64,000 nucleotides of DNA from Spartobacteria bacterium. Lineage in GTDB: Bacteria; Verrucomicrobiota; Verrucomicrobiia; Chthoniobacterales; UBA10450. The notes beneath the pieces are model-generated. The model was not told the DNA's origin, did no database searches, and was given only the letters and a program-made list of their open reading frames with translations. The stretch covers positions 285,273-349,272 of the forward strand of contig PNAA01000024.1 of NCBI GenBank assembly GCA_003169975.1, read 5' to 3'. Positions 1 through 64,000 of this stretch are shown piece after piece; the stretch's first letter is position 1; each line of letters starts with the position of its first letter. Made by a program: the position numbers and the translations under genes.

Positions 1-1008
1 CGCGGAGTGTGTGCTGCCACTTGGCCCGTCTCGCCAGAGCCTCCCGATACGTAGTCGTGTAAGCGACGGCCCCCACGACGAGAATCGATTTGGTCCGGGC
101 GCTGACCCCGAGTTTGTTGCCGTATCCTCGATCACTGATCCAGGCACCGGCGGCCGCAACGGTGGTGCCATCCTTCTGGGCCTGCTCCCACTTCGCCTTG
201 AAGGCGTCATCCAGGGCGACGACTTGAAATTGTGCCTTGGCGAGCGCTTCATCCACTACCGATCGATCCGGCGGTCCGTGCCACTGAGGTTGAGCCGCCC
301 AATCTTGATGACTTTGGCCGAAGGTTTGGCGGCGACGGTTGCTTCATACCGTGCGGCAAACCCATCCTGCAAGAGATCCATCCCTCGAACTACGCCAGCG
401 ACATCTTTGGCCATCGGACCCACCGTATCGAGATGTTCCGGCTCAACCGGAAACACGCCCTTCAGGGACACGAGCCCGAAAGTCGTCTTTAGACCGACGA
501 TGCCACTACAAGCGGCAGGGACTCGGACGGAGCCGGCAGTATCCGTTCCGAAAGCGACGTCTGCCATACCACTGACCACGGCTTCCGCCGAACCACTCGA
601 TGAACCTCCCGGGATCAGCCTCCGCCAACCATTGTAGGTGTTCTTCGGAGTCCCGAAGTAGTCGTTAATTCCGGAGGGAGCAACCGCAAATTCACTGAGG
701 TTTGTTTTTCCCACGATCTGGACGCCGCGCTGCCGAGCGATAGCCAGGCATTTGGCATCGTGTGCCGCTGGCGGACTATTTTTGGAGAGATATTCGGAAC
801 CAGCAGTGGTGACTACACCCTTCACATCGATGTTATCTTTGACCGCCAATCTCAAGCGCTGATCGTTCTTGGGGGGCGGCCAGTAGGCGATGAATGTGGG
901 ACCCGAGGAACCGTTCCTCGGCGTAGAGCATCCGCCCCAAACAAGCGTCAAAGAAACGACGTAGCCCACAATGACGCGGCAAGGACTTCTCATAAATAGG
1001 TGCGGCAT
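1..1008 (-). pseudogene. Amidase-signature-family lipoprotein, frameshifted and cut by the window edge
   Basis: Amidase signature (GatA/aryl-acylamidase-like) hydrolase. The VKDN lysine motif, the glycine/serine loop PGGSSSGSA and the downstream DTAGS serine are all visible, which would give the Lys-Ser-Ser triad. The N-terminus has a hydrophobic stretch ending LVWGGC, a lipobox. The start at 1008 is preceded by GGAGAGG. The first frame stops at 256-258 just after GRLNLSGTD. The homologous continuation (VVDEALAKAQFQVVALDDAF...) is readable in another frame from about 245 down to base 1, so a single-base shift lies near 255-280. The C-terminus is outside the window. This is either a pseudogene or a sequencing error; the amidase assignment itself is secure. 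Confidence 0.8.
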
Positions 1009-1256
1009 TTTAGGCCCGCCTCTCCGGCAGTCCAACGGTTTCACGTCCGGACTGCGAAACCGCATTACCTCCTCTCCGGTTAGGGTCGCTGACGCCCGAT
1101 CTCCGCAGTTTTTGAAGCGACGGGTTTTCCCGTCAACTCAGGTCACTCGCCGCCGCGGCAGATGCGGCCCAACGCAGCTAAAAGGAGGAAGACTTAGGGT
1201 CGTATCGGTTACCTGACAACGAAGTGCCCCTCCGATGGAGGATGCACTTATCGGAG

Positions 1257-1290
1257 CCGCGGCGGAGGGAAATCTTCGCCGCGGTTTTTC
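1257..1290 (+). terminator. Intrinsic terminator-like hairpin, preceded by a second hairpin
   Basis: CCGCGGCG (1257-1264) pairs with CGCCGCGG (1277-1284) and is followed by TTTTTC. Just upstream, AAGTGC-CCTCC-GAT-GGAGG-GCACTT (1222-1249) forms another stem. No gene ends here on the + strand. The pair may therefore close a short non-coding RNA or act as an attenuator ahead of the L,D-transpeptidase gene at 1570. Confidence 0.5.
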
Positions 1291-1423
1291 GTTTAGCGGG
1301 CGCTTACTTTGCATCGCGCCGTCCTGAGTGCGCCGGGAGTTTTCCGCTGCGGACAGCGGACTCTACAGGGGTTTCGCCGCAGTATTGGTTAGACGTTATC
1401 AGTTCTCGGGGGAATTGTCTGAC

Positions 1424-1448
1424 CTCTCACCTCTCACCTCTCACCTCT
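1424..1448. repeat. 7-bp tandem repeat CTCTCAC
   Basis: Three perfect CTCTCAC units plus a partial fourth, followed by related CTGACCTCTGACTGCTG text up to about 1471. It lies in the leader of the L,D-transpeptidase gene. No function is visible. Confidence 0.6.
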
Positions 1449-1569
1449 GAAAGCTGACCTCTGACTGCTGAAAGAGGACCGGACGCTACCGGGTCGAAGC
1501 GAAGCGCCGACATTTAAACTTGTGCGCGGGAAGAAATAGGCTCGATTTGGGTGCCCGCCGCCGCACACC

Positions 1570-2100
1570 ATGAATAGACTTCTCCAGTTTTGCGTCCTCG
1601 CCGCAGTCCTCACAGGCTTGGCCGGCTGCGACACCTTGAGCGAGATGGTGACCTCAAACATCCCGCAGAGCCAAACCGGCCGAGCCTCGCTCGTAGTCAG
1701 CCTGCGGGCCCAGGAAGTGTATCTTTATCGCGGCGGACACCTCATCGCCACCTCCCGGATCTCCAGCGGCCGGGAAGGGCACCGCACCCCGATTGGGCAG
1801 TTCCGAGTTATTCGCAAAGATCAAGACCATCGCTCCAGCCTGTACGGAGCCTATTGTGATGAAGCCGGCTTAATCGTGAAGCCGGATGTCGATACCCGGC
1901 GCGACCCCAGGCCGCGCCACGCCCATTTCGTCGGCGCCCCGATGCCTTACTTCATGGAATTCGCTCCCGGCTTCGGCTTGCACCAGGGCTACCTGCCGGG
2001 CGAGCCGGCCTCGCACGGCTGCATCCGGATGCCCTATTGGAAAGCGCGCCAGTTCTACGATGCCGTCCAAGTCGGCACCCCGGTTACGGTGAAGCCGTAG
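1570..2100 (+). CDS. L,D-transpeptidase (YkuD family) lipoprotein
   Basis: Predicted periplasmic L,D-transpeptidase that would form 3-3 crosslinks in peptidoglycan or anchor proteins to it. The 176-residue protein opens with a signal peptide and lipobox (LAGC, Cys20), so it should be a membrane-anchored lipoprotein. The catalytic signature is intact: a His near 138 (GLHQG), then SHGCIRM with the nucleophile Cys151 and Arg153. The length fits a single YkuD catalytic domain without LysM or peptidoglycan-binding modules. It stands alone between the amidase and transposon debris. The ATG start at 1570 is chosen because the lipobox follows at the normal distance. Confidence 0.88.
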   Translation: MNRLLQFCVLAAVLTGLAGCDTLSEMVTSNIPQSQTGRASLVVSLRAQEVYLYRGGHLIATSRISSGREGHRTPIGQFRVIRKDQDHRSSLYGAYCDEAGLIVKPDVDTRRDPRPRHAHFVGAPMPYFMEFAPGFGLHQGYLPGEPASHGCIRMPYWKARQFYDAVQVGTPVTVKP

Positions 2101-2381
2101 CGCAGCCGCTGCCCCGTTTAGCCTTGCGGGGGAGAGCTCTCCCTCTGTCGCGACCCTGCCTTTAAATGGGGCGCTGCCGGCAAGGCCCCACCAGCGGCGA
2201 GGAAACCGGGAACCGATAAACAAGGCCGCGGACATCCCGGCGCGCAATACTGGATTACCTGCCGCATCTTTCATTTTCTGGTTCGCCGAGTCCTTCGGCA
2301 GCATGAACCAGCCGATTTTCGCCGCGATATCTGCAGGAAGTCAGCAATTAGAAAGTTCAAATAGTATGATTAAGTTAGGCA

Positions 2382-2577
2382 CTAGTGCAGTGTAACAAAG
2401 GAATCGGGTAGAGGATTGATTCTGTGATCTAAGTTACGGTAGGACCACTTGAGCGGAGCGGGCTTCTTGTTGTGGCGGCGAATAAAGCGCATGATTTTGC
2501 GCTTCAGATCAGGCACCGAAGAGAAGATGCCCCGGCTGATGACCTGACGCTGCTTGAGAAGAAGAACGACCATCAGG
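2382..2577 (-). pseudogene. IS630-family transposase, C-terminal remnant
   Basis: The reverse-strand reading contains QRQVISRGIFSSVPDLKRKI followed by MRFIRRHNKKPAPLKWSY. This matches the C-terminal end of IS630/Tc1-type transposases, the region after the last catalytic acidic residue. Upstream the frame degenerates and no DDE/DDD catalytic residues are present, so it is non-functional. No terminal inverted repeats are recognisable. Confidence 0.7.
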
Positions 2578-2639
2578 AACGTCAATTCGCACAGACCGAC
2601 CGCGATTTCCCGCCCGATTTCGTTCAAGAACTCGAGGTC

Positions 2640-2754
2640 GATTCTGTTTACGGGTCTAACCGCAGGCACGACCTATGTGATGCAGCTGTGCGCCATCGGT
2701 GGCAGCACCGGCCAAGGCGACTGGACCGAGCCGGTCTCAAAAATGGCCATATGA
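2640..2754 (+). pseudogene. C-terminal tail of a fibronectin type III domain protein
   Basis: The frame ending at 2754 reads GLTAGTTYVMQLCAIGG then STGQGDWTEPVSKMAI and stop. This is the last strand pair of a FnIII domain as found at the ends of many small verrucomicrobial proteins. The upstream part of the domain is missing, abutting the transposase remnant. It appears to be a gene truncated by the insertion. Confidence 0.55.
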
Positions 2755-2853
2755 GCTGCGTTTCCTCATAAGGAATCGTCAGAACCGAGTGCCGGAGGGG
2801 TCATTCTTTCCGGCGCTTTTTACTGCCCGTTGGCGTGGCGTGGCCTGCGTAGC

Positions 2854-2932
2854 TGTAGCCGGGGCGGTGACCCCGGCTTTGGGGAAACATCGCCGCGCGC
2901 GCCGCACCCGGGGTCGACGCCCCCGGCTACAA
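2854..2932. repeat. Inverted-repeat element, family C (TGTAGCC...GGCTACA)
   Basis: The left arm starts TGTAGCCGGGG and the right arm ends CCCCGGCTACA, with sub-palindromes (CGGTGACCCCGG, CCGGGGTCGACG) inside. Related elements are at 10762-10853, 16143-16169 (one arm), 34105-34177 and 54210-54284. This looks like a small non-autonomous palindromic repeat. Confidence 0.7.
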
Positions 2933-2958
2933 GGGGGGCGCGGATGAGTTGCGGGCGG

Positions 2959-3096
2959 TTGATTCGCTCGCACCCGCTCGCGCAACCTCACGGGCCTCGT
3001 CTACGTCGCTCACACCAGTCCCTCCATTGATTCGCTCGCACGCGCTCTCCCGCCCTTCGGGCTTCGTCTATGTCGCTCACCCCAGTCGCTCCATTC
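2959..3096. repeat. Two direct repeats of about 68 bp
   Basis: Both units begin TTGATTCGCTCGCAC and end TCGCTC.C.CCAGTC.CTCCATT, at 2959-3026 and 3027-3096. They differ by scattered substitutions. The second unit lies about 110 bp upstream of the phosphoglucomutase start. Confidence 0.6.
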
Positions 3097-3205
3097 CTTG
3101 CGTTCCCGAATCGAAGGTTTGCGGGCGGCACTCCGAAAGCTTTCGCGAGCAGGCAGCCCGCCGCTACAACTTGCAAACAAGAGCCGGTGCCGGAAAGGTG
3201 GCGCA

Positions 3206-5152
3206 GTGGACGAAATGGCGAAGATCGAGCGCGCGGTGGCGGCGGGAAAACTGCTACCGTCCAGCGCGGCCAACATCCGGCGCACGCTGGGAAGCGCGAC
3301 CTCGCCGATTGCGTCGCAGTCGATCGCGGAACTGGTCGAGGCGGGCGAGTGGACGGAACTCAACGACCGCTTCTATCGCGCCCTCGCTTTTGGGACCGGC
3401 GGCATCCGCGGGCGCACCATTGGCAAGATTGTGACCAGCGCTGAGCGGGGCACGCCTAACGAACTCGGGCGGCCGGAATTTCCCTGCGTCGGGACGAACG
3501 CGATGAATTACGACAGCGTCGGGCGCGCGACGCAGGGGCTGACCGATTATCTGCACGAATGGTTTGCCCGGGAAAAGCTGGGCGGGCGGCCGAAGCTGGT
3601 CATCGCGCACGATAGCCGTTTCTTTTCCACGGATTTCACAAAACTCGCGGCCGAAGTCGCGGTCCAAAACGGTTGCGATGCCTGCATCTTCGAAGGCCCG
3701 CGCTCGACTCCGGAGCTTTCCTTTGCCGTTCGTTACCTGCGCGCCAGCGCGGGCGTGGTGGTGACCGCGAGCCACAACCCGCCGCATGATAATGGCTACA
3801 AAGTTTACTTCAGCGACGGCGCGCAGGTGATCGAGCCGCACGCCGGCGGCATCATTGCCAGAGTCAACGCCGCGGAAGGTCCCAAGCCTAACGAAAAGCG
3901 CGGCGACATCATCCCCCTCGGCCGCGAAGTCGACGAGGCCTACATGGAGCGGCTTGCGACCCTCGTGCTCGATCCGGAAGTGGTGCGATCGCAGCGCGAC
4001 CTGCGAATTGTTTACACGCCGATCCACGGCACGGGCGCCGTCATCGTCAAGCCAATGCTCAAGCAGCTCGGTTTCAACTTCGAGGTCGTGGCGGAACAGG
4101 ATCAGTTCGATGGGCGCTTTCCCACCGTCCAATCGCCCAACCCGGAAAACGCCGAGGCGCTCAAACTCGGCGTCGAGCTGGCGAAGAAGCGCAACGCCGA
4201 CCTCGTGATCGCGACCGATCCGGATTGCGATCGGATGGGCGTGGCGGTGAAGAGCGCAAACGGCGAGATGAAATTGCTGACCGGTAACCAGATCGGTTCC
4301 CTGCTCGTCTATTACCGGGCGAAGACGCTTTTCGAACAGGGCCTGCTCAATCCGGAGAACGCAGTGCGCGGCGTGATCATCAAGACGTTCGTCACGACAG
4401 ACCTGCAGAAGGCGATCGCGGAAAAATTTGGCCTGCGCTGCGTCGAGACGTTGACCGGTTTCAAGTACATCGGCGCGAAGCTGGAAAAATATGAGCGCGC
4501 CGTGCCCCTGGAAGCTGGCGTCGATTATCGCGATCTGCCGGAAAAGGAAACGCGCCGGCTGCGCCTCGCGCATTCGTCGTTTTACATTTTCGGCGGCGAA
4601 GAAAGTTATGGTTACAGCGGGGCGGATTTCATCCGCGACAAAGATGGCAATGGCGCGGCGATCATGTTTTGCGAGGTCGCGGCCTACGCCAAGTCGCGTG
4701 GCCTGACGATCGACGAATTGCTCGACCAGGTTTACGCGCAGTTCGGCTATTATCTCGAGAAAAACGAGGCGCTTACCTTTGAAGGCGCGGAAGGCGCGGC
4801 GAAAATCCAGCGGCTCCTCGCGACTTATGTGAGTGGTCCGCCTAACGAAATGCTGGGGAGCAAAGTCACGGCGCTGCGAAATTTCGAGACGGACACGATC
4901 CGCGACGTGGAAGGCGATGAGATTCCGCGGGAAAAGATGCTCATTTTCGAATTGGCGGACCGAACACGCGTGGCGGTACGTGGTTCCGGGACGGAGCCAA
5001 AGATTAAATATTATCTCTTCGCCGAGCGCCGTCCGGAAGGCGCGGAGTTCAAGCTGGCAGAACTCAAGGCGATCAAGCCGCAGGTCGAGGCAGGGCTGGA
5101 GAACCTTTGGAAGTGGCTGCAGGAAGATGCTGCGTCGCGAGCGTCGGGCTAA
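3206..5152 (+). CDS. pgm: Phosphoglucomutase / alpha-D-phosphohexomutase
   Basis: Interconverts glucose 1-phosphate and glucose 6-phosphate in the cytoplasm, linking glycolysis to glycogen and cell-wall sugar synthesis. The four-domain fold is supported by the active-site serine loop VVTASHNPPHDNGYK (Ser near 189), the metal-binding loop ATDPDCDRMG, the sugar-binding GGEESYGY and the C-terminal phosphate loop VRGSGTEPKIKYYL. I prefer the GTG start at 3206, with GGAAAGG 8 bases upstream; ATG 3215 is the alternative and gives the same protein minus three residues. The length (about 648 aa) fits the long PgcA-type mutases. The stop codon lies inside a CTAACGA word, and three full GCCTAACGA copies occur in the gene. 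Confidence 0.9.
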   Translation: MDEMAKIERAVAAGKLLPSSAANIRRTLGSATSPIASQSIAELVEAGEWTELNDRFYRALAFGTGGIRGRTIGKIVTSAERGTPNELGRPEFPCVGTNAMNYDSVGRATQGLTDYLHEWFAREKLGGRPKLVIAHDSRFFSTDFTKLAAEVAVQNGCDACIFEGPRSTPELSFAVRYLRASAGVVVTASHNPPHDNGYKVYFSDGAQVIEPHAGGIIARVNAAEGPKPNEKRGDIIPLGREVDEAYMERLATLVLDPEVVRSQRDLRIVYTPIHGTGAVIVKPMLKQLGFNFEVVAEQDQFDGRFPTVQSPNPENAEALKLGVELAKKRNADLVIATDPDCDRMGVAVKSANGEMKLLTGNQIGSLLVYYRAKTLFEQGLLNPENAVRGVIIKTFVTTDLQKAIAEKFGLRCVETLTGFKYIGAKLEKYERAVPLEAGVDYRDLPEKETRRLRLAHSSFYIFGGEESYGYSGADFIRDKDGNGAAIMFCEVAAYAKSRGLTIDELLDQVYAQFGYYLEKNEALTFEGAEGAAKIQRLLATYVSGPPNEMLGSKVTALRNFETDTIRDVEGDEIPREKMLIFELADRTRVAVRGSGTEPKIKYYLFAERRPEGAEFKLAELKAIKPQVEAGLENLWKWLQEDAASRASG

Positions 5153-5195
5153 CGATTCCACCGGTCGCGCTTGATGGAGAGAAGGCCGCGTCCAT

Positions 5196-5282
5196 CGTCA
5201 TCCCGAGCGACAGCCGAGGGGTCCCGCGGTGTTACCTTAAAGTTTTCGCCACGGGATCCCCCGGCTGCGCTCGGGATGACGA
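5196..5282. repeat. Inverted-repeat element, family B (GTCATCCCGAGC...)
   Basis: The left arm GTCATCCCGAGCGACAGCCG is matched by CGGCTGCGCTCGGGATGAC on the right, with a spacer of about 25 bp. Related copies sit at 36827-36940, 43568-43689 and 46036-46120. The family resembles small MITE-like repeats. Here it follows pgm. Confidence 0.75.
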
Positions 5283-5368
5283 GGCACACCGCGCACGGAA
5301 TTCGACCATCCGATCGCAAATTTCCCATCCGCCACTCGACATCCAGCCGGACGCAGCCACAATTGGTC

Positions 5369-5680
5369 GTGAGCGAAATCAAACTGAACGGCGGCGAGAT
5401 CACGATTCTGAAAACGCTCGGCTTGAGCGGAGCAACCATGGCGGGCGCGCAATTGGTAGATCGGATGGAGGGGTTGGAGGGTACGGAGTTTCTCGAAACC
5501 CTCGCTGGCTTGATCGCGCTCGATTACGTCGTCGCGAACAAGGTCAACATTCGCACCATGGGCGCGGTCAAAGCCGCCTCCTTTCGCGTCAACGCGGCCG
5601 TGACCCGCGATTTGCGCGATGCCGTTTATCCATCGCGCCAGGCCAAGCCGGAAACGGGTCGGCGCCGGCGGCGGTCCTGA
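5369..5680 (+). CDS. Small conserved-looking protein of unknown function
   Basis: About 103 residues from GTG 5369 (VSEIKLNGGEITILKTLGLS...). The composition is that of a soluble helical protein with an Arg-rich C-terminal tail (ETGRRRRRS). I do not recognise the family. The alternation of short helices (ITILKTLGL, GLIALDYVV) is compatible with a winged-helix or helix-turn-helix fold, but no motif proves this. It ends 7 bases before the lnt start, so the two are probably co-transcribed. The start is uncertain: there is no clear ribosome binding site, and the frame is open upstream into repeat B. Confidence 0.5.
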   Translation: MSEIKLNGGEITILKTLGLSGATMAGAQLVDRMEGLEGTEFLETLAGLIALDYVVANKVNIRTMGAVKAASFRVNAAVTRDLRDAVYPSRQAKPETGRRRRRS

Positions 5681-5687
5681 TTTTCGA

Positions 5688-7397
5688 GTGAGCGAAAATT
5701 CGCGCATCGGGAAGTGGCTCGGGTTCTGGCCATGGCTGGCGGCGGTGCTCACCGGCGTGCTCACCACGCTTTGTTTCGCGCCGTTCGAGCAGACCTGGGT
5801 CTGCTGGATCGCGCTCACGCCCTTGCTCGCTGCGGTCTGGTTTTCCGGGGAGGGAAGCAAGCGCCGCTGGTTGCACGATCTGTTTCTCGGCTATGTCGCA
5901 GGGGTCGTTTTTTTCTGGGGCGTCTTTTACTGGCTCTACACCGTGACCGTGCCGGGGCTGATCCTCGTCGGGCTTTATATGGGTGTCTATTTTGCGATTT
6001 GGAGCTGGCTCGCCGGGCTCGTTAGGCCGCGCCCGATGCTGGCGAAAGAGAAGAAGAAAACGTCCAACCCCGAAAGCTTTCGGGGTTCAACGTCCAACGT
6101 TCAGTTGGGAAATCCGCTGCCTAACGAGTCGCCGGAGGCGCTCTCGCCCTGGCTCAACTCGTTCCGCAATCTCTGGCTCGCGCTCATTCTCGCCGCCGGC
6201 TGGACGAGCCTCGAATGGGTGCGCGGCTGGATGTTCAGCGGCTGGGGTTGGAACGGTCTGGGCGTTTCGTTGCACGACGTCTTGCCGATCATCCAGATCG
6301 CGGAGATTACCGGTGTCGCCGGACTTTCTTTCGTGGTCGCGTTTGCCAACGTGATCGGGGTCGCGACCGTGCGGCGCTTCACGATCGAGAGCAAAGTGCG
6401 AGTGCGCCGACCGCATTACGATTTTACTCTTACCCTGGCCGCGATCGTCGGCCTCTGCGGCTACGGCATCCGGCTTTTGCGGGTGCCGGCCGCGACGGAA
6501 CCGCTGCGCGTCGCGGCCGTGCAGTCCAATGTGCCGCGCGACGAAAAGTTCAGCCGCGAGTTCCAGGTGAAGACATTCGCCCAGTTTACCCGGCTGACGC
6601 GCCTCGCCCTTGCCACCCAGCCGCCACCGCAGTTGATCATCTGGCCGGAAAGTTCCACCCCCGCGCCGGCGCTGCTCGACGAGGAAAATTACCGGTTCGT
6701 GATGGATCTTTCCGCGTCGATCAAGACGGACCTGCTCCTGGGCACGATCGACGCGGACCAGGCCGGCGACTACAACGCGGCGTTGCTCGTCTCGAACGGT
6801 GGCAAAAACATCCAGGTCTATCGCAAGCTGCATCTCGTGCCCTTCGGCGAATACGTTCCCGGCCGGCACGCCGTGCCCTTCATTGCCACGATCGTCGGGG
6901 ACCAGGTGCCGGCTGATTTCACGCGCGGGAAAGAGCCGGTGGTGTTTCGCCTAACGACCGACCAGGTGAAGGTCGCGCCGCTCATTTGCTTCGAGGACAC
7001 GCTCGGCGAGCTCACCCGGCAGTTTGTCCTGCGCGGCGCGAACCTGCTGGCCAACGTGACGAACGACGGCTGGTTCCTGCACACGGCGGCCGGGCGGCAG
7101 CATCTGGCCAATGCCATCTTCCGCTGCGTCGAGACCCGCCGGCCGATGGCCCGCGCGGCGAACACGGGCGTGACTTGTTTCGTCAATCGTTTCGGACGCG
7201 TCACGCAAGTGTTGCTGGACGCCAAAGGCAGCCAGTTCACCGAGGGCGTGCTCACGGGGACGGTAGAAGTTCCAACCGACGGGACGCTCACCTTCTACAC
7301 CCGACACGGTGAGCTTTTCGCCAAAGTGTGCGGCGTACTGACGTTGCTCTTCCTGCTCGCGCGATTGCCCCGACTCGTTAGGCAGAACTCCGGGTAG
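5688..7397 (+). CDS. lnt: Apolipoprotein N-acyltransferase, with an in-frame palindromic insertion
   Basis: Adds the third acyl chain to the N-terminal cysteine of lipoproteins at the inner membrane. N-terminal membrane helices (about residues 10-260) are followed by a periplasmic nitrilase domain with the Glu-Lys-Cys triad: IIWPESSTP (Glu), YRKLHLVPFGEYVP (Lys) and PLICFEDTLGE (Cys), then VTNDGWF. The GTG start at 5688 avoids overlap with the upstream gene. Residues from about 125 (TSNPESFRGSTSNVQ) are encoded by repeat D1 and lie in a loop between membrane helices, so function is probably kept. The stop codon (TAG 7395-7397) is supplied by the left arm of repeat A1. Confidence 0.9.
   Translation: MSENSRIGKWLGFWPWLAAVLTGVLTTLCFAPFEQTWVCWIALTPLLAAVWFSGEGSKRRWLHDLFLGYVAGVVFFWGVFYWLYTVTVPGLILVGLYMGVYFAIWSWLAGLVRPRPMLAKEKKKTSNPESFRGSTSNVQLGNPLPNESPEALSPWLNSFRNLWLALILAAGWTSLEWVRGWMFSGWGWNGLGVSLHDVLPIIQIAEITGVAGLSFVVAFANVIGVATVRRFTIESKVRVRRPHYDFTLTLAAIVGLCGYGIRLLRVPAATEPLRVAAVQSNVPRDEKFSREFQVKTFAQFTRLTRLALATQPPPQLIIWPESSTPAPALLDEENYRFVMDLSASIKTDLLLGTIDADQAGDYNAALLVSNGGKNIQVYRKLHLVPFGEYVPGRHAVPFIATIVGDQVPADFTRGKEPVVFRLTTDQVKVAPLICFEDTLGELTRQFVLRGANLLANVTNDGWFLHTAAGRQHLANAIFRCVETRRPMARAANTGVTCFVNRFGRVTQVLLDAKGSQFTEGVLTGTVEVPTDGTLTFYTRHGELFAKVCGVLTLLFLLARLPRLVRQNSG
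6059..6104. repeat. Palindromic element D1 inside lnt, read in frame
   Basis: The core is a perfect 22-bp palindrome at 6066-6087 (AACCCCGAAAG and its mirror), flanked by AACGTCC and CAACGTCCAACGTTC. The identical core sits inside tgt at 30661-30682. Here it encodes NPESFRG within lnt. TCGTTAGGC (6019-6027) and GCCTAACGA (6119-6127) lie on either side. Confidence 0.85.
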
Positions 7398-7539
7398 CGC
7401 ACGCGTCTCGCGTGCTGGTTGTCGCGTCTCGCGACAACGAACTTCTCCCAGGACGGCTTCTGTTGCAGGACAAAAGTCTCCAAAAAGTCCGCGCTGGTGA
7501 GACACCAGCGCCAGCACGCGAGACGCGTGCGCTACCCGG
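7390..7539. repeat. MITE-like element A1, perfect 29-bp terminal inverted repeats
   Basis: The left arm 7390-7418 (CCGGGTAGCGCACGCGTCTC...) and right arm 7511-7539 are exact reverse complements, about 92 bp apart. The interior contains a smaller hairpin (TTGTCGCGTCTCGCGACAA). The same arms occur at 25855-25988, and a left arm alone occurs in recG at 63843. The left arm provides the lnt stop codon. Confidence 0.9.
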
Positions 7540-7616
7540 AAATCGTTGCGGCGTCTGGTTCACGATCGAACGCCACCGGGTCGCGACACGCGGTTTTCCG
7601 TGCATAGTCTCGCGCA

Positions 7617-8546
7617 ATGGATAACGACTCCGTGATTTTCGCGCGCGGCTTGCGCAAATCCTACGGAGCACTCGAAGCGGTCAAGGGCATCGACTTCGAG
7701 GTGAGCGCCGGCGAAGTCTTCGGTCTGCTCGGACCGAACGGCGCCGGCAAAACGACCACGGTCGAAATCCTCGAGGGGTTGCGCCCGCGTAGCGGCGGAG
7801 AAGTCAAGGTGCTCGGGTTCGACCCGGACCGGCAAAAGCAGGCGTTGAAAGATCGGATCGGCGTTTGCCTGCAGGCGACGAATTTGCCTGACAAGATAAA
7901 GGTGCACGAAGCGCTCGAGCTTTTCGCCTCGTTCTACACGAAGCGGGTCGACGGCGATGCGCTCCTGCGCCGCCTGCAGCTCTGGGAAAAACGCGAGGCC
8001 GGCTACGCGACGCTCTCGGGCGGACAAAAGCAGCGCCTCGCGCTCGCCCTCGCGCTGATCAACGATCCGCAACTGCTTTTTCTCGACGAGCCGACGACCG
8101 GGCTCGATCCGCAGGTGCGCCTCGAGATTCGCGACTTGATCGAGGAGTTGCGCGCGGAAAAACGCACGATTCTGATGACCACGCATTACATCGAGGAAGC
8201 GGAGCGGCTCTGCGACCGGGTGGCGATCATCGACGACGGAGTGATCATCGCGATCGGTTCGCCCGGAGAATTGCAGGAAAAGAGTGCAACTCAATCGAGC
8301 ATCGAGATTTCGTTAGGCCAGTCCCTCCCGCCGGGCGAGTTGCCCGCCTGGCCGGACGCGATTCGCACCATCGTGAGCGACGATCGGCGAAAAATCTCGG
8401 TCAGTTCCAGCCGCCCCGCGAAGACCCTGGTCGATTTGATCAAGTGGATCGACGCCCGCGGCCTGGAACTCGACGATGTGCATCTCAACCGCCCGACGCT
8501 CGAAGACGTCTTTATCGAGCTGACGGGGAAACGACTGCGCGACTAA
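7617..8546 (+). CDS. ABC transporter ATP-binding protein (DrrA/CcmA-type exporter)
   Basis: ATPase subunit of an ABC-2 type exporter; substrate unknown. Walker A GPNGAGKTT (39-47), signature LSGGQKQR (133-140), Walker B LLFLDEP (153-159) and the H-loop (TTHYIEEAE) are intact. The C-terminal extension of about 80 residues after the ATPase core is typical of the DrrA group. The stop codon lies in the word GACTAACGAATG, 3 bases before the start of the permease-amidohydrolase gene, so the two are tightly coupled. The ATG at 7617 follows repeat A1 by about 80 bp. Confidence 0.88.
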   Translation: MDNDSVIFARGLRKSYGALEAVKGIDFEVSAGEVFGLLGPNGAGKTTTVEILEGLRPRSGGEVKVLGFDPDRQKQALKDRIGVCLQATNLPDKIKVHEALELFASFYTKRVDGDALLRRLQLWEKREAGYATLSGGQKQRLALALALINDPQLLFLDEPTTGLDPQVRLEIRDLIEELRAEKRTILMTTHYIEEAERLCDRVAIIDDGVIIAIGSPGELQEKSATQSSIEISLGQSLPPGELPAWPDAIRTIVSDDRRKISVSSSRPAKTLVDLIKWIDARGLELDDVHLNRPTLEDVFIELTGKRLRD

Positions 8547-8549
8547 CGA

Positions 8550-10748
8550 ATGAAGGCATTTCTCGCCCTCCTTAAAATCGATCTCAGGCTCGCGAGCCGA
8601 AATCGGACCGTCCTTTTCTTCAACTATTTTTTCCCCCTCATGTTTTTTTTCGTCTTCGCCCAGTTGTTCGACGCCAACCAGGGCTCGGCCATCCTCCAGG
8701 TGGTGACGATGGTCATCGTCCTCGGCATTCTCGGGAACGGACTTTTCGGAGCGGGAATGCGCGCCGTGCAAGAGCGCGAGGAAAATGTGCTTCGCCGCTA
8801 CAAGGTGACGCCGATCACGCCTGTCCCATTGCTCGCGGCATCGATGATCACCGGCGTGGTGCTTTACCTTCCGAGCGTGGTGCTGGTGATCTTTTTGGCC
8901 CACCAGTTTTACGGGATGGCCCTGCCCGGGCAACTCGGCTCGCTGCTCATTTTCGTCTGCCTCGGCGCGATCGCCTTTCGCTCGTTAGGCCTGATCATCG
9001 CCGCGGTCGTCAATTCCTCGCAGGAAAGCAACATCCTCATCCAGCCGATCTACATGGCGATGCTTTTTCTGAGCGGCGCGACCATCCCGATCACCTACAT
9101 GCCGCACTGGCTGCAAAACATTACGCAGTTTATACCCGCCACTTATTTGATGACCGGCATCGGCGGGATCCTGCAGCGCGGCGAAACGGTTTTCGCGAAT
9201 TGGCAGGCGGTTGCGGCGCTCCTTCTCACCACCGCGGTCGCGACCTTCATCGCGACGAAACTTTTCCGCTGGGAGAAGGAGGAAAAGCTCCGCGCCTCGG
9301 CCAAACTTTGGGTGCTGGTGGTGTTGCTTCCGTTCCTTTTCCTCGGCGCTTACCAGGCGTGGAGTCAACATGACTTGGTCAAGGCGCGCATTCTGGCGCG
9401 CGATCTCCGGCGCGGGCAGACCTGGCTGATCCAGAACGCGCGCATCTTCGTTGGCAACGGCAAGGTGATTGAATCGGGCGCCGTGCTGGTGAAGAACGGA
9501 AAGATCGCCGAGGTCTACGACGGCAATTTCCCCGACGCGAAAAAGCTCAATGCCGAGGCGATCGACGCCGCCGGCAAGACGGTCCTGCCGGGCTTGATCG
9601 ACATGCACGTCCATCTCGGGGCGCCCGGCGGATTTTACGATGATTGGTCGAAGTTCGACGCGCAAAAATCGTACGAACGCGAATTGGAGGCTTATCTTTA
9701 CTGCGGCATCACCGCGGTCCGCAGCGCGGGCGACAAGGTGGATGAAATGTTGAAGTTGCGGCAGCAATTCAACAGCGGCGAGAAGTTGGGGACCGAGCTT
9801 TTCCTCTGCGGTCCGCTTTTCACGGCGGAAGGCGGTCACGGCACCGAGTACGCGAAGCGACTGCCGGAGATCGCGCGGGCCGGATTCAACGCCCAGTTCC
9901 TGCGCATCCCCAAAACGCAGGAGGAAGCACGCCAACAGGTCGACGAACTGGCGGCGAAGGGCGTGAACGCGATCAAGGGAATCCTCGAAGCCGGCGTCCC
10001 CGGCTACACCTTTAACCGGATGAATCTCGATCTGCTTCGCGCGGTCGTGGAAGAGGCGCACGCGAAAAGACTGCCGGCCGCCATTCACACCGGCGACAGC
10101 CGGGACGTGATCGACGCGGTCGCGCTCGGAGCGGATTCGATCGAGCACGGTTCGTTCCGCGATGAGATCCCCGACGCGACCATCGCGGAGATGGCGGCGA
10201 AGGGGATCGCCTTCGATCCGACTTTGAGCGTGGTGGAAGGGTTCACCGATTTCAGCAAAGGAAAAACCGATCTGCTCAAGCGCTCGTTAGTCCAGCAAGT
10301 CGCGACCAAGGAGTTGCTCACCGGAACCGAGCACGCCGCGGCGAGCGCCGAGATGAAATCATTTCGCGAGCAGATCGGTCGTTACCCGATGTCGATGGAC
10401 ATCGGTGGGCGCGACCTGGTCAAGGCCTGGCATGCGGGCGTGCTCCTCGTGACCGGCTCCGACGCGGGCAACTTCCTCGTTTTCCATGGCTCGACCGTGC
10501 AGCGTGAAATCGAACTCTGGGTCGCGGCGGGAATTCCACCCGCGGTCGCGTTGCAGGCCGCGACCGGCAACGCCGCCAGGCTGCTCCGGGCTGAGAATCG
10601 TATCGGGACGATCGAGAAAGGCAAGGAAGCGTCTCTCCTCGTGGTGGACGGCAACCCGTTGCAGGATGTGCGGGCGCTTTCCTCGATTTCGGTCGTTTTC
10701 CTGAAAGGCGAACGGGTTAATCGGACGACGATCTTCGAGCAGAAGTAG
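8550..10748 (+). CDS. ABC-2 permease fused to an amidohydrolase
   Basis: A 732-residue two-part protein. Residues about 1-270 form an ABC-2 type permease with six hydrophobic helices (RLASRNRTVLFFNYFFPLMF...; QPIYMAMLFLSGATIPITYMP). They match the ATPase encoded just upstream. From about 290 to the end is a metal-dependent amidohydrolase of the imidazolonepropionase/prolidase-like group: DMHVHLG (His353, His355), an IKGIL lysine, AIHTGD, IEHGSF and GSDAGN supply the metal ligands. The open frame is continuous with no internal stop. The amidohydrolase would follow the last membrane helix (about 255-275), and its side of the membrane cannot be settled from sequence. An internal start making two proteins cannot be excluded. 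Confidence 0.8.
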   Translation: MKAFLALLKIDLRLASRNRTVLFFNYFFPLMFFFVFAQLFDANQGSAILQVVTMVIVLGILGNGLFGAGMRAVQEREENVLRRYKVTPITPVPLLAASMITGVVLYLPSVVLVIFLAHQFYGMALPGQLGSLLIFVCLGAIAFRSLGLIIAAVVNSSQESNILIQPIYMAMLFLSGATIPITYMPHWLQNITQFIPATYLMTGIGGILQRGETVFANWQAVAALLLTTAVATFIATKLFRWEKEEKLRASAKLWVLVVLLPFLFLGAYQAWSQHDLVKARILARDLRRGQTWLIQNARIFVGNGKVIESGAVLVKNGKIAEVYDGNFPDAKKLNAEAIDAAGKTVLPGLIDMHVHLGAPGGFYDDWSKFDAQKSYERELEAYLYCGITAVRSAGDKVDEMLKLRQQFNSGEKLGTELFLCGPLFTAEGGHGTEYAKRLPEIARAGFNAQFLRIPKTQEEARQQVDELAAKGVNAIKGILEAGVPGYTFNRMNLDLLRAVVEEAHAKRLPAAIHTGDSRDVIDAVALGADSIEHGSFRDEIPDATIAEMAAKGIAFDPTLSVVEGFTDFSKGKTDLLKRSLVQQVATKELLTGTEHAAASAEMKSFREQIGRYPMSMDIGGRDLVKAWHAGVLLVTGSDAGNFLVFHGSTVQREIELWVAAGIPPAVALQAATGNAARLLRAENRIGTIEKGKEASLLVVDGNPLQDVRALSSISVVFLKGERVNRTTIFEQK

Positions 10749-10761
10749 CGCGGAGCTCGCT

Positions 10762-10853
10762 CTGTAGCCGCTTCGCTGCGCGAAGCGTGGAGGTTGACGC
10801 TGCAGCAAGAAAATCGCCTCGTCCCCGCGCCGCCCATAGGGCGGCTGCTACAG
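10762..10853. repeat. Inverted-repeat element, family C, divergent copy
   Basis: The ends CTGTAGCCGC and GCGGCTGCTACAG pair imperfectly, with an internal CTTCGCTGCGCGAAG hairpin. It fills the gap between the convergent amidohydrolase and histidine phosphatase genes and could act as a bidirectional terminator. Confidence 0.5.
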
Positions 10854-10866
10854 GCTTCCTCCGCCC

Positions 10867-11355
10867 CTAACGATAATGCAAATGGATCAGCCGTGGCGGC
10901 TGGCCGGGGACGACGAGAAAAAGATCGTCGTAATCCTTCTCCGCGATCGTGAGGGGCGAAGAAACGCCGAGCGCTTTAATAATCTCCGGCACGGTGTTGG
11001 AATGCCCCACGACCAGAACGTTTCCGGAGGCAGTGTGTAAATTTGCGAGCAAGGCGGCGCTGTCCCTCGCCGGGATGACCTCGACTTTTACGCCTAACGA
11101 CTTAGCGAGCGGCGCCGCGGTTTGCTGCGCGCGCCGGAATTCGCTCGTGTAAATGGCAGTGATCCCAGCGTCGCGCAGTTCCTTCGCCAGCGCGGCAGCG
11201 CGGGCCCGACCCGTCTCGGTTAGGGAGGGATCAGCTTGCGCGGGACCGCCGGCGTCGGCGCGCTCGGCGTGACGAACAAGAAAAATGACGGGCGGCTCCG
11301 CCCCGCCGCTGGTCGCGAGCAGGACGGTGGCCAGGCAGAGGAGTAATGGTTTCAT
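10867..11355 (-). CDS. Exported histidine phosphatase (SixA/PGAM-like)
   Basis: Histidine phosphatase superfamily member. FLVRHAERAD carries the phospho-acceptor His, and VVGHSNTVPEI carries the second catalytic His. From the ATG at 11355 the protein starts with a signal peptide (MKPLLLCLATVLLATSGGA), so it is predicted to act in the periplasm. At about 162 residues it is a minimal domain, close in size to SixA-type phosphatases; the substrate is not evident. The stop codon TAG lies within a CCTAACGA word (10866-10873). The gene starts 57 bp from the divergent VOC dioxygenase, so the two share a promoter region. Confidence 0.8.
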   Translation of the reverse strand: MKPLLLCLATVLLATSGGAEPPVIFLVRHAERADAGGPAQADPSLTETGRARAAALAKELRDAGITAIYTSEFRRAQQTAAPLAKSLGVKVEVIPARDSAALLANLHTASGNVLVVGHSNTVPEIIKALGVSSPLTIAEKDYDDLFLVVPGQPPRLIHLHYR

Positions 11356-11411
11356 CAATCTGAACCACGATAATGCTTTTTCTCCCCAGGCAAGTTGCAC
11401 GAGATTGCGCC

Positions 11412-12365
11412 ATGCAACCGATCTCGGGACTTCATCACATCACCGCTATCGCCGGGCCGGCGCAGGAGAATCTCGATTTCTACGCCGGTGTGCTCGGGAT
11501 GCGGCTGGTGAAGAAGAGCGTGAACCAGGACGATCCCGGCACCTACCATCTGTTCTACGCGGATGCCGAGGGACATCCGGGAACCGACTTGACTTTCTTC
11601 CCCTGGGCACAGCTCGCGCCGCACCGCGAGGGTTACGGATTAAGCACGGAAGTGTCGCTCGCCATTCGACCGGGCAGCCTGGCGTTTTGGAGCGACCGGC
11701 TGAAACGCGCCGGCGTGCAGGTGTTCGAGGTCGAAACCCGTTTCGATCAACGCGTGCTGCCGTTGGCCGATTCCCACGGATTGCGGCTCAGCCTGACGGA
11801 AAGTGAAAGTTCGTTAGGGCGACCGTTCACTCCCTGGGAGCGCAGCCCGATCCCGGTGGAAAATCAGATTCGGGGACTGGAGAGCGCGCGGCTGGTGGAG
11901 CGTGAGCTGGAGCCGACGGTTTCGTTTCTCGGCGCGGGTCTCGGGTTCCGGAAGATTGGCGAAGAGGAGGGCTGGAGTCGCTACGGTTTGGGTGAAGGGA
12001 AGTCAGGACAGTACGTTGATCTGCGCGCGCAGCCGGCGGCGCGTCGTGGCGCCTGGGGCACCGGCAGCGTCCATCATCTCGCCTGGCGAATGCTGGATGA
12101 AAGTCAGCAGATGGAAGTGCGGCAGCGGGTCGCGCAAGAGGGCGCGCAGCCGACGCCGGTCATCGACCGTTTCTGGTTTAAATCGGTCTACTTTCGCGAA
12201 CCGGGTGGTGTCCTTTTCGAATTGGCGACCGACGGCCCCGGTTTCAGCGTGGATGAAAAGCCGGCGACTCTCGGGGAAGCGCTCGTCCTTCCTCCGTGGC
12301 TGGAAGCCGAACGCGGCGCGATCGAAGCGGCGCTCCCGGAACTCCGCGACGCTTCTCTTGCCTAA
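11412..12365 (+). CDS. VOC-family ring-cleaving dioxygenase (MhqO-like)
   Basis: Two vicinal-oxygen-chelate modules in about 317 residues, as in the MhqO/YfiE group of putative extradiol dioxygenases acting on hydroquinones or catechols. Module 1 begins GLHHITAIAGPAQENLDFY, and module 2 has VHHLAW and ends FREPGGVLFELATDGPGF, supplying metal-ligand His and Glu residues. A cytoplasmic, iron-dependent enzyme is inferred; the substrate is unknown. ATG 11412 is the start that aligns with the beginning of the domain. The stop codon is part of GCCTAACGA (12360-12368). Confidence 0.8.
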   Translation: MQPISGLHHITAIAGPAQENLDFYAGVLGMRLVKKSVNQDDPGTYHLFYADAEGHPGTDLTFFPWAQLAPHREGYGLSTEVSLAIRPGSLAFWSDRLKRAGVQVFEVETRFDQRVLPLADSHGLRLSLTESESSLGRPFTPWERSPIPVENQIRGLESARLVERELEPTVSFLGAGLGFRKIGEEEGWSRYGLGEGKSGQYVDLRAQPAARRGAWGTGSVHHLAWRMLDESQQMEVRQRVAQEGAQPTPVIDRFWFKSVYFREPGGVLFELATDGPGFSVDEKPATLGEALVLPPWLEAERGAIEAALPELRDASLA

Positions 12366-12512
12366 CGAGGGAGAGGAGACTCAGGCGCGTGCCTCGCCGC
12401 GCGGACAGCTTTCGCTCCCGTGCGATTTGTGCACCCGGGCCGGGATTTTCTTTCGAATCCTGGTTGGACGTGACGCGGCCGCGCGTTGAAAGTTGCCGGG
12501 CCGCACCACTCC

Positions 12513-13847
12513 ATGCTCACGGAAATCGATCGTCTCACTGCCATCCGCGAGGCTCGTCCGGCCGAGAGCCTCTTTGCCGAAAAGGATTGGCTCCTCTCGC
12601 CCGAGGCGTTTCCCATCGAGGAAAAACACCGGGCCGATCTCGAGCGGCTGGGCCATCAGCTTTTTGTTTTCCAGCGGGCCTGCAATCAACTCTACCAGCA
12701 GAGCGTCAAGGGGAAACAACCTGCCTGGGTCGCGCGCTATCTGGATATCGGGAAACCGGCGGAGCTGATCGAGTTCTCGCGCCAGAAGGAATTTCGCGAG
12801 GCACTTCCGCGGGTTATCCGGCCCGATCTTGTCCTGACCGACGAGGGCTGGACGATCGCGGAAACCGATTCCGTGCCGGGCGGGATCGGATTGACCGCCT
12901 GGTTGAATCAAACCTACGCCGCTCTCGGCTCGGAAGTGATCGGCGCGGCGGACGGGATGCTCGATGGCTTTGCCACCGTCCTGCTGCGCGGCGGCGACAT
13001 CGTCATCTCGCAGGAATCGGCCACTTACCGTCCGGAGATGGAATGGCTCGTTAGACAATTGCACGCGCGATTTCCCGATCGCTCCTGGAACGTTGTGCCC
13101 GCGGAAAATTATCAGCCGCAAGCGGGGCGCGATGTTTACCGGTTCTTCGAGCTGTTTGATCTGCCGAATTTGCCCGGGATTAGCAAACTGATCGAAGCCG
13201 CCGGGCGAGGCGAGCTGACCGTCACGCCGCCCTTCAAACCGTATCTCGAGGAGAAAATGTGGTTCGCGCTTTTCTGGCTTCAGCCACTGCACGGTTTCTG
13301 GCGCCGCGAGCTGGGCGACAAATATTTTCGGACGTTGCAAAAGATCATTCCCTACACCTGGATCCTCGATCCGACGCCGTTGCCGCAACACGCAGTCATT
13401 CCCCGGCTCGAGATTCAGGATTGGCTGGAAGCGGCGCGCTTCAGCCAGAAAGAGCGCGACCTTCTGCTCAAGGTGAGCGGATTCTCGCCGTTAGGCTGGG
13501 GCAGCCGAGGCGTGGCGCTCGGGGCCGATCTCCCGCACGCGGAATGGCAGCAGCGCATCGCGGACGCGCTGACCAACTTCGAGCGCGAGCCGACGATCAT
13601 GCAGCGCTTTCACAAGGGCCGCCTGTTTGATCACCCGTATTGGGATACGGAGACCGACGAGCTCAAAACGATGCGCGGCCGGGTGCGCCTTTGTCCGTAT
13701 TATTTTGTCGAGGCCGAGAGCGTGAGTCTGCGTGGTGCGCTGGCCACGATCTGTCCGGCGGACAAGAAACTTCTCCACGGCATGAGCGACGCGATTCTGG
13801 TCCCGAGTTGTTTCGCAGCGGCGCCGGAGGTTAGGCGTCTCGCCTGA
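12513..13847 (+). CDS. Unrecognised cytoplasmic protein, possibly ATP-grasp-like
   Basis: A 444-residue soluble protein without signal or membrane segments. I do not recognise the family with confidence. RPDLVLTDEGWTIAETDSVPGG recalls the motif seen in circularly permuted ATP-grasp and glutathionylspermidine-synthase-like proteins. LLKVSGFSPLGWGSRGV resembles a nucleotide-binding lysine plus glycine-rich loop, and MRGRVRLCPYYFV a C-terminal ligand motif. This is inference from motifs only. ATG 12513 is preferred; TTG 12486 is an alternative. The stop codon lies inside the left arm of repeat E. Confidence 0.55.
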   Translation: MLTEIDRLTAIREARPAESLFAEKDWLLSPEAFPIEEKHRADLERLGHQLFVFQRACNQLYQQSVKGKQPAWVARYLDIGKPAELIEFSRQKEFREALPRVIRPDLVLTDEGWTIAETDSVPGGIGLTAWLNQTYAALGSEVIGAADGMLDGFATVLLRGGDIVISQESATYRPEMEWLVRQLHARFPDRSWNVVPAENYQPQAGRDVYRFFELFDLPNLPGISKLIEAAGRGELTVTPPFKPYLEEKMWFALFWLQPLHGFWRRELGDKYFRTLQKIIPYTWILDPTPLPQHAVIPRLEIQDWLEAARFSQKERDLLLKVSGFSPLGWGSRGVALGADLPHAEWQQRIADALTNFEREPTIMQRFHKGRLFDHPYWDTETDELKTMRGRVRLCPYYFVEAESVSLRGALATICPADKKLLHGMSDAILVPSCFAAAPEVRRLA

Positions 13848-13926
13848 CTCGGCGGGCAGCCTTCCAGCCGGCCCGAAGAGCCGACGAGCTGGAAGGTCGT
13901 CGACCGAGTCAGGCGAGACGCCTAAC
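13830..13926. repeat. Inverted repeat E between convergent genes, probable bidirectional terminator
   Basis: Two perfect 23-bp arms (13830-13852 and 13904-13926, beginning GTTAGGCGTCTCGCC) enclose a smaller CTTCCAGC/GCTGGAAG hairpin (13861-13868 and 13888-13895). The stop codons of both convergent genes (TGA 13845-13847; TAG 13922-13924 on the minus strand) lie inside the arms. GGTTAGGC at the ends resembles the abundant CCTAACG word. Confidence 0.8.
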
Positions 13927-15382
13927 TTCCGAGCCGCAACCCGCGCGGGATCAGAAAGCGATCGAGCAGATCGAACAACCCCTGGACCAAAAGCGCGAGC
14001 AGCGCGGCCGGGATCGCGCCTTCGAGGATGGTCGTGTGGTCGTTGAGATTGAGTCCGCTCAGGATCGGTTCGCCCAAGCCTCCGGCGCCGATCAACGCCG
14101 CGAGGGTGGCGGTTCCGATACTGATTACCGCGCTCGTTTTGATCCCGGCGAGAATCGTGCGCGACGCGAGCGGCAAATAAATTTTGCGCAGCCGCGCTCC
14201 CGGCTCGAGCCCGAGCGCGATCGCGGAATCGCGTAACGCGGGAGAAATATCCTGTAATCCAGTGGCCGTGTTCCTAACGATCGGCAGAAGTCCGTAAAGC
14301 AAGAGTGCGACGATCGCGGTCGTCGCGCTGATGCCGAGAAAGGGCACCGGCACAAGCAGGGCAAGGAGGGCGAGGGAAGGAATGGTCTGAATCATGGCGA
14401 CGATCGCCAGGATCGTCTGGCCGAGCGCACCGCCGCGACTGGCGACGATGCCTAACGGCAAACCAATGAGCACGGAGAGGAGGAGCGAGATGCCCGCGAG
14501 TTGGAGATGACGGGCGGTCCAGCGCGCCATCTTTGGCCAGAGATCGCGCCGCGGAGCGGAGTCGCTGGCTGTGGGATGGAAATAGAGGGAAGCGGCAAAC
14601 GCGTAGTCCTTCGTCCGCTCAGCGGCGGCGTTGAGTGAGATCATTTTGGCCTCGTCGATCCGGCCGAAGTGATTGAGGGCGGTGATGGCGCGCGGATCGA
14701 TTGTCAGCCGGTAGAGAAAGACGGCTTTGTATTCCGGAAAGAAATGCCGGTCGTCGCGCAGGACGACGAGATCGTTTTCCTGGATTTTAGCGTCGGTAGA
14801 ATACGCGTCCTTGAGGTCGATCGCGCCGCGGGCGAGCGCGGCGTAGCCGAGCGCGTGGTCGATGCCGCTAACGTTAGGCATCGTCAGGCCGTAGGTTGTC
14901 GCGAGCGGGCGCCAGCCGTCCTGGCGATCGAGGAATTCGTGGGTGAGACCGACTTTCAGCTCCGGATGCCGGCGCAGGTCGCTGATCGTTTGGATGCCGA
15001 GTTTCGCCGCTTCCGTCCGCCGCATGACGAGCGCGTAGGTGTTGTTAAAACCAAGATCGGTCGACATGCCGACGCCAAATTTCTCCAGCGCCGTGCGCAT
15101 CTCTTCGTGCGAGAGCGGCTCCTTCGTCTTGAGAATTTCCTCGTCGATCGTGCCGGTGTATTCCGGGTAGACATCGATCTGTCCGCCGCTCAGCGCCTGC
15201 CAGAGAATGATCGTGCCGCCCATTCCGGCGCGCTCCTGAACAGCGAAGCCGGCGCGTTCCAGGACTGTCTTCGCGATCCCGCCGAGGACGTACGACTCGG
15301 TGAATTTTTTCGATCCGACCACGATTGGATCAGCCGCCAACGCCGAGGTGGCGACCAGGCCGAGCAGCAGTCCGATTTTCAA
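13922..15382 (-). CDS. Osmoprotectant ABC transporter, substrate-binding and permease fusion (OpuBC-OpuBB type)
   Basis: Fused compatible-solute importer component of 486 residues. After a signal peptide (MKIGLLLGLVATSALAA) comes a type-F substrate-binding domain (VVGSKKFTESYVLGG ... VYPEYTGTIDEE ... GLTHEFLDRQDGW), about 20-265. A ProW/OpuB permease domain follows (about 290-486) with the EAA-like loop GLEPGARLRKIYLPLA. The likely substrate is glycine betaine, choline or a related quaternary amine; aromatic-cage residues cannot be assigned by eye. The start overlaps the 3' end of the ATPase gene by 4 bases, so the two form an operon with the ATPase first. Confidence 0.87.
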   Translation of the reverse strand: MKIGLLLGLVATSALAADPIVVGSKKFTESYVLGGIAKTVLERAGFAVQERAGMGGTIILWQALSGGQIDVYPEYTGTIDEEILKTKEPLSHEEMRTALEKFGVGMSTDLGFNNTYALVMRRTEAAKLGIQTISDLRRHPELKVGLTHEFLDRQDGWRPLATTYGLTMPNVSGIDHALGYAALARGAIDLKDAYSTDAKIQENDLVVLRDDRHFFPEYKAVFLYRLTIDPRAITALNHFGRIDEAKMISLNAAAERTKDYAFAASLYFHPTASDSAPRRDLWPKMARWTARHLQLAGISLLLSVLIGLPLGIVASRGGALGQTILAIVAMIQTIPSLALLALLVPVPFLGISATTAIVALLLYGLLPIVRNTATGLQDISPALRDSAIALGLEPGARLRKIYLPLASRTILAGIKTSAVISIGTATLAALIGAGGLGEPILSGLNLNDHTTILEGAIPAALLALLVQGLFDLLDRFLIPRGLRLGS

Positions 15383-16119
15383 AACGCGACGCTCCTTTGG
15401 GCGTTGATGAACTCGGAAACGAACTCGTTAGCCGGATGGTCGCGCAGGTCGGCTGCGCTGCCCCGCTGCACGATGCGGCCTTCGTTCATCAGGACGATCT
15501 CATCAGCGAGATAGGCGGCTTCCCCCATGTCGTGCGTGACCAGGACCGCGGTTTGTTTCAGGCGCGCGAAAATTTCCTTCAAATCCCGCTGGAGCGCCGA
15601 CCTAACGAGTGGATCAAGGGCGCCGAGCGGTTCGTCGAGGAGGAGCACCTCCGGTGCAAGCATGAGCGCGCGCATCAGGCTGACGCGCTGGCGTTGCCCG
15701 CCGGAGAGTTCGGCCGGGTAGCGCTCGAGCGCATCCCGCGGAAATTGGGAAAGCGCGCAGAGTTCCTCTAGCCGCGCCTTCATCTCGGCGGCCGGGTGCC
15801 CCAGATGCCGCGACATCAGAAGCACATTGGCCCGTGCCGTCAGGTGAGGAAACAAACCGCCCTCTTGGATGACGTAACCAACCCGGCGGCGAATCTCCTG
15901 CGCATTGGCGTCGTTCACTTCCGCGCCGTCGAAAAGGACCTGGCCGCTGTCGGGCTGCAGGAGGGCGATGATGAGGCGAAGGAGCGTCGATTTTCCGCAG
16001 CCGCTCGGGCCTATGAGGGCGGTCGTTAGGCCGGACTGGAAAGCAAGGTCGGTCGGCTGGAGCGCGGACGCACCACCGAATTTCTTGCTCACGCCGATCA
16101 GTTGAACAAGTGAAACCAT
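15379..16119 (-). CDS. Osmoprotectant ABC transporter ATP-binding protein (OpuBA/ProV type)
   Basis: ATPase partner of the downstream fused binding-protein/permease. Walker A GPSGCGKST, Q-loop YVIQEGGLFPHL, signature LSGGQRQRVSLMRAL, Walker B LLLDEPLGALDP and the switch VTHDMGEA are all present. The 246-residue length stops soon after the ATPase core, so the regulatory CBS domains found in ProV are missing. ATG 16119 is chosen because the ATPase fold starts directly there (MVSLVQLIGVSKKFGG); an open frame extends further but overlaps egtD. Confidence 0.87.
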   Translation of the reverse strand: MVSLVQLIGVSKKFGGASALQPTDLAFQSGLTTALIGPSGCGKSTLLRLIIALLQPDSGQVLFDGAEVNDANAQEIRRRVGYVIQEGGLFPHLTARANVLLMSRHLGHPAAEMKARLEELCALSQFPRDALERYPAELSGGQRQRVSLMRALMLAPEVLLLDEPLGALDPLVRSALQRDLKEIFARLKQTAVLVTHDMGEAAYLADEIVLMNEGRIVQRGSAADLRDHPANEFVSEFINAQRSVAF

Positions 16120-16142
16120 GGGCGGATGCGCCAAGACTGGAA

Positions 16143-16169
16143 CCGGGGTCACCGCCCCCGGGCTACAAC
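16143..16169. repeat. Single arm of repeat family C at the egtD 3' end
   Basis: CCGGGGTCACCGCCCCCGGGCTACAAC matches the right half of the family C element at 2854-2932. On the minus strand the TTGTAGC end provides the TAG stop of egtD (16163-16165). Confidence 0.6.
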
Positions 16170-17134
16170 GTTGTGAAGTGAAAAACGGCGAAAAGTTTTT
16201 CCGGATCGGTCCAGACACGCGCGAGCTGAAAGCCGGCCGAGGCGGCGAGCGCCGCGAAGCCGTCCACCGTGTGTTTGTAGGAAAATTCCGTGATGATTTT
16301 TTCTCCGGCCGCGAATGGAAATTCCCGGTCGGCCAGATGAACAGTCTGGTCGCGCTCGCTGATCAGGTGCATCTCGATCCGGGCCGCCTCCTGGTTGTAG
16401 ATGGCTCGATGCCGCCAGGCCGAGAGATCGAAGTCGGCGTCCAATTCGCGATTCGCGCGGACGAGCATGTTGAGGTTGAAGGCCGCGGTCACGTCCGCGC
16501 TGTCGTTGTAGGCCGCTTCCAAAACGTCGGATGATTTTTGCAGATCGACCCCGATGATCAAGCCGCCGCTATGGCCGCAAAGCCGCGCAACGCGCTGCAG
16601 AAAATGGCGCGCCACTTCGGGGTGCATGTTGCCGATGGTCGAACCGGGAAAGTAGACCGCGATGTGGGCGGGCTTGCGGGAAGGCGTCGGCAATTCCAGC
16701 GGCTGCAGGTAGTCGGCGCAGACCGGCAGGATTTCGAGCGCCGGCATTTCGCGGCTGAGGGCTTCAGCCGATTCCGTCAGGCGTTGCTTCGAGATGTCCA
16801 CCGGCACATACGCGATCAGATTTTGCAGATGATCGAGCAGCCTCCGTGTCTTCACGCCGGCGCCGGTGCCGAACCCGACCAACTCCGCATTTTCGCCGAT
16901 CGAATCCGCGATTTCGGCCCCGTGTTGGCGCAGGATGGCGGTTTCGGTGCGCGTGACATAGTACTCGGGCAGCTCACAGATCTCTTGAAAAAGGTCGGAG
17001 CCACGCTCGTCGTAAAAGAACTTGCTCGGCAGAGTAGGGGGCGAGCTGGAAAGTCCCGCGATCGCTTCCTTGAGGAAATCGGAAGTCGCCGGCTCGAGAT
17101 CGAGGAGTGAGACACCGCCGGCCGCGCCGTTCAT
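16163..17134 (-). CDS. egtD: L-histidine N-alpha-methyltransferase
   Basis: Trimethylates L-histidine to hercynine, the first step of ergothioneine synthesis, using S-adenosylmethionine. The DUF2260/EgtD fold is recognisable from LPSKFFYDERGSDLFQEICELPEYYVTRTE, the SAM-binding stretch GFGTGAGVKTRRLL, YVPVDIS, and FPGSTIGN followed by GVDLQKS. The start at 17134 overlaps the egtB stop in ATGA, so translation is coupled. About 323 residues is the normal family length. The stop codon comes from a repeat arm. Confidence 0.92.
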   Translation of the reverse strand: MNGAAGGVSLLDLEPATSDFLKEAIAGLSSSPPTLPSKFFYDERGSDLFQEICELPEYYVTRTETAILRQHGAEIADSIGENAELVGFGTGAGVKTRRLLDHLQNLIAYVPVDISKQRLTESAEALSREMPALEILPVCADYLQPLELPTPSRKPAHIAVYFPGSTIGNMHPEVARHFLQRVARLCGHSGGLIIGVDLQKSSDVLEAAYNDSADVTAAFNLNMLVRANRELDADFDLSAWRHRAIYNQEAARIEMHLISERDQTVHLADREFPFAAGEKIITEFSYKHTVDGFAALAASAGFQLARVWTDPEKLFAVFHFTTL

Positions 17135-18456
17135 GCCGGGTCGCGGGCGAGCCGGATGCCGGTGAATTGCCAGCGCTTTTCCGGTTGGAAAAAATTTCGG
17201 TAGGTCGGCCGGATGTGATTTTGCGAGGTCGCGCAGGAGCCGCCGCGCAAAACCATCTGGTTGCACATGAACTTGCCGTTGTATTCGCCGAGTGCGCCGG
17301 GCGCGGCGCGATAGCCGGGGTAGGGGAGATAGGCGCTGCGGGTCCATTCCCAGGCGTCGCCGTAGATTCGTTGCAGCTTATCGTTAGGCGCGGCGGCCAC
17401 CGGGGCGGGTTGAAAACGTTCGCTATCGACGAAGTTGCCTTCCACCGGCAAGCCGGCCGCGGCTCGCTCCCATTCAAACTCGGTCGGCAAACGGGCGCCG
17501 CTCCAGTTGGCAAAAGCGTCCGCTTCGAAATAACTCACGTGCGTGACTGGCTCGGTTTCATCGACCGGCCGCATCCCCGCGAGGGTGAAATTCCACCATT
17601 GACCGTCCTGTTTGATCCAGTAGAGCGGCGCCTGCCAGCCGCCGGAAACGGGATCGTTGATGGTAGTCCAGCCTAACGAGAGCCAGAACTCCGGCCGGGT
17701 GTAGCCGCCCGCTTCGATGAAGGCGAGATATTCGCCGTTCGTCACCGGTCGCGTCGCGAGCGAGAAAGCGGGCACGAGCGCGCGGTGCCGCGGGCCTTCA
17801 TTATCGTAGCTGAAGCCGCGCCCATCGTGCCCGATCTCGAGCGTCGTCTCGGCGAAATCAACGTAGCCTGCGGGAGCCACCTGGCGCGCCTCGATCGCTT
17901 TCTCGCGCTCCCGAAAAACCGGATGGAGCGGGTTGTGCGAGAAAACGTTTTTGATGTCGGTCACGAGCAACTCCTGGTGCTGCTGTTCGTGATGCAGGCC
18001 AATGATGAAGACCGGCTCCAGTTCCGCGAGCAGTTCATCGTCCGCGCTTTCCAGCAATTCCTCGATGTGCGCATCGATCGACTGCCGGAAGCGATACGTT
18101 TCGGCGACCGTCGGCCGCGAGATCAGCCCCCGCAGGTCCCGCCGGTGCATGTCGCCCGCCGCATTGTAATAGGAGTTAAAAAGATAGGCGTACTGCGGCA
18201 CCGCGGTGCGATAGCTCGGCATCCAAACCTTCAAGATGAAGGTCTCGAAAAACCAGGTGGTGTGCGCGAGGTGCCATTTCGTCGGGCTGACGTCCGGCAT
18301 CGATTGCACGACGCAATCCTCCGGTTCGAGGGTCTCACACAGGCGTTCGGAAAAATTGCGGACCTGGCGAAACCGCGCCAGCAACCTGTTAGCGCGCTTG
18401 TCTTCGCCGCGCGGCGGCCGCGTCTCGAGCGGGGCAATGAGAGAGGCGCTGTTCAT
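17131..18456 (-). CDS. egtB: Ergothioneine biosynthesis sulfoxide synthase EgtB
   Basis: Iron enzyme that couples oxygen-dependent C-S bond formation between hercynine and a thiol (gamma-glutamylcysteine or cysteine). The N-terminal DinB-like helical domain carries the iron ligands (WHLAHT near 61-66 and HHEQQH at 155-160). The C-terminal formylglycine-generating-enzyme-like domain (about 195-441) contains GEYLAFIEAGGY, LPTEFEWERAAAG and RGGSCATSQNHIRPTYRNFF. Length (441 aa) is typical. No egtC, egtA or egtE lies nearby, which fits the two-gene arrangement in which cysteine is used. It overlaps the upstream small gene by 4 bases. Confidence 0.92.
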   Translation of the reverse strand: MNSASLIAPLETRPPRGEDKRANRLLARFRQVRNFSERLCETLEPEDCVVQSMPDVSPTKWHLAHTTWFFETFILKVWMPSYRTAVPQYAYLFNSYYNAAGDMHRRDLRGLISRPTVAETYRFRQSIDAHIEELLESADDELLAELEPVFIIGLHHEQQHQELLVTDIKNVFSHNPLHPVFREREKAIEARQVAPAGYVDFAETTLEIGHDGRGFSYDNEGPRHRALVPAFSLATRPVTNGEYLAFIEAGGYTRPEFWLSLGWTTINDPVSGGWQAPLYWIKQDGQWWNFTLAGMRPVDETEPVTHVSYFEADAFANWSGARLPTEFEWERAAAGLPVEGNFVDSERFQPAPVAAAPNDKLQRIYGDAWEWTRSAYLPYPGYRAAPGALGEYNGKFMCNQMVLRGGSCATSQNHIRPTYRNFFQPEKRWQFTGIRLARDPA

Positions 18457-18911
18457 TGCTGCTCGCGCTCCTGTTCTAGTTCTTCGCGCCGCGCTTCGAC
18501 CATTTGATCGTGCGCGGCTTCCTCGAGGCCGCCGCTGACCAGTTCTTCGCCGACATTTTCATCCTCGTCGAAACCGCTTTTCGGCACGCGATGACCCGAG
18601 GCGCCGACGATCTCGTCGCGTTCGCTCTGTTCCTCGTCCGCGTCTTCGTCCATTTCGGGCACGTGGGACGCTTCCACGCCGGTCAGCTCGTTTTTCGCCT
18701 GGTGCCAATCCGTCTCGGTGAACTCATCGGGATTTCGTTCATCGATCATCGCGATCTCGCGCGCCCGTTTCTCGACCATCTCGGGCGATGGAACGCCGAG
18801 TCCGTTTCCATGAAGATTGATTTTCCCGTGCGGCGAGTGCGATCGATCAGGCATAACTGGTAATTCGCTTGGCAGACGTCGAACGTTCGCATCGAAGCGC
18901 CGTTTGTGCAT
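18453..18911 (-). CDS. Acidic small protein coupled to egtB, possibly DUF2934-like
   Basis: A 152-residue highly acidic protein. The N-terminal part is basic (MHKRRFDANVRRLPSELP). The middle stretch EKRAREIAMIDERNPDEFTETDWHQAKNELTG resembles DUF2934 in pattern, and the C-terminus is rich in Glu and Asp and probably disordered. No enzyme motif is seen. Its stop overlaps the egtB start (ATGA), so it is translated from the ergothioneine operon mRNA. The ATG at 18911 is the first plausible start; a longer frame reaches 19043 but overlaps the promoter region. Confidence 0.6.
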   Translation of the reverse strand: MHKRRFDANVRRLPSELPVMPDRSHSPHGKINLHGNGLGVPSPEMVEKRAREIAMIDERNPDEFTETDWHQAKNELTGVEASHVPEMDEDADEEQSERDEIVGASGHRVPKSGFDEDENVGEELVSGGLEEAAHDQMVEARREELEQEREQQ

Positions 18912-18981
18912 CTTGGCTCTTTCCCGAAAGATTGAGAATCCGAATTTCTTAACCCGGCTCGCCGGATCCGAGAAAGTAGAG

Positions 18982-19001
18982 CAATCGCAAGATTGCGATT
19001 G
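18982..19001. promoter_or_regulatory. Candidate operator palindrome upstream of the ergothioneine operon
   Basis: CAATCGCAA-GA-TTGCGATTG is a perfect inverted repeat 71 bases ahead of the first gene of the egt operon and 86 bases from tRNA-Cys. Its size fits a dimeric repressor site. This rests on symmetry only; no matching regulator is seen. Confidence 0.35.
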
Positions 19002-19086
19002 GTCTGGCCGCGCTCGATCGCAGGCAACGGGGGGTGCAGCCATCGAATGCGGGATTAAGGCGCTCCATTGAAGAGTGGCGAGGAAG

Positions 19087-19158
19087 AGGCGGAGGCGGGA
19101 ATCGAACCCGCGAATAGAGGTTTTGCAGACCCCGACCTTACCACTTGGCTACCCCGCC
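19087..19158 (-). tRNA. tRNA-Cys (anticodon GCA)
   Basis: On the minus strand the acceptor GGCGGGG (19158-19152) pairs with CTCCGCC with one G-U. The D loop is AGCCAAGTGGTAAGG, the anticodon loop CTGCAAA reads GCA, and the T arm is GCGGG-TTCGAAT-CCCGC. The gene is 72 nt including the discriminator, and CCA is not encoded. The Cys-specific discriminator U is present. It lies alone between the egt operon and the sugar dehydrogenase. Confidence 0.95.
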
Positions 19159-19230
19159 GATTTGCGAACCGGAGCGTAGGCGCGCGCTCTATAGGTGTCA
19201 ACGATCCCGGCTACAACCCGCCGCTGACAA

Positions 19231-20415
19231 TTGTCCAACACTAACGGCCGCGCCAGCATCGAAGCGGTGCGGATCGCGACCGGATTCACCTTGCCGCTTT
19301 ACGTCTGTGCACCGCCGGGAGACACCAGCCGGATTTTTGTGGCGGAGCAGCATGGGCTGATCAAGATCATCAATCTGTCATCGAGGAAGGTGAATGCGAC
19401 ACCGTATCTCGATATCTCCTCCGAGGCCGGGCAAGGCACCGGTACCGGGATTCTTGGTATGACTTTCGATCCGGACTACGCGGTCAACGGCCATTTCTAC
19501 GTCAGCTACACGACGGACAATGATGGAATCTACCACGCCGGCGTATCCCATATCGCGCGCTTTACGGTGAGCGCAGATCCGAATGTCGCCGATCCCGGGA
19601 ACGAAGTGACGGTCATTACCGCCGATCAGCCGCAGCCCGATCATAACTTTGACTGGATTGGCTTTAGCCCGCGCGCAGGCGACGAAGGCGGCGATGGCGG
19701 CGGTAGTGAAGACAATGATAAGGGTCACGAGACGCCCGACGGAAACGGCCAAAGCACGCAGACCTTGCTCGGGAAGATCCTGCGCATCCACATCGAAGCT
19801 GACGGCACCTACACGATCCCGCCGGATAATCCGTTTTTTGGGTCACAAACGGACAGGCAAGAGATTTGGACGTTCGGCCTCCGCAATCCTTTTCGAGCCA
19901 GCTTCGATCCCCAAACTGGCACGATGTTTATCGGCGACGTGGGTGAGTACAACCGCGAAGAGGTGGACGTGAACCTCGCTTCGAATCCGGGCGGGGGCGA
20001 AGACTATGGCTGGCGCTATCGTGAGGGTCTCATTCAGAACCCGTTCTACAGACGCTTTCCTCCCCCACCCGATGCAGTCGATCCGATCATCGATTATGAG
20101 CACGACGTGACCGGATCATGCGTGATCGGCGGTTATGTCTATCGCGGATCAAAAGTGCACAATCTGCGCGGTGTCTATGTTTTCGGTGATTGTTTCGGCC
20201 CTGATCCTCAGGACTTTTTGGGTAGAGTCTTCACCCTAACCTATCGGGGAGGCGTCGCTTCCAATTTCCAAGAGATCACTTCCCAGCTGTTTCCCACGCG
20301 GATCGGCGGTTACACTTTAGGCGCTCTTACTTCGCTGGGAGAAGACGCCAGTGGCGAGATCTACCTCGTCGATTACAGCGGAAACGTTTTCAAGATCAGG
20401 GGAGGACCGCAGTGA
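19231..20415 (+). CDS. PQQ-dependent sugar dehydrogenase-like beta-propeller, N-terminus apparently lost
   Basis: Glucose/sorbosone dehydrogenase (YliI-like) beta-propeller: GLIKIINLSSRK, DISSEAGQGTGTGILGMTFDPDY, QTLLGKILRIHI, EIWTFGLRNPFRASFDPQTG, MFIGDVGEYNREEVDV, NPGGGEDYGWRYREG and GGYVYRGSKV follow the family order. Such enzymes are normally exported, yet the frame is closed by a TGA at 19225-19227. The first usable codon is TTG 19231, so there is no signal peptide. Directly upstream, GATCCCGGCTACAAC (19203-19217) looks like an arm of repeat family C. The 5' end may therefore have been lost by rearrangement. Expression is doubtful. Confidence 0.7.
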   Translation: MSNTNGRASIEAVRIATGFTLPLYVCAPPGDTSRIFVAEQHGLIKIINLSSRKVNATPYLDISSEAGQGTGTGILGMTFDPDYAVNGHFYVSYTTDNDGIYHAGVSHIARFTVSADPNVADPGNEVTVITADQPQPDHNFDWIGFSPRAGDEGGDGGGSEDNDKGHETPDGNGQSTQTLLGKILRIHIEADGTYTIPPDNPFFGSQTDRQEIWTFGLRNPFRASFDPQTGTMFIGDVGEYNREEVDVNLASNPGGGEDYGWRYREGLIQNPFYRRFPPPPDAVDPIIDYEHDVTGSCVIGGYVYRGSKVHNLRGVYVFGDCFGPDPQDFLGRVFTLTYRGGVASNFQEITSQLFPTRIGGYTLGALTSLGEDASGEIYLVDYSGNVFKIRGGPQ

Positions 20416-20611
20416 TTCTGCTCCCGTTGTTCTGGAGCCGGTGAGAGTAAGTCAGAGCATCGCCACTCTTCCAGAGACTTCCGCAGCATTGTTCTGACCT
20501 CGGTCGGGAAAAAGCCGATTTTTAGCCAGGAGAAGAAGCGGCACCATCATTGCGATGGCCAGTCGTAGGGGCGCGCTCTCGAGGTGGTTAACGAACTGGC
20601 TCCCTCCATTC

Positions 20612-20646
20612 AACGTTGAACGTTGAACGTTGAACGTTGAACGTTA
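20612..20646. repeat. Five tandem 7-bp units AACGTTG just before hemL (family D flank)
   Basis: Four AACGTTG units and a fifth ending AACGTTA run to 6 bases before the hemL ATG, covering the place of the ribosome binding site. The same heptamer flanks the palindromic core in lnt and tgt. Slippage could change hemL translation. Confidence 0.75.
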
Positions 20647-20651
20647 GTTCG

Positions 20652-21938
20652 ATGCCTGCGCATTCCACTGAACTTTTTGCCCGCGCCTGCCGGCTCATCC
20701 CCGGCGGGGTCAATTCCCCCGTCCGCGCCTTCCGCGGTCTCGGTCGCGAGCCGTTTTTCGTGGAGCGCGCGGCCGGCGCCCACATCTGGGACGTCGATGG
20801 CAATAAGTACATCGACTACGTTGGCACGTGGGGCCCGGCGATTCTCGGTCACGCGCCCGCGGTGGTGATCGAGGCAGTGCGCGATGCCGCCGGCCGTGGG
20901 GTCAGCTTTGGAATTCCAAATCCGCTCGAAGTCGAAATGGCGGAACTAATCTGCGGGTGGGTTCCCTCGATCGAGAAGGTGCGGATGGTGAACAGCGGGA
21001 CCGAAGCGACCATGTCATGCGTGCGGCTGGCGCGCGGTTTCACCGGACGCGACAAGATCATCAAATTCGAAGGCTGCTATCACGGGCACGTTGATTCCCT
21101 GCTCGTCCACGCCGGCAGCGGCGCCCTCACGCATGGCCAGCCCGACAGCGCCGGCGTGCCGGAAGCGTTCGCTGGCCTAACGATCGCCCTTCCTTTCAAC
21201 AATATCGAGGCCGTGCGGAAGACGTTCCGCGCAAATCCAGGCGAGATCGCCGCGATCATCCTCGAACCGATTCCGGCCAATGCCGGCCTCTACTTTCCGC
21301 GGCCCGGCTTCCTCGCAGCGCTGCGCGAGGAATGCACCCGGGACGGCGCGCTCCTTATCTTCGACGAAGTGATGACCGGGTTTCGCGTCGCGCGCGGCGG
21401 AGCGCAGGAAGTCTACGGAGTCCGGCCCGATCTGACCGCGCTCGGCAAAGTCATCGGCGGCGGTCTGCCGGTGGGCGCCTTCGGCGGCCGCGCGGAAATC
21501 ATGGATCAACTTTCGCCGCTCGGCCCGGTTTACCAGGCTGGCACACTTTCCGGTAATCCGCTCGCCATGGCCGCGGGCCTCGCGCAGCTGCGGGAGCTCG
21601 AACGCATCGACGGTTGGAAGACGCTCGAAACCCTCGGCGCGCAACTCGAGCAGGCGACACGCGATGCGATCGGCGAAACGAAGACTCCGGCTGTTTTCCA
21701 TCGCATCGGCTCGATGTTTTGCCTCTTTTTTACGGACGGACCGGTAACCGATCTGGCCGGCGCGCGTCGGAGCAATCTCGAAAAATTTGCGCGTTTCTTC
21801 AGTCATTGTCTCGAGGCGGGAGTTTATTTCGCGCCGTCGCAGTTTGAGACTGGGTTTATTTCTACGGCGCATCGGCCAGACGAGATCGAAGAGACGGCCC
21901 GGGTGGTGCGCGAGGCGCTGGCGCAGCTTAGCCGTTAG
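20652..21938 (+). CDS. hemL: Glutamate-1-semialdehyde 2,1-aminomutase
   Basis: PLP enzyme converting glutamate 1-semialdehyde to 5-aminolevulinate in the C5 route to heme and other tetrapyrroles; cytoplasmic. Family hallmarks: [16 protein letters not shown], the PLP-contacting [36 protein letters not shown], the Schiff-base lysine in [16 protein letters not shown], and [16 protein letters not shown]. Length (428 aa) is standard. ATG 20652 matches the start of the family ([11 protein letters not shown]). No Shine-Dalgarno is visible because a heptamer repeat occupies the site. The stop is in a CCGTTAGGC word. Confidence 0.93.
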
Positions 21939-21996
21939 GCACGGGACGCGCAAAAGCTTTGCGTCCGCCACCGCCCTGCACTAGGAAAAGCTCCTC

Positions 21997-24528
21997 GTGA
22001 GTCAGACTTTGCCGGTCCGCATTCGTTCTCTCGCCAAGTTTTTCTTCGAAGGCGATCGGAAGTTTTTCGTCAAGGGCGCCACTTACGGGCCCTTCAGGCC
22101 AGACGCGGCCGGGGATTATCTCGGCAGCGAAGAACAGGCGCGGCGCGACCTCACGCAGATGCGCGCCCTGGGGATCAACGTCGTTCGGATCTATCATCTT
22201 CCGCCACGTTGGTTCCTCGATGCTTGTTCCGCAGCCGGCGTGCGGGTGTTGATCACGCTTCCCTGGGCGAAGCATGTGGAATTTCTCGTTCGGGCAAAAA
22301 CGCGGCGCGAGATCGTGCGGGTGGTGCGCACGGCGGTCGCGCTCCATGCGGGCCATCCGGCCATTTTTGGTTATCTCGTCGGCAACGAGATCCCGACCAC
22401 GATGGTCCGCTGGCTGGGCGTGCGCCGGGTGACAGAATTTCTCGAGACCCTGATTCGCGTCGGCCGCGAGGCGGATCCGAACGTCCTTTTCTCCTACGCG
22501 AGTTATCCACCAACGGAGTATCTCCTCCCGCAGAACGTCGATTTCTACTGTTTCAACGTTTACCTGCACGACCAGCGCGATTTCGAAAAGTACCTTCTTC
22601 GCCTGCAAAACCTGGCGGAAGAGAAGCCGCTCATGCTCGGCGAATTCGGCATGGACACGATCCGCCACAGCGAGGAGGAGCAGGCCGAAATGCTCGGCTG
22701 GCACGTTGACAGCGTGGTCCGTTGCGGCCTTGCCGGGACGATCTTTTTCGCGTGGACGGATGAATGGTTCACCGGCGAAACGGAGATTACCGATTGGTCC
22801 TTCGGGCTCGTGCGGCGGGACCGGACGCCGAAGAAATCCTTCTTCGCGCTGCAGAAAAAACTCGGCCAGGACGACGCCTCGCTGCCGCACCGCGATTTGC
22901 CGCAAACGCCGTTCGTCTCGGTCATCGTTTGTTCCTACAACGGGGGCAAAACGCTCGCGGAATGCCTCGAGTCGTTAGGCAAAATCAATTATCCGGCCTA
23001 CGAAGCGATCCTGGTCGACGACGGCTCGACCGATAACACGCCGGAGATCGCGGCCCGTTACCCGAAGGTCCGCTCCATTCGGCAGGAAAATCACGGCTTG
23101 AGCTACGCGCGCAACGCCGGCGCGGCCGCGGCCAAAGGCGAGGTGCTGGCTTACACCGACTCCGACTGCATGGCGGATCCCGACTGGCTCTACTACCTGA
23201 TCGGCACGCTCGTGAGCGGCGACTATGCCGGGGTCGGCGGGCCTAACGTTTCGCCGCCGGCGGAAAACTGGGTGCAGGCATGTGTTGCAGCGGCGCCGGG
23301 TGGCCCGAGCCACGTGCTCCTCACCGACACCGTCGCCGAGCACATTCCCGGGTGTAACATGGCTTTCTACCGCTGGGCTTTCGACACCGTCGGCGGGTTT
23401 GACATCGAGTATCGCAAGGCGGGCGACGACGTCGATTTCTGTTGGCGCCTGCAACAGGAAGGCCACGTCATCGCCTTTAGTCCGACCGCGATCGTCTGGC
23501 ATCATCGCCGCTTTACGTTAGGCGCGTTTCGCAAACAGCAGGCCGGTTACGGCGAAGCGGAATCCATGCTTCGTTTCAAGCACCTGATTTTCTTTGGCCC
23601 GACCGGCACCGCGAAATGGCGCGGCCAGATTTACGGTTCGCCCCGTTTCAGTTGGTTCATCAATCGCCCGATCATCTATCACGGAATTTTCGGCGAAGGC
23701 TTTTTCCAGTCGATCTATCCGTCGCCGCAATCCGAAATCGCCAACTACCTCAGCAGTATCGAGTGGTTCGTGCTCACGCTTTTTCTTTTCGGGCTGGGAA
23801 TCTTCCTGCCCGTGTTGCGCATTGTGCCCTACCTCATGCTCGGCGGCACGCTTTGCGTCGCGCTCTCCTACATGCTGCGCGCGCGGATCGAGCCGAAGTT
23901 TGACACCGCTCCCGCGCGACTGCTCGTCATGTTCCTCGCCTTCGCGCAACCGCTGGTGCGCGGCTGGAACCGCTATTTCACCTGGCTCCAATTCAAGCGC
24001 ACCCCGCGGGGCGTCATCGGGACCCATGAGAAAATGCCTTCGGGAACAGCGGGCCGGGGGAGCCTGCGGCGGCGAATTTACTGGAGCGAGGAGGGCGTCG
24101 AGCGGAATGCGCTTCTCAAATCAATCTTCCAACTCCTCGAAGAAGAAGGGTGGAGCTACTCCGCTGACACCGGCTGGAAGGAATGGGACATCCAAATCTA
24201 CGGAAATTTCTTCTGGAGCGTCGTCCTTCAAACCGTGACCGAGTACCACGGCGGACCGAAGTGCCTGACGAGAGTGCGGCTCCGCTACCGCTTTGTGACC
24301 ACGACGGTCATCATCAATCTGCTCGTCCTCGCGATGATCCTCTACCGGGACCTGAACAGCGCCGGGGTTGATCCGCGGGTCCTGGTTCCCTATGGAATCT
24401 TCCTGCTTTTCCTGGGAACGCGGGCCCGGCGTTTGAAGCGGCGGGTGGCGGAAATCGTCGATGTCGCCGCCTACCGACTCGGCCTGCAACGGATCACGAA
24501 AAAGAGGACGCCCGATGCCGATCGTTAG
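21997..24528 (+). CDS. Glycoside hydrolase-like domain fused to a family 2 glycosyltransferase
   Basis: A bifunctional 843-residue protein. Residues 1-300 look like a TIM-barrel glycosidase (GH2/GH5-like): FFVKGATYGPF, a candidate acid/base in GYLVGNEIP and a candidate nucleophile in LMLGEFGMD. Residues about 305-540 form a GT2 domain: FVSVIVCSYNGGKTLAECLESL, VDDGSTDNTPEI, TDSDCMADPDW (DxD-like), and GDDVDFCWRLQQEGH. The C-terminal part has membrane helices near 585-630 and 765-800. It probably makes or remodels an exported glycan at the membrane. The start is GTG 21997. Its stop lies inside the next gene (14-base overlap). Confidence 0.78.
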   Translation: MSQTLPVRIRSLAKFFFEGDRKFFVKGATYGPFRPDAAGDYLGSEEQARRDLTQMRALGINVVRIYHLPPRWFLDACSAAGVRVLITLPWAKHVEFLVRAKTRREIVRVVRTAVALHAGHPAIFGYLVGNEIPTTMVRWLGVRRVTEFLETLIRVGREADPNVLFSYASYPPTEYLLPQNVDFYCFNVYLHDQRDFEKYLLRLQNLAEEKPLMLGEFGMDTIRHSEEEQAEMLGWHVDSVVRCGLAGTIFFAWTDEWFTGETEITDWSFGLVRRDRTPKKSFFALQKKLGQDDASLPHRDLPQTPFVSVIVCSYNGGKTLAECLESLGKINYPAYEAILVDDGSTDNTPEIAARYPKVRSIRQENHGLSYARNAGAAAAKGEVLAYTDSDCMADPDWLYYLIGTLVSGDYAGVGGPNVSPPAENWVQACVAAAPGGPSHVLLTDTVAEHIPGCNMAFYRWAFDTVGGFDIEYRKAGDDVDFCWRLQQEGHVIAFSPTAIVWHHRRFTLGAFRKQQAGYGEAESMLRFKHLIFFGPTGTAKWRGQIYGSPRFSWFINRPIIYHGIFGEGFFQSIYPSPQSEIANYLSSIEWFVLTLFLFGLGIFLPVLRIVPYLMLGGTLCVALSYMLRARIEPKFDTAPARLLVMFLAFAQPLVRGWNRYFTWLQFKRTPRGVIGTHEKMPSGTAGRGSLRRRIYWSEEGVERNALLKSIFQLLEEEGWSYSADTGWKEWDIQIYGNFFWSVVLQTVTEYHGGPKCLTRVRLRYRFVTTTVIINLLVLAMILYRDLNSAGVDPRVLVPYGIFLLFLGTRARRLKRRVAEIVDVAAYRLGLQRITKKRTPDADR

Positions 24529-25843
24529 GCAGACGTGGCTTTGGCTCGCGCTCCTCGCGGAGATCCTGCTCCTCGCGGCGCTCCACCGTTTCGACGACTG
24601 GCATTACGCCACGATGCCGGTCAAGTTTGTCGAGACCGCCGTGCTCTGCGGGATCGCCTTTTTTGCGGCCGCGTCGGTCTTCGCCAAACTGCCGTCGGGC
24701 CGGATGGCCACGGTGATTTTCTGGAGCGTGTCGATTCTCCTCCGGACCGTCGCGCTGCCACTCGAGCCGGGGGATGATATCTGGCGCTACCAGTGGGAGG
24801 GGAGGGTGCAGAACGCGGGTTTCAATCCCTACGTCCTTTCGCCTAACGATGAGCAACTGGCCCCGGTCCGGGCGCAGTTCAAGGATTGGAACGAGATCAA
24901 TCACCGCGATTTCAGCGCGATCTATCCGCCGGGAATGGAGCTGATTTTCGCCGGGCTGAGCCGTTGCGCCGCGAGCCCGCTCTTTTATAAATTGCTCTTC
25001 GCCGCCGCCGATCTCGGCGCCATCGCGGTGCTCCTGCGCTTGATCGGCGGCCGCGCGCGCCACGCGGACGCCGCCTGGTATGCCTGGAATCCGCTCGTCA
25101 TTTACAGCTTCGCCGGCGCGGCGCACTTCGACAGCTTGATGATTCTGCCGATGCTCGCCGGAATTCTTTGTTTTGTCCGCAGTCGCGCGGCGACCGATTC
25201 GGCCGGGCAATGGCGCTGGGCCGTGCTCGGCGCGATCGCGCTCGGCGCGGCGATTTCGATCAAGCTTGTCCCGGTGCTCCTCTTGCCGGTCTGCGTTTTC
25301 GCGCTTGGGCGTCGCGCTTGGGCGCTGGCCCTCAGCCTGGGAATTCCGGCCCTGCTCAGTCTGCCTTTCGGATTTCCCCGCGTCCCGATCTGGCAATCGT
25401 TAGGGCGATTCATTTATGTCGCGCGTTTGAATGACATGTTCTGGTGGATCATCGAGGAGACCTTCTGGCCCAACCCGCACCAGAAGAATTATCACTACAA
25501 CGTCGTGATCATCGTCGCGGTCGTGCTTGTTTCGCTCGTCTTTCTGCGCAATTGGCAACGCGGCTTGCTCTGGACGATGGGCACGGCGCTAATCCTGAGT
25601 CCCGTGCTGCATCCGTGGTATTGCACCTGGATCCTGCCGCTGGCCGCGTGGCGCCGGGTCGACGCCTGGCAGGTGCTCTCGGTCACAGTTTTCGCCTATT
25701 ATCTTTTTTGGGACGAGCGGCTCTTCCTGCTTCCGTGGCATTCGGAGCCGTGGCTGCGCAGCTTTATCCTCATCCCGCCGATCGTCGCCGCGCTCTTTGC
25801 CTTGCGGCGCAAGCCGAGACCTAACGAATTAGAAAGCGCGTGA
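24515..25843 (+). CDS. Multi-pass membrane glycosyltransferase (GT-C/GT87-like)
   Basis: A 443-residue protein with about ten hydrophobic helices. The loop after the second or third helix contains EPGDDIWRYQWEGRVQNAGFNPY, a pattern typical of polyprenyl-phosphate-sugar-dependent GT-C enzymes, with acidic residues in the first large loop. Further loops hold AIYPPGMELIF and SIKLVPVLLLP. It probably transfers a sugar from a lipid carrier on the outer face of the membrane. The start overlaps the GH-GT2 gene by 14 bases, so the two act in one polysaccharide or glycolipid route. The sugar is unknown. Confidence 0.72.
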   Translation: MPIVRQTWLWLALLAEILLLAALHRFDDWHYATMPVKFVETAVLCGIAFFAAASVFAKLPSGRMATVIFWSVSILLRTVALPLEPGDDIWRYQWEGRVQNAGFNPYVLSPNDEQLAPVRAQFKDWNEINHRDFSAIYPPGMELIFAGLSRCAASPLFYKLLFAAADLGAIAVLLRLIGGRARHADAAWYAWNPLVIYSFAGAAHFDSLMILPMLAGILCFVRSRAATDSAGQWRWAVLGAIALGAAISIKLVPVLLLPVCVFALGRRAWALALSLGIPALLSLPFGFPRVPIWQSLGRFIYVARLNDMFWWIIEETFWPNPHQKNYHYNVVIIVAVVLVSLVFLRNWQRGLLWTMGTALILSPVLHPWYCTWILPLAAWRRVDAWQVLSVTVFAYYLFWDERLFLLPWHSEPWLRSFILIPPIVAALFALRRKPRPNELESA

Positions 25844-25854
25844 TTTCGCGGCCT

Positions 25855-25988
25855 CCGGGTAGCGCACGCGTCTCGCGTGCTGGCGACGGTGTTCCACCGT
25901 CGCGGACTTGGTGAGATGCGGGCGTGCCAGGAAAAGTTCGTTGCGGTGGAATACCGCAACCAGCACGCGAGACGCGTGCGCTACCCGG
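25855..25988. repeat. MITE-like element A2
   Basis: The same 29-bp arms as A1 (25855-25883 and 25960-25988), with a different interior containing two hairpins (GACGGTG/CACCGTC and TTGCGGT/ACCGCAA). It lies between the convergent GT-C and rluD genes. Confidence 0.9.
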
Positions 25989-26037
25989 GATTTGCCGTGC
26001 CGCGTCAATGTGAACTACAGCGCTCCCGCTCTTTGGT

Positions 26038-26934
26038 CTAACGAAAAGCGCTCTCCTGCAACCGTCGAAAATCCTCCGGGATCGGCGCCTCAAGAAAATG
26101 CCGTTGGCCGGTCCGCGGGTGCGTAAAACCGAGCTTCCAAGCGTGCAACATTTGCCGCGGCGCAGCGACTTTTCTCCCATAGAGAGAATCACCGACCACG
26201 GGATGGCCAATATGATGCAGGTGGACGCGAATCTGGTGCGTGCGACCGCTGTGGATCGCGCATTCCAGCAGGCTGACGCCGCCGCCGGATTGAAGCACGC
26301 GGTAATCCGTCTTTGCGATTCGCCCGCGCGTCGGATGGACCGCCATTTTTTTGCGTTGTACCGGATGACGGCCAATCGGCGCTTCGATCGTTCCGCGCGG
26401 TCTCTTCGGGACTCCAGAGACGAGCGCGAGGTAATTTTTTTTCACTTCCCGCTCCGCGAATTGGCGGGCGAGATGCTGATGCGCGGCGTCATTCTTGGCC
26501 ACGACGAGGCAGCCGCTCGTTTCCTTATCGAGGCGGTGAACAATCCCGGGCCGTTGTTTTCCGCCGATGCCGGAAAGGTTGGTGCAATGATGGAGCAACG
26601 CATTGACGAGAGTATGCGTCTGATTGCCAGCGCCGGGATGAACGACCAGGCCGGCCGGCTTGTTCAGGACGAGCAGGTCTTCGTCCTCGAAGAGGATCTC
26701 GAGCGGGATTTCCTCCGCCTGGGCATCGATTTCCTCGAGCGGTGGGACAGTTAACCTAACGACATCGCCGGGGTGCACCGTCTCGCGGGTGCGCGCTGCT
26801 TTTCCCTGCAAACGGACGTCGCCGGTGCGGATCAGATTCTGCAGGCGCGAGCGGGAGAATTGCGGGAAAGCCAAGGCCAGGTAGCGGTCGAGACGCAAGC
26901 CGGCGTGCTCGTTGGGCACGATCAATTCGATCAT
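26038..26934 (-). CDS. rluD: RluD-family 23S rRNA pseudouridine synthase
   Basis: Isomerises uridines in the 23S rRNA helix 69 region (RluD) or a close paralogue's target. The N-terminal S4 RNA-binding domain (LRLDRYLALAFPQFSRSRLQNLI) precedes the synthase domain with the catalytic aspartate in GIVHRLDKETSG, plus LEDEDLLVLNKPAG-like text (ILFEDEDLLVLNKPAG) and GRTHQIRVHL. 298 residues is typical for RluD. The specificity within the RluA/C/D group cannot be proved from sequence alone. The stop TAG falls in TCGTTAGACC. Confidence 0.85.
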   Translation of the reverse strand: MIELIVPNEHAGLRLDRYLALAFPQFSRSRLQNLIRTGDVRLQGKAARTRETVHPGDVVRLTVPPLEEIDAQAEEIPLEILFEDEDLLVLNKPAGLVVHPGAGNQTHTLVNALLHHCTNLSGIGGKQRPGIVHRLDKETSGCLVVAKNDAAHQHLARQFAEREVKKNYLALVSGVPKRPRGTIEAPIGRHPVQRKKMAVHPTRGRIAKTDYRVLQSGGGVSLLECAIHSGRTHQIRVHLHHIGHPVVGDSLYGRKVAAPRQMLHAWKLGFTHPRTGQRHFLEAPIPEDFRRLQESAFR

Positions 26935-26996
26935 CGCATTTTCCGGCTTGCGAGGCGCAGGGAGCGACGATTGCCGCCCGGGTGAGGGGTGTTACT

Positions 26997-29099
26997 ATGC
27001 GGTCGATGGCCTCGACCGACCGCGGCGCGCAAGTGCAATCTTGTCCGAGTTGCGGGCGGCCGGTCGAGACCGCCGGGCTTGAGCCCTTCAGCAAGGTCAA
27101 GTGTCCGGCCTGCGGCTTGCAACTGCCGGTCGAGCGCGTCTTCGAAAATTACGTCGTTGTCGAGCCGCTCGGCACGGGCGGGATGGGCTCGGTTTACAAG
27201 GCGCGCGACACGCGGCTGAACCGCTTCGTTGCGCTCAAGCTCCTGCGCAAGGAGTTCGCCGGCGACGCCACCTTTACCGCGAAGCTGCAGGAGGAAGCGC
27301 GCATCACTGCGTCGATCAAGCACCCGCATGTGGTCGAGGTTTTCTCGGTCGGCGAAGACCACGGGCAATTCTACGTCGTGATGGAGCTGGTCGATGGCGG
27401 CAGTCTCGACGATCGGATGGAAGACGAAAAGCGCATTTCGGAATTGCAGACGCTCGAGGTCGGTCTGCAGGTGGCGAAGGGCTTGCAGGCGGCGCTCCAA
27501 GCGGGGCTGATTCATCGTGACATCAAACCCGGGAATATTCTTTTTGCTGATCGGCACACGGCGAAGATCGTTGATTTTGGTCTCGCGTTGCTTGCCGCCC
27601 AGCACGCGGAAACAGAGGGCGAAATCTGGGGCACGCCCTATTACGTCGCGCCGGAGCGCCTAACGAACGCGAAGGAGGATTTTCGGAGCGACCTGTACAG
27701 CCTCGGGGCGACTCTTTTTCATGCCGTCTCCGGCCATCCGACTTTTGAAAATGAGACGCAGTCGGCCACCGAGCTGAAGAAGCTGAAGTCGAATCTGAAA
27801 TCGGTGCGCGAAGTTGCGCCCGACGTTTCGGAGGAGACGGCGGCCGTGATTGACCAGATGTTGCGCCCGAGTCCGGTCGAGCGGCAGAGTTCCTACCAGG
27901 AACTGATCGCGCAACTGCAGGCGGCGCACGCGGCGGCGCTGGCCCGGGAAGAGGAATTGCGCGGCCGCTGGAGCTGGCCGGTGCGCGTGCTGGTGTCGCT
28001 AGGCGCGCTCCTCCTCGTCGCCGCGCTCGGCTTTGGAATCTTCATCGGAGTGCGAAGTTTTTCCCGGCGAAGCGCAGAAGCGGCGCTGACGCCCGCTGGC
28101 ATTGTCCCAGCGCAGTTGGAGGCGGCGCGGCGCGAGCTCCGGGCCGGCCGTTACGCCACAGCGGAGGCGCTGTTTCGCGAGATTGCTGTGACCGCGCCGA
28201 ACGCGCAACCGGCGGCCGACCTTTGCGCTGCGCTGCAGCTTTGGGAACGCGACGATTTCGCGCAGGCCGCGACGGTCTTTCAGCGTTTCACCAGGCTCAA
28301 ACCGTCTGCGCAGTTTCTTTGGTTGAACGATGATAAGCCGCTTGCCCAAAATCGACTGGACGATTACCAGCTCTACACCGAATGGGAGAAGTCGCGTGGC
28401 GCGACGAAAAATCCGGAAGAAGCGCTGCGCAAGCTTCGAGAAGTCAGCCGGAGATTGAAAGCGAAAGGCGCTCTCGCTTTCCAGCTCGCCGACGAGGAAG
28501 CGAAGATGGCGGCGCAAATCTCGGAATTTTCCGAGAAGCGCGCGGCGGAAGAGAAGAAACGCGCCGCCGAGGAAGCGCCCCGCTGGACGGCGGCGTTGGC
28601 GACGGAGCGCCGGGCGCTCGCCGCCTACCAATTCGAGAACGCATTTCAGATCCTGGAGACGACGAAACTCACCGCGGCGTCGCTCCTCGCAGAACGCGAG
28701 GACGAGTTGCGACGCGCGCGCTGGCTGGCGGATTGGAAAACGAAACTGATCAGCGACATCAACGGGACCGGTTTCGGCGGCGCGGTGACCGACATTCATG
28801 GCGTGCGCTACGACGGACCGGTGTGGCGCGCCACGCCGAACAAACTGGAGTTGAAAATCCGCTACGGCAGCGTCATGACCGACTGGCTGAATCTTTCGCC
28901 CCAGATGCTCCTCACGATGTCGACCGCGTTCATTCGCCCGGCTGTTTCCGACGTCTCCGAGCGACAATGGTTGAGCGCCATTTTCGCGGCGGAGACGGGA
29001 CAATCGGTCTCCGCGAACGAGCTCGCCGCGAAAGCCGCCGCGGCGAAAGCGGAATTTCGCGACCTCCGGCGGCGCTATTTTCCCGGCGCGAAAAAGTAG
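26997..29099 (+). CDS. Membrane Ser/Thr protein kinase with N-terminal zinc ribbon
   Basis: Hanks-type kinase of about 700 residues. A CPSCG...CPACG zinc ribbon (Cys16, 19, 36, 39) precedes the kinase domain: P-loop GTGGMGSVY (59-67), Lys81, HRDIKPGN (172-179), DFG (192-194) and APER. A membrane helix follows at about 330-355, then an outer segment of about 340 residues with alpha-helical, TPR-like and coiled-coil character (LEAARRELRAGRYATAEALF; EKRAAEEKKRAAEEAPRW). It probably senses an envelope signal; partners are unknown. ATG 26997 or 27006 are both possible. It diverges from rluD by about 60 bp. Confidence 0.85.
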   Translation: MRSMASTDRGAQVQSCPSCGRPVETAGLEPFSKVKCPACGLQLPVERVFENYVVVEPLGTGGMGSVYKARDTRLNRFVALKLLRKEFAGDATFTAKLQEEARITASIKHPHVVEVFSVGEDHGQFYVVMELVDGGSLDDRMEDEKRISELQTLEVGLQVAKGLQAALQAGLIHRDIKPGNILFADRHTAKIVDFGLALLAAQHAETEGEIWGTPYYVAPERLTNAKEDFRSDLYSLGATLFHAVSGHPTFENETQSATELKKLKSNLKSVREVAPDVSEETAAVIDQMLRPSPVERQSSYQELIAQLQAAHAAALAREEELRGRWSWPVRVLVSLGALLLVAALGFGIFIGVRSFSRRSAEAALTPAGIVPAQLEAARRELRAGRYATAEALFREIAVTAPNAQPAADLCAALQLWERDDFAQAATVFQRFTRLKPSAQFLWLNDDKPLAQNRLDDYQLYTEWEKSRGATKNPEEALRKLREVSRRLKAKGALAFQLADEEAKMAAQISEFSEKRAAEEKKRAAEEAPRWTAALATERRALAAYQFENAFQILETTKLTAASLLAEREDELRRARWLADWKTKLISDINGTGFGGAVTDIHGVRYDGPVWRATPNKLELKIRYGSVMTDWLNLSPQMLLTMSTAFIRPAVSDVSERQWLSAIFAAETGQSVSANELAAKAAAAKAEFRDLRRRYFPGAKK

Positions 29100-29127
29100 C
29101 TGGCGTATCTTCTGCTTCAGAGGAGGG

Positions 29128-30012
29128 ATGCGCCTGTTTTCTCTGCTCTTGGTTGCCGGGCTGATCGTCACGGCGACGGCGGGCCCATCTCCTTTGTCCA
29201 ACAAAGAGATCGCGCTCATGCTCCGCTCAGGTTATTCGAGCGACGCCGTCCTCGCGGAAGTGACCGGCCGCCGGGTGCGTGAGGCGTTTGATCCCGCGAT
29301 GAAAAAATCGCTGATCGATTTCGGGGCAAATGCACAACTGATCAGCGCCCTTGCGAGCAACGCCTATTTGATCTCCGGATCGGAAGCCGGCCGGGCAAAA
29401 CAACGGGAGGCTGAGCTGAGCGCGCAGCGAGCGACGGAGATCGAGCGGAGCCAAGAGCTCAACACCCTTTACCAGGCGCAGCAGGCGGAAGCCCGCGCCA
29501 AGGCCGCCGCGGCCCCGCCTTCGACGGGGACATTGATCCTGGACGCGCTAAAGCAAAAGCTGGTCCGCTGCCACGACGGGACGGTTAGCCGCGCCGTTGG
29601 CACCGAGCTCGACAACAAGAAGTTCGTCGCACTCTACTACTCTGCGCATTGGTGCGCTCCCTGCCGCAAGTTCACGCCCCAGTTGGTCGACTACTACAAT
29701 CGCATCGTGCTGGAGCATCCGGAGTTCGAGATCATTTTCGTCAGCGCAGATCGTTCACGTTTCGGTTGGGAAACCTACATCCAGGAAGCGAGAATGCCCT
29801 GGCTGGCGATCGATTACGACCAGCTCGCTGATCTGCCGGGACTGAAGGCGCTCGGCGGCGACGGTATTCCTTCGCTGCTCGTGCTCGACGGGGGCAGCCA
29901 CATCGTCGCGAGTAGTTACGATGGCGACAAATATCTGGGCCCCCAAAATGCGCTCGCCGCGCTTGACAAGATTTTCGCGGCGAACGCAGGGCCGGTCGCA
30001 CAAATTCGATAG
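29128..30012 (+). CDS. Exported thioredoxin-like protein with a WCAPC centre
   Basis: A signal peptide (MRLFSLLLVAGLIVTATAG) is followed by a helical segment rich in Ala, Glu and Gln (about 85-130). A nucleoredoxin/TlpA-like thioredoxin fold then has the redox centre AHWCAPCRKFTP (Cys176, Cys179) and the cis-Pro region GIPSLLVLD. It probably acts as a periplasmic disulfide reductase or oxidase. It begins 28 bases after the kinase stop and is probably co-transcribed with it. GAGGAGGG lies ahead of the ATG at 29128. Confidence 0.82.
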   Translation: MRLFSLLLVAGLIVTATAGPSPLSNKEIALMLRSGYSSDAVLAEVTGRRVREAFDPAMKKSLIDFGANAQLISALASNAYLISGSEAGRAKQREAELSAQRATEIERSQELNTLYQAQQAEARAKAAAAPPSTGTLILDALKQKLVRCHDGTVSRAVGTELDNKKFVALYYSAHWCAPCRKFTPQLVDYYNRIVLEHPEFEIIFVSADRSRFGWETYIQEARMPWLAIDYDQLADLPGLKALGGDGIPSLLVLDGGSHIVASSYDGDKYLGPQNALAALDKIFAANAGPVAQIR

Positions 30013-30060
30013 AAACGGGCGAAGGTTTGCCGTGGCCTGAAGCGCGTCGGCCCGACGCGG

Positions 30061-31215
30061 TCAGTCATTGGTCCGATATCCGGCGACAAAAGTGCGTCGG
30101 AAAGCAGGGAAGCTGCCAGCCGCAATCTCCGCGCGAACCCGTTTCATCAGATTCAAATAGAAGTAGAGATTGTGCAGAGTCATCAGCCTTAGCCCGAGAA
30201 TTTCTTCGGCCTTGATCAGGTGTCGCAGGTAGCCGCGAGTGAAGTCCCGGCAGGCCGGACAGGTGCAGCCCTCCTCGATCGGGCCTTTTTGCAGAGCAAA
30301 CTCCGCGTTCTTTAGATTGAGCGAGCCGCCGGCGGTGAAGGCGGTGCCATTGCGCGCCAGACGCGTCGGCAGCACGCAGTCGAACAGGTCGACGCCGCGG
30401 GCGATCAGTTCGAGCAATTGCGGCGGAGTGCCGAGACCCATCGCGTAACGCGGCTTGTCGTTAGGCAAAAACGGCTCGCTCCATTCCACCGCCTGCATCA
30501 TTTCCGCTTCCGGCTCGCCCACGCTCACTCCGCCGATCGCATAACCATCGAAACCGATCTGCACCGTTGCCTCCGCACTCGCGCGGCGCAGATCCTTGAA
30601 CGTGCCACCCTGCACAATCCCGAAAAGGAGCTGGCGCATTCCCTCTTCTGTTGAACGTTGAACCCCGAAAGCTTTCGGGGTTGGACGTTGAACGTTCGCT
30701 TCCTTGCACCGCCGCGCCCAGCGCGCCGTCATTTCCCCACTGCGCGCCGCATACTCATGCTCGCACGGATAAGGCGGGCACTCATCCAGCACCATCGCGA
30801 TATCGCTCCCCAGCGTGGCCTGGATTTCCATCGCGTTCTCCGGACTAATGAAAGTCGGCGTGCCATCGAGATGATTTTGGAACTGGACGCCTTCCTCCGT
30901 GATTTTGCGCAACTTCGCGAGCGAGAAAATCTGGTAGCCGCCGCTGTCGGTCAGGATCGGGCCATCCCAATTCATGAAGCGGTGCAGGCCGCCAAAGTGC
31001 CGCATCACCTCCATGCCCGGCCTAACGAAAAGGTGGTAAGTGTTCCCGAGAATGATCTGCGCCTCGAGCTCCCGCAGCTCGCCCGGGCTGACACCCTTCA
31101 CGCTCCCCTGTGTCCCGACCGGCATGAAAGCCGGCGTCTCGATCACGCCATGCGCCGTCGTGAGGCGAGCGCGCCGCGCCTTGGTCGCGGAATCTGTCTG
31201 CCAGAGCTCGAACAT
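30061..31215 (-). CDS. tgt: Queuine tRNA-ribosyltransferase, with an in-frame palindromic insertion
   Basis: Exchanges the wobble guanine of GUN-anticodon tRNAs for preQ1 in queuosine synthesis; cytoplasmic. Features: TPAFMPVGTQGSVKG, ILGNTYHLFVRPG, ILTDSGGYQIFS (Asp90), LFGIVQGG, GYAIGGVSVGEP and the zinc site CTCPACRDFTRGYLRHL. About 18 residues at 173-190 (NVQRPTPKAFGVQRSTE) are encoded by palindromic element D3, between ARRCKEA and the conserved LFGIVQGG. They are not part of the normal family sequence. All catalytic motifs remain, so the enzyme may still work. A GH53 gene ends 2 bases upstream of its start. Confidence 0.92.
   Translation of the reverse strand: MFELWQTDSATKARRARLTTAHGVIETPAFMPVGTQGSVKGVSPGELRELEAQIILGNTYHLFVRPGMEVMRHFGGLHRFMNWDGPILTDSGGYQIFSLAKLRKITEEGVQFQNHLDGTPTFISPENAMEIQATLGSDIAMVLDECPPYPCEHEYAARSGEMTARWARRCKEANVQRPTPKAFGVQRSTEEGMRQLLFGIVQGGTFKDLRRASAEATVQIGFDGYAIGGVSVGEPEAEMMQAVEWSEPFLPNDKPRYAMGLGTPPQLLELIARGVDLFDCVLPTRLARNGTAFTAGGSLNLKNAEFALQKGPIEEGCTCPACRDFTRGYLRHLIKAEEILGLRLMTLHNLYFYLNLMKRVRAEIAAGSFPAFRRTFVAGYRTND
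30651..30696. repeat. Palindromic element D3 inside tgt, read in frame
   Basis: The perfect 22-bp palindrome at 30661-30682, identical to that in lnt, is flanked by TTGAACGTTG and GGACGTTGAACGTTC. Read on the minus strand it encodes PTPKAFG, a different frame from the lnt copy (NPESFRG). Confidence 0.85.
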
Positions 31216-31217
31216 CG

Positions 31218-32357
31218 TCAGCGAGAGACAGCCGGGCCGTTGACGGGCCGGAACGCCTGCCAGGCGGGCCGGGCGTTTCTGTCCGTATCAAAGAGAGCGA
31301 AGGTTTTCCACATTCCTTCGCCATACCACTCCGGGCTCCAATAAAAAGCGCCGGCGATTTTTGGATTGTCTGCGCAGAATTTCAGGAAGTCCCTCAGCCA
31401 ACGTTCCTGGCCTTCCGGCATGAGCGGATACCCCGGAACTTCCTTGCGCCAGCGCGCGAATTGGCCGTGGAAATCCGCCGTGCTCGGGTAGCCGGTCTCG
31501 GGAATGATGACCGGACGATTGATGCTGGAAGTGACGCGGTCGATGGGCGCGTGAAATTGATCGAAGGTCAGCGAATTGCCGATGTTCGATGACGGGAAAT
31601 AAGTGAGGCCAGCGAAATCAATCTGCACCTGTCGCTCAAGCATGAACCGGAAAAACGCGACGCAGAAATCGGCGTCCCACCAATGGGCGATGTGCAGGAT
31701 AAATTTCGCGTCGGGATCGGCTGCTTTCACGTCCGCCTCGCAGGCCAGGATCAACTGCGCCGCATCCGGCCAGTTGTGCCGGCTCAGATGTTCCGGATTC
31801 TTCCGGGCGTGCCGGCCGGGGAAAACGCCGCAAACGCCGTAGTCGATCTCGTTGCCCACTTCATACAGGTGACTCGTTAGGCCATGTGCGCGAAAGTGCT
31901 CCACGACCCCGCGCGAATACTTGCGCACGGCTTCGGCGCGTTGCTCGAGCGAGAGATCTTTCCAGATCACGGGCAGCGGTTGTTTCGTCAGGTCGGCCCA
32001 ATTTTCGCTCAGGAAAATGACAAGATAGGAATTGAGTCCGGCTCGCATCGCCCGTTCCACAACTTCGGTGGCGTAGGATTTGCCGTTGACCCCGTCGTCT
32101 TCGGTCCAGAGTCGAACGCGGAGCCGGCGTGCGCCCTGTTTTTGCATGCCGGCAAACAGTTCCTGCTCCTGGCCATTCCATTTCCAACGCGAGCCGTGCG
32201 CTTCCATCTCGAGAGCATAATTGGTGTCGACACCGAGCATGAAGTCGCGCCGCATTGGTTCGCCGGCCCCGCGTAGTTCGCAAGAGGTCAATGCGATGAA
32301 GGCGGCGCAGAGAAAGCTGATACGAGCGGTTCGAAGCACGGCGCCATTCTGAGCCAC
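31218..32357 (-). CDS. GH53 arabinogalactan endo-beta-1,4-galactanase-like lipoprotein
   Basis: Predicted secreted glycosidase that attacks beta-1,4-galactan side chains of pectin. A lipoprotein signal (ALTSC, Cys26) is followed by the GH53 pattern LGVDTNYALEMEAHG, RLRVRLWTEDDGVNG, a candidate acid/base Glu170 in YEVGNEIDYGVCG and a candidate nucleophile in IIPETGYPSTADF. The C-terminal FYWSPEWYGEGMW fits the substrate-binding end of the barrel. The 379-residue length suits one catalytic domain. It suggests use of plant polysaccharide. Confidence 0.83.
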   Translation of the reverse strand: MAQNGAVLRTARISFLCAAFIALTSCELRGAGEPMRRDFMLGVDTNYALEMEAHGSRWKWNGQEQELFAGMQKQGARRLRVRLWTEDDGVNGKSYATEVVERAMRAGLNSYLVIFLSENWADLTKQPLPVIWKDLSLEQRAEAVRKYSRGVVEHFRAHGLTSHLYEVGNEIDYGVCGVFPGRHARKNPEHLSRHNWPDAAQLILACEADVKAADPDAKFILHIAHWWDADFCVAFFRFMLERQVQIDFAGLTYFPSSNIGNSLTFDQFHAPIDRVTSSINRPVIIPETGYPSTADFHGQFARWRKEVPGYPLMPEGQERWLRDFLKFCADNPKIAGAFYWSPEWYGEGMWKTFALFDTDRNARPAWQAFRPVNGPAVSR

Positions 32358-32519
32358 GCGGCCGATCTCTCAACTTGAAATGTGAATGGAAAGAATCGCC
32401 GGCAGTTCCATAAATTCACCCGGATCGCTTCGGATTTGTGATTCACTGCGAGCTTTAGAAAGCCGGTGCCAGAAGACCGGTGCCGCTGATCCGGTGGACG
32501 CATTGTGCTATCTGGAAGG

Positions 32520-34427
32520 ATGTCGGACCCAGTCGCCAACACCATCGCCAGTGCGACCGACCTAATCGTTCGGTTCGGGCATCAAGTGGTGCTCGATCAG
32601 GCCTCGGTCACGATTCTGGAAGGCGAGCGCGTCGGCTTGGTCGGGCGCAACGGCTCGGGCAAAACGACCTTCCTGCAAATCGCGGCAGGTGTGGCGCCGC
32701 CCGATACCGGGGAACTCAATCGGCGGCGCGATCTCGTCGTTGGTTACATGCCGCAAATGTTCGAGCTCGATGAGACGGCGACGGTGCATGCCAACATTCT
32801 GGCCGGCGCGCAGCGGGTGCTGGATCTCATCGAGGAATACGAAAGCGCACCACCCGAAGGCGCGCGGAGTGGTATTCTGCTCGATCAAATCGGGCACTTC
32901 GACGGCTGGAATCTCGAGCATCGGATCAAGAGCCTGATCACCAACCTGCACGCGCCCGACGCGGAGCGCGTCGTCGCGACGTTGTCCGGCGGCGAGAAAC
33001 GGCGCGTCGCGCTCTGTCGCGCGCTCCTCGCCCGCCCGGATTTCCTGATTCTCGATGAACCGACGAACCATCTCGACACCGGCTCGATCGAGTGGCTGGA
33101 GGATTTTCTCGCGCGCTACAGCGGCACGTGTCTGTTTGTGACGCACGACCGCTACTTTCTCGACCGCGTGGCGACGCGCGTGGTCGAGCTTTCGCGCGGG
33201 AAATTCTACAGCTACGCCGGCAATTATACCGACTATCTGCTGGCACGCGCCGAGCGGCAGGTGGTCGAGGAGATGCAGGAAAACAAGCGCCAGAAATTTC
33301 TGAAACGCGAGCTGGCCTGGGTGCGCAAAGCGCCGCGCGCGCGCCGGACGAAGTCGGTCGATCGGGTGGAGCGTTATTTCGAGATGGCGGCGCAGGAAGC
33401 GCCGGAAGCGGAACTCGACGTCGATCTCATCATTCCGCCCGCGCCGAAGCTCGCGAATCGTGTGATCGAACTGCGCGACGTCGCGATGGAACTCGGCGGG
33501 CGCGTTCTCTTCCGCGACTTCTCGCTCAACCTGGTGGCCGGCGAACGCCTCGGCATTGTCGGCCGCAACGGTCTCGGGAAATCCACTCTCCTAAAAATCA
33601 TGCTCGGGGAACTCACCCCAACACGCGGTGCGGTGGAGATCGGGTCGCGGACGGAGATCAACTACGTCGATCAAAACCGGCTCCTGCTCGACGATGCAAA
33701 AACGGTCTGGGAAGAAGTGGGCGAGGGGAGCGAATTCGTTAGGCTGGGTGAAGAAAACATCACCCTGCGCGGTTATTTGCGACGTTTTCTTTTCACCGAA
33801 GAACGGATCAACACGAAGATCGATCAACTGAGCGGCGGCGAGCGGAGTCGAGTCCTGCTCGCAAAAATTCTGAAGCGCGGCGGCAACGTGCTCATCCTCG
33901 ACGAGCCGACGAACGACCTCGATCTCGGCACCCTGCGGTTGCTCGAGGAAGCGCTCGTCGCCTTTGGCGGGAACGTGATCGTCGTCAGTCACGACCGCTA
34001 TTTCCTGAATCGCGTCTGTACCGCCATCCTCGCCTTCGAGGGTGACGGCGTCCTCGAGTACCACGTCGGCAACTACGACTACTACCTCGAAAAACGGGCG
34101 ATCGTTGTAGCCGGGATCGGTGATCCCGGCCCCTCGGAGCCGCGCGAGCCAGCCGGCGTCACCGGCCCCGGCTACAGCAGGGCCAAACCGCGCAAGCTAA
34201 AATGGAAAGAAGAGCGTGAGCTGGAAGGGATGGAAACTGCGATCCTGGCTGCGGAAGAAGAAGTCGTCAGGCTTGAGAGAATTTTCGCCGCACCCGATTT
34301 CTACGCCACGCATGCGGCGGACTGGCAGAAGTTCGAGACTGAACTGCGCGCGGCTCGGAGCTGTGTTGCCCAACTCTACGAACGCTGGGCGGAGTTGGGT
34401 GCGATCGCCAGTCGGAGCCGGACTTGA
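32520..34427 (+). CDS. ABC-F family ATPase (Uup/EttA-like), with in-frame repeat insertion
   Basis: Soluble ATPase with two nucleotide-binding domains and no membrane part, acting on ribosomes in this family. Domain 1: GRNGSGKTT, LSGGEKRR, LILDEPTNHLD. Domain 2: GRNGLGKST, LSGGERSR, LILDEPTNDLD. The linker between the domains (ENKRQKFLKRELAWVRKAPRARRTK) matches the Uup group, and a C-terminal coiled coil is present. ATG 32520 has GGAAGG just upstream. Residues about 529-553 (VVAGIGDPGPSEPREP then AGVTGPGY) are encoded by repeat C4, between the second ATPase domain and the coiled coil, a flexible junction. Confidence 0.9.
   Translation: MSDPVANTIASATDLIVRFGHQVVLDQASVTILEGERVGLVGRNGSGKTTFLQIAAGVAPPDTGELNRRRDLVVGYMPQMFELDETATVHANILAGAQRVLDLIEEYESAPPEGARSGILLDQIGHFDGWNLEHRIKSLITNLHAPDAERVVATLSGGEKRRVALCRALLARPDFLILDEPTNHLDTGSIEWLEDFLARYSGTCLFVTHDRYFLDRVATRVVELSRGKFYSYAGNYTDYLLARAERQVVEEMQENKRQKFLKRELAWVRKAPRARRTKSVDRVERYFEMAAQEAPEAELDVDLIIPPAPKLANRVIELRDVAMELGGRVLFRDFSLNLVAGERLGIVGRNGLGKSTLLKIMLGELTPTRGAVEIGSRTEINYVDQNRLLLDDAKTVWEEVGEGSEFVRLGEENITLRGYLRRFLFTEERINTKIDQLSGGERSRVLLAKILKRGGNVLILDEPTNDLDLGTLRLLEEALVAFGGNVIVVSHDRYFLNRVCTAILAFEGDGVLEYHVGNYDYYLEKRAIVVAGIGDPGPSEPREPAGVTGPGYSRAKPRKLKWKEERELEGMETAILAAEEEVVRLERIFAAPDFYATHAADWQKFETELRAARSCVAQLYERWAELGAIASRSRT
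34105..34177. repeat. Inverted-repeat element C4 inside the ABC-F gene
   Basis: TTGTAGCCGGGATCGGTGAT on the left pairs with the right end GGCGTCACCGGCCCCGGCTACA. Copies of the family elsewhere are intergenic; here it is read through in the frame that avoids the TAG in TTGTAGC. Confidence 0.75.
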
Positions 34428-34501
34428 GATCGAGAAGAGGTTCGATCGACTCTCGAGGAAGAATATTGCCTTCGGGCGCCAGAGACCCTGGCAAGAGGCC
34501 A

Positions 34502-34984
34502 ATGATGCAGTCGACGAAATGGATCCTGATTGCCGCGATGTTTTCTACGATAAGCCTGTTTGCGGCTGCGACCGAACCGGTCATTACGAAGACGATGGCT
34601 CTCAAAGCGGCGACCCTTTTCCGCAACGCCGATCCCTTTTTCCGAAGACGCGCGAGGATACGCCGCGATTCTCGTGCGTTTTGCCGATGAGAGTCCCGAT
34701 GTCCTGGTCGGCATCAGCCGCAAGACGGTTCCTTTTCTCGACAACAGGGATCTTTCTGATCAAGAGCGTGGAATTCTGCTGGGTGCATTTGTCGCAGGGA
34801 ACGTTGATTCCCAGCTTCTGCGCGGAAAGAAAAAGGACGATCCGTATGCCGGGGGGACCTCCAGCTGATCGAAACTTACGGGCAGATGCGCAAGAAGAGG
34901 CCGCGCTTCTCTGTTCCCGAGATCGAGAACCTGATCGCTCTGGAAAAAGCGGGAAAGTTGAAAGCCTACCTTGCGTCGAGATAA
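34502..34984 (+). pseudogene. Small exported protein of unknown function with two compensating frameshifts
   Basis: The reading starts MMQSTKWILIAAMFSTISLF (signal peptide, ending AAATEP) and runs to about 34640. It continues in the next frame (EDARGYAAILVRFADESPDV then LVGISRKTVPFLDNRDLSDQ), and from about 34850 it returns to the first frame (DLQLIETYGQMRKKRPRFSV then PEIENLIALEKAGKLKAYLA), ending at TAA 34982. Both shifts coincide with homopolymers, five T at 34637-34641 and six G at 34851-34856, and cancel. It may be a sequencing artefact, a decaying gene or a slippery gene. The joined protein would be about 160 residues. I do not recognise the family. Confidence 0.6.
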
Positions 34985-35024
34985 GCGATTTCCCTTCCCG
35001 CGAAGAGTTCCAGAACCTGACCTG

Positions 35025-35615
35025 ATGCCGCCACTGACCAAACTCACGCGTGCGGCCCTCGCTGCAATCCTCCTCGGTTTGTCCGCCTGCGCCACCGTGC
35101 CTCGAGGGCCGGGAGGCTTCGCCGGTGGATCAGGTGCGAGCGATCTCGTGATCCAAAGCACCGGCTTCCGATTCCCGGCGCGTCTCGGGGTCTTTGTCCG
35201 CGGGGGCGGCAAGCAATACGACGCGGCTGGTCAGGATCTTTCGGTCAAATACAAGGCGGGAGAGCTGATCATCGCCGACATCTACGAATATCCCAGCGGC
35301 GGAAAGACCTTGGCGGCGGAATTCGCCGACCGGAAAGACGAGATTAAATTGGCCCACTCCGATGCGCGGCTGCTGCGGGAGGGGCCGGTGACGATTCATC
35401 CGGGCGGGATAGAGCGGAGCGGCTGGAAGGCGGTCTTCGCCATCAGCCAGGGTTATCATTATTCGTTTCCGCCGCCGTATCAGTCCGATCTTTTGGTTTT
35501 GCAACGGGGAGCGCGCTTCATTGAATACCGGTTTTCTTATTCGGCGAGCCATCGCGAGAGAGCGGAAAGCGAGATTCGGAAATTTATCGACCACCTGGCC
35601 TGGCCGTCGGGTTGA
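35025..35615 (+). CDS. Putative lipoprotein of unknown function
   Basis: From ATG 35025 the 196-residue protein starts with a lipoprotein signal (AAILLGLSACAT, Cys near 21). The mature part is a mixed alpha/beta domain (LVIQSTGFRFPARLG, YDAAGQDLSVKYKAGELIIA, RFIEYRFSYSASHRERAESE). I do not recognise a named family, though the layout recalls small secreted stress-type lipoproteins. It follows the frameshifted small gene by 40 bases and may share its transcript. Confidence 0.6.
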   Translation: MPPLTKLTRAALAAILLGLSACATVPRGPGGFAGGSGASDLVIQSTGFRFPARLGVFVRGGGKQYDAAGQDLSVKYKAGELIIADIYEYPSGGKTLAAEFADRKDEIKLAHSDARLLREGPVTIHPGGIERSGWKAVFAISQGYHYSFPPPYQSDLLVLQRGARFIEYRFSYSASHRERAESEIRKFIDHLAWPSG

Positions 35616-35742
35616 GCTACCGCCACGATTTCGTTAGGCGGATATCCATTCGCACCCGGGTGACGGCGCGTTGCTGAGCCGGATGGCGATCGACGAGATG
35701 GCGGCGGAGTCTGGAAGTTCCGCTCCGCGCGCCAAAATAATC

Positions 35743-35770
35743 TTGCGACCCAATAATTTGCTCCTATATT
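35743..35770 (+). promoter_or_regulatory. Likely sigma-70-type promoter of the ribosomal protein superoperon
   Basis: TTGCGA (35743-35748), a 16-bp spacer and TATATT (35765-35770) in an AT-rich pocket, about 100 bases ahead of rpsL. It leaves a roughly 90-nt leader. Transcription probably starts near 35777. This is the best promoter-like sequence I can see in the window. Confidence 0.55.
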
Positions 35771-35869
35771 GCGCGCTCTCCGTATCAGGTGCGTGAGGAC
35801 GGTGGACACGGCTTGAGGCGGTTTTTTTGTCGCCTAAAACTTCACGGTTTCGCGGCTGCAATCTACAAA

Positions 35870-36283
35870 ATGCCAACGATTAATCAGCTTATTCGCAAGG
35901 GACGAAAAAAGGTTTCGGTGAAATCAAAATCACCGGCCCTGAAGAATTGTCCGCAGCGGCGCGGTGTCTGCACGCAAGTGATGACGCGGACGCCGAAGAA
36001 GCCGAATTCCGCCCTGCGCAAAGTGGCGAAAGTGCGCCTAACGAACGGGCAGGAAATCATCGCCTACATTCCGGGCGAAGGTCACAATTTGCAGGAACAT
36101 TCGATCGTCCTCGTGCGCGGCGGGCGAGTGAAGGATTTGCCGGGCGTGCGTTACCATATTGTCCGCGGGACGCTCGACTCGTTAGGCGTGGATGGGCGCC
36201 GCCGGAGCCGTTCCAAATACGGCGCGAAACGCCCGAAAGCCGCCGGCGCAGCCGCGGCCGACAAGGGCGCGAAAAAGAAATAA
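35870..36283 (+). CDS. rpsL: 30S ribosomal protein S12
   Basis: Decoding-centre protein of the small subunit. Family sequence is clear: [20 protein letters not shown], then [20 protein letters not shown] and [20 protein letters not shown]. The streptomycin-associated lysines (TPKKPNSA, near Lys43; and GRVKDLPG, near Lys88) are wild type. The C-terminus carries an extra Ala/Lys-rich tail ([15 protein letters not shown]). Two GCCTAACGA words (36036, 36179) are embedded in the gene, one giving CTA and one TTA leucine codons. ATG 35870 matches the family start. Confidence 0.97.
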
Positions 36284-36312
36284 TCTCTCAGCCAAGAACT
36301 CTCAACTTCCCA

Positions 36313-36786
36313 ATGTCTCGTCGTCGTAGAACCTACAAAAAAGAGGAAAAGGTCGACTCCCGTTATGGCAGCGTCGCGGTGGCCCGGCTGATTTCCACCG
36401 TCATGAAACGCGGCAAGAAATCGCTCGCCGAGCGGATCGTTTATACCGCGATCGACAAGTCGCGCGAAGGCTCCGACGCGGTTGATCCTCTCGAAGTGGT
36501 GAACAAAGCGCTCGAGAATGTCCGCCCGCGTCTCGAAGTGAAATCACGCCGGGTCGGCGGTGCCACCTATCAGGTCCCGATGGAAGTCACGGCTTCCCGC
36601 CAGGTCTCGCTCGCGATGCGCTGGATCGTGACCTACGCCGACAACCGGCGCGGCATGCCGATGGCCGATGCCCTGGCGCACGAGCTGCGCGACGCGGCCG
36701 CCGGTCAGGGCAATGCGATCAAGAAGCGCGACGACACCCACAAGATGGCGCAAGCGAACCGCGCCTTTGCACACTTCCGCTGGTAA
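36313..36786 (+). CDS. rpsG: 30S ribosomal protein S7
   Basis: Primary 16S-binding protein organising the head of the small subunit. It begins MSRRRRTYKKEEKVDSRYGS and contains SLAERIVYTAIDKSREG and GGATYQVPMEV, and 157 residues is the normal length. It lies 29 bases after rpsL in the str part of the operon. A longer open frame exists upstream but overlaps rpsL. Repeat B2 lies between this gene and fusA. Confidence 0.97.
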   Translation: MSRRRRTYKKEEKVDSRYGSVAVARLISTVMKRGKKSLAERIVYTAIDKSREGSDAVDPLEVVNKALENVRPRLEVKSRRVGGATYQVPMEVTASRQVSLAMRWIVTYADNRRGMPMADALAHELRDAAAGQGNAIKKRDDTHKMAQANRAFAHFRW

Positions 36787-36826
36787 AGAATAGCGCGCGA
36801 TGAATTTGCCAACTGCACCCTCTCAA

Positions 36827-36940
36827 CTTGTCATCCTGAGCCGCGAAGACGGCGAAGGATCTCTGGCTATTTCCGCATCGGTGCGCGCAGAAACAGTCAG
36901 AGATTCTTCGACTTCGCTGCGCTCCGTTCAGAATGACAAG
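36827..36940. repeat. Inverted-repeat element B2 between rpsG and fusA
   Basis: It begins CTTGTCATCCTGAGC and ends GTTCAGAATGACAAG, with GAAGGATCTCTGG and CAGAGATTCTTCG as inner complementary blocks. It is inverted relative to B3. It fills most of the 216-bp rpsG-fusA gap. Confidence 0.8.
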
Positions 36941-37002
36941 CGTGCGAACCGCGCCTTGGCCACCCAATCAGAAATCGGCAAGCAGCAAGCAGCAATCTGA
37001 TC

Positions 37003-39177
37003 ATGGCCTCCGCGACTCTAGAAAAACCTGCAATGACGAATCCGAATTCGCCGAACCGCAAGTTCCCACTCGAGAGAACGCGGAATATCGGGATCGCCGC
37101 GCACATTGACGCCGGCAAAACCACGCTAACCGAGCGCATTCTTTTTTACACGGGCATGATCCACAAGATCGGTGAAGTGCATGAAGGCACCACCGTGACC
37201 GACTGGATGGAGCAGGAGCGCGAGCGCGGCATCACGATCACATCGGCCGCGACCACCTGCGCGTGGACGCAGAAAGAGGAGCCCGGCGTTTACAAGATGT
37301 TTGAAGGCCTGAAAATGCGTGTCAACATCATCGACACGCCCGGCCACGTGGATTTCACGGCCGAGGTGGAGCGTTCACTCCGCGTGCTCGATGGCGCGAT
37401 CGCGGTGTTCGATGCGGTCGCCGGGGTGCAGCCGCAGTCCGAGACGGTCTGGCGCCAGGCGAACAAGTATCTGGTCCCGCGCATCGCTTTTATTAATAAG
37501 ATGGACCGCGTCGGCGCCGACTTTAAAATGTCGATCGATAGCATGCGCAAGAAGTTGGGCGCGAATGCGTGGCCAATTCTGATTCCGTTAGGCAAGGAAG
37601 ATTATCTCAAGGGTCAGCTCGACGTCGTGAACCGCAAGGCGGTTTTTTATCTCGATGACGACTCGATGGGTTCCGTCTACGAAGTGCGCGAGGTCCCGGA
37701 AGAGAACAAAGCCGAGGTCGAGAAAGCTTATGCCGATCTGGTCGAGGCGATTTCCAACATCGACGACGAAGTCGCGGAAGCCGTGCTCGAGGAAAAGCCG
37801 GTCACGCCTGAAATGTTGAAGGCGGGCATTCGCCGGCAGACGATCCTAAACAAGTTTGTCCCCGTCGTCGGCGGCTCAGCCTTCAAGAACAAGGGCGTGC
37901 AATATCTGGTCGACGCGGTGATCGATTACCTGCCTGGCCCGCTCGACATTCCGCCCGCGGTCGGCATGGAACCCGACACGCACGAGAAGATGGAAGCGGC
38001 CACGGATGACAACGGCAAATTCTGCTCGCTGGCGTTCAAGCTTTGGAGCGATCTGTTCGTTGGAAAACTCGTTTTCTTCCGCGTCTACTCCGGTTCGCTG
38101 AGCAAGGGCGACAACGTTTACAACCCGCGCACGAACAAGCGCGAGCGCATCTCGCGTCTTATCCAAATTCAAGCCGACAAGCGCGAAGATATCGACACCT
38201 GCTACTCAGGCGACATCGCCGCGATCGTCGGCATTAAAAACATCACGACGGGCGACACGCTTTGCGATGAGGATTTTCCGATCCTGCTCGAGCCGCCGTC
38301 TTTCCCTGATCCGGTTATCTCGATGGCGATCGAGCCGAAGACCAAGCAGGACCAGGAAAAAATGGGCGTCGCGCTGCAGCGGCTCTCCGAGGAAGATCCG
38401 ACCTTCAAGGTTTACACCCACGAGGATACCGGGCAGACAATCATCGCCGGGATGGGCGAGTTGCATCTCGAGATCATCCGCGATCGCATGCTCCGCGAAT
38501 TCAAAGTCGACGCCAACGCCGGCAAGCCGCAGATCGCTTATCGCGAAACCATCACCGCGCCGGCCGATGGCGAAGGCAAGTTGATCAAGCAGTCGGGCGG
38601 GCGCGGTCAATACGGCCACGTCATTATCAAGGTCCAGCCTAACGAGCGCGGCAAAGGCATCACGATCGAGAACAAGGTCGTGGGCGGCAACATCCCGAAG
38701 GAATACATTCCGGCCTGCAAGAAGGGCATCGAGGAAGCGATGCTCAACGGCGTCATCGGCGGTTACCAGGTGATCGACGCGAACGTCGATATCGTCGACG
38801 GCTCGTATCACGACGTCGATTCGAACGAAATGGCGTTCAAACTCGCGGCGATTTTCGCGGTCAAAGACGCTTTCAAAAAGGCCAAGCCGATCCTGCTCGA
38901 GCCGATCATGAAGGTCGAGAACGCGACCCCGGAAGAATATCAGGGCGACATCATGGGCGATTTGAATCGCCGCCGCGGCAAAATCGCGAGCATCGAAGTG
39001 AAGGGCAACCTCACGATGGTGCAGGCCGAAGTGCCGCTGGCCGAGATGTTCGGCTACGCCACCGCCATCCGCTCCCTTTCCAAAGGCCGTTCGAGTTACT
39101 CGATGGAGCCGTCACATTTCGAACAAGTCCCGCAGCAACTCGTCGCGGCCGTGCTCGACCAGAAGGAGACGAAATAA
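37003..39177 (+). CDS. fusA: Elongation factor G
   Basis: GTPase that drives ribosomal translocation. G-domain motifs [19 protein letters not shown] and NKMD are intact, followed by the EF-G domain II-V signatures ([29 protein letters not shown]). About 724 residues from ATG 37003; an in-frame ATG at 37033 would remove ten residues ahead of the conserved part. It is followed by rpsJ with one base between. tuf, which often sits here, is missing. The gene includes CCGTTAGGC (37585) and GCCTAACGA (38637). Confidence 0.97.
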
Positions 39178-39178
39178 T

Positions 39179-39490
39179 ATGGCCGACGCGCAACGCATTC
39201 GCATTCGTTTGAAAGCATTCGACCATCGGATGCTCGATCAATCCGCCATCGACATTGTCGAGACGGCGAAGCGCACCGGCGCCCGGGTCGCGGGCCCGAT
39301 CCCGCTTCCGACGTTGATCGAGAAGTTCACGGTCAATCGCTCTCCCCACGTCGACAAAAAGTCGATGGACCAATTTGAGATTCGCACCCACAAGCGGCTC
39401 CTTGATATCATCGAGCCGACGGCCAAGACGGTGGACGAGTTGAAGAAACTCAACCTGCCGGCGGGCGTGGATATCACGATCAAGATTTAA
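39179..39490 (+). CDS. rpsJ: 30S ribosomal protein S10
   Basis: Head protein of the small subunit, also NusE in antitermination complexes. The 103-residue sequence contains [20 protein letters not shown] and [20 protein letters not shown], both diagnostic. It starts one base after the fusA stop, so the str and S10 operons appear joined with no promoter gap. Confidence 0.97.
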
Positions 39491-39525
39491 CCTTTTTAGC
39501 AGCACACTTTTGCCAGCCCACGACC

Positions 39526-40176
39526 ATGAGCATCGGACTTCTTGGAAAAAAAATCGGCATGACCAGCATCTACGATGCGAACGGCAAGCTGCGCCCGGTC
39601 ACCGTCATCGCCGCGGGCGATAACACGCTGCTTCGTCGCCTAACGAGCGAGAACGACGGCTACTCTGCGATCCAGGTCGGCTTCGATGTGCAAAAGGAGT
39701 CGCGGGTCACGAAACCGTTGCTCGGCGGATTCGCGAAGGCTGGTTCCGAGCCTAAGAAACTCGTTAGAGAATTCCGCCTCAAGGAAGATGCGCCGGAAGG
39801 CGACATCGACCTCGCGGTCACACAATTTCAGGCGGGCGACTGGGTTGACGTCGTCGGCAAGTCCAAGGGCAAGGGCTTCCAAGGCGTGATGAAGAAGCAC
39901 AACTTCCACGGCCAGGGCGCGGCGCACGGTTCGAAAACGCACCGCCGCAACGGCGCCATCGGCAATCGTTCCACGCCGGGCCGCATCTGGAAAAACATGG
40001 GCATGCCGGGTCACATGGGTGACGAGCGCGTGACCGTCCAGAACCTGCAGGTCCTCCAAGTGCGCGAGACGGACAAAATCATTCTAATCAGCGGCGCCGT
40101 GCCCGGCGCGAATGGCAGCTACGTTGTCGTCCGCCCGGCCTTGAAGAAGCCCGCCGCAGCCGAGGCCAGTAAATGA
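39526..40176 (+). CDS. rplC: 50S ribosomal protein L3
   Basis: Early-assembly large-subunit protein reaching the peptidyl transferase centre. GLLGKKIGMTSIYDANGKLR, GVMKKHNFHGQGAAHGSKTH and MPGHMGDERVTVQNL are typical. The Gln in the HGQGAAHGS loop (target of N5-methylation in relatives) is present. 216 residues with a short Lys/Ala tail. It overlaps rplD by 4 bases (ATGA). One GCCTAACGA (39638) creates a CTA codon. Confidence 0.97.
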   Translation: MSIGLLGKKIGMTSIYDANGKLRPVTVIAAGDNTLLRRLTSENDGYSAIQVGFDVQKESRVTKPLLGGFAKAGSEPKKLVREFRLKEDAPEGDIDLAVTQFQAGDWVDVVGKSKGKGFQGVMKKHNFHGQGAAHGSKTHRRNGAIGNRSTPGRIWKNMGMPGHMGDERVTVQNLQVLQVRETDKIILISGAVPGANGSYVVVRPALKKPAAAEASK

Positions 40177-40805
40177 GCGCGAAAGTTTTAACCGTTGCCG
40201 CCGCGAAAGAGGCGAAAATCAATTTGATCGAAGGCGGCCGCGGAACGCAGGCGCTCCATGACGCGGTCGTGGCGATGCGCGCGGCCCGTCGGTCCGGTTC
40301 GGCGAATTCGAAGACGAAAGCCGACGTGAATCTTTCCGGCGCAAAACCATGGCGCCAAAAAGGCACCGGCCGGGCGCGCGCGGGTTACAAGTCGTCCGTC
40401 ATCTGGCGGGGCGGCGGTGTCGTCTTTGGTCCGAAGCCGCGCGATTACACCAAGAAAGTTTCGAAGACGGTTCGCCGGCTTGCGTTTCAAAAAGCGCTGA
40501 GCGAGCGGATCACCGCCGGCGATGTCCTGACGGTTGATGCCTTCTCGGTCAAGGAACCGAAGACCAAGGCGTTCGTTAGTCTGGTCAAAGGCCACACCGA
40601 CGCGAAGAAGGTGCTGCTCATCTCGGACGCATTCGAGGAAACCTTTTATCGTTCGGCGCGCAATGTGAAACCGGTCCTGCTCGCGACGGCGAGCGACGTG
40701 AACACCGAGCAGTTGCTCGCGTTCGACAAGATCATCGTGACCGGCAACGCTCTCGCGCAACTGGCGGAAAGGACCGCTTCCGCCTCCGCTAAAGCGACGG
40801 CGTGA
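40173..40805 (+). CDS. rplD: 50S ribosomal protein L4
   Basis: Large-subunit protein with an exit-tunnel loop; in some bacteria it also represses the S10 operon. The loop sequence LSGAKPWRQKGTGRARAGYK and WRGGGVVFGPKPRDY is clear. 210 residues, with start and stop both overlapping neighbours (ATGA, then GTGA). No S10-type leader for L4 autoregulation could be recognised. Confidence 0.96.
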   Translation: MSAKVLTVAAAKEAKINLIEGGRGTQALHDAVVAMRAARRSGSANSKTKADVNLSGAKPWRQKGTGRARAGYKSSVIWRGGGVVFGPKPRDYTKKVSKTVRRLAFQKALSERITAGDVLTVDAFSVKEPKTKAFVSLVKGHTDAKKVLLISDAFEETFYRSARNVKPVLLATASDVNTEQLLAFDKIIVTGNALAQLAERTASASAKATA

Positions 40806-41095
40806 CAAACATGAACGAACCCTACGATTTAATCCAGACGGTGCAGTTGACGGAGAAGGCGTCGCTCCTGAGCGAGAAGCTCAACAAGTATGTGTTCCGC
40901 GTGAACCCGCGCGCGAACAAGATCCAGATCAAGAAGGCGATCGAGCTTCTCTTCAAGAAGCAGGTCGTCGACGTGAACACCTGCAATTATGCCGGCAAAA
41001 AGAAGCGCGAACGCAGCGCTAATTTCGGCCGCAAAGCGCACTGGAAAAAAGCCATCGTCACTTTGAAGGAAGGCGAGAAGATCGATCTCGTTTAG
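40802..41095 (+). CDS. rplW: 50S ribosomal protein L23
   Basis: Tunnel-exit protein that docks signal recognition particle and trigger factor. [20 protein letters not shown] and [20 protein letters not shown] are diagnostic. The GTG at 40802 overlaps the rplD stop (GTGA); ATG 40811 is an alternative three codons in. About 97 residues. Confidence 0.95.
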
Positions 41096-41102
41096 TTGCA
41101 TT

Positions 41103-41951
41103 ATGGCACTCAGAACTTTTCGCCCACTCACGCCGACGCTGCGCTTCACCTCGCTTCCGGCCTTCCAGGAAGTGACCAAATCGCAGTCGAAGCCGGTCAA
41201 GAGTCTGACCGAACCGAAGAAGCGAAGCGGCGGCCGCAATAACAACGGCCGGCTGACTTCGCGGCACATCGGCGGCGGACACAAACAGAAATATCGCAAA
41301 GTCGACTTCAAGCGCCGCAAACGCGACCTCGTCGCCGAGGTCGTGGCGATCGAGTACGATCCGAATCGGACGGCCCGAATCGCGTTGCTCAAATACAGCG
41401 ACGGCGAACTGAGTTACATCCTCGCGCCGGATGGCCTGATCGTCGGCGCCAAGGTCACGGCGGGTGACAATGCTCCGCCCAGCGTCGGCAATGCGCTGCC
41501 GCTCCGTGCGATTCCGTTAGGCGCGAATATTCATTGCATCGAAATCATGCCGGGCCGCGGCGGCCAGATCGCGCGCAGCGCCGGTCAGCAGGCGACGCTA
41601 AGCAACCGCGAAGGCGGCTATGCGCTGGTCAAATTGCCTTCCGGCGAAATCCGACGCATCCACGACAGCGCCTATGCGACGATCGGGCAGGTTGGCAACG
41701 TCGATCACATGAACGTCTCGAGCGGCAAAGCCGGCCGGACGCGCTGGCAGGGCCGACGCCCGCACGTGCGCGGCATGGCCATGAACCCGATCGATCACCC
41801 GATGGGTGGCGGCCAGGGCAAATCAAAAGGCGGCGGCGGCCGGCACCATCCAGTCAGCCCGTGGGGACAACTGGCGAAAGGCTTTAAGACGCGCGCGAAA
41901 CACAAGGCGAGCGATCGTTTCATCATCGAGCGCCGGAAGAAGAAGCAATAA
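41103..41951 (+). CDS. rplB: 50S ribosomal protein L2
   Basis: Universal large-subunit protein needed for subunit joining and peptidyl transferase structure. Characteristic text: [40 protein letters not shown] and the highly conserved [20 protein letters not shown] carrying the functional His. 282 residues, slightly long. CCGTTAGGC (41514) gives a TTA codon. Confidence 0.97.
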
Positions 41952-41954
41952 TTT

Positions 41955-42233
41955 ATGGGCAGATCTTTAAAAAAAGGACCGTTTGTCGAGCCGCATCTTC
42001 TTGAGAAAATCGACAAAATGAACAACTCGGGCGTGAAGAAGCCGGTCAAGACCTGGTCGCGCCGCTCGATGGTGACCCCGGATTTTGTGGGGCACACTTT
42101 CCTCGTCCATAACGGCAAAATTTTTCAATCCGTGTTCGTGACCGAAAACATGGTCGGCCACAAACTCGGCGAGTTCTCACCTACCCGAATCTTTAAGAAG
42201 CACGGGTCGCACACCGCGAAGGTGACGAAGTAG
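41955..42233 (+). CDS. rpsS: 30S ribosomal protein S19
   Basis: Small-subunit head protein that contacts the A site and the large subunit. [20 protein letters not shown] and [20 protein letters not shown] are diagnostic. 92 residues. It is normally followed directly by rplV; here an extra exported coiled-coil gene intervenes. Confidence 0.97.
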
Positions 42234-42265
42234 TTCAACTGATGGTTGCGGATTGAGAGGATGGG

Positions 42266-43075
42266 ATGAAAGTCTCCCCTCTCAATCCCCGGCTCGCAGT
42301 CGTGCTGGTGTGTCTGTGGTCGGCCTCCGGGCTGGCGGCAGAAGATAGTTCTTTGTCAGATTCCAATCTTGAAACCGCAGAGGCGAAAGTGACGGCCGAA
42401 ACGCTGCTCTCGCAGAATGAAACCTTGCGCAAACAGCTCTCGCTCGACCGCGAAACGCAGAAGACGCTGACGAACAGTCTCGTCGTCTCAAACGCGGAAG
42501 CGGAATTGTTTCGCCGGAAATATTCCGAATTGCAATTGCGCATGGATACGCTCGGCGTCGAGTCGGTCAGCAAAGACCGGGCAAAACTCGAGCAGCGCCT
42601 GTTGAAAGCGGTCAGCGACCTGCAACTCCTGAAGAAGGAGAAGGACGCTTATCGCGAGCAGTTGCTGAAATTGACCGAAACGGTGCTCCGCTACGTGAAG
42701 AGCACGCAGCAGGCCGATCCGGAAGCGCGCATGGAAGTGGAGACGCAGTTGCGCGCGACGAATCAGCTGACAGCCGCCCGGGGTGCAAATCTGCCTAACG
42801 ACAACGAGGGGCCCGGCCTGATGGATGGCAAGGTGATCAGTGTGCGGGAAGAGTGGTCGTTGGTCGTGGGTAATCTCGGCGCGCAGCAGGGAGTGAAACT
42901 CGGAATGCCGCTGCGGGTGGTGCGGGCCGGGAAGACGATCGCGACTTTGCGGGTGGTGGACGTGCGCGAGAAGATCAGCGGGGCGGTCGTTCAGGAATTG
43001 GATTCAGAGAAAGTAAGAATAAAAGTAGGCGATCGTCTCCAGGTGGATGCGCGCCAGAATGTAAGTTTAAAGTAA
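42266..43075 (+). CDS. Exported coiled-coil protein inserted in the S10 operon
   Basis: A 269-residue protein of unknown function. A signal peptide (LAVVLVCLWSASGLAAED) is followed by a long coiled coil (about 35-150: ETLLSQNETLRKQLSLDRET, RRKYSELQLRMDT, KLEQRLLKAVSDLQLLKKEK). The C-terminal beta domain (GKVISVREEWSLVVGNLGAQ then QGVKLGMPLRVVRAGKTIA) has the repeated VxxG.xxGV..GM pattern of MreC-like or periplasmic beta-barrel domains. It sits 32 bases after rpsS and ends immediately before the rplV ATG, so it is part of the ribosomal transcript. An envelope role would link it to growth rate; this is inference. Confidence 0.75.
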   Translation: MKVSPLNPRLAVVLVCLWSASGLAAEDSSLSDSNLETAEAKVTAETLLSQNETLRKQLSLDRETQKTLTNSLVVSNAEAELFRRKYSELQLRMDTLGVESVSKDRAKLEQRLLKAVSDLQLLKKEKDAYREQLLKLTETVLRYVKSTQQADPEARMEVETQLRATNQLTAARGANLPNDNEGPGLMDGKVISVREEWSLVVGNLGAQQGVKLGMPLRVVRAGKTIATLRVVDVREKISGAVVQELDSEKVRIKVGDRLQVDARQNVSLK

Positions 43076-43558
43076 ATGCAAGTAAGCTCGACATATCGTT
43101 ACGCGAAGATTTCGCCGTTCAAAGCGCGCGAGGTCACTCGCGCCATTCAGGGCCTGCCGGTCTCGGCTGCGCTCGATCTCGTCGCGTTCAGCCCGAAGAA
43201 GGCGGCGGCGTTGATCAGCAAAACCCTGAAGAGCGCGATCGCCAATGCGGAGAACAACGCCAACCTGCGGGTCGACGGACTCGTGGTGAAGGAAGCGATC
43301 GTGGGCGAAGGCCCGACGATGAAGCGCATGATGACGCGCGCCCGCGGCAGCGGAAGCACGATCCGCAAACGCAGCAGCCATATCCGGATCGTCCTGACCG
43401 ACGAAATCGAGATCAAGACGCGGGAGAAGAAGAGCGGGCAAAAGAAAAGCGGTCCTAACAAGAAGGGTCCTCGCACAAAGGTCGCAAAGGACACGAAGGC
43501 GGTGAAAGAAGACAAACCAACCGAGTCGCCAGCAGCCGTGGAGGAGACTAACGAATAA
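43076..43558 (+). CDS. rplV: 50S ribosomal protein L22, with a C-terminal extension
   Basis: Exit-tunnel protein. The core (ISPFKAREVTRAIQGLPVSA; LRVDGLVVKEAIVGEGPTMK; RGSGSTIRKRSSHIRIVLTD) spans about 115 residues. A Lys-rich then acidic tail of about 45 residues (EKKSGQKKSGPNKKGPR...) follows, probably disordered. ATG 43076 abuts the preceding stop. CTAACGA occurs at 43548 just before the stop. Confidence 0.95.
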   Translation: MQVSSTYRYAKISPFKAREVTRAIQGLPVSAALDLVAFSPKKAAALISKTLKSAIANAENNANLRVDGLVVKEAIVGEGPTMKRMMTRARGSGSTIRKRSSHIRIVLTDEIEIKTREKKSGQKKSGPNKKGPRTKVAKDTKAVKEDKPTESPAAVEETNE

Positions 43559-43567
43559 TTTTATGAA

Positions 43568-43689
43568 TTGTCATTCTGAGCGAAGCGCAGCGGAGTCGAA
43601 GAATCTCTGGCCATTTCCGCGCACACAGGACGTCGCTCGGGAAGAAACAATCAGAGATCCTTCGCCGTCTTCGCGGCTCAGGATGACAA
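43568..43689. repeat. Inverted-repeat element B3 between rplV and rpsC
   Basis: It starts TTGTCATTCTGAGCG and ends CGCGGCTCAGGATGACAA, and is the reverse orientation of B2. It fills the whole gap and ends 9 bases before the rpsC ATG, covering its upstream region. Confidence 0.8.
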
Positions 43690-43698
43690 AATAAACGT

Positions 43699-44382
43699 AT
43701 GGGACAAAAAGTTAATCCAATTGGTTTCCGTCTCGGAGTGAACCGCGACTGGCGTTCGCGCTGGTACGCTTCGCCCCAGGAGATGCCGGCGTTTTTGCAG
43801 AGCGACATCGCGATTCGCAGCTACGTGAAGAAGAAGCTGCAGTTCGCCGCCGTGGCGAAGATCATCATCGAGCGCGCCTGGAACAGCATTCGCGTCACCA
43901 TCCACACTGCGCGTCCCGGTATCGTGATCGGGCGCAAAGGCGCCGAGATCGAGAAGATGACCGAGGAAATCTCGAAGATGGCGCAGGGGAAGCAGATCAA
44001 GATCGACATCCAGGAAATTAAGACCCCGGAACTCGACGCGCAGCTGGTGGCGGAAAATGTCGCGCTCCAGATCGAGCGCCGCATTGCTTATCGCCGCGCG
44101 ATGAAAAAAGCGGTGCAAATCGCGATGGATTTTGGCGCGCAAGGGATTCGGTTGCGCAGCTCGGGCCGTTTGAACGGCGCGGAAATTTCCCGCTCGGAAT
44201 GGTATCGCGAGGGCAAGGTGCCGCTCCATACCTTGCGCACGCCGATCGATTACGGTTTCGCCGAGGCGAACACGGTTTATGGCAAAATCGGGGTCAAATG
44301 TTGGATTTGTAAAAAGGAAGAAGCTCCGGTCGCGCCCGCGACTCCGCCGCCCGCCGCCGCATCGGAGCCGGCCGTAGCCTAA
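43699..44382 (+). CDS. rpsC: 30S ribosomal protein S3
   Basis: mRNA-entry protein with an N-terminal KH domain ([20 protein letters not shown]) and a conserved C-terminal domain ([34 protein letters not shown]). 227 residues ending in an Ala/Pro tail. The stop codon is inside GCCTAACGA (44377). Confidence 0.97.
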
Positions 44383-44405
44383 CGAATTTTTAAGGAGACA
44401 TTGCC

Positions 44406-44828
44406 ATGCCATTAATGCCCAAACGCGTGAAGTATCGCAAGACCCAGCGGGGAAGCCGCAAGGGCACGGCGTCGCGCAATCTCCGGATCGACTTCGGTGA
44501 GTTCGGCCTCCAGACGCTGGAGCGCGCCTGGATCACGAACACCCAGATCGAAGCGGCGCGCGTCGCCCTGACCCGCAACATGAAGCGCAAAGGCAAACTT
44601 TGGATCCGGATTTTCCCCGACAAGTCCGTCACCTCGCGGCCGCCGGAAACCCGCATGGGCAAAGGCAAAGGCCAGCCCGAGTATTGGGTGGCGACGGTCA
44701 AGCCGGGCAACATTTTGTTCGAACTGGACGGCGTGCCGGAATCGGTCGCGCGCGAATCGCTCCGCCTCGCGGCCGACAAGCTGCCGGTGCGAACCAAGTT
44801 CCTCAGCCGCCATCACGTCGCGGCCTAA
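44406..44828 (+). CDS. rplP: 50S ribosomal protein L16
   Basis: Large-subunit protein near the A site. [20 protein letters not shown] and [20 protein letters not shown] are diagnostic. The Arg whose hydroxylation is known in relatives lies in [10 protein letters not shown]. 140 residues. AAGGAGA precedes ATG 44406. The stop lies in GCCTAACGA (44823). Confidence 0.97.
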
Positions 44829-44841
44829 CGACCAACGAGAA

Positions 44842-45048
44842 ATGAAATTTAAAGAAATCCAGGAAATGAGCTCGGATGAGCTGCTGACGAAAAAGCGCGA
44901 CCTGCGGCAGGAGAGCCTGCATCTCCGCCTGCAACAGCAGAGCGGCCAGCTCGAACAGTCGAGCCGCTTGCGTCTTTTACGCCGGGAGGTGGCCCGGGTG
45001 GAGACGGTCCTCACGGAGCGCAGCAAGCAGCCGGCGGCAAAGAAATAA
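44842..45048 (+). CDS. rpmC: 50S ribosomal protein L29
   Basis: Small two-helix protein at the tunnel exit. MKFKEIQEMSSDELLTKKRD followed by a coiled second helix (RLRLLRREVARVETVLTER) fits L29. 68 residues, in its standard place between rplP and rpsQ. Confidence 0.93.
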   Translation: MKFKEIQEMSSDELLTKKRDLRQESLHLRLQQQSGQLEQSSRLRLLRREVARVETVLTERSKQPAAKK

Positions 45049-45054
45049 TTGATC

Positions 45055-45342
45055 ATGGGCGAAACGACCAAACAGGAAACGCCGATGCCGACCGAAACGC
45101 GCGGCACGCGCAAGACGCGGGTGGGTGAAGTGATTTCGAGCGGCATGAACAAGACCATCATCGTCCGCACCGTGACGCGGGTGCCGCATGCCAAATTCGG
45201 CAAGATCGTCAAGCAGCAGAGGAAATTTTACGCGCACGACGAGGAGAATAAAGCGAAGTCCGGCGACACCGTGCGCATCATGGAAACCCGGCCGCTGAGC
45301 AAGCTGAAGCGCTGGCGCCTGGTCGAGGTCGTCCAAAAGTAG
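45055..45342 (+). CDS. rpsQ: 30S ribosomal protein S17
   Basis: 16S-binding OB-fold protein. [20 protein letters not shown] and [20 protein letters not shown] are diagnostic. The N-terminus has about 18 extra residues ([18 protein letters not shown]); ATG 45055 is preferred to the TTG six bases earlier. Confidence 0.95.
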
Positions 45343-45361
45343 AAGAGCAGAGGAGAATTTT

Positions 45362-45730
45362 ATGGTTTACCTGAGATCAAGACTCGACGTGGCCGACAAC
45401 AGCGGCGCGCGGATGGCGACGATGATCGGCGTGATCGGCAAAGGCAGCGCGCAATGCGCCGGCATCGGCGACGTCATCTCGGCGAACGTGAAAGAGGCGA
45501 GCCCGACTGGCACCGTGAAAAAGGGCGAGGTGGTCCGCGCGGTTTTGGTGCGGACCAGGCAGCCGATCCGGCGCGATGATGGTTCGCTCCTCCGTTTTGA
45601 CAACAACGCGATCGTTATCATCGACAAGGATTTGAATCCGCGTGGTACCCGTATTTTCGGGCCGGTCGCGCGCGAACTGCGCGAACGCAATTTCATGAAG
45701 ATCGTCTCGCTGGCTCCGGAAGTTTTATGA
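45362..45730 (+). CDS. rplN: 50S ribosomal protein L14
   Basis: Subunit-interface protein. [40 protein letters not shown] and [20 protein letters not shown] are diagnostic. 122 residues. AGAGGAGA precedes the ATG. It overlaps rplX by 4 bases. Confidence 0.97.
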
Positions 45731-46023
45731 ACCGGCTCAAGCACCATGTGAAAAAGGGCGACCAGGTCGAGGTCATCTCGGGCAACTTCCGGGGTTCCAC
45801 CGGCAAGATCCTGCAGGTGGTCTCGCGCAAGGACCGGGTGCTGATCGAAGGCGTGCGGATGATCAAGAAGCACCTGCGCAAATCGCAGGACAATCCTTCG
45901 GGCTCGATTGCGGAGCGCGAAGGTCCGATCCACATCTCGAACGTGAAGCTGGTCGAACGCAGCGAGAAAGAGACGAAGAAAAAGAGCAAGGCAAAAGCGA
46001 CGAAGGAGAAGAAGACGAAGTAA
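45727..46023 (+). CDS. rplX: 50S ribosomal protein L24
   Basis: Assembly initiator with a KOW motif ([20 protein letters not shown]) and the typical [21 protein letters not shown] Lys-rich tail ends the 98-residue protein. It starts inside the rplN stop (ATGA). Repeat B4 follows. Confidence 0.95.
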
Positions 46024-46035
46024 CGGAGCAAAACT

Positions 46036-46120
46036 CGTCATCCCGAGCGCGGTCGGGGGATCCTGTGATGGAACCTTTGATGTAACGCAACGGGATCCCT
46101 CGACTTCGCTCGGGATGACA
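46036..46120. repeat. Inverted-repeat element B4 between rplX and rplE
   Basis: The arms CGTCATCCCGAGCG and CGCTCGGGATGACA enclose GGGGGATCC and GGGATCCCT blocks. This is the short form, like B1 after pgm. It ends 8 bases before the rplE ATG. Confidence 0.8.
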
Positions 46121-46128
46121 ATCAGAAA

Positions 46129-46701
46129 ATGAAGAACGAATTTTATCGCGAATACAAAGAGCGCGTCATGCCGGCGCTGCGCGAGGAACACGGCTACAAG
46201 AACGAGCACCAGATTCCAAAGTTGGAGAAGGTGGTGATCAACACTTCGGTCGGCTCGCAATCGGACGTGAAGCAGGCGCTGGAAGAAGCGAAAGCGGAAC
46301 TCGCGCTCATCACCGGCCAGAAACCGGCGGAGACCCGGGCCAAGAAGAGCATCTCGAATTTCAAGCTGCGCAAAGAGCAGGCGATTGGCGCCAAAGTCAC
46401 GCTGCGCGGGGAGCGCATGTATGAATTCATGGAGCGGCTGATCAAGGCGGCGCTGCCGCGGATTCGCGATTTTCGCGGCGTCTCGCCGAAGGGTTTCGAC
46501 GGCCGCGGCAACTACACGCTCGGCGTTTCCGATCAGTCGATCTTCCCCGAGGTCGAGCTGGACAAAATCAAGCGCAACATCGGTTTTGATGTTACGATTG
46601 TGACCACCGCGCGCACCAACGAAGAGGCCAAGTCGCTCCTGAGCGAAATGGGAATGCCCTTCAGCGACCGGCCGAAGAAGCCTGTTGCGCAAGCCGCCTA
46701 A
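46129..46701 (+). CDS. rplE: 50S ribosomal protein L5
   Basis: 5S rRNA-binding protein of the central protuberance. [40 protein letters not shown] and [20 protein letters not shown] are diagnostic. 190 residues. rpsN, which usually follows, is absent: only 5 bases separate this gene from rpsH. Confidence 0.97.
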
Positions 46702-46706
46702 TTTTC

Positions 46707-47105
46707 ATGAGCACTGTCACCGATCCTATTGCCGACCTTCTGGCGCGCGTGCGCAACAGCAACCACGCGCAGAAGCTGGAGATGTTTGTCCCTTACTCGA
46801 AGATCAAGAGCGAAGTCGTGCGCATCTTGAAGGAGGAGGGTTACATCACCGACTACGCGCTCGATACCACGGCCGCGCATCCGCGGATCAAGATCACGAA
46901 TAAGATTTCGAATCGCACCAGCGCGATCACCGGTCTCAAGCGGGTCAGCCGGCCGGGCTTGCGCCGTTACGTCGCCGCCGATGAGATTCCGCGGGTCCTT
47001 GGCGGAATGGGGACATCGATTCTTTCCACTTCGCGCGGCGTCATGTCCGGCCGCGAGGCGAAGAAGCAAAAAGTGGGAGGAGAGTTGCTGGCTTACGTCT
47101 GGTAA
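46707..47105 (+). CDS. rpsH: 30S ribosomal protein S8
   Basis: Central 16S-binding protein and, in relatives, translational repressor of the spc operon. DPIADLLARVRNSNHAQKLE, ILKEEGYITDYALDT and GMGTSILSTSRGVMSGREAK are diagnostic. 132 residues. Confidence 0.97.
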   Translation: MSTVTDPIADLLARVRNSNHAQKLEMFVPYSKIKSEVVRILKEEGYITDYALDTTAAHPRIKITNKISNRTSAITGLKRVSRPGLRRYVAADEIPRVLGGMGTSILSTSRGVMSGREAKKQKVGGELLAYVW

Positions 47106-47117
47106 CGAAAGAGAGCT

Positions 47118-47654
47118 ATGTCACGGATTGGAAATAAAGCGGTCGAGATTCCCGCGAAAGTCAAAGTCAACGTCGCCGGCAGCAAAGTCGCGGTCGAAGG
47201 TCCGAAGGGAAAATTGGACTGGACTTTGCCGAAGGGGATCAAAGCAAATGTGGCCGACAACCAGGTCGCGCTGGTCCGCGATGCGGAAACGCGCAGCGTG
47301 AAGGCGCTGCATGGCCTCTCGCGGGCGTTGATCAACAACATGGTCATTGGCGTGAGCGAAGGTTTCACCAAGCAGCTCGAGATCGAGGGGGTCGGCTTCA
47401 AGGCCGCGGTGCAGGGAAAAAATCTTAATCTCAGTCTCGGTTTTTCGCATCCGATCCTCTTCCCGATTCCGACGGATATCAAAATCACGGTGACGGATAA
47501 CACGAAGATCGCGATCCACGGCGCCGACAAAAAAACCGTCGGCCAGGTCGCGGCAGACATTCGGCGCTTCTATCCGCCGGAACCTTACAAGGGCAAAGGC
47601 GTTCGTTATGCGGGCGAGCAGATTCGTCGCAAGGAAGGCAAAACCGTCCAATAG
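47118..47654 (+). CDS. rplF: 50S ribosomal protein L6
   Basis: Large-subunit protein near the factor-binding site. MSRIGNKAVEIPAKVKVNVA, LEIEGVGFKAAVQGKNLNLS and FYPPEPYKGKGVRYAGEQIR are diagnostic. 178 residues. Confidence 0.97.
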   Translation: MSRIGNKAVEIPAKVKVNVAGSKVAVEGPKGKLDWTLPKGIKANVADNQVALVRDAETRSVKALHGLSRALINNMVIGVSEGFTKQLEIEGVGFKAAVQGKNLNLSLGFSHPILFPIPTDIKITVTDNTKIAIHGADKKTVGQVAADIRRFYPPEPYKGKGVRYAGEQIRRKEGKTVQ

Positions 47655-47656
47655 TC

Positions 47657-48022
47657 ATGGCTACGATCAATCGAAAAGTCATTCGCGGGCGCATTCATGA
47701 CCGCATTCGGCGGAAAGTTGCCGGCACCGCGGAACGTCCGCGTCTCTGTGTTTATTTTTCCGGGAAACATGTTTACGCGCAGGTGGTCGACGACGAAACG
47801 GGCCGGACTTTGGTGTCGGCCGGCACGACGGAAAAGGAACTGGGCGGCAAGGGAAAACACGCGGCCAATCGCGCGACGGCCGAGAAAGTCGGGAAGTTGA
47901 TCGCCGAGCGCTTGCTCGCGAAGAAGATCGACAAGGCGGTTTTTGACCGTGGGGGCTTTCTTTACCATGGCAAAGTGAAAGCGCTGGCCGACGCGGCGCG
48001 CGAGGGCGGTCTTAAACTTTAA
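47657..48022 (+). CDS. rplR: 50S ribosomal protein L18
   Basis: 5S rRNA-binding protein. RIRRKVAGTAERPRLCVYFS, HVYAQVVDDETGRTLVSAGT and FDRGGFLYHGKVKALADAAR are diagnostic. 121 residues, two bases after rplF. Confidence 0.97.
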   Translation: MATINRKVIRGRIHDRIRRKVAGTAERPRLCVYFSGKHVYAQVVDDETGRTLVSAGTTEKELGGKGKHAANRATAEKVGKLIAERLLAKKIDKAVFDRGGFLYHGKVKALADAAREGGLKL

Positions 48023-48028
48023 TTATTC

Positions 48029-48586
48029 ATGGCATACGCAGGCAACCAAGGCAGACGAAGCGACTCACGCACCACGGACCGGACGCCTCCGGCAAGAGGC
48101 GACACGACCGAAAAAGTCGTGTTCATCAACCGCTGCGCCAAGGTCGTAAAGGGCGGCCGGCGCTTCAGTTTCAGCGCGCTCATCGTGGCGGGCGATCACG
48201 ACGGCAAGGTGGGCTGTGGCTTCGGCAAGGCGAACGAAGTCGCGGAAGCGATTCGCAAAGCCTCGGAAGCGGCGCGCAAGTCGATGGAAAAAATGTCACT
48301 GCACAAAAACACGATTCCGCACGAAGTGATCGGAGAGTTTGGCGGCGGACGTGTCCTTCTGCGTCCGGCTTCGCCCGGCACGGGCGTGATCGCCGGCGGC
48401 GGTGTCCGCGCGGTGGTGGAAGCGGTCGGCATCCGCGACGTGCTTGCCAAGTCGTTAGGCTCGAGCAATCACGCCAATGTCGTCAAGGCAACGATCGAAG
48501 CGCTCCGTTCCCTGCGCCGGCGCGATGAAATTTTGAAGACCCGCGGCCTTCGCAGCAACAACGTGGAGGAGGCGAAGCAATCATGA
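48029..48586 (+). CDS. rpsE: 30S ribosomal protein S5
   Basis: Accuracy-related small-subunit protein. [40 protein letters not shown] and [20 protein letters not shown] are diagnostic. 185 residues with a basic N-terminal extension of about 25. TCGTTAGGC (48452) gives Ser-Leu-Gly with a TTA codon. Overlaps rplO by 4 bases; rpmD is absent between them. Confidence 0.97.
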
Positions 48587-49158
48587 TTCGGTTGCATAAT
48601 ATGAAACCGCGCCCGGGATCGAGGCATCGCGTCAAGCGGCTCGGCTGCGGCGAGAGTTCCGGCCATGGCAAGACGAGCGGCAAGGGCCACAAGGGCCAGA
48701 AAGCCCGCTCCGGCGGCAGCATTCGGCTCGGATTCGAAGGCGGCCAGATGCCGCTGATTCGTCGTTTGCCGAAGCGCGGATTTAACAACGCGGCTTTCAA
48801 GAAACATTACGCCCTGATCAATCTCGACGACCTGAACGAGTTCAAAGCCGGCACGGTGATCAACGAGCAGATGCTGCGCGAATCGAAACACATCCGTGGT
48901 CAGGTCGTCGGCTTGAAAATTCTGGGCCGCGGCGAATTGAAACACGGCCTCACCATCGAGGCGGACCGGTTCAGCGAAGCGGCGCGCGAGAAGATCGAGA
49001 AAGCTGGCGGAACAGTGACGCTCCGGGAGCGGCCGTCGCTGACCAGCGGAAATCGGTTCGAGCCGCCGGCAGCGAAGAAAGAAACCCCGGCTCCCGCGGC
49101 GGCGAAAGCCAAGGCGAAGCCGAAGAAACCCGCGGCGAAAAAGAAGACTGCTGAATAA
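48583..49158 (+). CDS. rplO: 50S ribosomal protein L15, with an Ala/Lys-rich tail
   Basis: Large-subunit assembly protein. [40 protein letters not shown] and [18 protein letters not shown] are diagnostic. The last 45 residues ([20 protein letters not shown]...) are a histone-like low-complexity tail, unusual for L15 but common to several ribosomal proteins here. Confidence 0.95.
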
Positions 49159-49185
49159 GCAGAACGTCTGAAGCGGACTTAGCTG

Positions 49186-50691
49186 ATGGTTTCGGCTTTT
49201 TTAAACAGCGTCAAAATCCCCGAACTGCGCCGGCGGATTCTGTTCACCCTTGCTGTCATCGTCATCGTTAGGCTGGGTGCGGCGGTCACCACGCCCGGCG
49301 TCAATCCGGCGGTCTTGCAGGATTGGTTCCGCACGTCTTCCCAGACCGCGGGTGGTGGCGTCGCCGCGCTCTTCAATCTTTTCAGCGGCGGCGCGCTCGA
49401 GAACTGCGCCGTTTTTTCGCTCGGCATCATGCCCTACATCAGCGCATCGATCATGTTGCAGTTGCTGACCGCGGTGATTCCCTCCCTCAGCCGTTTGTCG
49501 CGCGAAGATGGCGGCCGGCAGAAGATCATGCAGTATACCCGTTACGCGACGGTCGTGCTTTGCATCTTCCAAGGCTATTTGCTCGCGGTCTCGTTTCAGC
49601 ATCCGGAGTCGTATCACACGATGCTCCCCGGCATCAGCGAGACGACCGCGAGGCTGGGGATTCCGCTGGTTGATAACCTCGGCTGGTCTTTCCGAATTAT
49701 TACCGTCCTCACCCTAACGGCGGGGACGCTCTTCCTGATGTGGCTGGGCGATCAAATCACCGATCGCGGCATCGGCAACGGCATCTCGTTGATCATCACG
49801 ATCGGTATCGTGGCCCGCCTGCCCGCCGCCTTGGCGCAGGCGTGGAAGACCTTCGTCCCTTCCGCGGAGACGGGCACCAGTCAGGTAAACCCGGCCATCC
49901 TTGTTTTGATGGTGGCGTTTCTCTTCATCGTCATCGCGGCCGTCATCGCCGTGACCCAAGGGGTGCGCAAGATAACTGTGCAGTACGCGAAACGCGTCGT
50001 CGGCCGGAAAATGTACGGCGGACAAACGCAATACATGCCGCTGAAGGTGAACTACGCGGGCGTCATGCCAATCATCTTCGCGTGGGCTCTGCTTCTTTTC
50101 CCGACAACGATCGTCGGTCTGGCCTTCAAGAACAGCCGCACCGCCCAGGAAATCGCCAATATGCTTTCGAGCGGCTGGCTGCATTATGTCGTCCTTGCAG
50201 CGATGATTTTCTTCTTCAGCTACTTCTGGGTGGCAACGCAATTCCAGCCGGCCCAGATTGCTGATGACCTGAAAAAATACGGCGGCTACATCCCGGGCGT
50301 GCGACCTGGAAAACCGACCGCGGATTTCCTCGATTTCACGATGACGCGGCTGACTTTTGCCGGCGCGATTTTCCTCACCATGATCGCGATCCTGCCCAGC
50401 CTGCTCAGTCAGGGACTGCACGTGCCGGTCATCACCGCGCAATTTTTCGGCGGCACCAGTCTGCTGATTATTGTCGGCGTGATCCTTGATACCATGCGGC
50501 AGGTGGAGACGCATTTGATCCAGCGCCACTACGATGGGTTCCTGCGCAAAGGCCGGATTCGCGGCCGGGCGTTTGACCGCTCATCCTATAGTCGTGGTGA
50601 GGCGGCGCAGCAGGGGACGCTGATGTGGCTTTACGTCGGTATCGCCGTGCTGGTCATCGGGGGCGTGGCCATTTTTCTTTACGGACGTTAG
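49186..50691 (+). CDS. secY: Preprotein translocase subunit SecY
   Basis: Central channel of the Sec translocon in the inner membrane. About ten membrane helices; LGIMPYISASIMLQLLTAVI, GGQTQYMPLKVNYAGVMPII and the cytoplasmic loop KKYGGYIPGVRPGKPTADFL are typical. 501 residues, somewhat longer than E. coli SecY because of extended loops. The stop codon is inside ACGTTAGGT and is directly followed by the GTG of adk. TCGTTAGGC at 49265 gives an AGG codon. Confidence 0.97.
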   Translation: MVSAFLNSVKIPELRRRILFTLAVIVIVRLGAAVTTPGVNPAVLQDWFRTSSQTAGGGVAALFNLFSGGALENCAVFSLGIMPYISASIMLQLLTAVIPSLSRLSREDGGRQKIMQYTRYATVVLCIFQGYLLAVSFQHPESYHTMLPGISETTARLGIPLVDNLGWSFRIITVLTLTAGTLFLMWLGDQITDRGIGNGISLIITIGIVARLPAALAQAWKTFVPSAETGTSQVNPAILVLMVAFLFIVIAAVIAVTQGVRKITVQYAKRVVGRKMYGGQTQYMPLKVNYAGVMPIIFAWALLLFPTTIVGLAFKNSRTAQEIANMLSSGWLHYVVLAAMIFFFSYFWVATQFQPAQIADDLKKYGGYIPGVRPGKPTADFLDFTMTRLTFAGAIFLTMIAILPSLLSQGLHVPVITAQFFGGTSLLIIVGVILDTMRQVETHLIQRHYDGFLRKGRIRGRAFDRSSYSRGEAAQQGTLMWLYVGIAVLVIGGVAIFLYGR

Positions 50692-51348
50692 GTGAAAAGT
50701 CGAATTGTGCTCCTCGGTGCGCCGGGCTCCGGAAAAGGAACGCAGGCGGAGATGATCACGCGGCACTTCGCCATCGCAGTGACTTCGCCTGGGACCATCC
50801 TGAGACGCGAGCGCGATCTGGAGACGCCGCTAGGGCTGGAAGCGGATGAGATTTCGAAACAGGGCGGCCTGGTTTCTGATGAGATCATTGTTCATTTGAT
50901 CGAAGATTGGCTGAATCTGCATGGCCGGGATGGCTTCGTATTCGATGGCTTTCCGCGCACCGTGAAGCAGGCGGAGCGATTGAGCGAGATTCTGCAAAAG
51001 CGCAAGGCGGCGCTCGATCTCGCCATCTGGCTGGAGGTTTCCGAGCAGACGGTGCGCGACCGGATCGCCAGCCGGTTGCAGTGTCGCCGGTGTGGCTTCA
51101 CTACTAGCCTAACGAGTGCGCATTTCGCCGAACGCCCGGTCTGTCCCTACTGCGATGGGCCGCTTATTCGGCGCAACGACGACGATGCGTCGGTCCTGCA
51201 AACGCGCCTCACGGAATTCAAAGCGAAGACCGAACCATTGCTCTCCTTTTACGAAAAAGGTGATGCCCTCCACCGGATCGACGGGAATCGCGACCGGGAA
51301 TCGGTCTTTGCCGATATCGTGGCCCTGATCGAGGAACGCGTGCCATGA
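50692..51348 (+). CDS. adk: Adenylate kinase
   Basis: Balances ATP, ADP and AMP. P-loop GAPGSGKGTQAE (9-20), GFVFDGFPRTVKQAE and a LID carrying four cysteines (CRRCGF ... CPYC) that would bind zinc. The usual TGD-x-R of the AMP site reads TSPGTILRRE, an atypical N-terminal region. 218 residues. The GTG start directly follows the secY stop. GCCTAACGA at 51107 lies in the LID. Overlaps map by 4 bases. Confidence 0.93.
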   Translation: MKSRIVLLGAPGSGKGTQAEMITRHFAIAVTSPGTILRRERDLETPLGLEADEISKQGGLVSDEIIVHLIEDWLNLHGRDGFVFDGFPRTVKQAERLSEILQKRKAALDLAIWLEVSEQTVRDRIASRLQCRRCGFTTSLTSAHFAERPVCPYCDGPLIRRNDDDASVLQTRLTEFKAKTEPLLSFYEKGDALHRIDGNRDRESVFADIVALIEERVP

Positions 51349-52121
51349 TTCCGATCAAGTCTGCCCGGGAGATCGACAAGATGCGGCTGGCCTGCCGGAC
51401 CGCGAGCGATGTCCTCGAGCGGGTCGGCGAGTTGATTCGACCCGGAATTTCCACCAAGGAAATCGACCAGGCCGCGGCGGATCTGATGCAGGACGTCGGC
51501 GTGCGGAGCGCGTTCCTCGGTTATAGGCTCGGCCATCGGGTTTTTCCGGGCAACATTTGTATTTCGCTCAACGACGAAATCGTTCACGGCATCGGCAGCC
51601 AGCGCCGCATTCAATATGGCGACATAGTGAAGCTCGACATCGGGGTGGTGCAGGACGGCTGGGTCGGTGACACCGCGGCGACAATTCCGGTGGGGATGAT
51701 TGACGAGCGCATCGAGAAGCTGCTCGCGGTCACGGAAAGCGCTCTGCAACGGGCCATCGGGCACGCTGCCGCGGGCGAGCGGCTCGGAGACCTTTGCGCG
51801 GCGATTGAGGATGAGGCGATGCGCCACCATTTCAGCGTCGTGCGGGAGTTCGTCGGCCACGGGGTGGGGCGCAAATTGCACGAGGAGCCGCAGGTTCCTA
51901 ATTACGGCCGACGAGGCAGCGGTCCACGCCTCAAGCCGGGTATGACCCTGGCGATCGAGCCGATGATTAATCTCGGCGGATCGGGCGTGCGGCTGCTAGA
52001 GGACGGCTGGACAGTTTGCACGTCGGATGGTTTGCCTTCGGCCCATTTCGAACACACGGTTTTGATTACGAAAGAGGAACCCGAAATCCTGACATGGCGC
52101 GCAAAGACGCAATTGAGGTAG
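51345..52121 (+). CDS. map: Methionine aminopeptidase, type I
   Basis: Removes N-terminal methionine from new proteins. Metal ligands are visible in [16 protein letters not shown] (two Asp), [14 protein letters not shown] (His), [11 protein letters not shown] (Glu) and [15 protein letters not shown] (Glu). 258 residues, type Ia without the zinc-finger extension. Its 3' end overlaps the infA start by 28 bases. Confidence 0.95.
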
Positions 52122-52312
52122 AAGGCACGGTGGTCGAACTCCTGCCGAACACGATGTTCCGGGTGGAACTGCCCAATGGCCATGGCGTCCTCGCTCACAT
52201 CTCCGGAAAAATGCGGATGCACTTCATTCGCATCTTGCCAGGCGACAAAGTTATGCTAGAAGTTTCCCCTTACGATTTGTCGAAAGGGCGAATCACTTTT
52301 CGCCATCGGTGA
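52094..52312 (+). CDS. infA: Translation initiation factor IF-1
   Basis: OB-fold factor binding the ribosomal A site during initiation. [40 protein letters not shown] and [16 protein letters not shown] are diagnostic, giving 72 residues. ATG 52094 lies within the last codons of map, so infA is read from inside the map frame and is probably coupled to it. Confidence 0.95.
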
Positions 52313-52336
52313 CGCGGAGACAGGCTCCGCGTTTTT
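52312..52336 (+). terminator. Intrinsic terminator between infA and rpmJ
   Basis: ACGCGGAG (52312-52319), loop ACAGG, CTCCGCGT (52325-52332), then TTTTC. It begins at the last base of the infA stop codon. It would end or attenuate the spc part of the transcript 14 bases before rpmJ. Confidence 0.7.
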
Positions 52337-52349
52337 CGTCTCGTGAACT

Positions 52350-52466
52350 ATGAAAGTGCGACCATCAGTTAAAAGACTTTGTGAAGCGTGCAAGATCGTG
52401 AAGCGCAAGAATGTGGTGCGCGTGATCTGCAACAAAAACCCGCGCCACAAGCAGCGCCAGGGATAG
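52350..52466 (+). CDS. rpmJ: 50S ribosomal protein L36
   Basis: A 38-residue zinc-ribbon protein: [20 protein letters not shown] then [18 protein letters not shown]. The CxxC...C...H ligands mark the zinc-binding (C+) type. ATG 52350, stop TAG 52464-52466. It sits directly after the infA terminator and ahead of rpsM, the usual order. Confidence 0.95.
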
Positions 52467-52475
52467 GAGATCGTT

Positions 52476-52871
52476 ATGCCCAGATTATTAGGAGTCGAAA
52501 TTCCCGCCGATAAACGCATCGAAGCGTCGTTAACCTACATCTACGGCGTCGGCCCGAGCACCGCGAAGCGCGTCCTCGAGCAGACCAACATCGACCCGAA
52601 CCTGCGGGCCAAGGATCTGACTCCGCAGCAGATCAACGAGATCATCCAGATGATCACGAGCAACAAGCTGCCGATCGAAGGCGATCTCCGCCGCGAAGTG
52701 CAGAGCAACCTGAAACGTTTGCAGGCGATCAACTGTTATCGCGGCATCCGGCATCGCCGCGGATTGCCGGTGCGCGGGCAGCGCACCTCGACCAACGCCC
52801 GCACCCGCAAGGGTCCGCGCAAGACCGTCGGCGTGATTCGCAACAAGGATGCGAAGGCCGGCAAAGTTTAA
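52476..52871 (+). CDS. rpsM: 30S ribosomal protein S13
   Basis: Head protein contacting P-site tRNA and the large subunit. [37 protein letters not shown] and [20 protein letters not shown] are diagnostic. 131 residues, a little longer than usual. AGGAGATCGTT lies ahead of ATG 52476. CCTAACGA occurs just after the stop. Confidence 0.97.
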
Positions 52872-52887
52872 CCTAACGAACTGAGAC

Positions 52888-53550
52888 ATGGCAGAAGATT
52901 CCGAAAACCAAACTCCAGCCGAAACGCCCGCACCCGAGGCGCCGAAGGCAACGTCGACCAAGTCCAAAGCGAGCGCTCCCGAGGAACAGGCGACCAGCGC
53001 AAGCCCAGCTGATCAACCCTCCGATGCTTCAGTGACGGCGGAGGCTGCTCCCGCGCCCGCCAAGACGGAAGCGAAACCCAAGGCAGCAAAGAAATCGGCC
53101 AAAAAAGCAGAGGCGCCAGTGGCTGAGGCTCCGAAAGAAAATCTTTCGCTCGACCCGAACGACGTCGAGAAGCCGAAAATCATCAAGGCGAAAGGGAGCA
53201 AAAACATTTACTCCGGTTTCGCGCATGTCCTTTCCACTTTTAACAACACGATCGTCACTATCACCGACCTGCAGGGCAACGTGATCGGCTGGTCGAGCGC
53301 CGGCAAAGTGGGCTTCAAAGGTTCGCGTAAAAGCACCGCCTACGCCGCCCAGATGGTCGCGCAAGACGCTTCCCGCCAGGCGATGGGTCACGGTCTGAAA
53401 GAAGTCGAAGTGCTCGTCAGGGGCCCCGGCGCCGGTCGTGAGTCAGCGGTCCGCGCGCTGCAAGCGATCGGCCTCGACCTCACGGTGATCAGGGATGTGA
53501 CGCCGGTCCCGCACAACGGTTGCCGCCCGCCCAAACAGCGTCGCGTCTGA
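52888..53550 (+). CDS. rpsK: 30S ribosomal protein S11, with a long N-terminal extension
   Basis: Platform protein of the small subunit. The S11 core occupies only residues about 92-220 ([54 protein letters not shown]). The preceding roughly 90 residues are low complexity (Ala, Glu, Pro, Lys: [20 protein letters not shown]...). ATG 52888 is the only start with room after rpsM, and no closer ATG or GTG lies at the core start, so the extension seems real. Confidence 0.93.
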
Positions 53551-53584
53551 CCCGATTCAACGATTTAACGATTCACCGTCATCC

Positions 53585-54196
53585 ATGGCCAGATATACCG
53601 GACCCAAAACTAAAATCGCACGTCGTTATGGCGTGCCCCTTTTCGGACCTTCCAAGTCGCTCGAGCGTAAAAATTATCCGCCGGGCATGCATGGCCCGAA
53701 AGGGTCCCGGCGCAAGCAATCCGACTACGCTATCGCGTTGGGCGAAAAACAGAAACTGCGCTTCCAATACGGCCTGATGGAAAAGCAATTCCGTCGGATT
53801 TTCGAAACGGCGCTCCGGCGCCGTGGCGTGACCGGCGAGACGCTCTTGCAGCTTCTCGAGACGCGGTTGGACAACGTCGTTTTTCGGCTTGGCCTGGCCA
53901 ATACGCGGAGCGCGGCGCGCCAGTTGGTCTCGCACGGGCACGTGCAGGTCAATGGCCGGAACGTGAACATTTCTTCGTTCAACGTCAAAGCGGGCGATGA
54001 AATCACGGTCAAAGACAGGCCGAAATCGCGGCAGCTCGCGCAGCGCAACATGGAGTTGACGCAAATTGCGCCGGTGCCGGATTGGCTGACGGTTGATCGG
54101 GATGCGCTGACCGGAAAAGTCGCGCACATCCCGTCCCGGGAAGAGATGCAGCCGATGGTCAACGAGCAGTTGATCGTCGAGTTGTATTCGCGGTAA
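53585..54196 (+). CDS. rpsD: 30S ribosomal protein S4
   Basis: 16S assembly initiator and accuracy protein. ARYTGPKTKIARRYGVPLFG, GMHGPKGSRRKQSDYAIALG and the S4 RNA-binding domain LETRLDNVVFRLGLANTRSA are diagnostic. The zinc-binding cysteines of C+ S4 are absent. 203 residues. It is the last gene of the superoperon; rpoA and rplQ do not follow. Confidence 0.97.
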   Translation: MARYTGPKTKIARRYGVPLFGPSKSLERKNYPPGMHGPKGSRRKQSDYAIALGEKQKLRFQYGLMEKQFRRIFETALRRRGVTGETLLQLLETRLDNVVFRLGLANTRSAARQLVSHGHVQVNGRNVNISSFNVKAGDEITVKDRPKSRQLAQRNMELTQIAPVPDWLTVDRDALTGKVAHIPSREEMQPMVNEQLIVELYSR

Positions 54197-54209
54197 GCAA
54201 CGCTTCGCT

Positions 54210-54284
54210 TTGTAGCGGCGGTCTATGACCGCCGATTCTTGGAATCCAGAAGCAGAGCCCGGCGGTCGCAGATCGCCGCTACAA
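54210..54284. repeat. Inverted-repeat element C5 downstream of rpsD
   Basis: TTGTAGCGGCGGTCTATGAC (from 54210) pairs with the right arm ending GATCGCCGCTACAA (to 54284). It lies between the convergent rpsD and the small downstream gene and gives that gene its TAG stop. It may serve as a bidirectional terminator. Confidence 0.8.
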
Positions 54285-54521
54285 TTTCGCTGCGAGGAGC
54301 GCGAGAGCCTTGTCGTAGCTGCAGCGCGCGAGAAAATGCGCCAGTTGCGGATCGACCGGCGGCGGGAGCGCTCTCTCCAGGGTCGCAATCTTGTCTGAAA
54401 CCGATTTCAGTTTCTGGAGGTGGTTTTCCGGATCGCGTCGGCTCGACTCGTCGGCGATCAGCGCGAGCCGTTCACGGAGGGCGCCGGCCAGTTCGTTTTC
54501 GGGCGAGTTCATCGGGCGCAT
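54279..54521 (-). CDS. Small helical protein of unknown function
   Basis: About 80 residues (MRPMNSPENELAGALRERLA...). Predicted mostly alpha-helical (LADESSRR-like text, LQKLKSVSDKIATLERALPP, PQLAHFLARCSYDKALALLA). No motif is recognised. Starts at 54521 or 54512 are possible. The stop TAG comes from repeat C5. It is divergent from the response regulator, and is plausibly but not certainly a real gene. Confidence 0.45.
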   Translation of the reverse strand: MRPMNSPENELAGALRERLALIADESSRRDPENHLQKLKSVSDKIATLERALPPPVDPQLAHFLARCSYDKALALLAAKL

Positions 54522-54584
54522 GCTTCTTGTCAAGGCACGCAACTAAAGCTTGAATTGGGTCGCAATTTTGCGCAAGCCTGCGAG

Positions 54585-55001
54585 ATGGCTGAGGCAGACA
54601 CTAGACGGGTGCTCATCGTGGATGACGATATCGCCATCCTTCGCATCATGCGGGACACGATCCAGAATTTTCTGCACTGGGAAGTGGAGACATCGCCCAA
54701 GCCCGAGTACGGCTTCGAACTCGCATTGAAGAAGGACTACGATCTGATGATCTTCGATTTTTCAATGCCACTGATCGACGGGTCGCTGCTCTTTCTGCTC
54801 ATCTCGAAAGTTTACGAAAACGCCTCACCGCCGCGCAAAGTGCCGCCGTTGTTGCTCGTTTCGGGGCAGGGCTCTGATGAGCGTGCGCAGGAGCTGCTGA
54901 AAGAGGCGCGGGTCTACGGTTTTTTGCCCAAGCCCTTTACGATCAATCGGCTCCTGGAAAAGGTGAAAGAGTGCTTTCCTGAAGCGCGCGCTGTCGCGTA
55001 G
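54585..55001 (+). CDS. Single-domain response regulator
   Basis: Receiver domain only (138 residues): acidic cluster VDDD (12-15), phospho-acceptor Asp58 in MIFDFSMPLIDG, Ser in LLLVSGQG and Lys in GFLPKPFTINRLLEKV. There is no output domain, so it would act by protein contact (CheY- or Spo0F-like). No histidine kinase lies nearby. ATG 54585 gives the receiver start directly. Confidence 0.85.
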   Translation: MAEADTRRVLIVDDDIAILRIMRDTIQNFLHWEVETSPKPEYGFELALKKDYDLMIFDFSMPLIDGSLLFLLISKVYENASPPRKVPPLLLVSGQGSDERAQELLKEARVYGFLPKPFTINRLLEKVKECFPEARAVA

Positions 55002-55079
55002 GCGACGGCGGAGCAGGCGATCCTCTTCTCCGGTCACCGGCCGGTGCCGGCAGATTCTTCCCGGCCCGCCAGCGCCTCG

Positions 55080-55472
55080 TTAGGCGCGTTTCTTCGCTTC
55101 TTTTTGCAACTGCCGCTGCGCTTCCAGCCAGTCGTGCGCCGAGTCTCCCAGGATACCATGCTGCATCCGCCGCTCAGAGATGAAGTAGGCGCGCAGCCGA
55201 ATTTCCTCGTCGGAGGCGGTGACTTTGCCGGGCGCGCGATTTTTGCGTGGGGCGCCGGTGCGCGACTTACGGGTCGAAACGGCTTCGGATCGTCCCTTGC
55301 CGGTGGATTTTGCGCTCCTTGCCGGTTTTACTCTTTTCGTTGCCTGGCTTTTTGCGCCGGCTGGCTGCGAGGAATGAGCCGCGCGATCGTCGTTACCGGT
55401 GGCCAGGCTCGGTGGGGCCGGTTTGGTTTCCGGAACCGCGGTCTCTTTTGATTTTTTTGAACTTTTTGCCAT
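55080..55472 (-). CDS. Basic histone-H1-like protein with a C-terminal DUF2934 segment
   Basis: 130 residues. The first 85 are Lys/Ala/Pro/Ser-rich, like an H1-type DNA-binding tail (KSQATKRVKPARSAKSTGKG). The C-terminal EEIRLRAYFISERRMQHGIL then GDSAHDWLEAQRQLQKE fits DUF2934. It may be nucleoid-associated, which is inference from composition. TCGTTAGGC overlaps the 3' end (55077-55085). Confidence 0.65.
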   Translation of the reverse strand: MAKSSKKSKETAVPETKPAPPSLATGNDDRAAHSSQPAGAKSQATKRVKPARSAKSTGKGRSEAVSTRKSRTGAPRKNRAPGKVTASDEEIRLRAYFISERRMQHGILGDSAHDWLEAQRQLQKEAKKRA

Positions 55473-55562
55473 TTACTTTTGCCTTAGGTCGGCCAAGCCT
55501 TTACCCACAAGAGCGCGATCTGGCAAGCGGAAACCGAGTTTCTCGCGGCCGTCACACTTCGG

Positions 55563-55994
55563 ATGAGGCATTTTGTTTTCAGATGGGCAATCACGACTGT
55601 GGCCGTCATGGTCGCGGCCTCGATCATCAGCGGGATTCGTTACGACAGCGTCGCTTCCCTGCTCGGCGCAGCGCTGATCCTCGGTATCCTCAACGCTTTC
55701 CTCCGCCCCATTTTGCTCCTCCTGGCGGCGCCGTTGATTATTCTCACCCTCGGACTTTTCATTTTCGTCGTGAACGCCCTGCTGCTCTACCTGGTGAACG
55801 ATCTGGTGCATGGTTTTCACGTCGATGGCTTCTGGAGTGCCTTTTGGGGCGCGATCCTCATCAGTCTCGTGAGCTGGATGTTGAGCGCATTTTTTCGCGG
55901 CAGCGACGGCCGGGTCTATCCGATCACCCATCACGCGCAGATGCGCCGCGTCCAAGGCCGGGTCGTCGGGAGTAGCAAGCCGGGCGAATCATGA
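55563..55994 (+). CDS. YvlD/phage-holin-like family membrane protein
   Basis: A 143-residue protein of the PF04020 (YvlD) type with four membrane helices: FRWAITTVAVMVAASIISGI, LGAALILGILNAFLRPILLL, LIILTLGLFIFVVNALLLYL and FWGAILISLVSWMLSAFF. The NAFLRPILLLL motif is characteristic. Its function is unknown; relatives belong to envelope-stress regulons in other bacteria. Its stop overlaps the start of the Anbu gene by 4 bases. Confidence 0.82.
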   Translation: MRHFVFRWAITTVAVMVAASIISGIRYDSVASLLGAALILGILNAFLRPILLLLAAPLIILTLGLFIFVVNALLLYLVNDLVHGFHVDGFWSAFWGAILISLVSWMLSAFFRGSDGRVYPITHHAQMRRVQGRVVGSSKPGES

Positions 55995-56761
55995 CGTATT
56001 GTCTCGGAATGCTCTGCCGCAAGGGCGCGGTTTTTCTCTCCGATTCCCGAACCAGCGCGGGAATGGACAACATCACGGTGCGCACCAAGATGCGCGTTTT
56101 CGAAAAGCCCGGCGACCGGGTCATCTGCATCATGAGCTCTGGAAATCTGTCGCTGACTCAGGCGACCCTGGCCTTGATCGATGACGATCTGCATCTCAAC
56201 GAAAGTCATCCCGCCCGGAAGCACCTGATGAATCGCCAGACGATGTATGAAACCGTCCGCTACGTCGGTTCGAAAGTCCGCGAGGTGGAGCAGCGCGATC
56301 GCGCCGCGCTCGAAGCCGACGGTTTCGATTTCAACATCAACCTGATCGTCGGCGGACAGATCGCCGGCCTCGGGCCTGAGGTGCACTCCATCTATCCACA
56401 GGGGAACAGCATCCACGCGAGCCGGGATTGTGCGTTCTTGCAGATTGGTGAATCGAAGTACGGCAAGCCGATCCTCGACCGCGGATTCAGCTACGAGAGC
56501 ACGCTGATGGATGCGCTCAAGTTCGGCATCATCTCGATCGACGCGACGATGAAGAGTAATGTCGCGGTCGGTCCGCCGATCGACATTCTTTGCTACAAGA
56601 CCGACGCACTCGAAGTGAAGATGCGCACCCGCCTGGAAGAGAACGATCCGTATTTGCTCGAGATCGGCCGGAAGTGGCAGGACGGAATCGTCCGACTCGT
56701 TAGGCAAATGCCGGCGGCGGACTTCAGTAAACCGGCGCTCGGCTTCGCGACCGCGGCTTGA
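55991..56761 (+). CDS. Anbu-type proteasome-like peptidase
   Basis: Ancestral beta-subunit (Anbu, COG3484) peptidase related to HslV and the proteasome. It starts MTYCLGMLCRKGAVFLSDSR then TSAGMDNI; after Met removal Thr2 would be the nucleophile, with Asp and Lys of the family also present. 256 residues is typical. Anbu genes usually sit with transglutaminase-like, alpha-E and circularly permuted ATP-grasp genes; none is adjacent here. Instead it is translationally coupled to the YvlD-like membrane protein. Confidence 0.85.
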   Translation: MTYCLGMLCRKGAVFLSDSRTSAGMDNITVRTKMRVFEKPGDRVICIMSSGNLSLTQATLALIDDDLHLNESHPARKHLMNRQTMYETVRYVGSKVREVEQRDRAALEADGFDFNINLIVGGQIAGLGPEVHSIYPQGNSIHASRDCAFLQIGESKYGKPILDRGFSYESTLMDALKFGIISIDATMKSNVAVGPPIDILCYKTDALEVKMRTRLEENDPYLLEIGRKWQDGIVRLVRQMPAADFSKPALGFATAA

Positions 56762-57038
56762 CAACTCCTCGCGCAAGAGGCGTGGATGCGCGGAAGCGCC
56801 TCCCTCCGGAGGGACTCGCCGCGGCGCGTCCAGTCTGGCCATCGTCCCCGGGGTCGAACGGCGATAACCATTCGGGTCGTGCGCAGGCATCACGTCGCCT
56901 CCATTTGCGCATTGTTGCCTAACGTCAACGCGGCGATGGGCGCATGGCGCGGAGACTCTTCGGAAAGTCAGTCGGGGGCTGGTCTGGTTCCTGCTTTTAC
57001 CTCAGTCCGCAGTTCAAATCACCTTCGCCATAACCATT
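56762..57038. other. Intergenic region ahead of the secretin gene
   Basis: About 277 bases with no convincing gene. It holds a GCCTAACGT word (56917) and a CTCCCTCCGGAGGGA palindrome near 56802-56815. A promoter for the secretin is expected, but I cannot place one. Confidence 0.4.
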
Positions 57039-58811
57039 ATGCCCACATCAACCAAACGACTCATTTCCGCGCTCGTCGCCCTTCTGACCGCCGCGTCCGT
57101 GTCCCTGGCTCAGGAGGCGCGCACGACCTCGGCCGAGCCCGGGAAAAAGACCGAGCCCGTTCCTTCCGCCAGTGTCGCACGAAGCTCGGAACTTGCGCCC
57201 ATTGCGCTCGCGCAGGCGTCGCCTCCCGCGGTTGCTCCCATTACGCTGGCGCAGACGTCGCCCGCCGCGGCCGAGTCGACGACGCTGATCGCGGCGCAGT
57301 CCACCGGGGCAACGCCGGCGACCCCGGCTGGTTCGCAAACGGCCACCACATCGACGGTGACTAACTCGATCACGGAAAATGGCGGTGTCGGTGTGCGTGA
57401 ATTTCAAGGCGACGACGTCGGCCAGGTGCTGCGGCTTCTCGCGCGGCAGGCGAAGATTAACATGGTGGTGAGTGAAGCGGTCACCGGCACGGTGACGATG
57501 CGGCTGGAGGACGTGACCGCGTTGCAAGCGGTCGCGATCATCGTCAAGGCGAAGGGTCTTTTCATGGACCAGATCGACAATGTTTACTACATCAAGACTG
57601 GCGCTGAGCGCACGGCCGAGCCGACCCAGAGCGACAGCTATCAATTCAGCTATGGCCGCGCGAAGGATGTCGCGCCGCTGCTCGCTTCCCAGCTTTCCAG
57701 CAAAGACGCGCCGCAAGTGGATGAGCGGACGAACACGATCTTCTTTCGCGAGACGCGCAGCAACATCGACAACATCCGCAAGATGCTGGTGCAAATCGAC
57801 AAGCCGACCAAGCAGGTCATGATCGAGGCGCGCCTCGTCGAGGTGAACGCGAATCCGAAGCAGAGCTACGGGATCAACTGGGCGGGAGTGGTCGGGAGCT
57901 CAAGCGGCCCGCAAACGGTCACCTACGGTGCCCTGAGCGGAACTACGCCCGCTGGCGCCGCCGCCTCCGGAACGACTCTGCCGACGACGGACCTCGGGAA
58001 AACGGCCCACAGCTGGTTTGGCAATCTGATTCCGGGACAGTTTGCGATTCTCTCGGTGCCGCAAATGTCTCTCACCCTGCGCGCTTTGAACGAGGATTCC
58101 GATGCCGAGTTCCTCGCCAACCCACGGGTGGTGACGGCCGATAACCAGCAGGCGAAAATCGAGATCATCCGCAACCAGCCAGTCCCGCAACTGAACTTCA
58201 ACGAGCAAACCGCGACGGCCGTGTTCGGCGGGTTCCAGGACAAGAAATACGGCAACACCCTCGTCGTTAGGCCGTCGGTCAATAAAGATGATTTCGTCAC
58301 GCTGATGGTAAAGCCGGAGATTAGCAACAAGGTGGCCGATGCCACCTTCGTTTTCGCGGGCGCGACCGTGGCGAGCCCGATTATCGATACTCGCACCCTG
58401 GATTCGAACGTCCTGATCAAGAGCGGCGATACCCTCGCGATTGGCGGGTTGCTCCAGGATGAAGTGACCAAAGCTCGGAACAAGGTCCCGGTCATGGGGG
58501 ACATTCCCATTCTCGGCTATTTCTTCCAGGAGCGACTGAATGCGCGCACCAAACGCAATCTGCTCGTCTTTGTCACGCCCACGATTCTCGCTCAGCGTTA
58601 CGGGACCGGTCTGGAGGACCAGGTAAGCGGTCTCACTCACAGCGGAGAGGAATATGCCGATCCAAACGGCTGGCGGAATAACGCCAAGGGCGCGGTGCGA
58701 TTGGTTCCGACCTCGAATCGACAGATCGCCAGCGATTACCCGAAACCCGGCGTCGTGCCGGCGCCGACCAAGATGCGCTACATGAGCACGGCCGACGAGC
58801 GCGATAACTAG
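57039..58811 (+). CDS. Secretin (PilQ/GspD-like outer-membrane channel)
   Basis: Ring-forming outer-membrane channel of type II secretion or type IV pili. A signal peptide is followed by an Ala/Pro/Thr-rich linker with degenerate repeats (APIALAQASPPAVAPITLAQ). Then come an STN/N0-like domain (FQGDDVGQVLRLLARQAKIN), a NolW/N1 domain (FSYGRAKDVAPLLASQLSSK) and the secretin core (ANPRVVTADNQQAKIE; LAIGGLLQDE; NKVPVMGDIPILGYFFQERL then NARTKRNLLVFVTP). 590 residues. No other pilus or T2SS genes are in the window, so which system it serves is open. Confidence 0.87.
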   Translation: MPTSTKRLISALVALLTAASVSLAQEARTTSAEPGKKTEPVPSASVARSSELAPIALAQASPPAVAPITLAQTSPAAAESTTLIAAQSTGATPATPAGSQTATTSTVTNSITENGGVGVREFQGDDVGQVLRLLARQAKINMVVSEAVTGTVTMRLEDVTALQAVAIIVKAKGLFMDQIDNVYYIKTGAERTAEPTQSDSYQFSYGRAKDVAPLLASQLSSKDAPQVDERTNTIFFRETRSNIDNIRKMLVQIDKPTKQVMIEARLVEVNANPKQSYGINWAGVVGSSSGPQTVTYGALSGTTPAGAAASGTTLPTTDLGKTAHSWFGNLIPGQFAILSVPQMSLTLRALNEDSDAEFLANPRVVTADNQQAKIEIIRNQPVPQLNFNEQTATAVFGGFQDKKYGNTLVVRPSVNKDDFVTLMVKPEISNKVADATFVFAGATVASPIIDTRTLDSNVLIKSGDTLAIGGLLQDEVTKARNKVPVMGDIPILGYFFQERLNARTKRNLLVFVTPTILAQRYGTGLEDQVSGLTHSGEEYADPNGWRNNAKGAVRLVPTSNRQIASDYPKPGVVPAPTKMRYMSTADERDN

Positions 58812-58833
58812 AACTGAATTTGTTGTGGGGTTG

Positions 58834-58876
58834 AAAGGGGGCGGGCAGTCGCGAGACGTTCGCCCTCTTTGTTTTT
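58834..58876 (+). terminator. Intrinsic terminator after the secretin gene
   Basis: AAAGGGGGCG (58834-58843) pairs with CGCCCTCTTT (58861-58870) with one G-U, followed by GTTTTT. It lies 22 bases after the stop codon. Confidence 0.75.
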
Positions 58877-58962
58877 CCGTTCGCGGCTTTTAGTTGCGCC
58901 GCTCCGCTGGCCTGTGCATCATAAGCCGCCCGAGTTTCCCCGCATCGAACGCGATATCCTTC

Positions 58963-60117
58963 ATGAAACCTTCGCTTATCCCACCGACGCTCCGGCCGAT
59001 TGCCGACAAGATCGAGCGTAACGAGCGGATTACCGATCAGGACGCCCTGCAACTCTACCGGTCCAGAGATCTCAATGCTCTCGGGACCATGGCCAGCGTC
59101 GTGCGGGAGCGGAAAAACGGCAACGTCGCGACCTACATCCTTAATCGTTACATCAACTATTCGAACATCTGCGTGCTCTCCTGTCAGTTTTGCGCTTTCG
59201 CCGCCAAGAAGCGCGACGCGCACGCTTTCGAGAGCTCGATCGACGAAATCGTCGGCGCGGTCCAGGAAGCGCTCGTCACCGGCATCACCGAGGTGCACAT
59301 GGTCGGCGGACTCCATCCTTCGCTCGACAAACAATGGTATCTCGACCTGCTCACGCGTCTGCGAGCACTCGACCCCGGGCTGCAGCTGAAAGCGTTTACG
59401 GCGATCGAAATCCGGCACCTGGCGCGGCGCATCTTTAAGACTTCGATCGCGGAAACGCTCCGCGTTCTGCGTGAGGCCGGCCTCAATTCGCTGACCGGCG
59501 GTGGGGCGGAGATTTTCGACCCGGGAGTGCGGGACGAATTGTGCCGGGGCAAAGAGAGCGCCGCGGAATGGCTCGAAGTGCACCGCATCTGGCACCAGAT
59601 GGGTGGTCGCAGCACTTGCACGATGCTTTACGGCCACATCGAGTCGGACGAGCACCGGGTCGATCATCTGCGCCAGTTGCGCGAACTGCAGGATAAGACC
59701 CACGGATTCACCGGTTTCATTCCTTTTGCTTTTGAGTCGCAGACGACCATTCTGGCGCACATCAAACCGGCGACCGCCTTCGACCAACTGCGCAACCTGG
59801 CGGTGAGCCGGATTTATCTCGATAACATCGATCATCTTACCGCCTATTGGGTCAGCATGGGATTGCCGCTTGCCCAGGTCGCCCTGGCTTATGGAGTGGA
59901 CGACCTGCACGGCACGATCATGCGGGAAAAAATCTTCCACATGGCGGGTGTGACGACGCCGGAGGAGCAAACCGTCGAGACGCTGCGCCACGTCATTCGC
60001 GAAGCGGGCCGCGACCCGGTGCAGCGCGACAGTTACTACAATCATCTCCCGGCGGCGAAATCCGACCTCCCAGCGAGCGCTGCACCGCGCGCCGAAGGCG
60101 AGTTGGTCTGCGTTTGA
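58963..60117 (+). CDS. mqnE: Aminofutalosine synthase
   Basis: Radical SAM enzyme that joins 3-(1-carboxyvinyloxy)benzoate to SAM-derived adenosyl in the futalosine route to menaquinone. The CVLSCQFCAF motif (CxxxCxxC) binds the 4Fe-4S cluster, and HMVGGLHPSL, LTGGGAEIF and TMLYGHIE follow the family. ATG 58963 gives 384 residues. mqnA starts two bases after its stop, so the two form an operon. The rest of the pathway (mqnB-D) is outside the window. Confidence 0.92.
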   Translation: MKPSLIPPTLRPIADKIERNERITDQDALQLYRSRDLNALGTMASVVRERKNGNVATYILNRYINYSNICVLSCQFCAFAAKKRDAHAFESSIDEIVGAVQEALVTGITEVHMVGGLHPSLDKQWYLDLLTRLRALDPGLQLKAFTAIEIRHLARRIFKTSIAETLRVLREAGLNSLTGGGAEIFDPGVRDELCRGKESAAEWLEVHRIWHQMGGRSTCTMLYGHIESDEHRVDHLRQLRELQDKTHGFTGFIPFAFESQTTILAHIKPATAFDQLRNLAVSRIYLDNIDHLTAYWVSMGLPLAQVALAYGVDDLHGTIMREKIFHMAGVTTPEEQTVETLRHVIREAGRDPVQRDSYYNHLPAAKSDLPASAAPRAEGELVCV

Positions 60118-60118
60118 G

Positions 60119-60886
60119 GTGCCGGTTCCGGCTTCGCTCCGTCTCGGTTGCGTCAAGTATCGCAACGCCCTGCCGCTCATTCACGGTTGGAGCGGTGCCA
60201 TGCACTTCGATCATCCGTCGGCGCTCTGCCGGCAACTGGCAGCGGGTGAGCTGGACGTCGCGCTGGTCTCCAGCTTTGAGTACCTGCGCAATCCGATCTA
60301 CTCGATCGTCGACGGGCTCGCGATCGCGTCGGATGGTCCGGTCTTCAGCGTCATTCTTGCGCACCTCGGCGCGATCGAAGCGCTCCGCGAAGTAATTGTC
60401 GATCCCGCCTCGGAGACATCCATCAACTTGCTCCGCTGTTTGTTAGGCGAGCGGGGCGTCGCGGTTCGATTCGTTCTCCAAGGAGAAATCAGCGAAGAGC
60501 GCGGTCAGCTTCTGATCGGCGACCAGGCGATCCTTTTCCGACAACAATCCGGCCGGCACCATCAGTTTCTCGACCTGGGTACGGAATGGAAAGAGAGGAT
60601 GAAAACGCCCTTTGTTTACGCCCTCTGGTTGATCCATCCCGACTACCCGGAGAAGTCGGAAATCGCCGGGGCACTGCGATCGTTGGGTAGGCGAAACCTC
60701 GAACATCTCGAAACGCTGATCGCGGCGCAGCCGGAGCAGAATCGGGCCTTCTGCGATTTTTATTTTCGCGAATGCCTGCGGTTTAACTTTGGCGCAGAGG
60801 AAAAAGAGGGTTTCAAAATGTTCGGTGAATTGTGCGCCAGGCAAAAGTTGCTGCCGCCCAGGTTGCCCGCGCTCAGGCTCGCCTAA
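60119..60886 (+). CDS. mqnA: Chorismate dehydratase
   Basis: First enzyme of the futalosine menaquinone pathway, dehydrating chorismate. The MqnA/MqnD periplasmic-binding-like fold is supported by RLGCVKYRNALPLIHGW, LAAGELDVALVSSFEYLRNP, QLLIGDQAILFR and LGTEWKERMKTPFVYALWLI. GTG 60119 is the start, directly behind mqnE. 255 residues. The stop is in GCCTAACCA, a one-base variant of the abundant word. Confidence 0.9.
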   Translation: MPVPASLRLGCVKYRNALPLIHGWSGAMHFDHPSALCRQLAAGELDVALVSSFEYLRNPIYSIVDGLAIASDGPVFSVILAHLGAIEALREVIVDPASETSINLLRCLLGERGVAVRFVLQGEISEERGQLLIGDQAILFRQQSGRHHQFLDLGTEWKERMKTPFVYALWLIHPDYPEKSEIAGALRSLGRRNLEHLETLIAAQPEQNRAFCDFYFRECLRFNFGAEEKEGFKMFGELCARQKLLPPRLPALRLA

Positions 60887-61045
60887 CCAGCGGACGCGAC
60901 GGGGCCTTTGGGGCCCGGAACTCAGAACGCGCGCAACGGGTTGCGCCACGAGCGAAGCAGACGCCATGCTTTCGTTTATCTTGATACCAATGCGAAACTT
61001 CACGTCCCCTGGCTCGCTGGATACCTGGCCTAACGGTTTGTTGAC

Positions 61046-62755
61046 ATGAAACGCGAACACCGCTGGATCCTCGCGGCCACTAACGATTTCGCTGGGGCCG
61101 CAAAATTCGCCGAGACCGTCTGCGCGCTACCCTGTATCGCTGTTCTCCTGCAACGCAAAGGCCTCCTCAGCGATGAGCAGGCGACCGATTTCCTCCATCC
61201 GCGCTTGCGGAGCTTGAGCGACCCATTCCTGCTCCCGAACATGCGTGCCGCCGTGGATCGGATCCTGCGCGCGATCACCGCGGGCGAGCGAATTGTTCTC
61301 TACGGGGATTACGATGTGGACGGCGTCACCTCGCTCGCGTTGCTCAATGAAATGCTCTGTGCTTACGGGGTCCGGCCCGCCCTCTTCCTGCCCTCGCGGA
61401 TGGAGGAAGGGTACGGACTGAGCCGCGAAGGAGTTGAGCGCTGCTGGCAAGCGCATCGGCCGCAACTCCTCATCGCGGTCGATTGCGGGACTTCTTCAGG
61501 CGCCGAGATTGCGGACCTTCGCGCGCGCGGCGCGGAGGTCATCGTGCTCGATCATCACGAGCCGAAAGGCGATCTCCCGGATTGCATTGCCGTCGTGAAC
61601 CCGAAGGCCGTGGGCGACTGCGCCTTCGGCTATCTTTGTAGCGTGGGCATCGTCTTCAAACTCTGCCACGCCCTGCTTAAAACCCGCCTGCTCCCGGGCT
61701 TCGACCTGCGGCAACGGCTCGATCTCGTCGCCCTCGGGACCGTTGCCGATATTGTGCCGCTGGAGGCGGAGAATCGGATCCTTGTCCATCACGGTGCGCG
61801 TCAACTCGCCCTTCGTCGATTGTTAGGGGTGAGCAAACTGATGGACGTCGCAGCCGTCCGGCCGCCGATCGTAGCGGAGCATATCGGCTTCCGGCTCGGT
61901 CCCCGTTTGAACGCGGCTGGTCGCCTCACGACCGCGGAAAAGGCCCTGCAACTTCTCCTCACGGCGGATCTCGCCGAAGCGACCGCGCTGGCCGGCGAGT
62001 TGGACGGACAAAACCGGGAGCGCCAGAGTGTGGAGCGCACAATCGTCGAGGCCGCGGAAAGGAAGATTGCAGAGCAAAATCTCTCTGCGGCTCCGGCGAT
62101 CGTGCTCGGGGACCGCGGATGGCACCCGGGCGTTCTTGGAATCGTCGCGTCGCGAATAGCGCGGAATTATCATCGGCCAACGATCGTCGTCGGCTTTGAC
62201 CAAGCCGGCCTCGGGAAAGGCAGTGGGCGCAGCATTCCGGGATTGTCGCTGGTTGCTGCGCTCGGCCAATGTGCCGATCTGCTCGAAAAATTCGGCGGAC
62301 ATGAGATGGCCGCGGGACTAACGATTCGCGAAGAAAACTTTGCGGCATTCACCGATCTGTTTCAGGAGAGCTGCCGTGGACGGCTGACCGACGAGCACCT
62401 TGAACCGCGACTGCAGCTGGATGGTGAACTCACTCTCGGCGATCTGACCTGGGAGCTGCTCCGCTGGCACGAGCTACTGCAACCGTTCGGCCACGGCAAC
62501 CCCCAGCCGCTTTTTCTTCTCCGGGAAGTGGAGCCGGCCGCACCTCCGAAAATTTTGAAGGAGAAACATCTGCTCCTTCGTTTGCGACAAAACGGCCGTC
62601 AGCAGCGCGCGATCTTCTTCGGCGGCGCGGAGAGCCCGCTGCCCGAGCCGCCGTGGGACGTGGCCTTCCGCCTCAGCGTGGACGAATACGAGGGCGAGCG
62701 GCGACTGCAGATGCAGGTTGAGGCGCTGCGCGCGGCCGCGTCGTTCGAATCATGA
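61046..62755 (+). CDS. recJ: Single-stranded-DNA-specific exonuclease RecJ
   Basis: 5'-3' exonuclease of the DHH family, used in RecF-pathway recombination and repair. Metal-binding motifs GDYDVDGVTS, DCGTSS, the DHH of VLDHHEPKGD and the DHHA1 motif SGRSIPGLSL then GGHEMAAGLTI are all present, with an OB-fold at the C-terminus. 569 residues is normal. Its stop overlaps the recG start (ATGA). ATG 61046 follows a GCCTAACGG word. Confidence 0.95.
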   Translation: MKREHRWILAATNDFAGAAKFAETVCALPCIAVLLQRKGLLSDEQATDFLHPRLRSLSDPFLLPNMRAAVDRILRAITAGERIVLYGDYDVDGVTSLALLNEMLCAYGVRPALFLPSRMEEGYGLSREGVERCWQAHRPQLLIAVDCGTSSGAEIADLRARGAEVIVLDHHEPKGDLPDCIAVVNPKAVGDCAFGYLCSVGIVFKLCHALLKTRLLPGFDLRQRLDLVALGTVADIVPLEAENRILVHHGARQLALRRLLGVSKLMDVAAVRPPIVAEHIGFRLGPRLNAAGRLTTAEKALQLLLTADLAEATALAGELDGQNRERQSVERTIVEAAERKIAEQNLSAAPAIVLGDRGWHPGVLGIVASRIARNYHRPTIVVGFDQAGLGKGSGRSIPGLSLVAALGQCADLLEKFGGHEMAAGLTIREENFAAFTDLFQESCRGRLTDEHLEPRLQLDGELTLGDLTWELLRWHELLQPFGHGNPQPLFLLREVEPAAPPKILKEKHLLLRLRQNGRQQRAIFFGGAESPLPEPPWDVAFRLSVDEYEGERRLQMQVEALRAAASFES

Positions 62756-64000
62756 GCTTAACGAGCGCGGATTTATTATGCGAAGTGGCCTGGATCCCGC
62801 GTCCGCGGAGCACGCCATTGCGCCGCCTCGGTCTGGAGACAGTCGGCGATCTGCTCACCCACTATCCGCGGCGGCACGAGGATCGGCGCGAGTTTGTCGG
62901 TTTTCCGCGCGAGGAAAGCGAGCAGCCCATTTGCCTCTGCGGAGAGGTGGTCAAGACGCAGCTCAGGCGCTTTGGCGGCTGGAAGAAAATCTTTGAGGTG
63001 ACGCTGCAAGAGAGCGACGCGCATGCGCTCAGTCAGCCGCTGGTTTGTCGCTGGTTTAATCTGCATTACGTCCAGAAAATGATCGTGACCGGACAGCGTC
63101 TGGTGGTCTTCGGCAAGCCGCGTCTGCGCGGGCAGCGCCTCTGCATGGAACATCCGGAGTTCGAGATCATCGAGGACGATTCCGCCGACGCGGGAATCCA
63201 CTTCCGTCGCATCACTCCGATTTATCCAGCCACCGAAGGCCTTTCCCAAAGGGCTCTGCGGGGAATGATCTACCGGCTGTTGGAGGAGTGCGAGGACGAT
63301 GGCGCGCTGACTTTGTTGCCGAAGAAGTTCAAGCCCGGTCCGGCCCTGAGCGCGCTGCGGGAGATTCATTTCCCTCCGACGGATGAAGCGCTGGCGCAGG
63401 CCCGCGAAACGCTCGTCCTCGCGGAATTTTTCGCCATGCAGATGCTGCTGGCTTCGCGCCGGGCAGGTTCCCGGGCGCGCGCCGGAGGAATCCATGCTGG
63501 CCCTGGGGAATTGCTCGAGCGTTTCTTGCGCGCGCTGCCTTTTGACCTAACGAACGCACAGGCACGGGTCATCGAGGAAGTGCGGGCCGACCTCGGTTCG
63601 ACGATTCCGATGAATCGATTGCTGCAGGGTGACGTCGGCTCGGGTAAAACGGTGGTGGCGATCGCGGCCATGCTGCTCGCCGTGGAGGCTGGCTTCCAGG
63701 CGGCGTTGATGGCGCCGACCCAGATTCTCGCCGAGCAGCATTACGAAGTCCTGTGCCGCTGGTTGGAGCCGTTAGGCGTGTCGATTTCCCTGCGCACGGC
63801 GGCGCGTAAGGAAGACCCGCTCCCACTCTTTGCGCCTGCTCAGGGTAGCGCACGCGTCTCGCGTGCTGGCGACGGCGTCCCACCGTCGCGAACTTTGCCT
63901 GAAGGAGAGCAATCGGGCGGAGCACAGTATCACCGTCGTCGTCTCCCGCATTTCGAGAAACCATGGGCGATCTACGCCGTGACGATCGGGACGAAATCGC
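62752..64000 (+). CDS. recG: ATP-dependent DNA helicase RecG, 5' part, with a repeat inside
   Basis: Branch-migration and fork-regression helicase; the gene runs off the window after 416 codons. The N-terminal wedge/OB domain (FGGWKKIFEVTLQESDAHAL...) is followed by helicase motifs: LTNAQARVIEEV (Q-like), Walker A GDVGSGKT (293-300) and motif Ia MAPTQILAEQH. At residue 365 the frame enters the left arm of repeat A3 (GSARVSRAGDGVPPSRTLPE) and stays open to the edge. The conserved VGTHAL segment expected next is not recognisable; VTIGTKS is the nearest. The protein may carry an insertion of about 45 residues or be damaged. Confidence 0.85.
   Translation, partial: MSLTSADLLCEVAWIPRPRSTPLRRLGLETVGDLLTHYPRRHEDRREFVGFPREESEQPICLCGEVVKTQLRRFGGWKKIFEVTLQESDAHALSQPLVCRWFNLHYVQKMIVTGQRLVVFGKPRLRGQRLCMEHPEFEIIEDDSADAGIHFRRITPIYPATEGLSQRALRGMIYRLLEECEDDGALTLLPKKFKPGPALSALREIHFPPTDEALAQARETLVLAEFFAMQMLLASRRAGSRARAGGIHAGPGELLERFLRALPFDLTNAQARVIEEVRADLGSTIPMNRLLQGDVGSGKTVVAIAAMLLAVEAGFQAALMAPTQILAEQHYEVLCRWLEPLGVSISLRTAARKEDPLPLFAPAQGSARVSRAGDGVPPSRTLPEGEQSGGAQYHRRRLPHFEKPWAIYAVTIGTKS
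63843..63869. repeat. Left arm of element A3 inside recG
   Basis: GGGTAGCGCACGCGTCTCGC and the following bases match the A1/A2 left arm exactly over 27 bp. The next 30 bases resemble the A2 interior (GACGGCGTCCCACCGTCGCG). No right arm is seen before the window ends. Confidence 0.85.

Follow-up and report, generated by a model that had tools for sequence, protein, structure and literature searches.

Putative RAYT transposases read in frame as internal domains of RecG and other housekeeping proteins of Verrucomicrobiota

Introduction

Inteins occupy the same sites of essential proteins in a patchy manner and carry a nuclease-like domain inside. A different kind of resident is represented by the REP and REPIN repeats and the associated RAYT (TnpA-REP) transposases. 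In PMC8049555, RAYTs are described as single-copy, vertically inherited genes, and the published model treats the copying of a REPIN into a gene as destructive of that gene. In-frame intragenic REPs have been reported for O. terrae, a verrucomicrobium (PMC3733652). In-frame REPs are, in other words, already known; for an in-frame RAYT inside a host gene we find no report in the literature searched, which was mainly open-access and included parts of PMC6006769, PMC2817692, PMC3733652, PMC8049555, and PMC8266576.

Here we analyze a recG gene at the edge of a 64,000-nt stretch of the source genome G000 (G000:C5:285273-349272, hereafter the window), from a soil bacterium whose relatives place it in the Verrucomicrobiota; inside this recG the original prediction had placed half of a MITE-like element.

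Results and Discussion

The recG Locus

The features considered in this work are as follows, positions beyond 64000 being window-equivalent.

62752..64000, + strand: 5′ part of recG, 899 codons in all, continuing outside the window up to 65451 with the stop codon included
63628..63741, + strand: RecG helicase motif I (GDVGSGKT) to motif Ia (LMAPTQILAEQH)
63843..63895, + strand: left REP arm, consisting of GGGTAG and two hairpins, translated in the recG frame as GSARVSRAGDGVPPSRT
63925..64000, + strand: start of the in-frame RAYT (HUH tyrosine transposase) domain, continuing outside the window to about 64386
64433-64455, outside the window: right REP arm
7389..7540, no strand assigned: short two-armed A element (REPIN), non-autonomous, with the same outer arms as the recG element
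25855..25988, no strand assigned: short two-armed A element (REPIN), with the same outer arms as the recG element

The recG frame is open from 62752 to 64000 and continues beyond the window (extended locus L009), giving the total of 899 codons. The GDVGSGKT block at 63628 and the LMAPTQILAEQH block at 63706-63741, which we take to be RecG motifs I and Ia, precede the insertion, the latter being the last conserved RecG block before it. When the sequence beyond 64000 is read for the right arm and the next helicase motifs, both are found in frame. The motifs VGTHALL (64495), DEQHKFG (64558), TATPIPRT (64636), STTVIEVG (64999), and QLRGRIGRG (65092) all follow in the original frame, such that the left REP arm, the RAYT, the right arm, and all later RecG motifs are arranged in this order within a single recG frame. 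The insertion is a 613-bp element of about 205 codons with two arms, and the edge of the window falls inside it. It maps between residues 454 and 462 of the T. maritima RecG, for which the structure is solved (alignment of the orthologue L159); the first RecA-like helicase domain is interrupted, with motif Ia ahead of the insert and motif II behind it. Pfam detects RecG_wedge, DEAD, Helicase_C, and RecG_dom3_C in the fusion, and the NCBIfam RecG family NF008168 scores 748.5 bits against a cut-off of 718.

The original prediction of an A-element arm in the recG frame is confirmed at 63843-63895, and the long insertion that it suspected is present. The element does lie in recG, but as a whole element encoding a putative transposase rather than as half of a MITE: what had been taken for the interior of a short A element behind the arm appears to be the start of the transposase coding region. 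The right arm was missed only at the window's edge, and the conserved segment described as unrecognizable after motif Ia resumes in the same frame. A normal RecG free of the insertion is not found downstream, and insertion-free relatives exist.

Identity of the Inserted Domain

The HUH motif PDHVHLL is located at 64096-64116 and the tyrosine, within YILRNP, at 64312-64329 (window-equivalent). The NCBIfam family NF047646 matches residues 400-540 of the recG fusion with 71.0 bits (75.7 in the genome search) against a curated cut-off of 80 bits, which is exceeded by close relatives (G001 AlaRS, 83.4; G001 MetH, 83.3; G003 RecG, 82.7), while Pfam Y1_Tnp matches residues 414-501. A PDB search with a profile of seven in-frame copies returns TnpA-REP (4er8) with E 2e-4. 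The model of the RAYT domain of L159 (pLDDT 88.8, pTM 0.83) has a TnpA-REP fold, 4er8 being ranked first both by Foldseek (E 2.2e-6) and by VIA-align (Z 13.6, rmsd 2.7, 136 residues aligned, ahead of IS608-type rows with Z of 11.1 or less). The inserted domain is, as judged from sequence and models, predicted to be a RAYT/TnpA-REP-type transposase. The model of the whole L159 RecG-RAYT protein is weak (pLDDT 65, pTM 0.53), with RecG (1gm5) as the first fold match; a folded RAYT core lies between the arm regions 343-391 and 534-580, both of which have pLDDT below 50.

Among 99 distinct RAYT domains, 92 have the HUH motif and the tyrosine intact. The other 7 have lost catalytic residues, so that catalysis is apparently not always retained; they include two members of the genus, G002 with Leu in place of the first His and G004 with His in place of the Tyr. 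No conserved ATG or Shine-Dalgarno sequence is found between the arm and the HUH motif in the carriers examined. An internal start codon for the RAYT was considered and rejected, as the ATGs present in some carriers, e.g., L051, L062, and L065, are not conserved.

Occurrence in Other Genomes and Host Proteins

The RAYT is found in recG in all five genomes of the genus, spanning two contigs in G004. A survey of 83 genomes of the family gives 74 matches to this clade (73 rows scoring at least 108 bits and a contig-edge copy in G063). Reading of the frames and flanks places 65 of them in frame inside a host protein, namely RecG (40), MetH (15), AlaRS (6), CarB (3), or ThrRS (1); MetH has two insertion sites, both of which are occupied in G065. 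The remaining nine are eight free frames and one broken copy. Because of the eight free-standing copies, host residence is not obligate for this RAYT clade. The free copies are also read through both arms, and some have an ATG upstream of the left arm, e.g., L138. We have also considered a RecG fragment upstream of the free RAYT of G060 and G053 (match 242-571) and rejected it: in L138 the upstream frame encodes a different protein and is closed by a stop codon ahead of the RAYT, and from this frame the upstream RecG alignment stretch looks spurious.

The search of the order finds matches with E of 1e-35 or better in 64 of 213 genomes, all matches outside the family lying within frames of 463-1287 codons. 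In the GTDB named-genome set, many genomes of which overlap with the family survey, the best 80 of 162 relatives correspond to 79 loci, with 73 in a host frame and 6 free. These best 80 are mostly from Chthoniobacterales and other Verrucomicrobiota MAGs and include Limisphaerales, Opitutaceae, Prosthecobacter, and Kiritimatiellaeota MAGs; every carrier listed by name among them is a MAG. The sites recur, two in AlaRS and one in ThrRS, and the Chthoniobacter RecG site is that of the source genome. A second RAYT clade is read in frame inside CarB, ValRS, Sua5, a RarA-like protein, ClpB, and a menaquinone-synthesis protein, and the first clade has PriA (L199) and an MmeI-type methyltransferase (L184) as single contig-edge hosts. 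The hosts AlaRS, ThrRS, CarB, MetH, ValRS, Sua5, RarA-like, and ClpB are confirmed by NCBIfam. The five genus genomes contain 37 RAYT matches. Hosts harbor all 8 of the recG-type clade and 4 from the CarB clade, the rest being in frames below 400 codons (24) or in a 715-aa frame (1). The in-host habit is specific to RAYT lineages within the same genomes.

A number of further observations were made on individual hosts. Homologues of the menaquinone-synthesis gene (PF02621) located near recG (window 60119-60886) seem to host RAYTs of the second clade in G019, G020, and G022, where these are read in frame within the homologue (L152, L153, and L156; Pfam applied to L153). Two RAYTs are seen in one host protein in L192 (AlaRS) and L125 (MetH), and a RAYT inside a 715-codon open frame at G003:C65:115485-115919. 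In the AlaRS of the source genome (L237, G000:C26), which has no RAYT, the loop used by the RAYT in other AlaRS proteins holds a different insert, of ~60 residues and with no REP arms visible.

Proposed Reading

The reading that we prefer, with a probability of roughly 0.75, is that a REP element with an active-looking RAYT gene occupies the RecG loop between motifs Ia and II, as an extra domain of one polypeptide. One long polypeptide would be made, in which RecG folds normally and the RAYT sits on flexible REP-encoded linkers, with the promoter, the start codon, the stop codon, and the expression being supplied by the host gene. The RAYT part could cut and join single-stranded REP arms like TnpA-REP and in this way move both the element that encodes it and the short A elements (REPINs). 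Imprecise removal would break the core gene, and residence there would protect the element because only a precise in-frame deletion is tolerable in an indispensable gene. More broadly, we lean toward the view that this is a class of transposases without start and stop codons of their own, which live as in-frame internal domains of housekeeping proteins across Verrucomicrobiota and occupy, leave, and re-occupy loops of RecG, MetH, AlaRS, ThrRS, and CarB. Host and transposase would then constitute one working polypeptide, the latter being an intein-like mobile domain with no splicing.

An alternative is that the insert is taken out before the protein becomes functional, whether through splicing of the protein or the RNA or, in a fraction of the cells, through precise excision of the DNA. 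The spread and the choice of host genes do resemble those of inteins, and excision of single-stranded DNA is within the reach of IS200/IS605-type HUH enzymes. However, the Pfam matches of the fusion and of 22 orthologues contain no Hint/intein splicing or homing-endonuclease domain, and Rfam gives no group I or II intron over the element (L009:1200-2100, E up to 1), the same scan yielding one sub-threshold sRNA match with E 0.034. In addition, the arms are in frame and stop-free, which removal would not demand. Such a scenario is considered unlikely.

REP Arms and Short A Elements

The sequence GGTAGCGCACGCGTCTCGCGTGC is found exactly at 63844-63866 and in the arm pairs of the complete A elements of the window (7393/7514 and 25858/25963), amounting to 5 matches in the window vs 0.00 expected from shuffles. 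As single-stranded DNA, the left arm has two hairpins behind GGGTAG, with z -2.8, while the right arm has z -4.6. The second hairpin is unlike in sequence between the two arms, with the pairing kept in both. GGGTAG and the hairpins flank the RAYT on both sides in inverted orientation, as in GTAG-tagged REPs. The A-type elements measured in recG are mostly of 613 bp. All 26 recG elements measured enter the arm in the same reading phase.

The source genome holds 62 A arms and no B arms. It contains 11 Y1 loci, among which the recG locus alone has A arms in the examined flanks. On account of these two findings, the recG RAYT is the best candidate for mobilizing the short A elements at 7389-7540 and 25855-25988. 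In genus g6, the arm counts track the RAYT type in recG, the B carriers having 80, 113, and 70 B arms vs 3 in the A carrier. In genus g5, arm type and RAYT type disagree, and both arm types are held by 7 of the 7 genomes searched. A simple rule by which the arm type equals the RAYT type was therefore discarded, as it is true for g6 and G000 but fails in g5.

Two other repeats of the window can be mentioned here. One is an inverted repeat family at 36828-36939 and 43568-43689, with arms of 46-59 nt that are 86-93% complementary and unrelated to the A arms. The other is a short, nearly palindromic repeat, AACGT..CCCCGAAAGCTTTCGGGG..ACGTT, present in two copies (6059-6102 and 30654-30697).

Turnover at the recG Site

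The trees used here are "quick" trees with SH-aLRT support only; the recG tree omits L076 and L080 on account of their length, and the RAYT tree omits five domains shorter than 120 residues. The 69 rows of the recG tree comprise 36 occupied sites, 5 scars (an arm or REPIN without RAYT), 8 longer loops without recognizable REP, and 20 short loops. By arm type and RAYT tree, the occupied rows are divided into A (15), B (16), C (4), and D (1). The RecG tree requires 21 changes between occupied, scar, and none, and 15 changes between A or C and B among the occupied rows. In the RAYT tree, the A/C and B copies fall in separate lineages, and 18 host changes are needed overall. As the recG site changes occupant constantly, the recG element is best described, from these trees, as a mobile resident and not as one old fusion.

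The recG genes of L065, with a B element, and L110, with no element, are 95-100% identical per 100-bp window, the only lower value being 87% in the first 100 bp downstream. In L073, a B element is joined to a truncated A arm (its first part), at the site of the intact A arm of the sister L064. For the same-type g5 pairs with finite dS (n = 5), the synonymous divergence of the RAYT part is at least that of the RecG part, from which the A and B cassettes look old, and exchanged or re-inserted rather than newly arrived. In L079, L081, and L106, extra REP arms or REPIN-like repeats are nested beside the RAYT in recG, with the frame kept.

The same trees bear on the possibility of an old domesticated fusion, in which the RAYT assists RecG at stalled forks and owes its retention to this role. 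This could account for the purifying selection on the RAYT part (see below), for the presence of the RAYT in recG in all five genus members, and for the grouping of the A-type RAYTs of one genus in the RAYT tree. It is nevertheless quite unlikely, with at least 21 occupancy changes and at least 15 changes of RAYT type on the RecG tree, which rule out simple vertical domestication, with sister RAYTs inside metabolic enzymes and tRNA synthetases, and with an empty site in many relatives.

Function of the Host Protein

The RecG part has dN/dS values of 0.05-0.11 in 20 carrier pairs and is under strong purifying selection in the carriers. The RAYT part, with 0.03-0.16 in the 15 carrier pairs with finite dS (the other 5 pairs being saturated), is also under purifying selection. 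No second intact RecG was found in the search of G000; a second helicase match, in a separate frame of 1117 aa and 42% identical over 579-843, is taken for Mfd. AlaRS is essential. It is single-copy and RAYT-bearing in 10 of the 11 carrier genomes searched, which are MAGs of 65-98% completeness (in G023, it is split over two contigs, and the exception is G040, in which a further, overlapping piece lies at the edge of a contig). For these two reasons, the predicted AlaRS-RAYT fusion must work.

Inactivation of RecG by the insertion, as raised in the original prediction, would be consistent with the splitting of the first RecA-like helicase domain. We consider it very unlikely, given that the later motifs are intact, that the frame is open to the normal RecG end in many carriers, that G000 holds one RecG only, and that the same habit is seen in the single-copy AlaRS; a RecG pseudogene is, moreover, ruled out by the dN/dS of the RecG part. 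An assembly or binning artefact is hardly credible: all carriers listed by name among the best 80 of 162 GTDB relatives are MAGs, and two MAGs (G053 and G059) contain both an occupied and an empty recG, which may be due to contamination or a second copy, but one insertion site with diverged sequence recurs in about 40 genomes and in several host genes, all in frame.

Comparison with Known Systems

The in-frame element that we propose shares with the described RAYT/TnpA-REP and REP/REPIN systems the HUH and tyrosine enzyme, the 4er8 fold, the flanking GTAG-tagged hairpins, and the short two-armed genomic derivatives. In contrast to the single-copy, vertically inherited RAYT genes of PMC8049555, the recG-type RAYT lacks a conserved start or stop codon that would belong to it alone, is read as an internal domain of core proteins, and is subject to fast turnover at one site. 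Intragenic REPs and Rickettsia palindromic elements (RPE) are likewise repeats in frame within functional proteins, often of DNA-repair genes, but the REP inserts encode about 20-82 amino acids and no enzyme (PMC3733652, available part), whereas the recG insert encodes the putative RAYT itself. A REP inserted into tnpA-REP of subclass 2.4 also leaves the frame unbroken, according to the accessible part of PMC6006769, with the opposite nesting: there the REP lies in the transposase gene, while here the transposase lies in the host gene.

The persistence of REP/RAYT systems is an open question, and a transposase that persists by being harmless inside essential genes, with turnover there, would constitute a directly testable route. 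The results also suggest that a 200-residue nuclease domain is tolerable within tRNA synthetases and a helicase core, which is useful for protein engineering, and that annotation may mistake such host genes for broken or fused ones.

The closest parallel in lifestyle is with the inteins, in terms of the patchy occupation of the same site of essential proteins and the nuclease-like domain inside. The differences are that the Pfam matches of the fusion and 22 orthologues include no splicing domain, and that the RecG insert sits in a variable loop rather than in a catalytic motif. We read the present system as an intein-like niche occupied without splicing.
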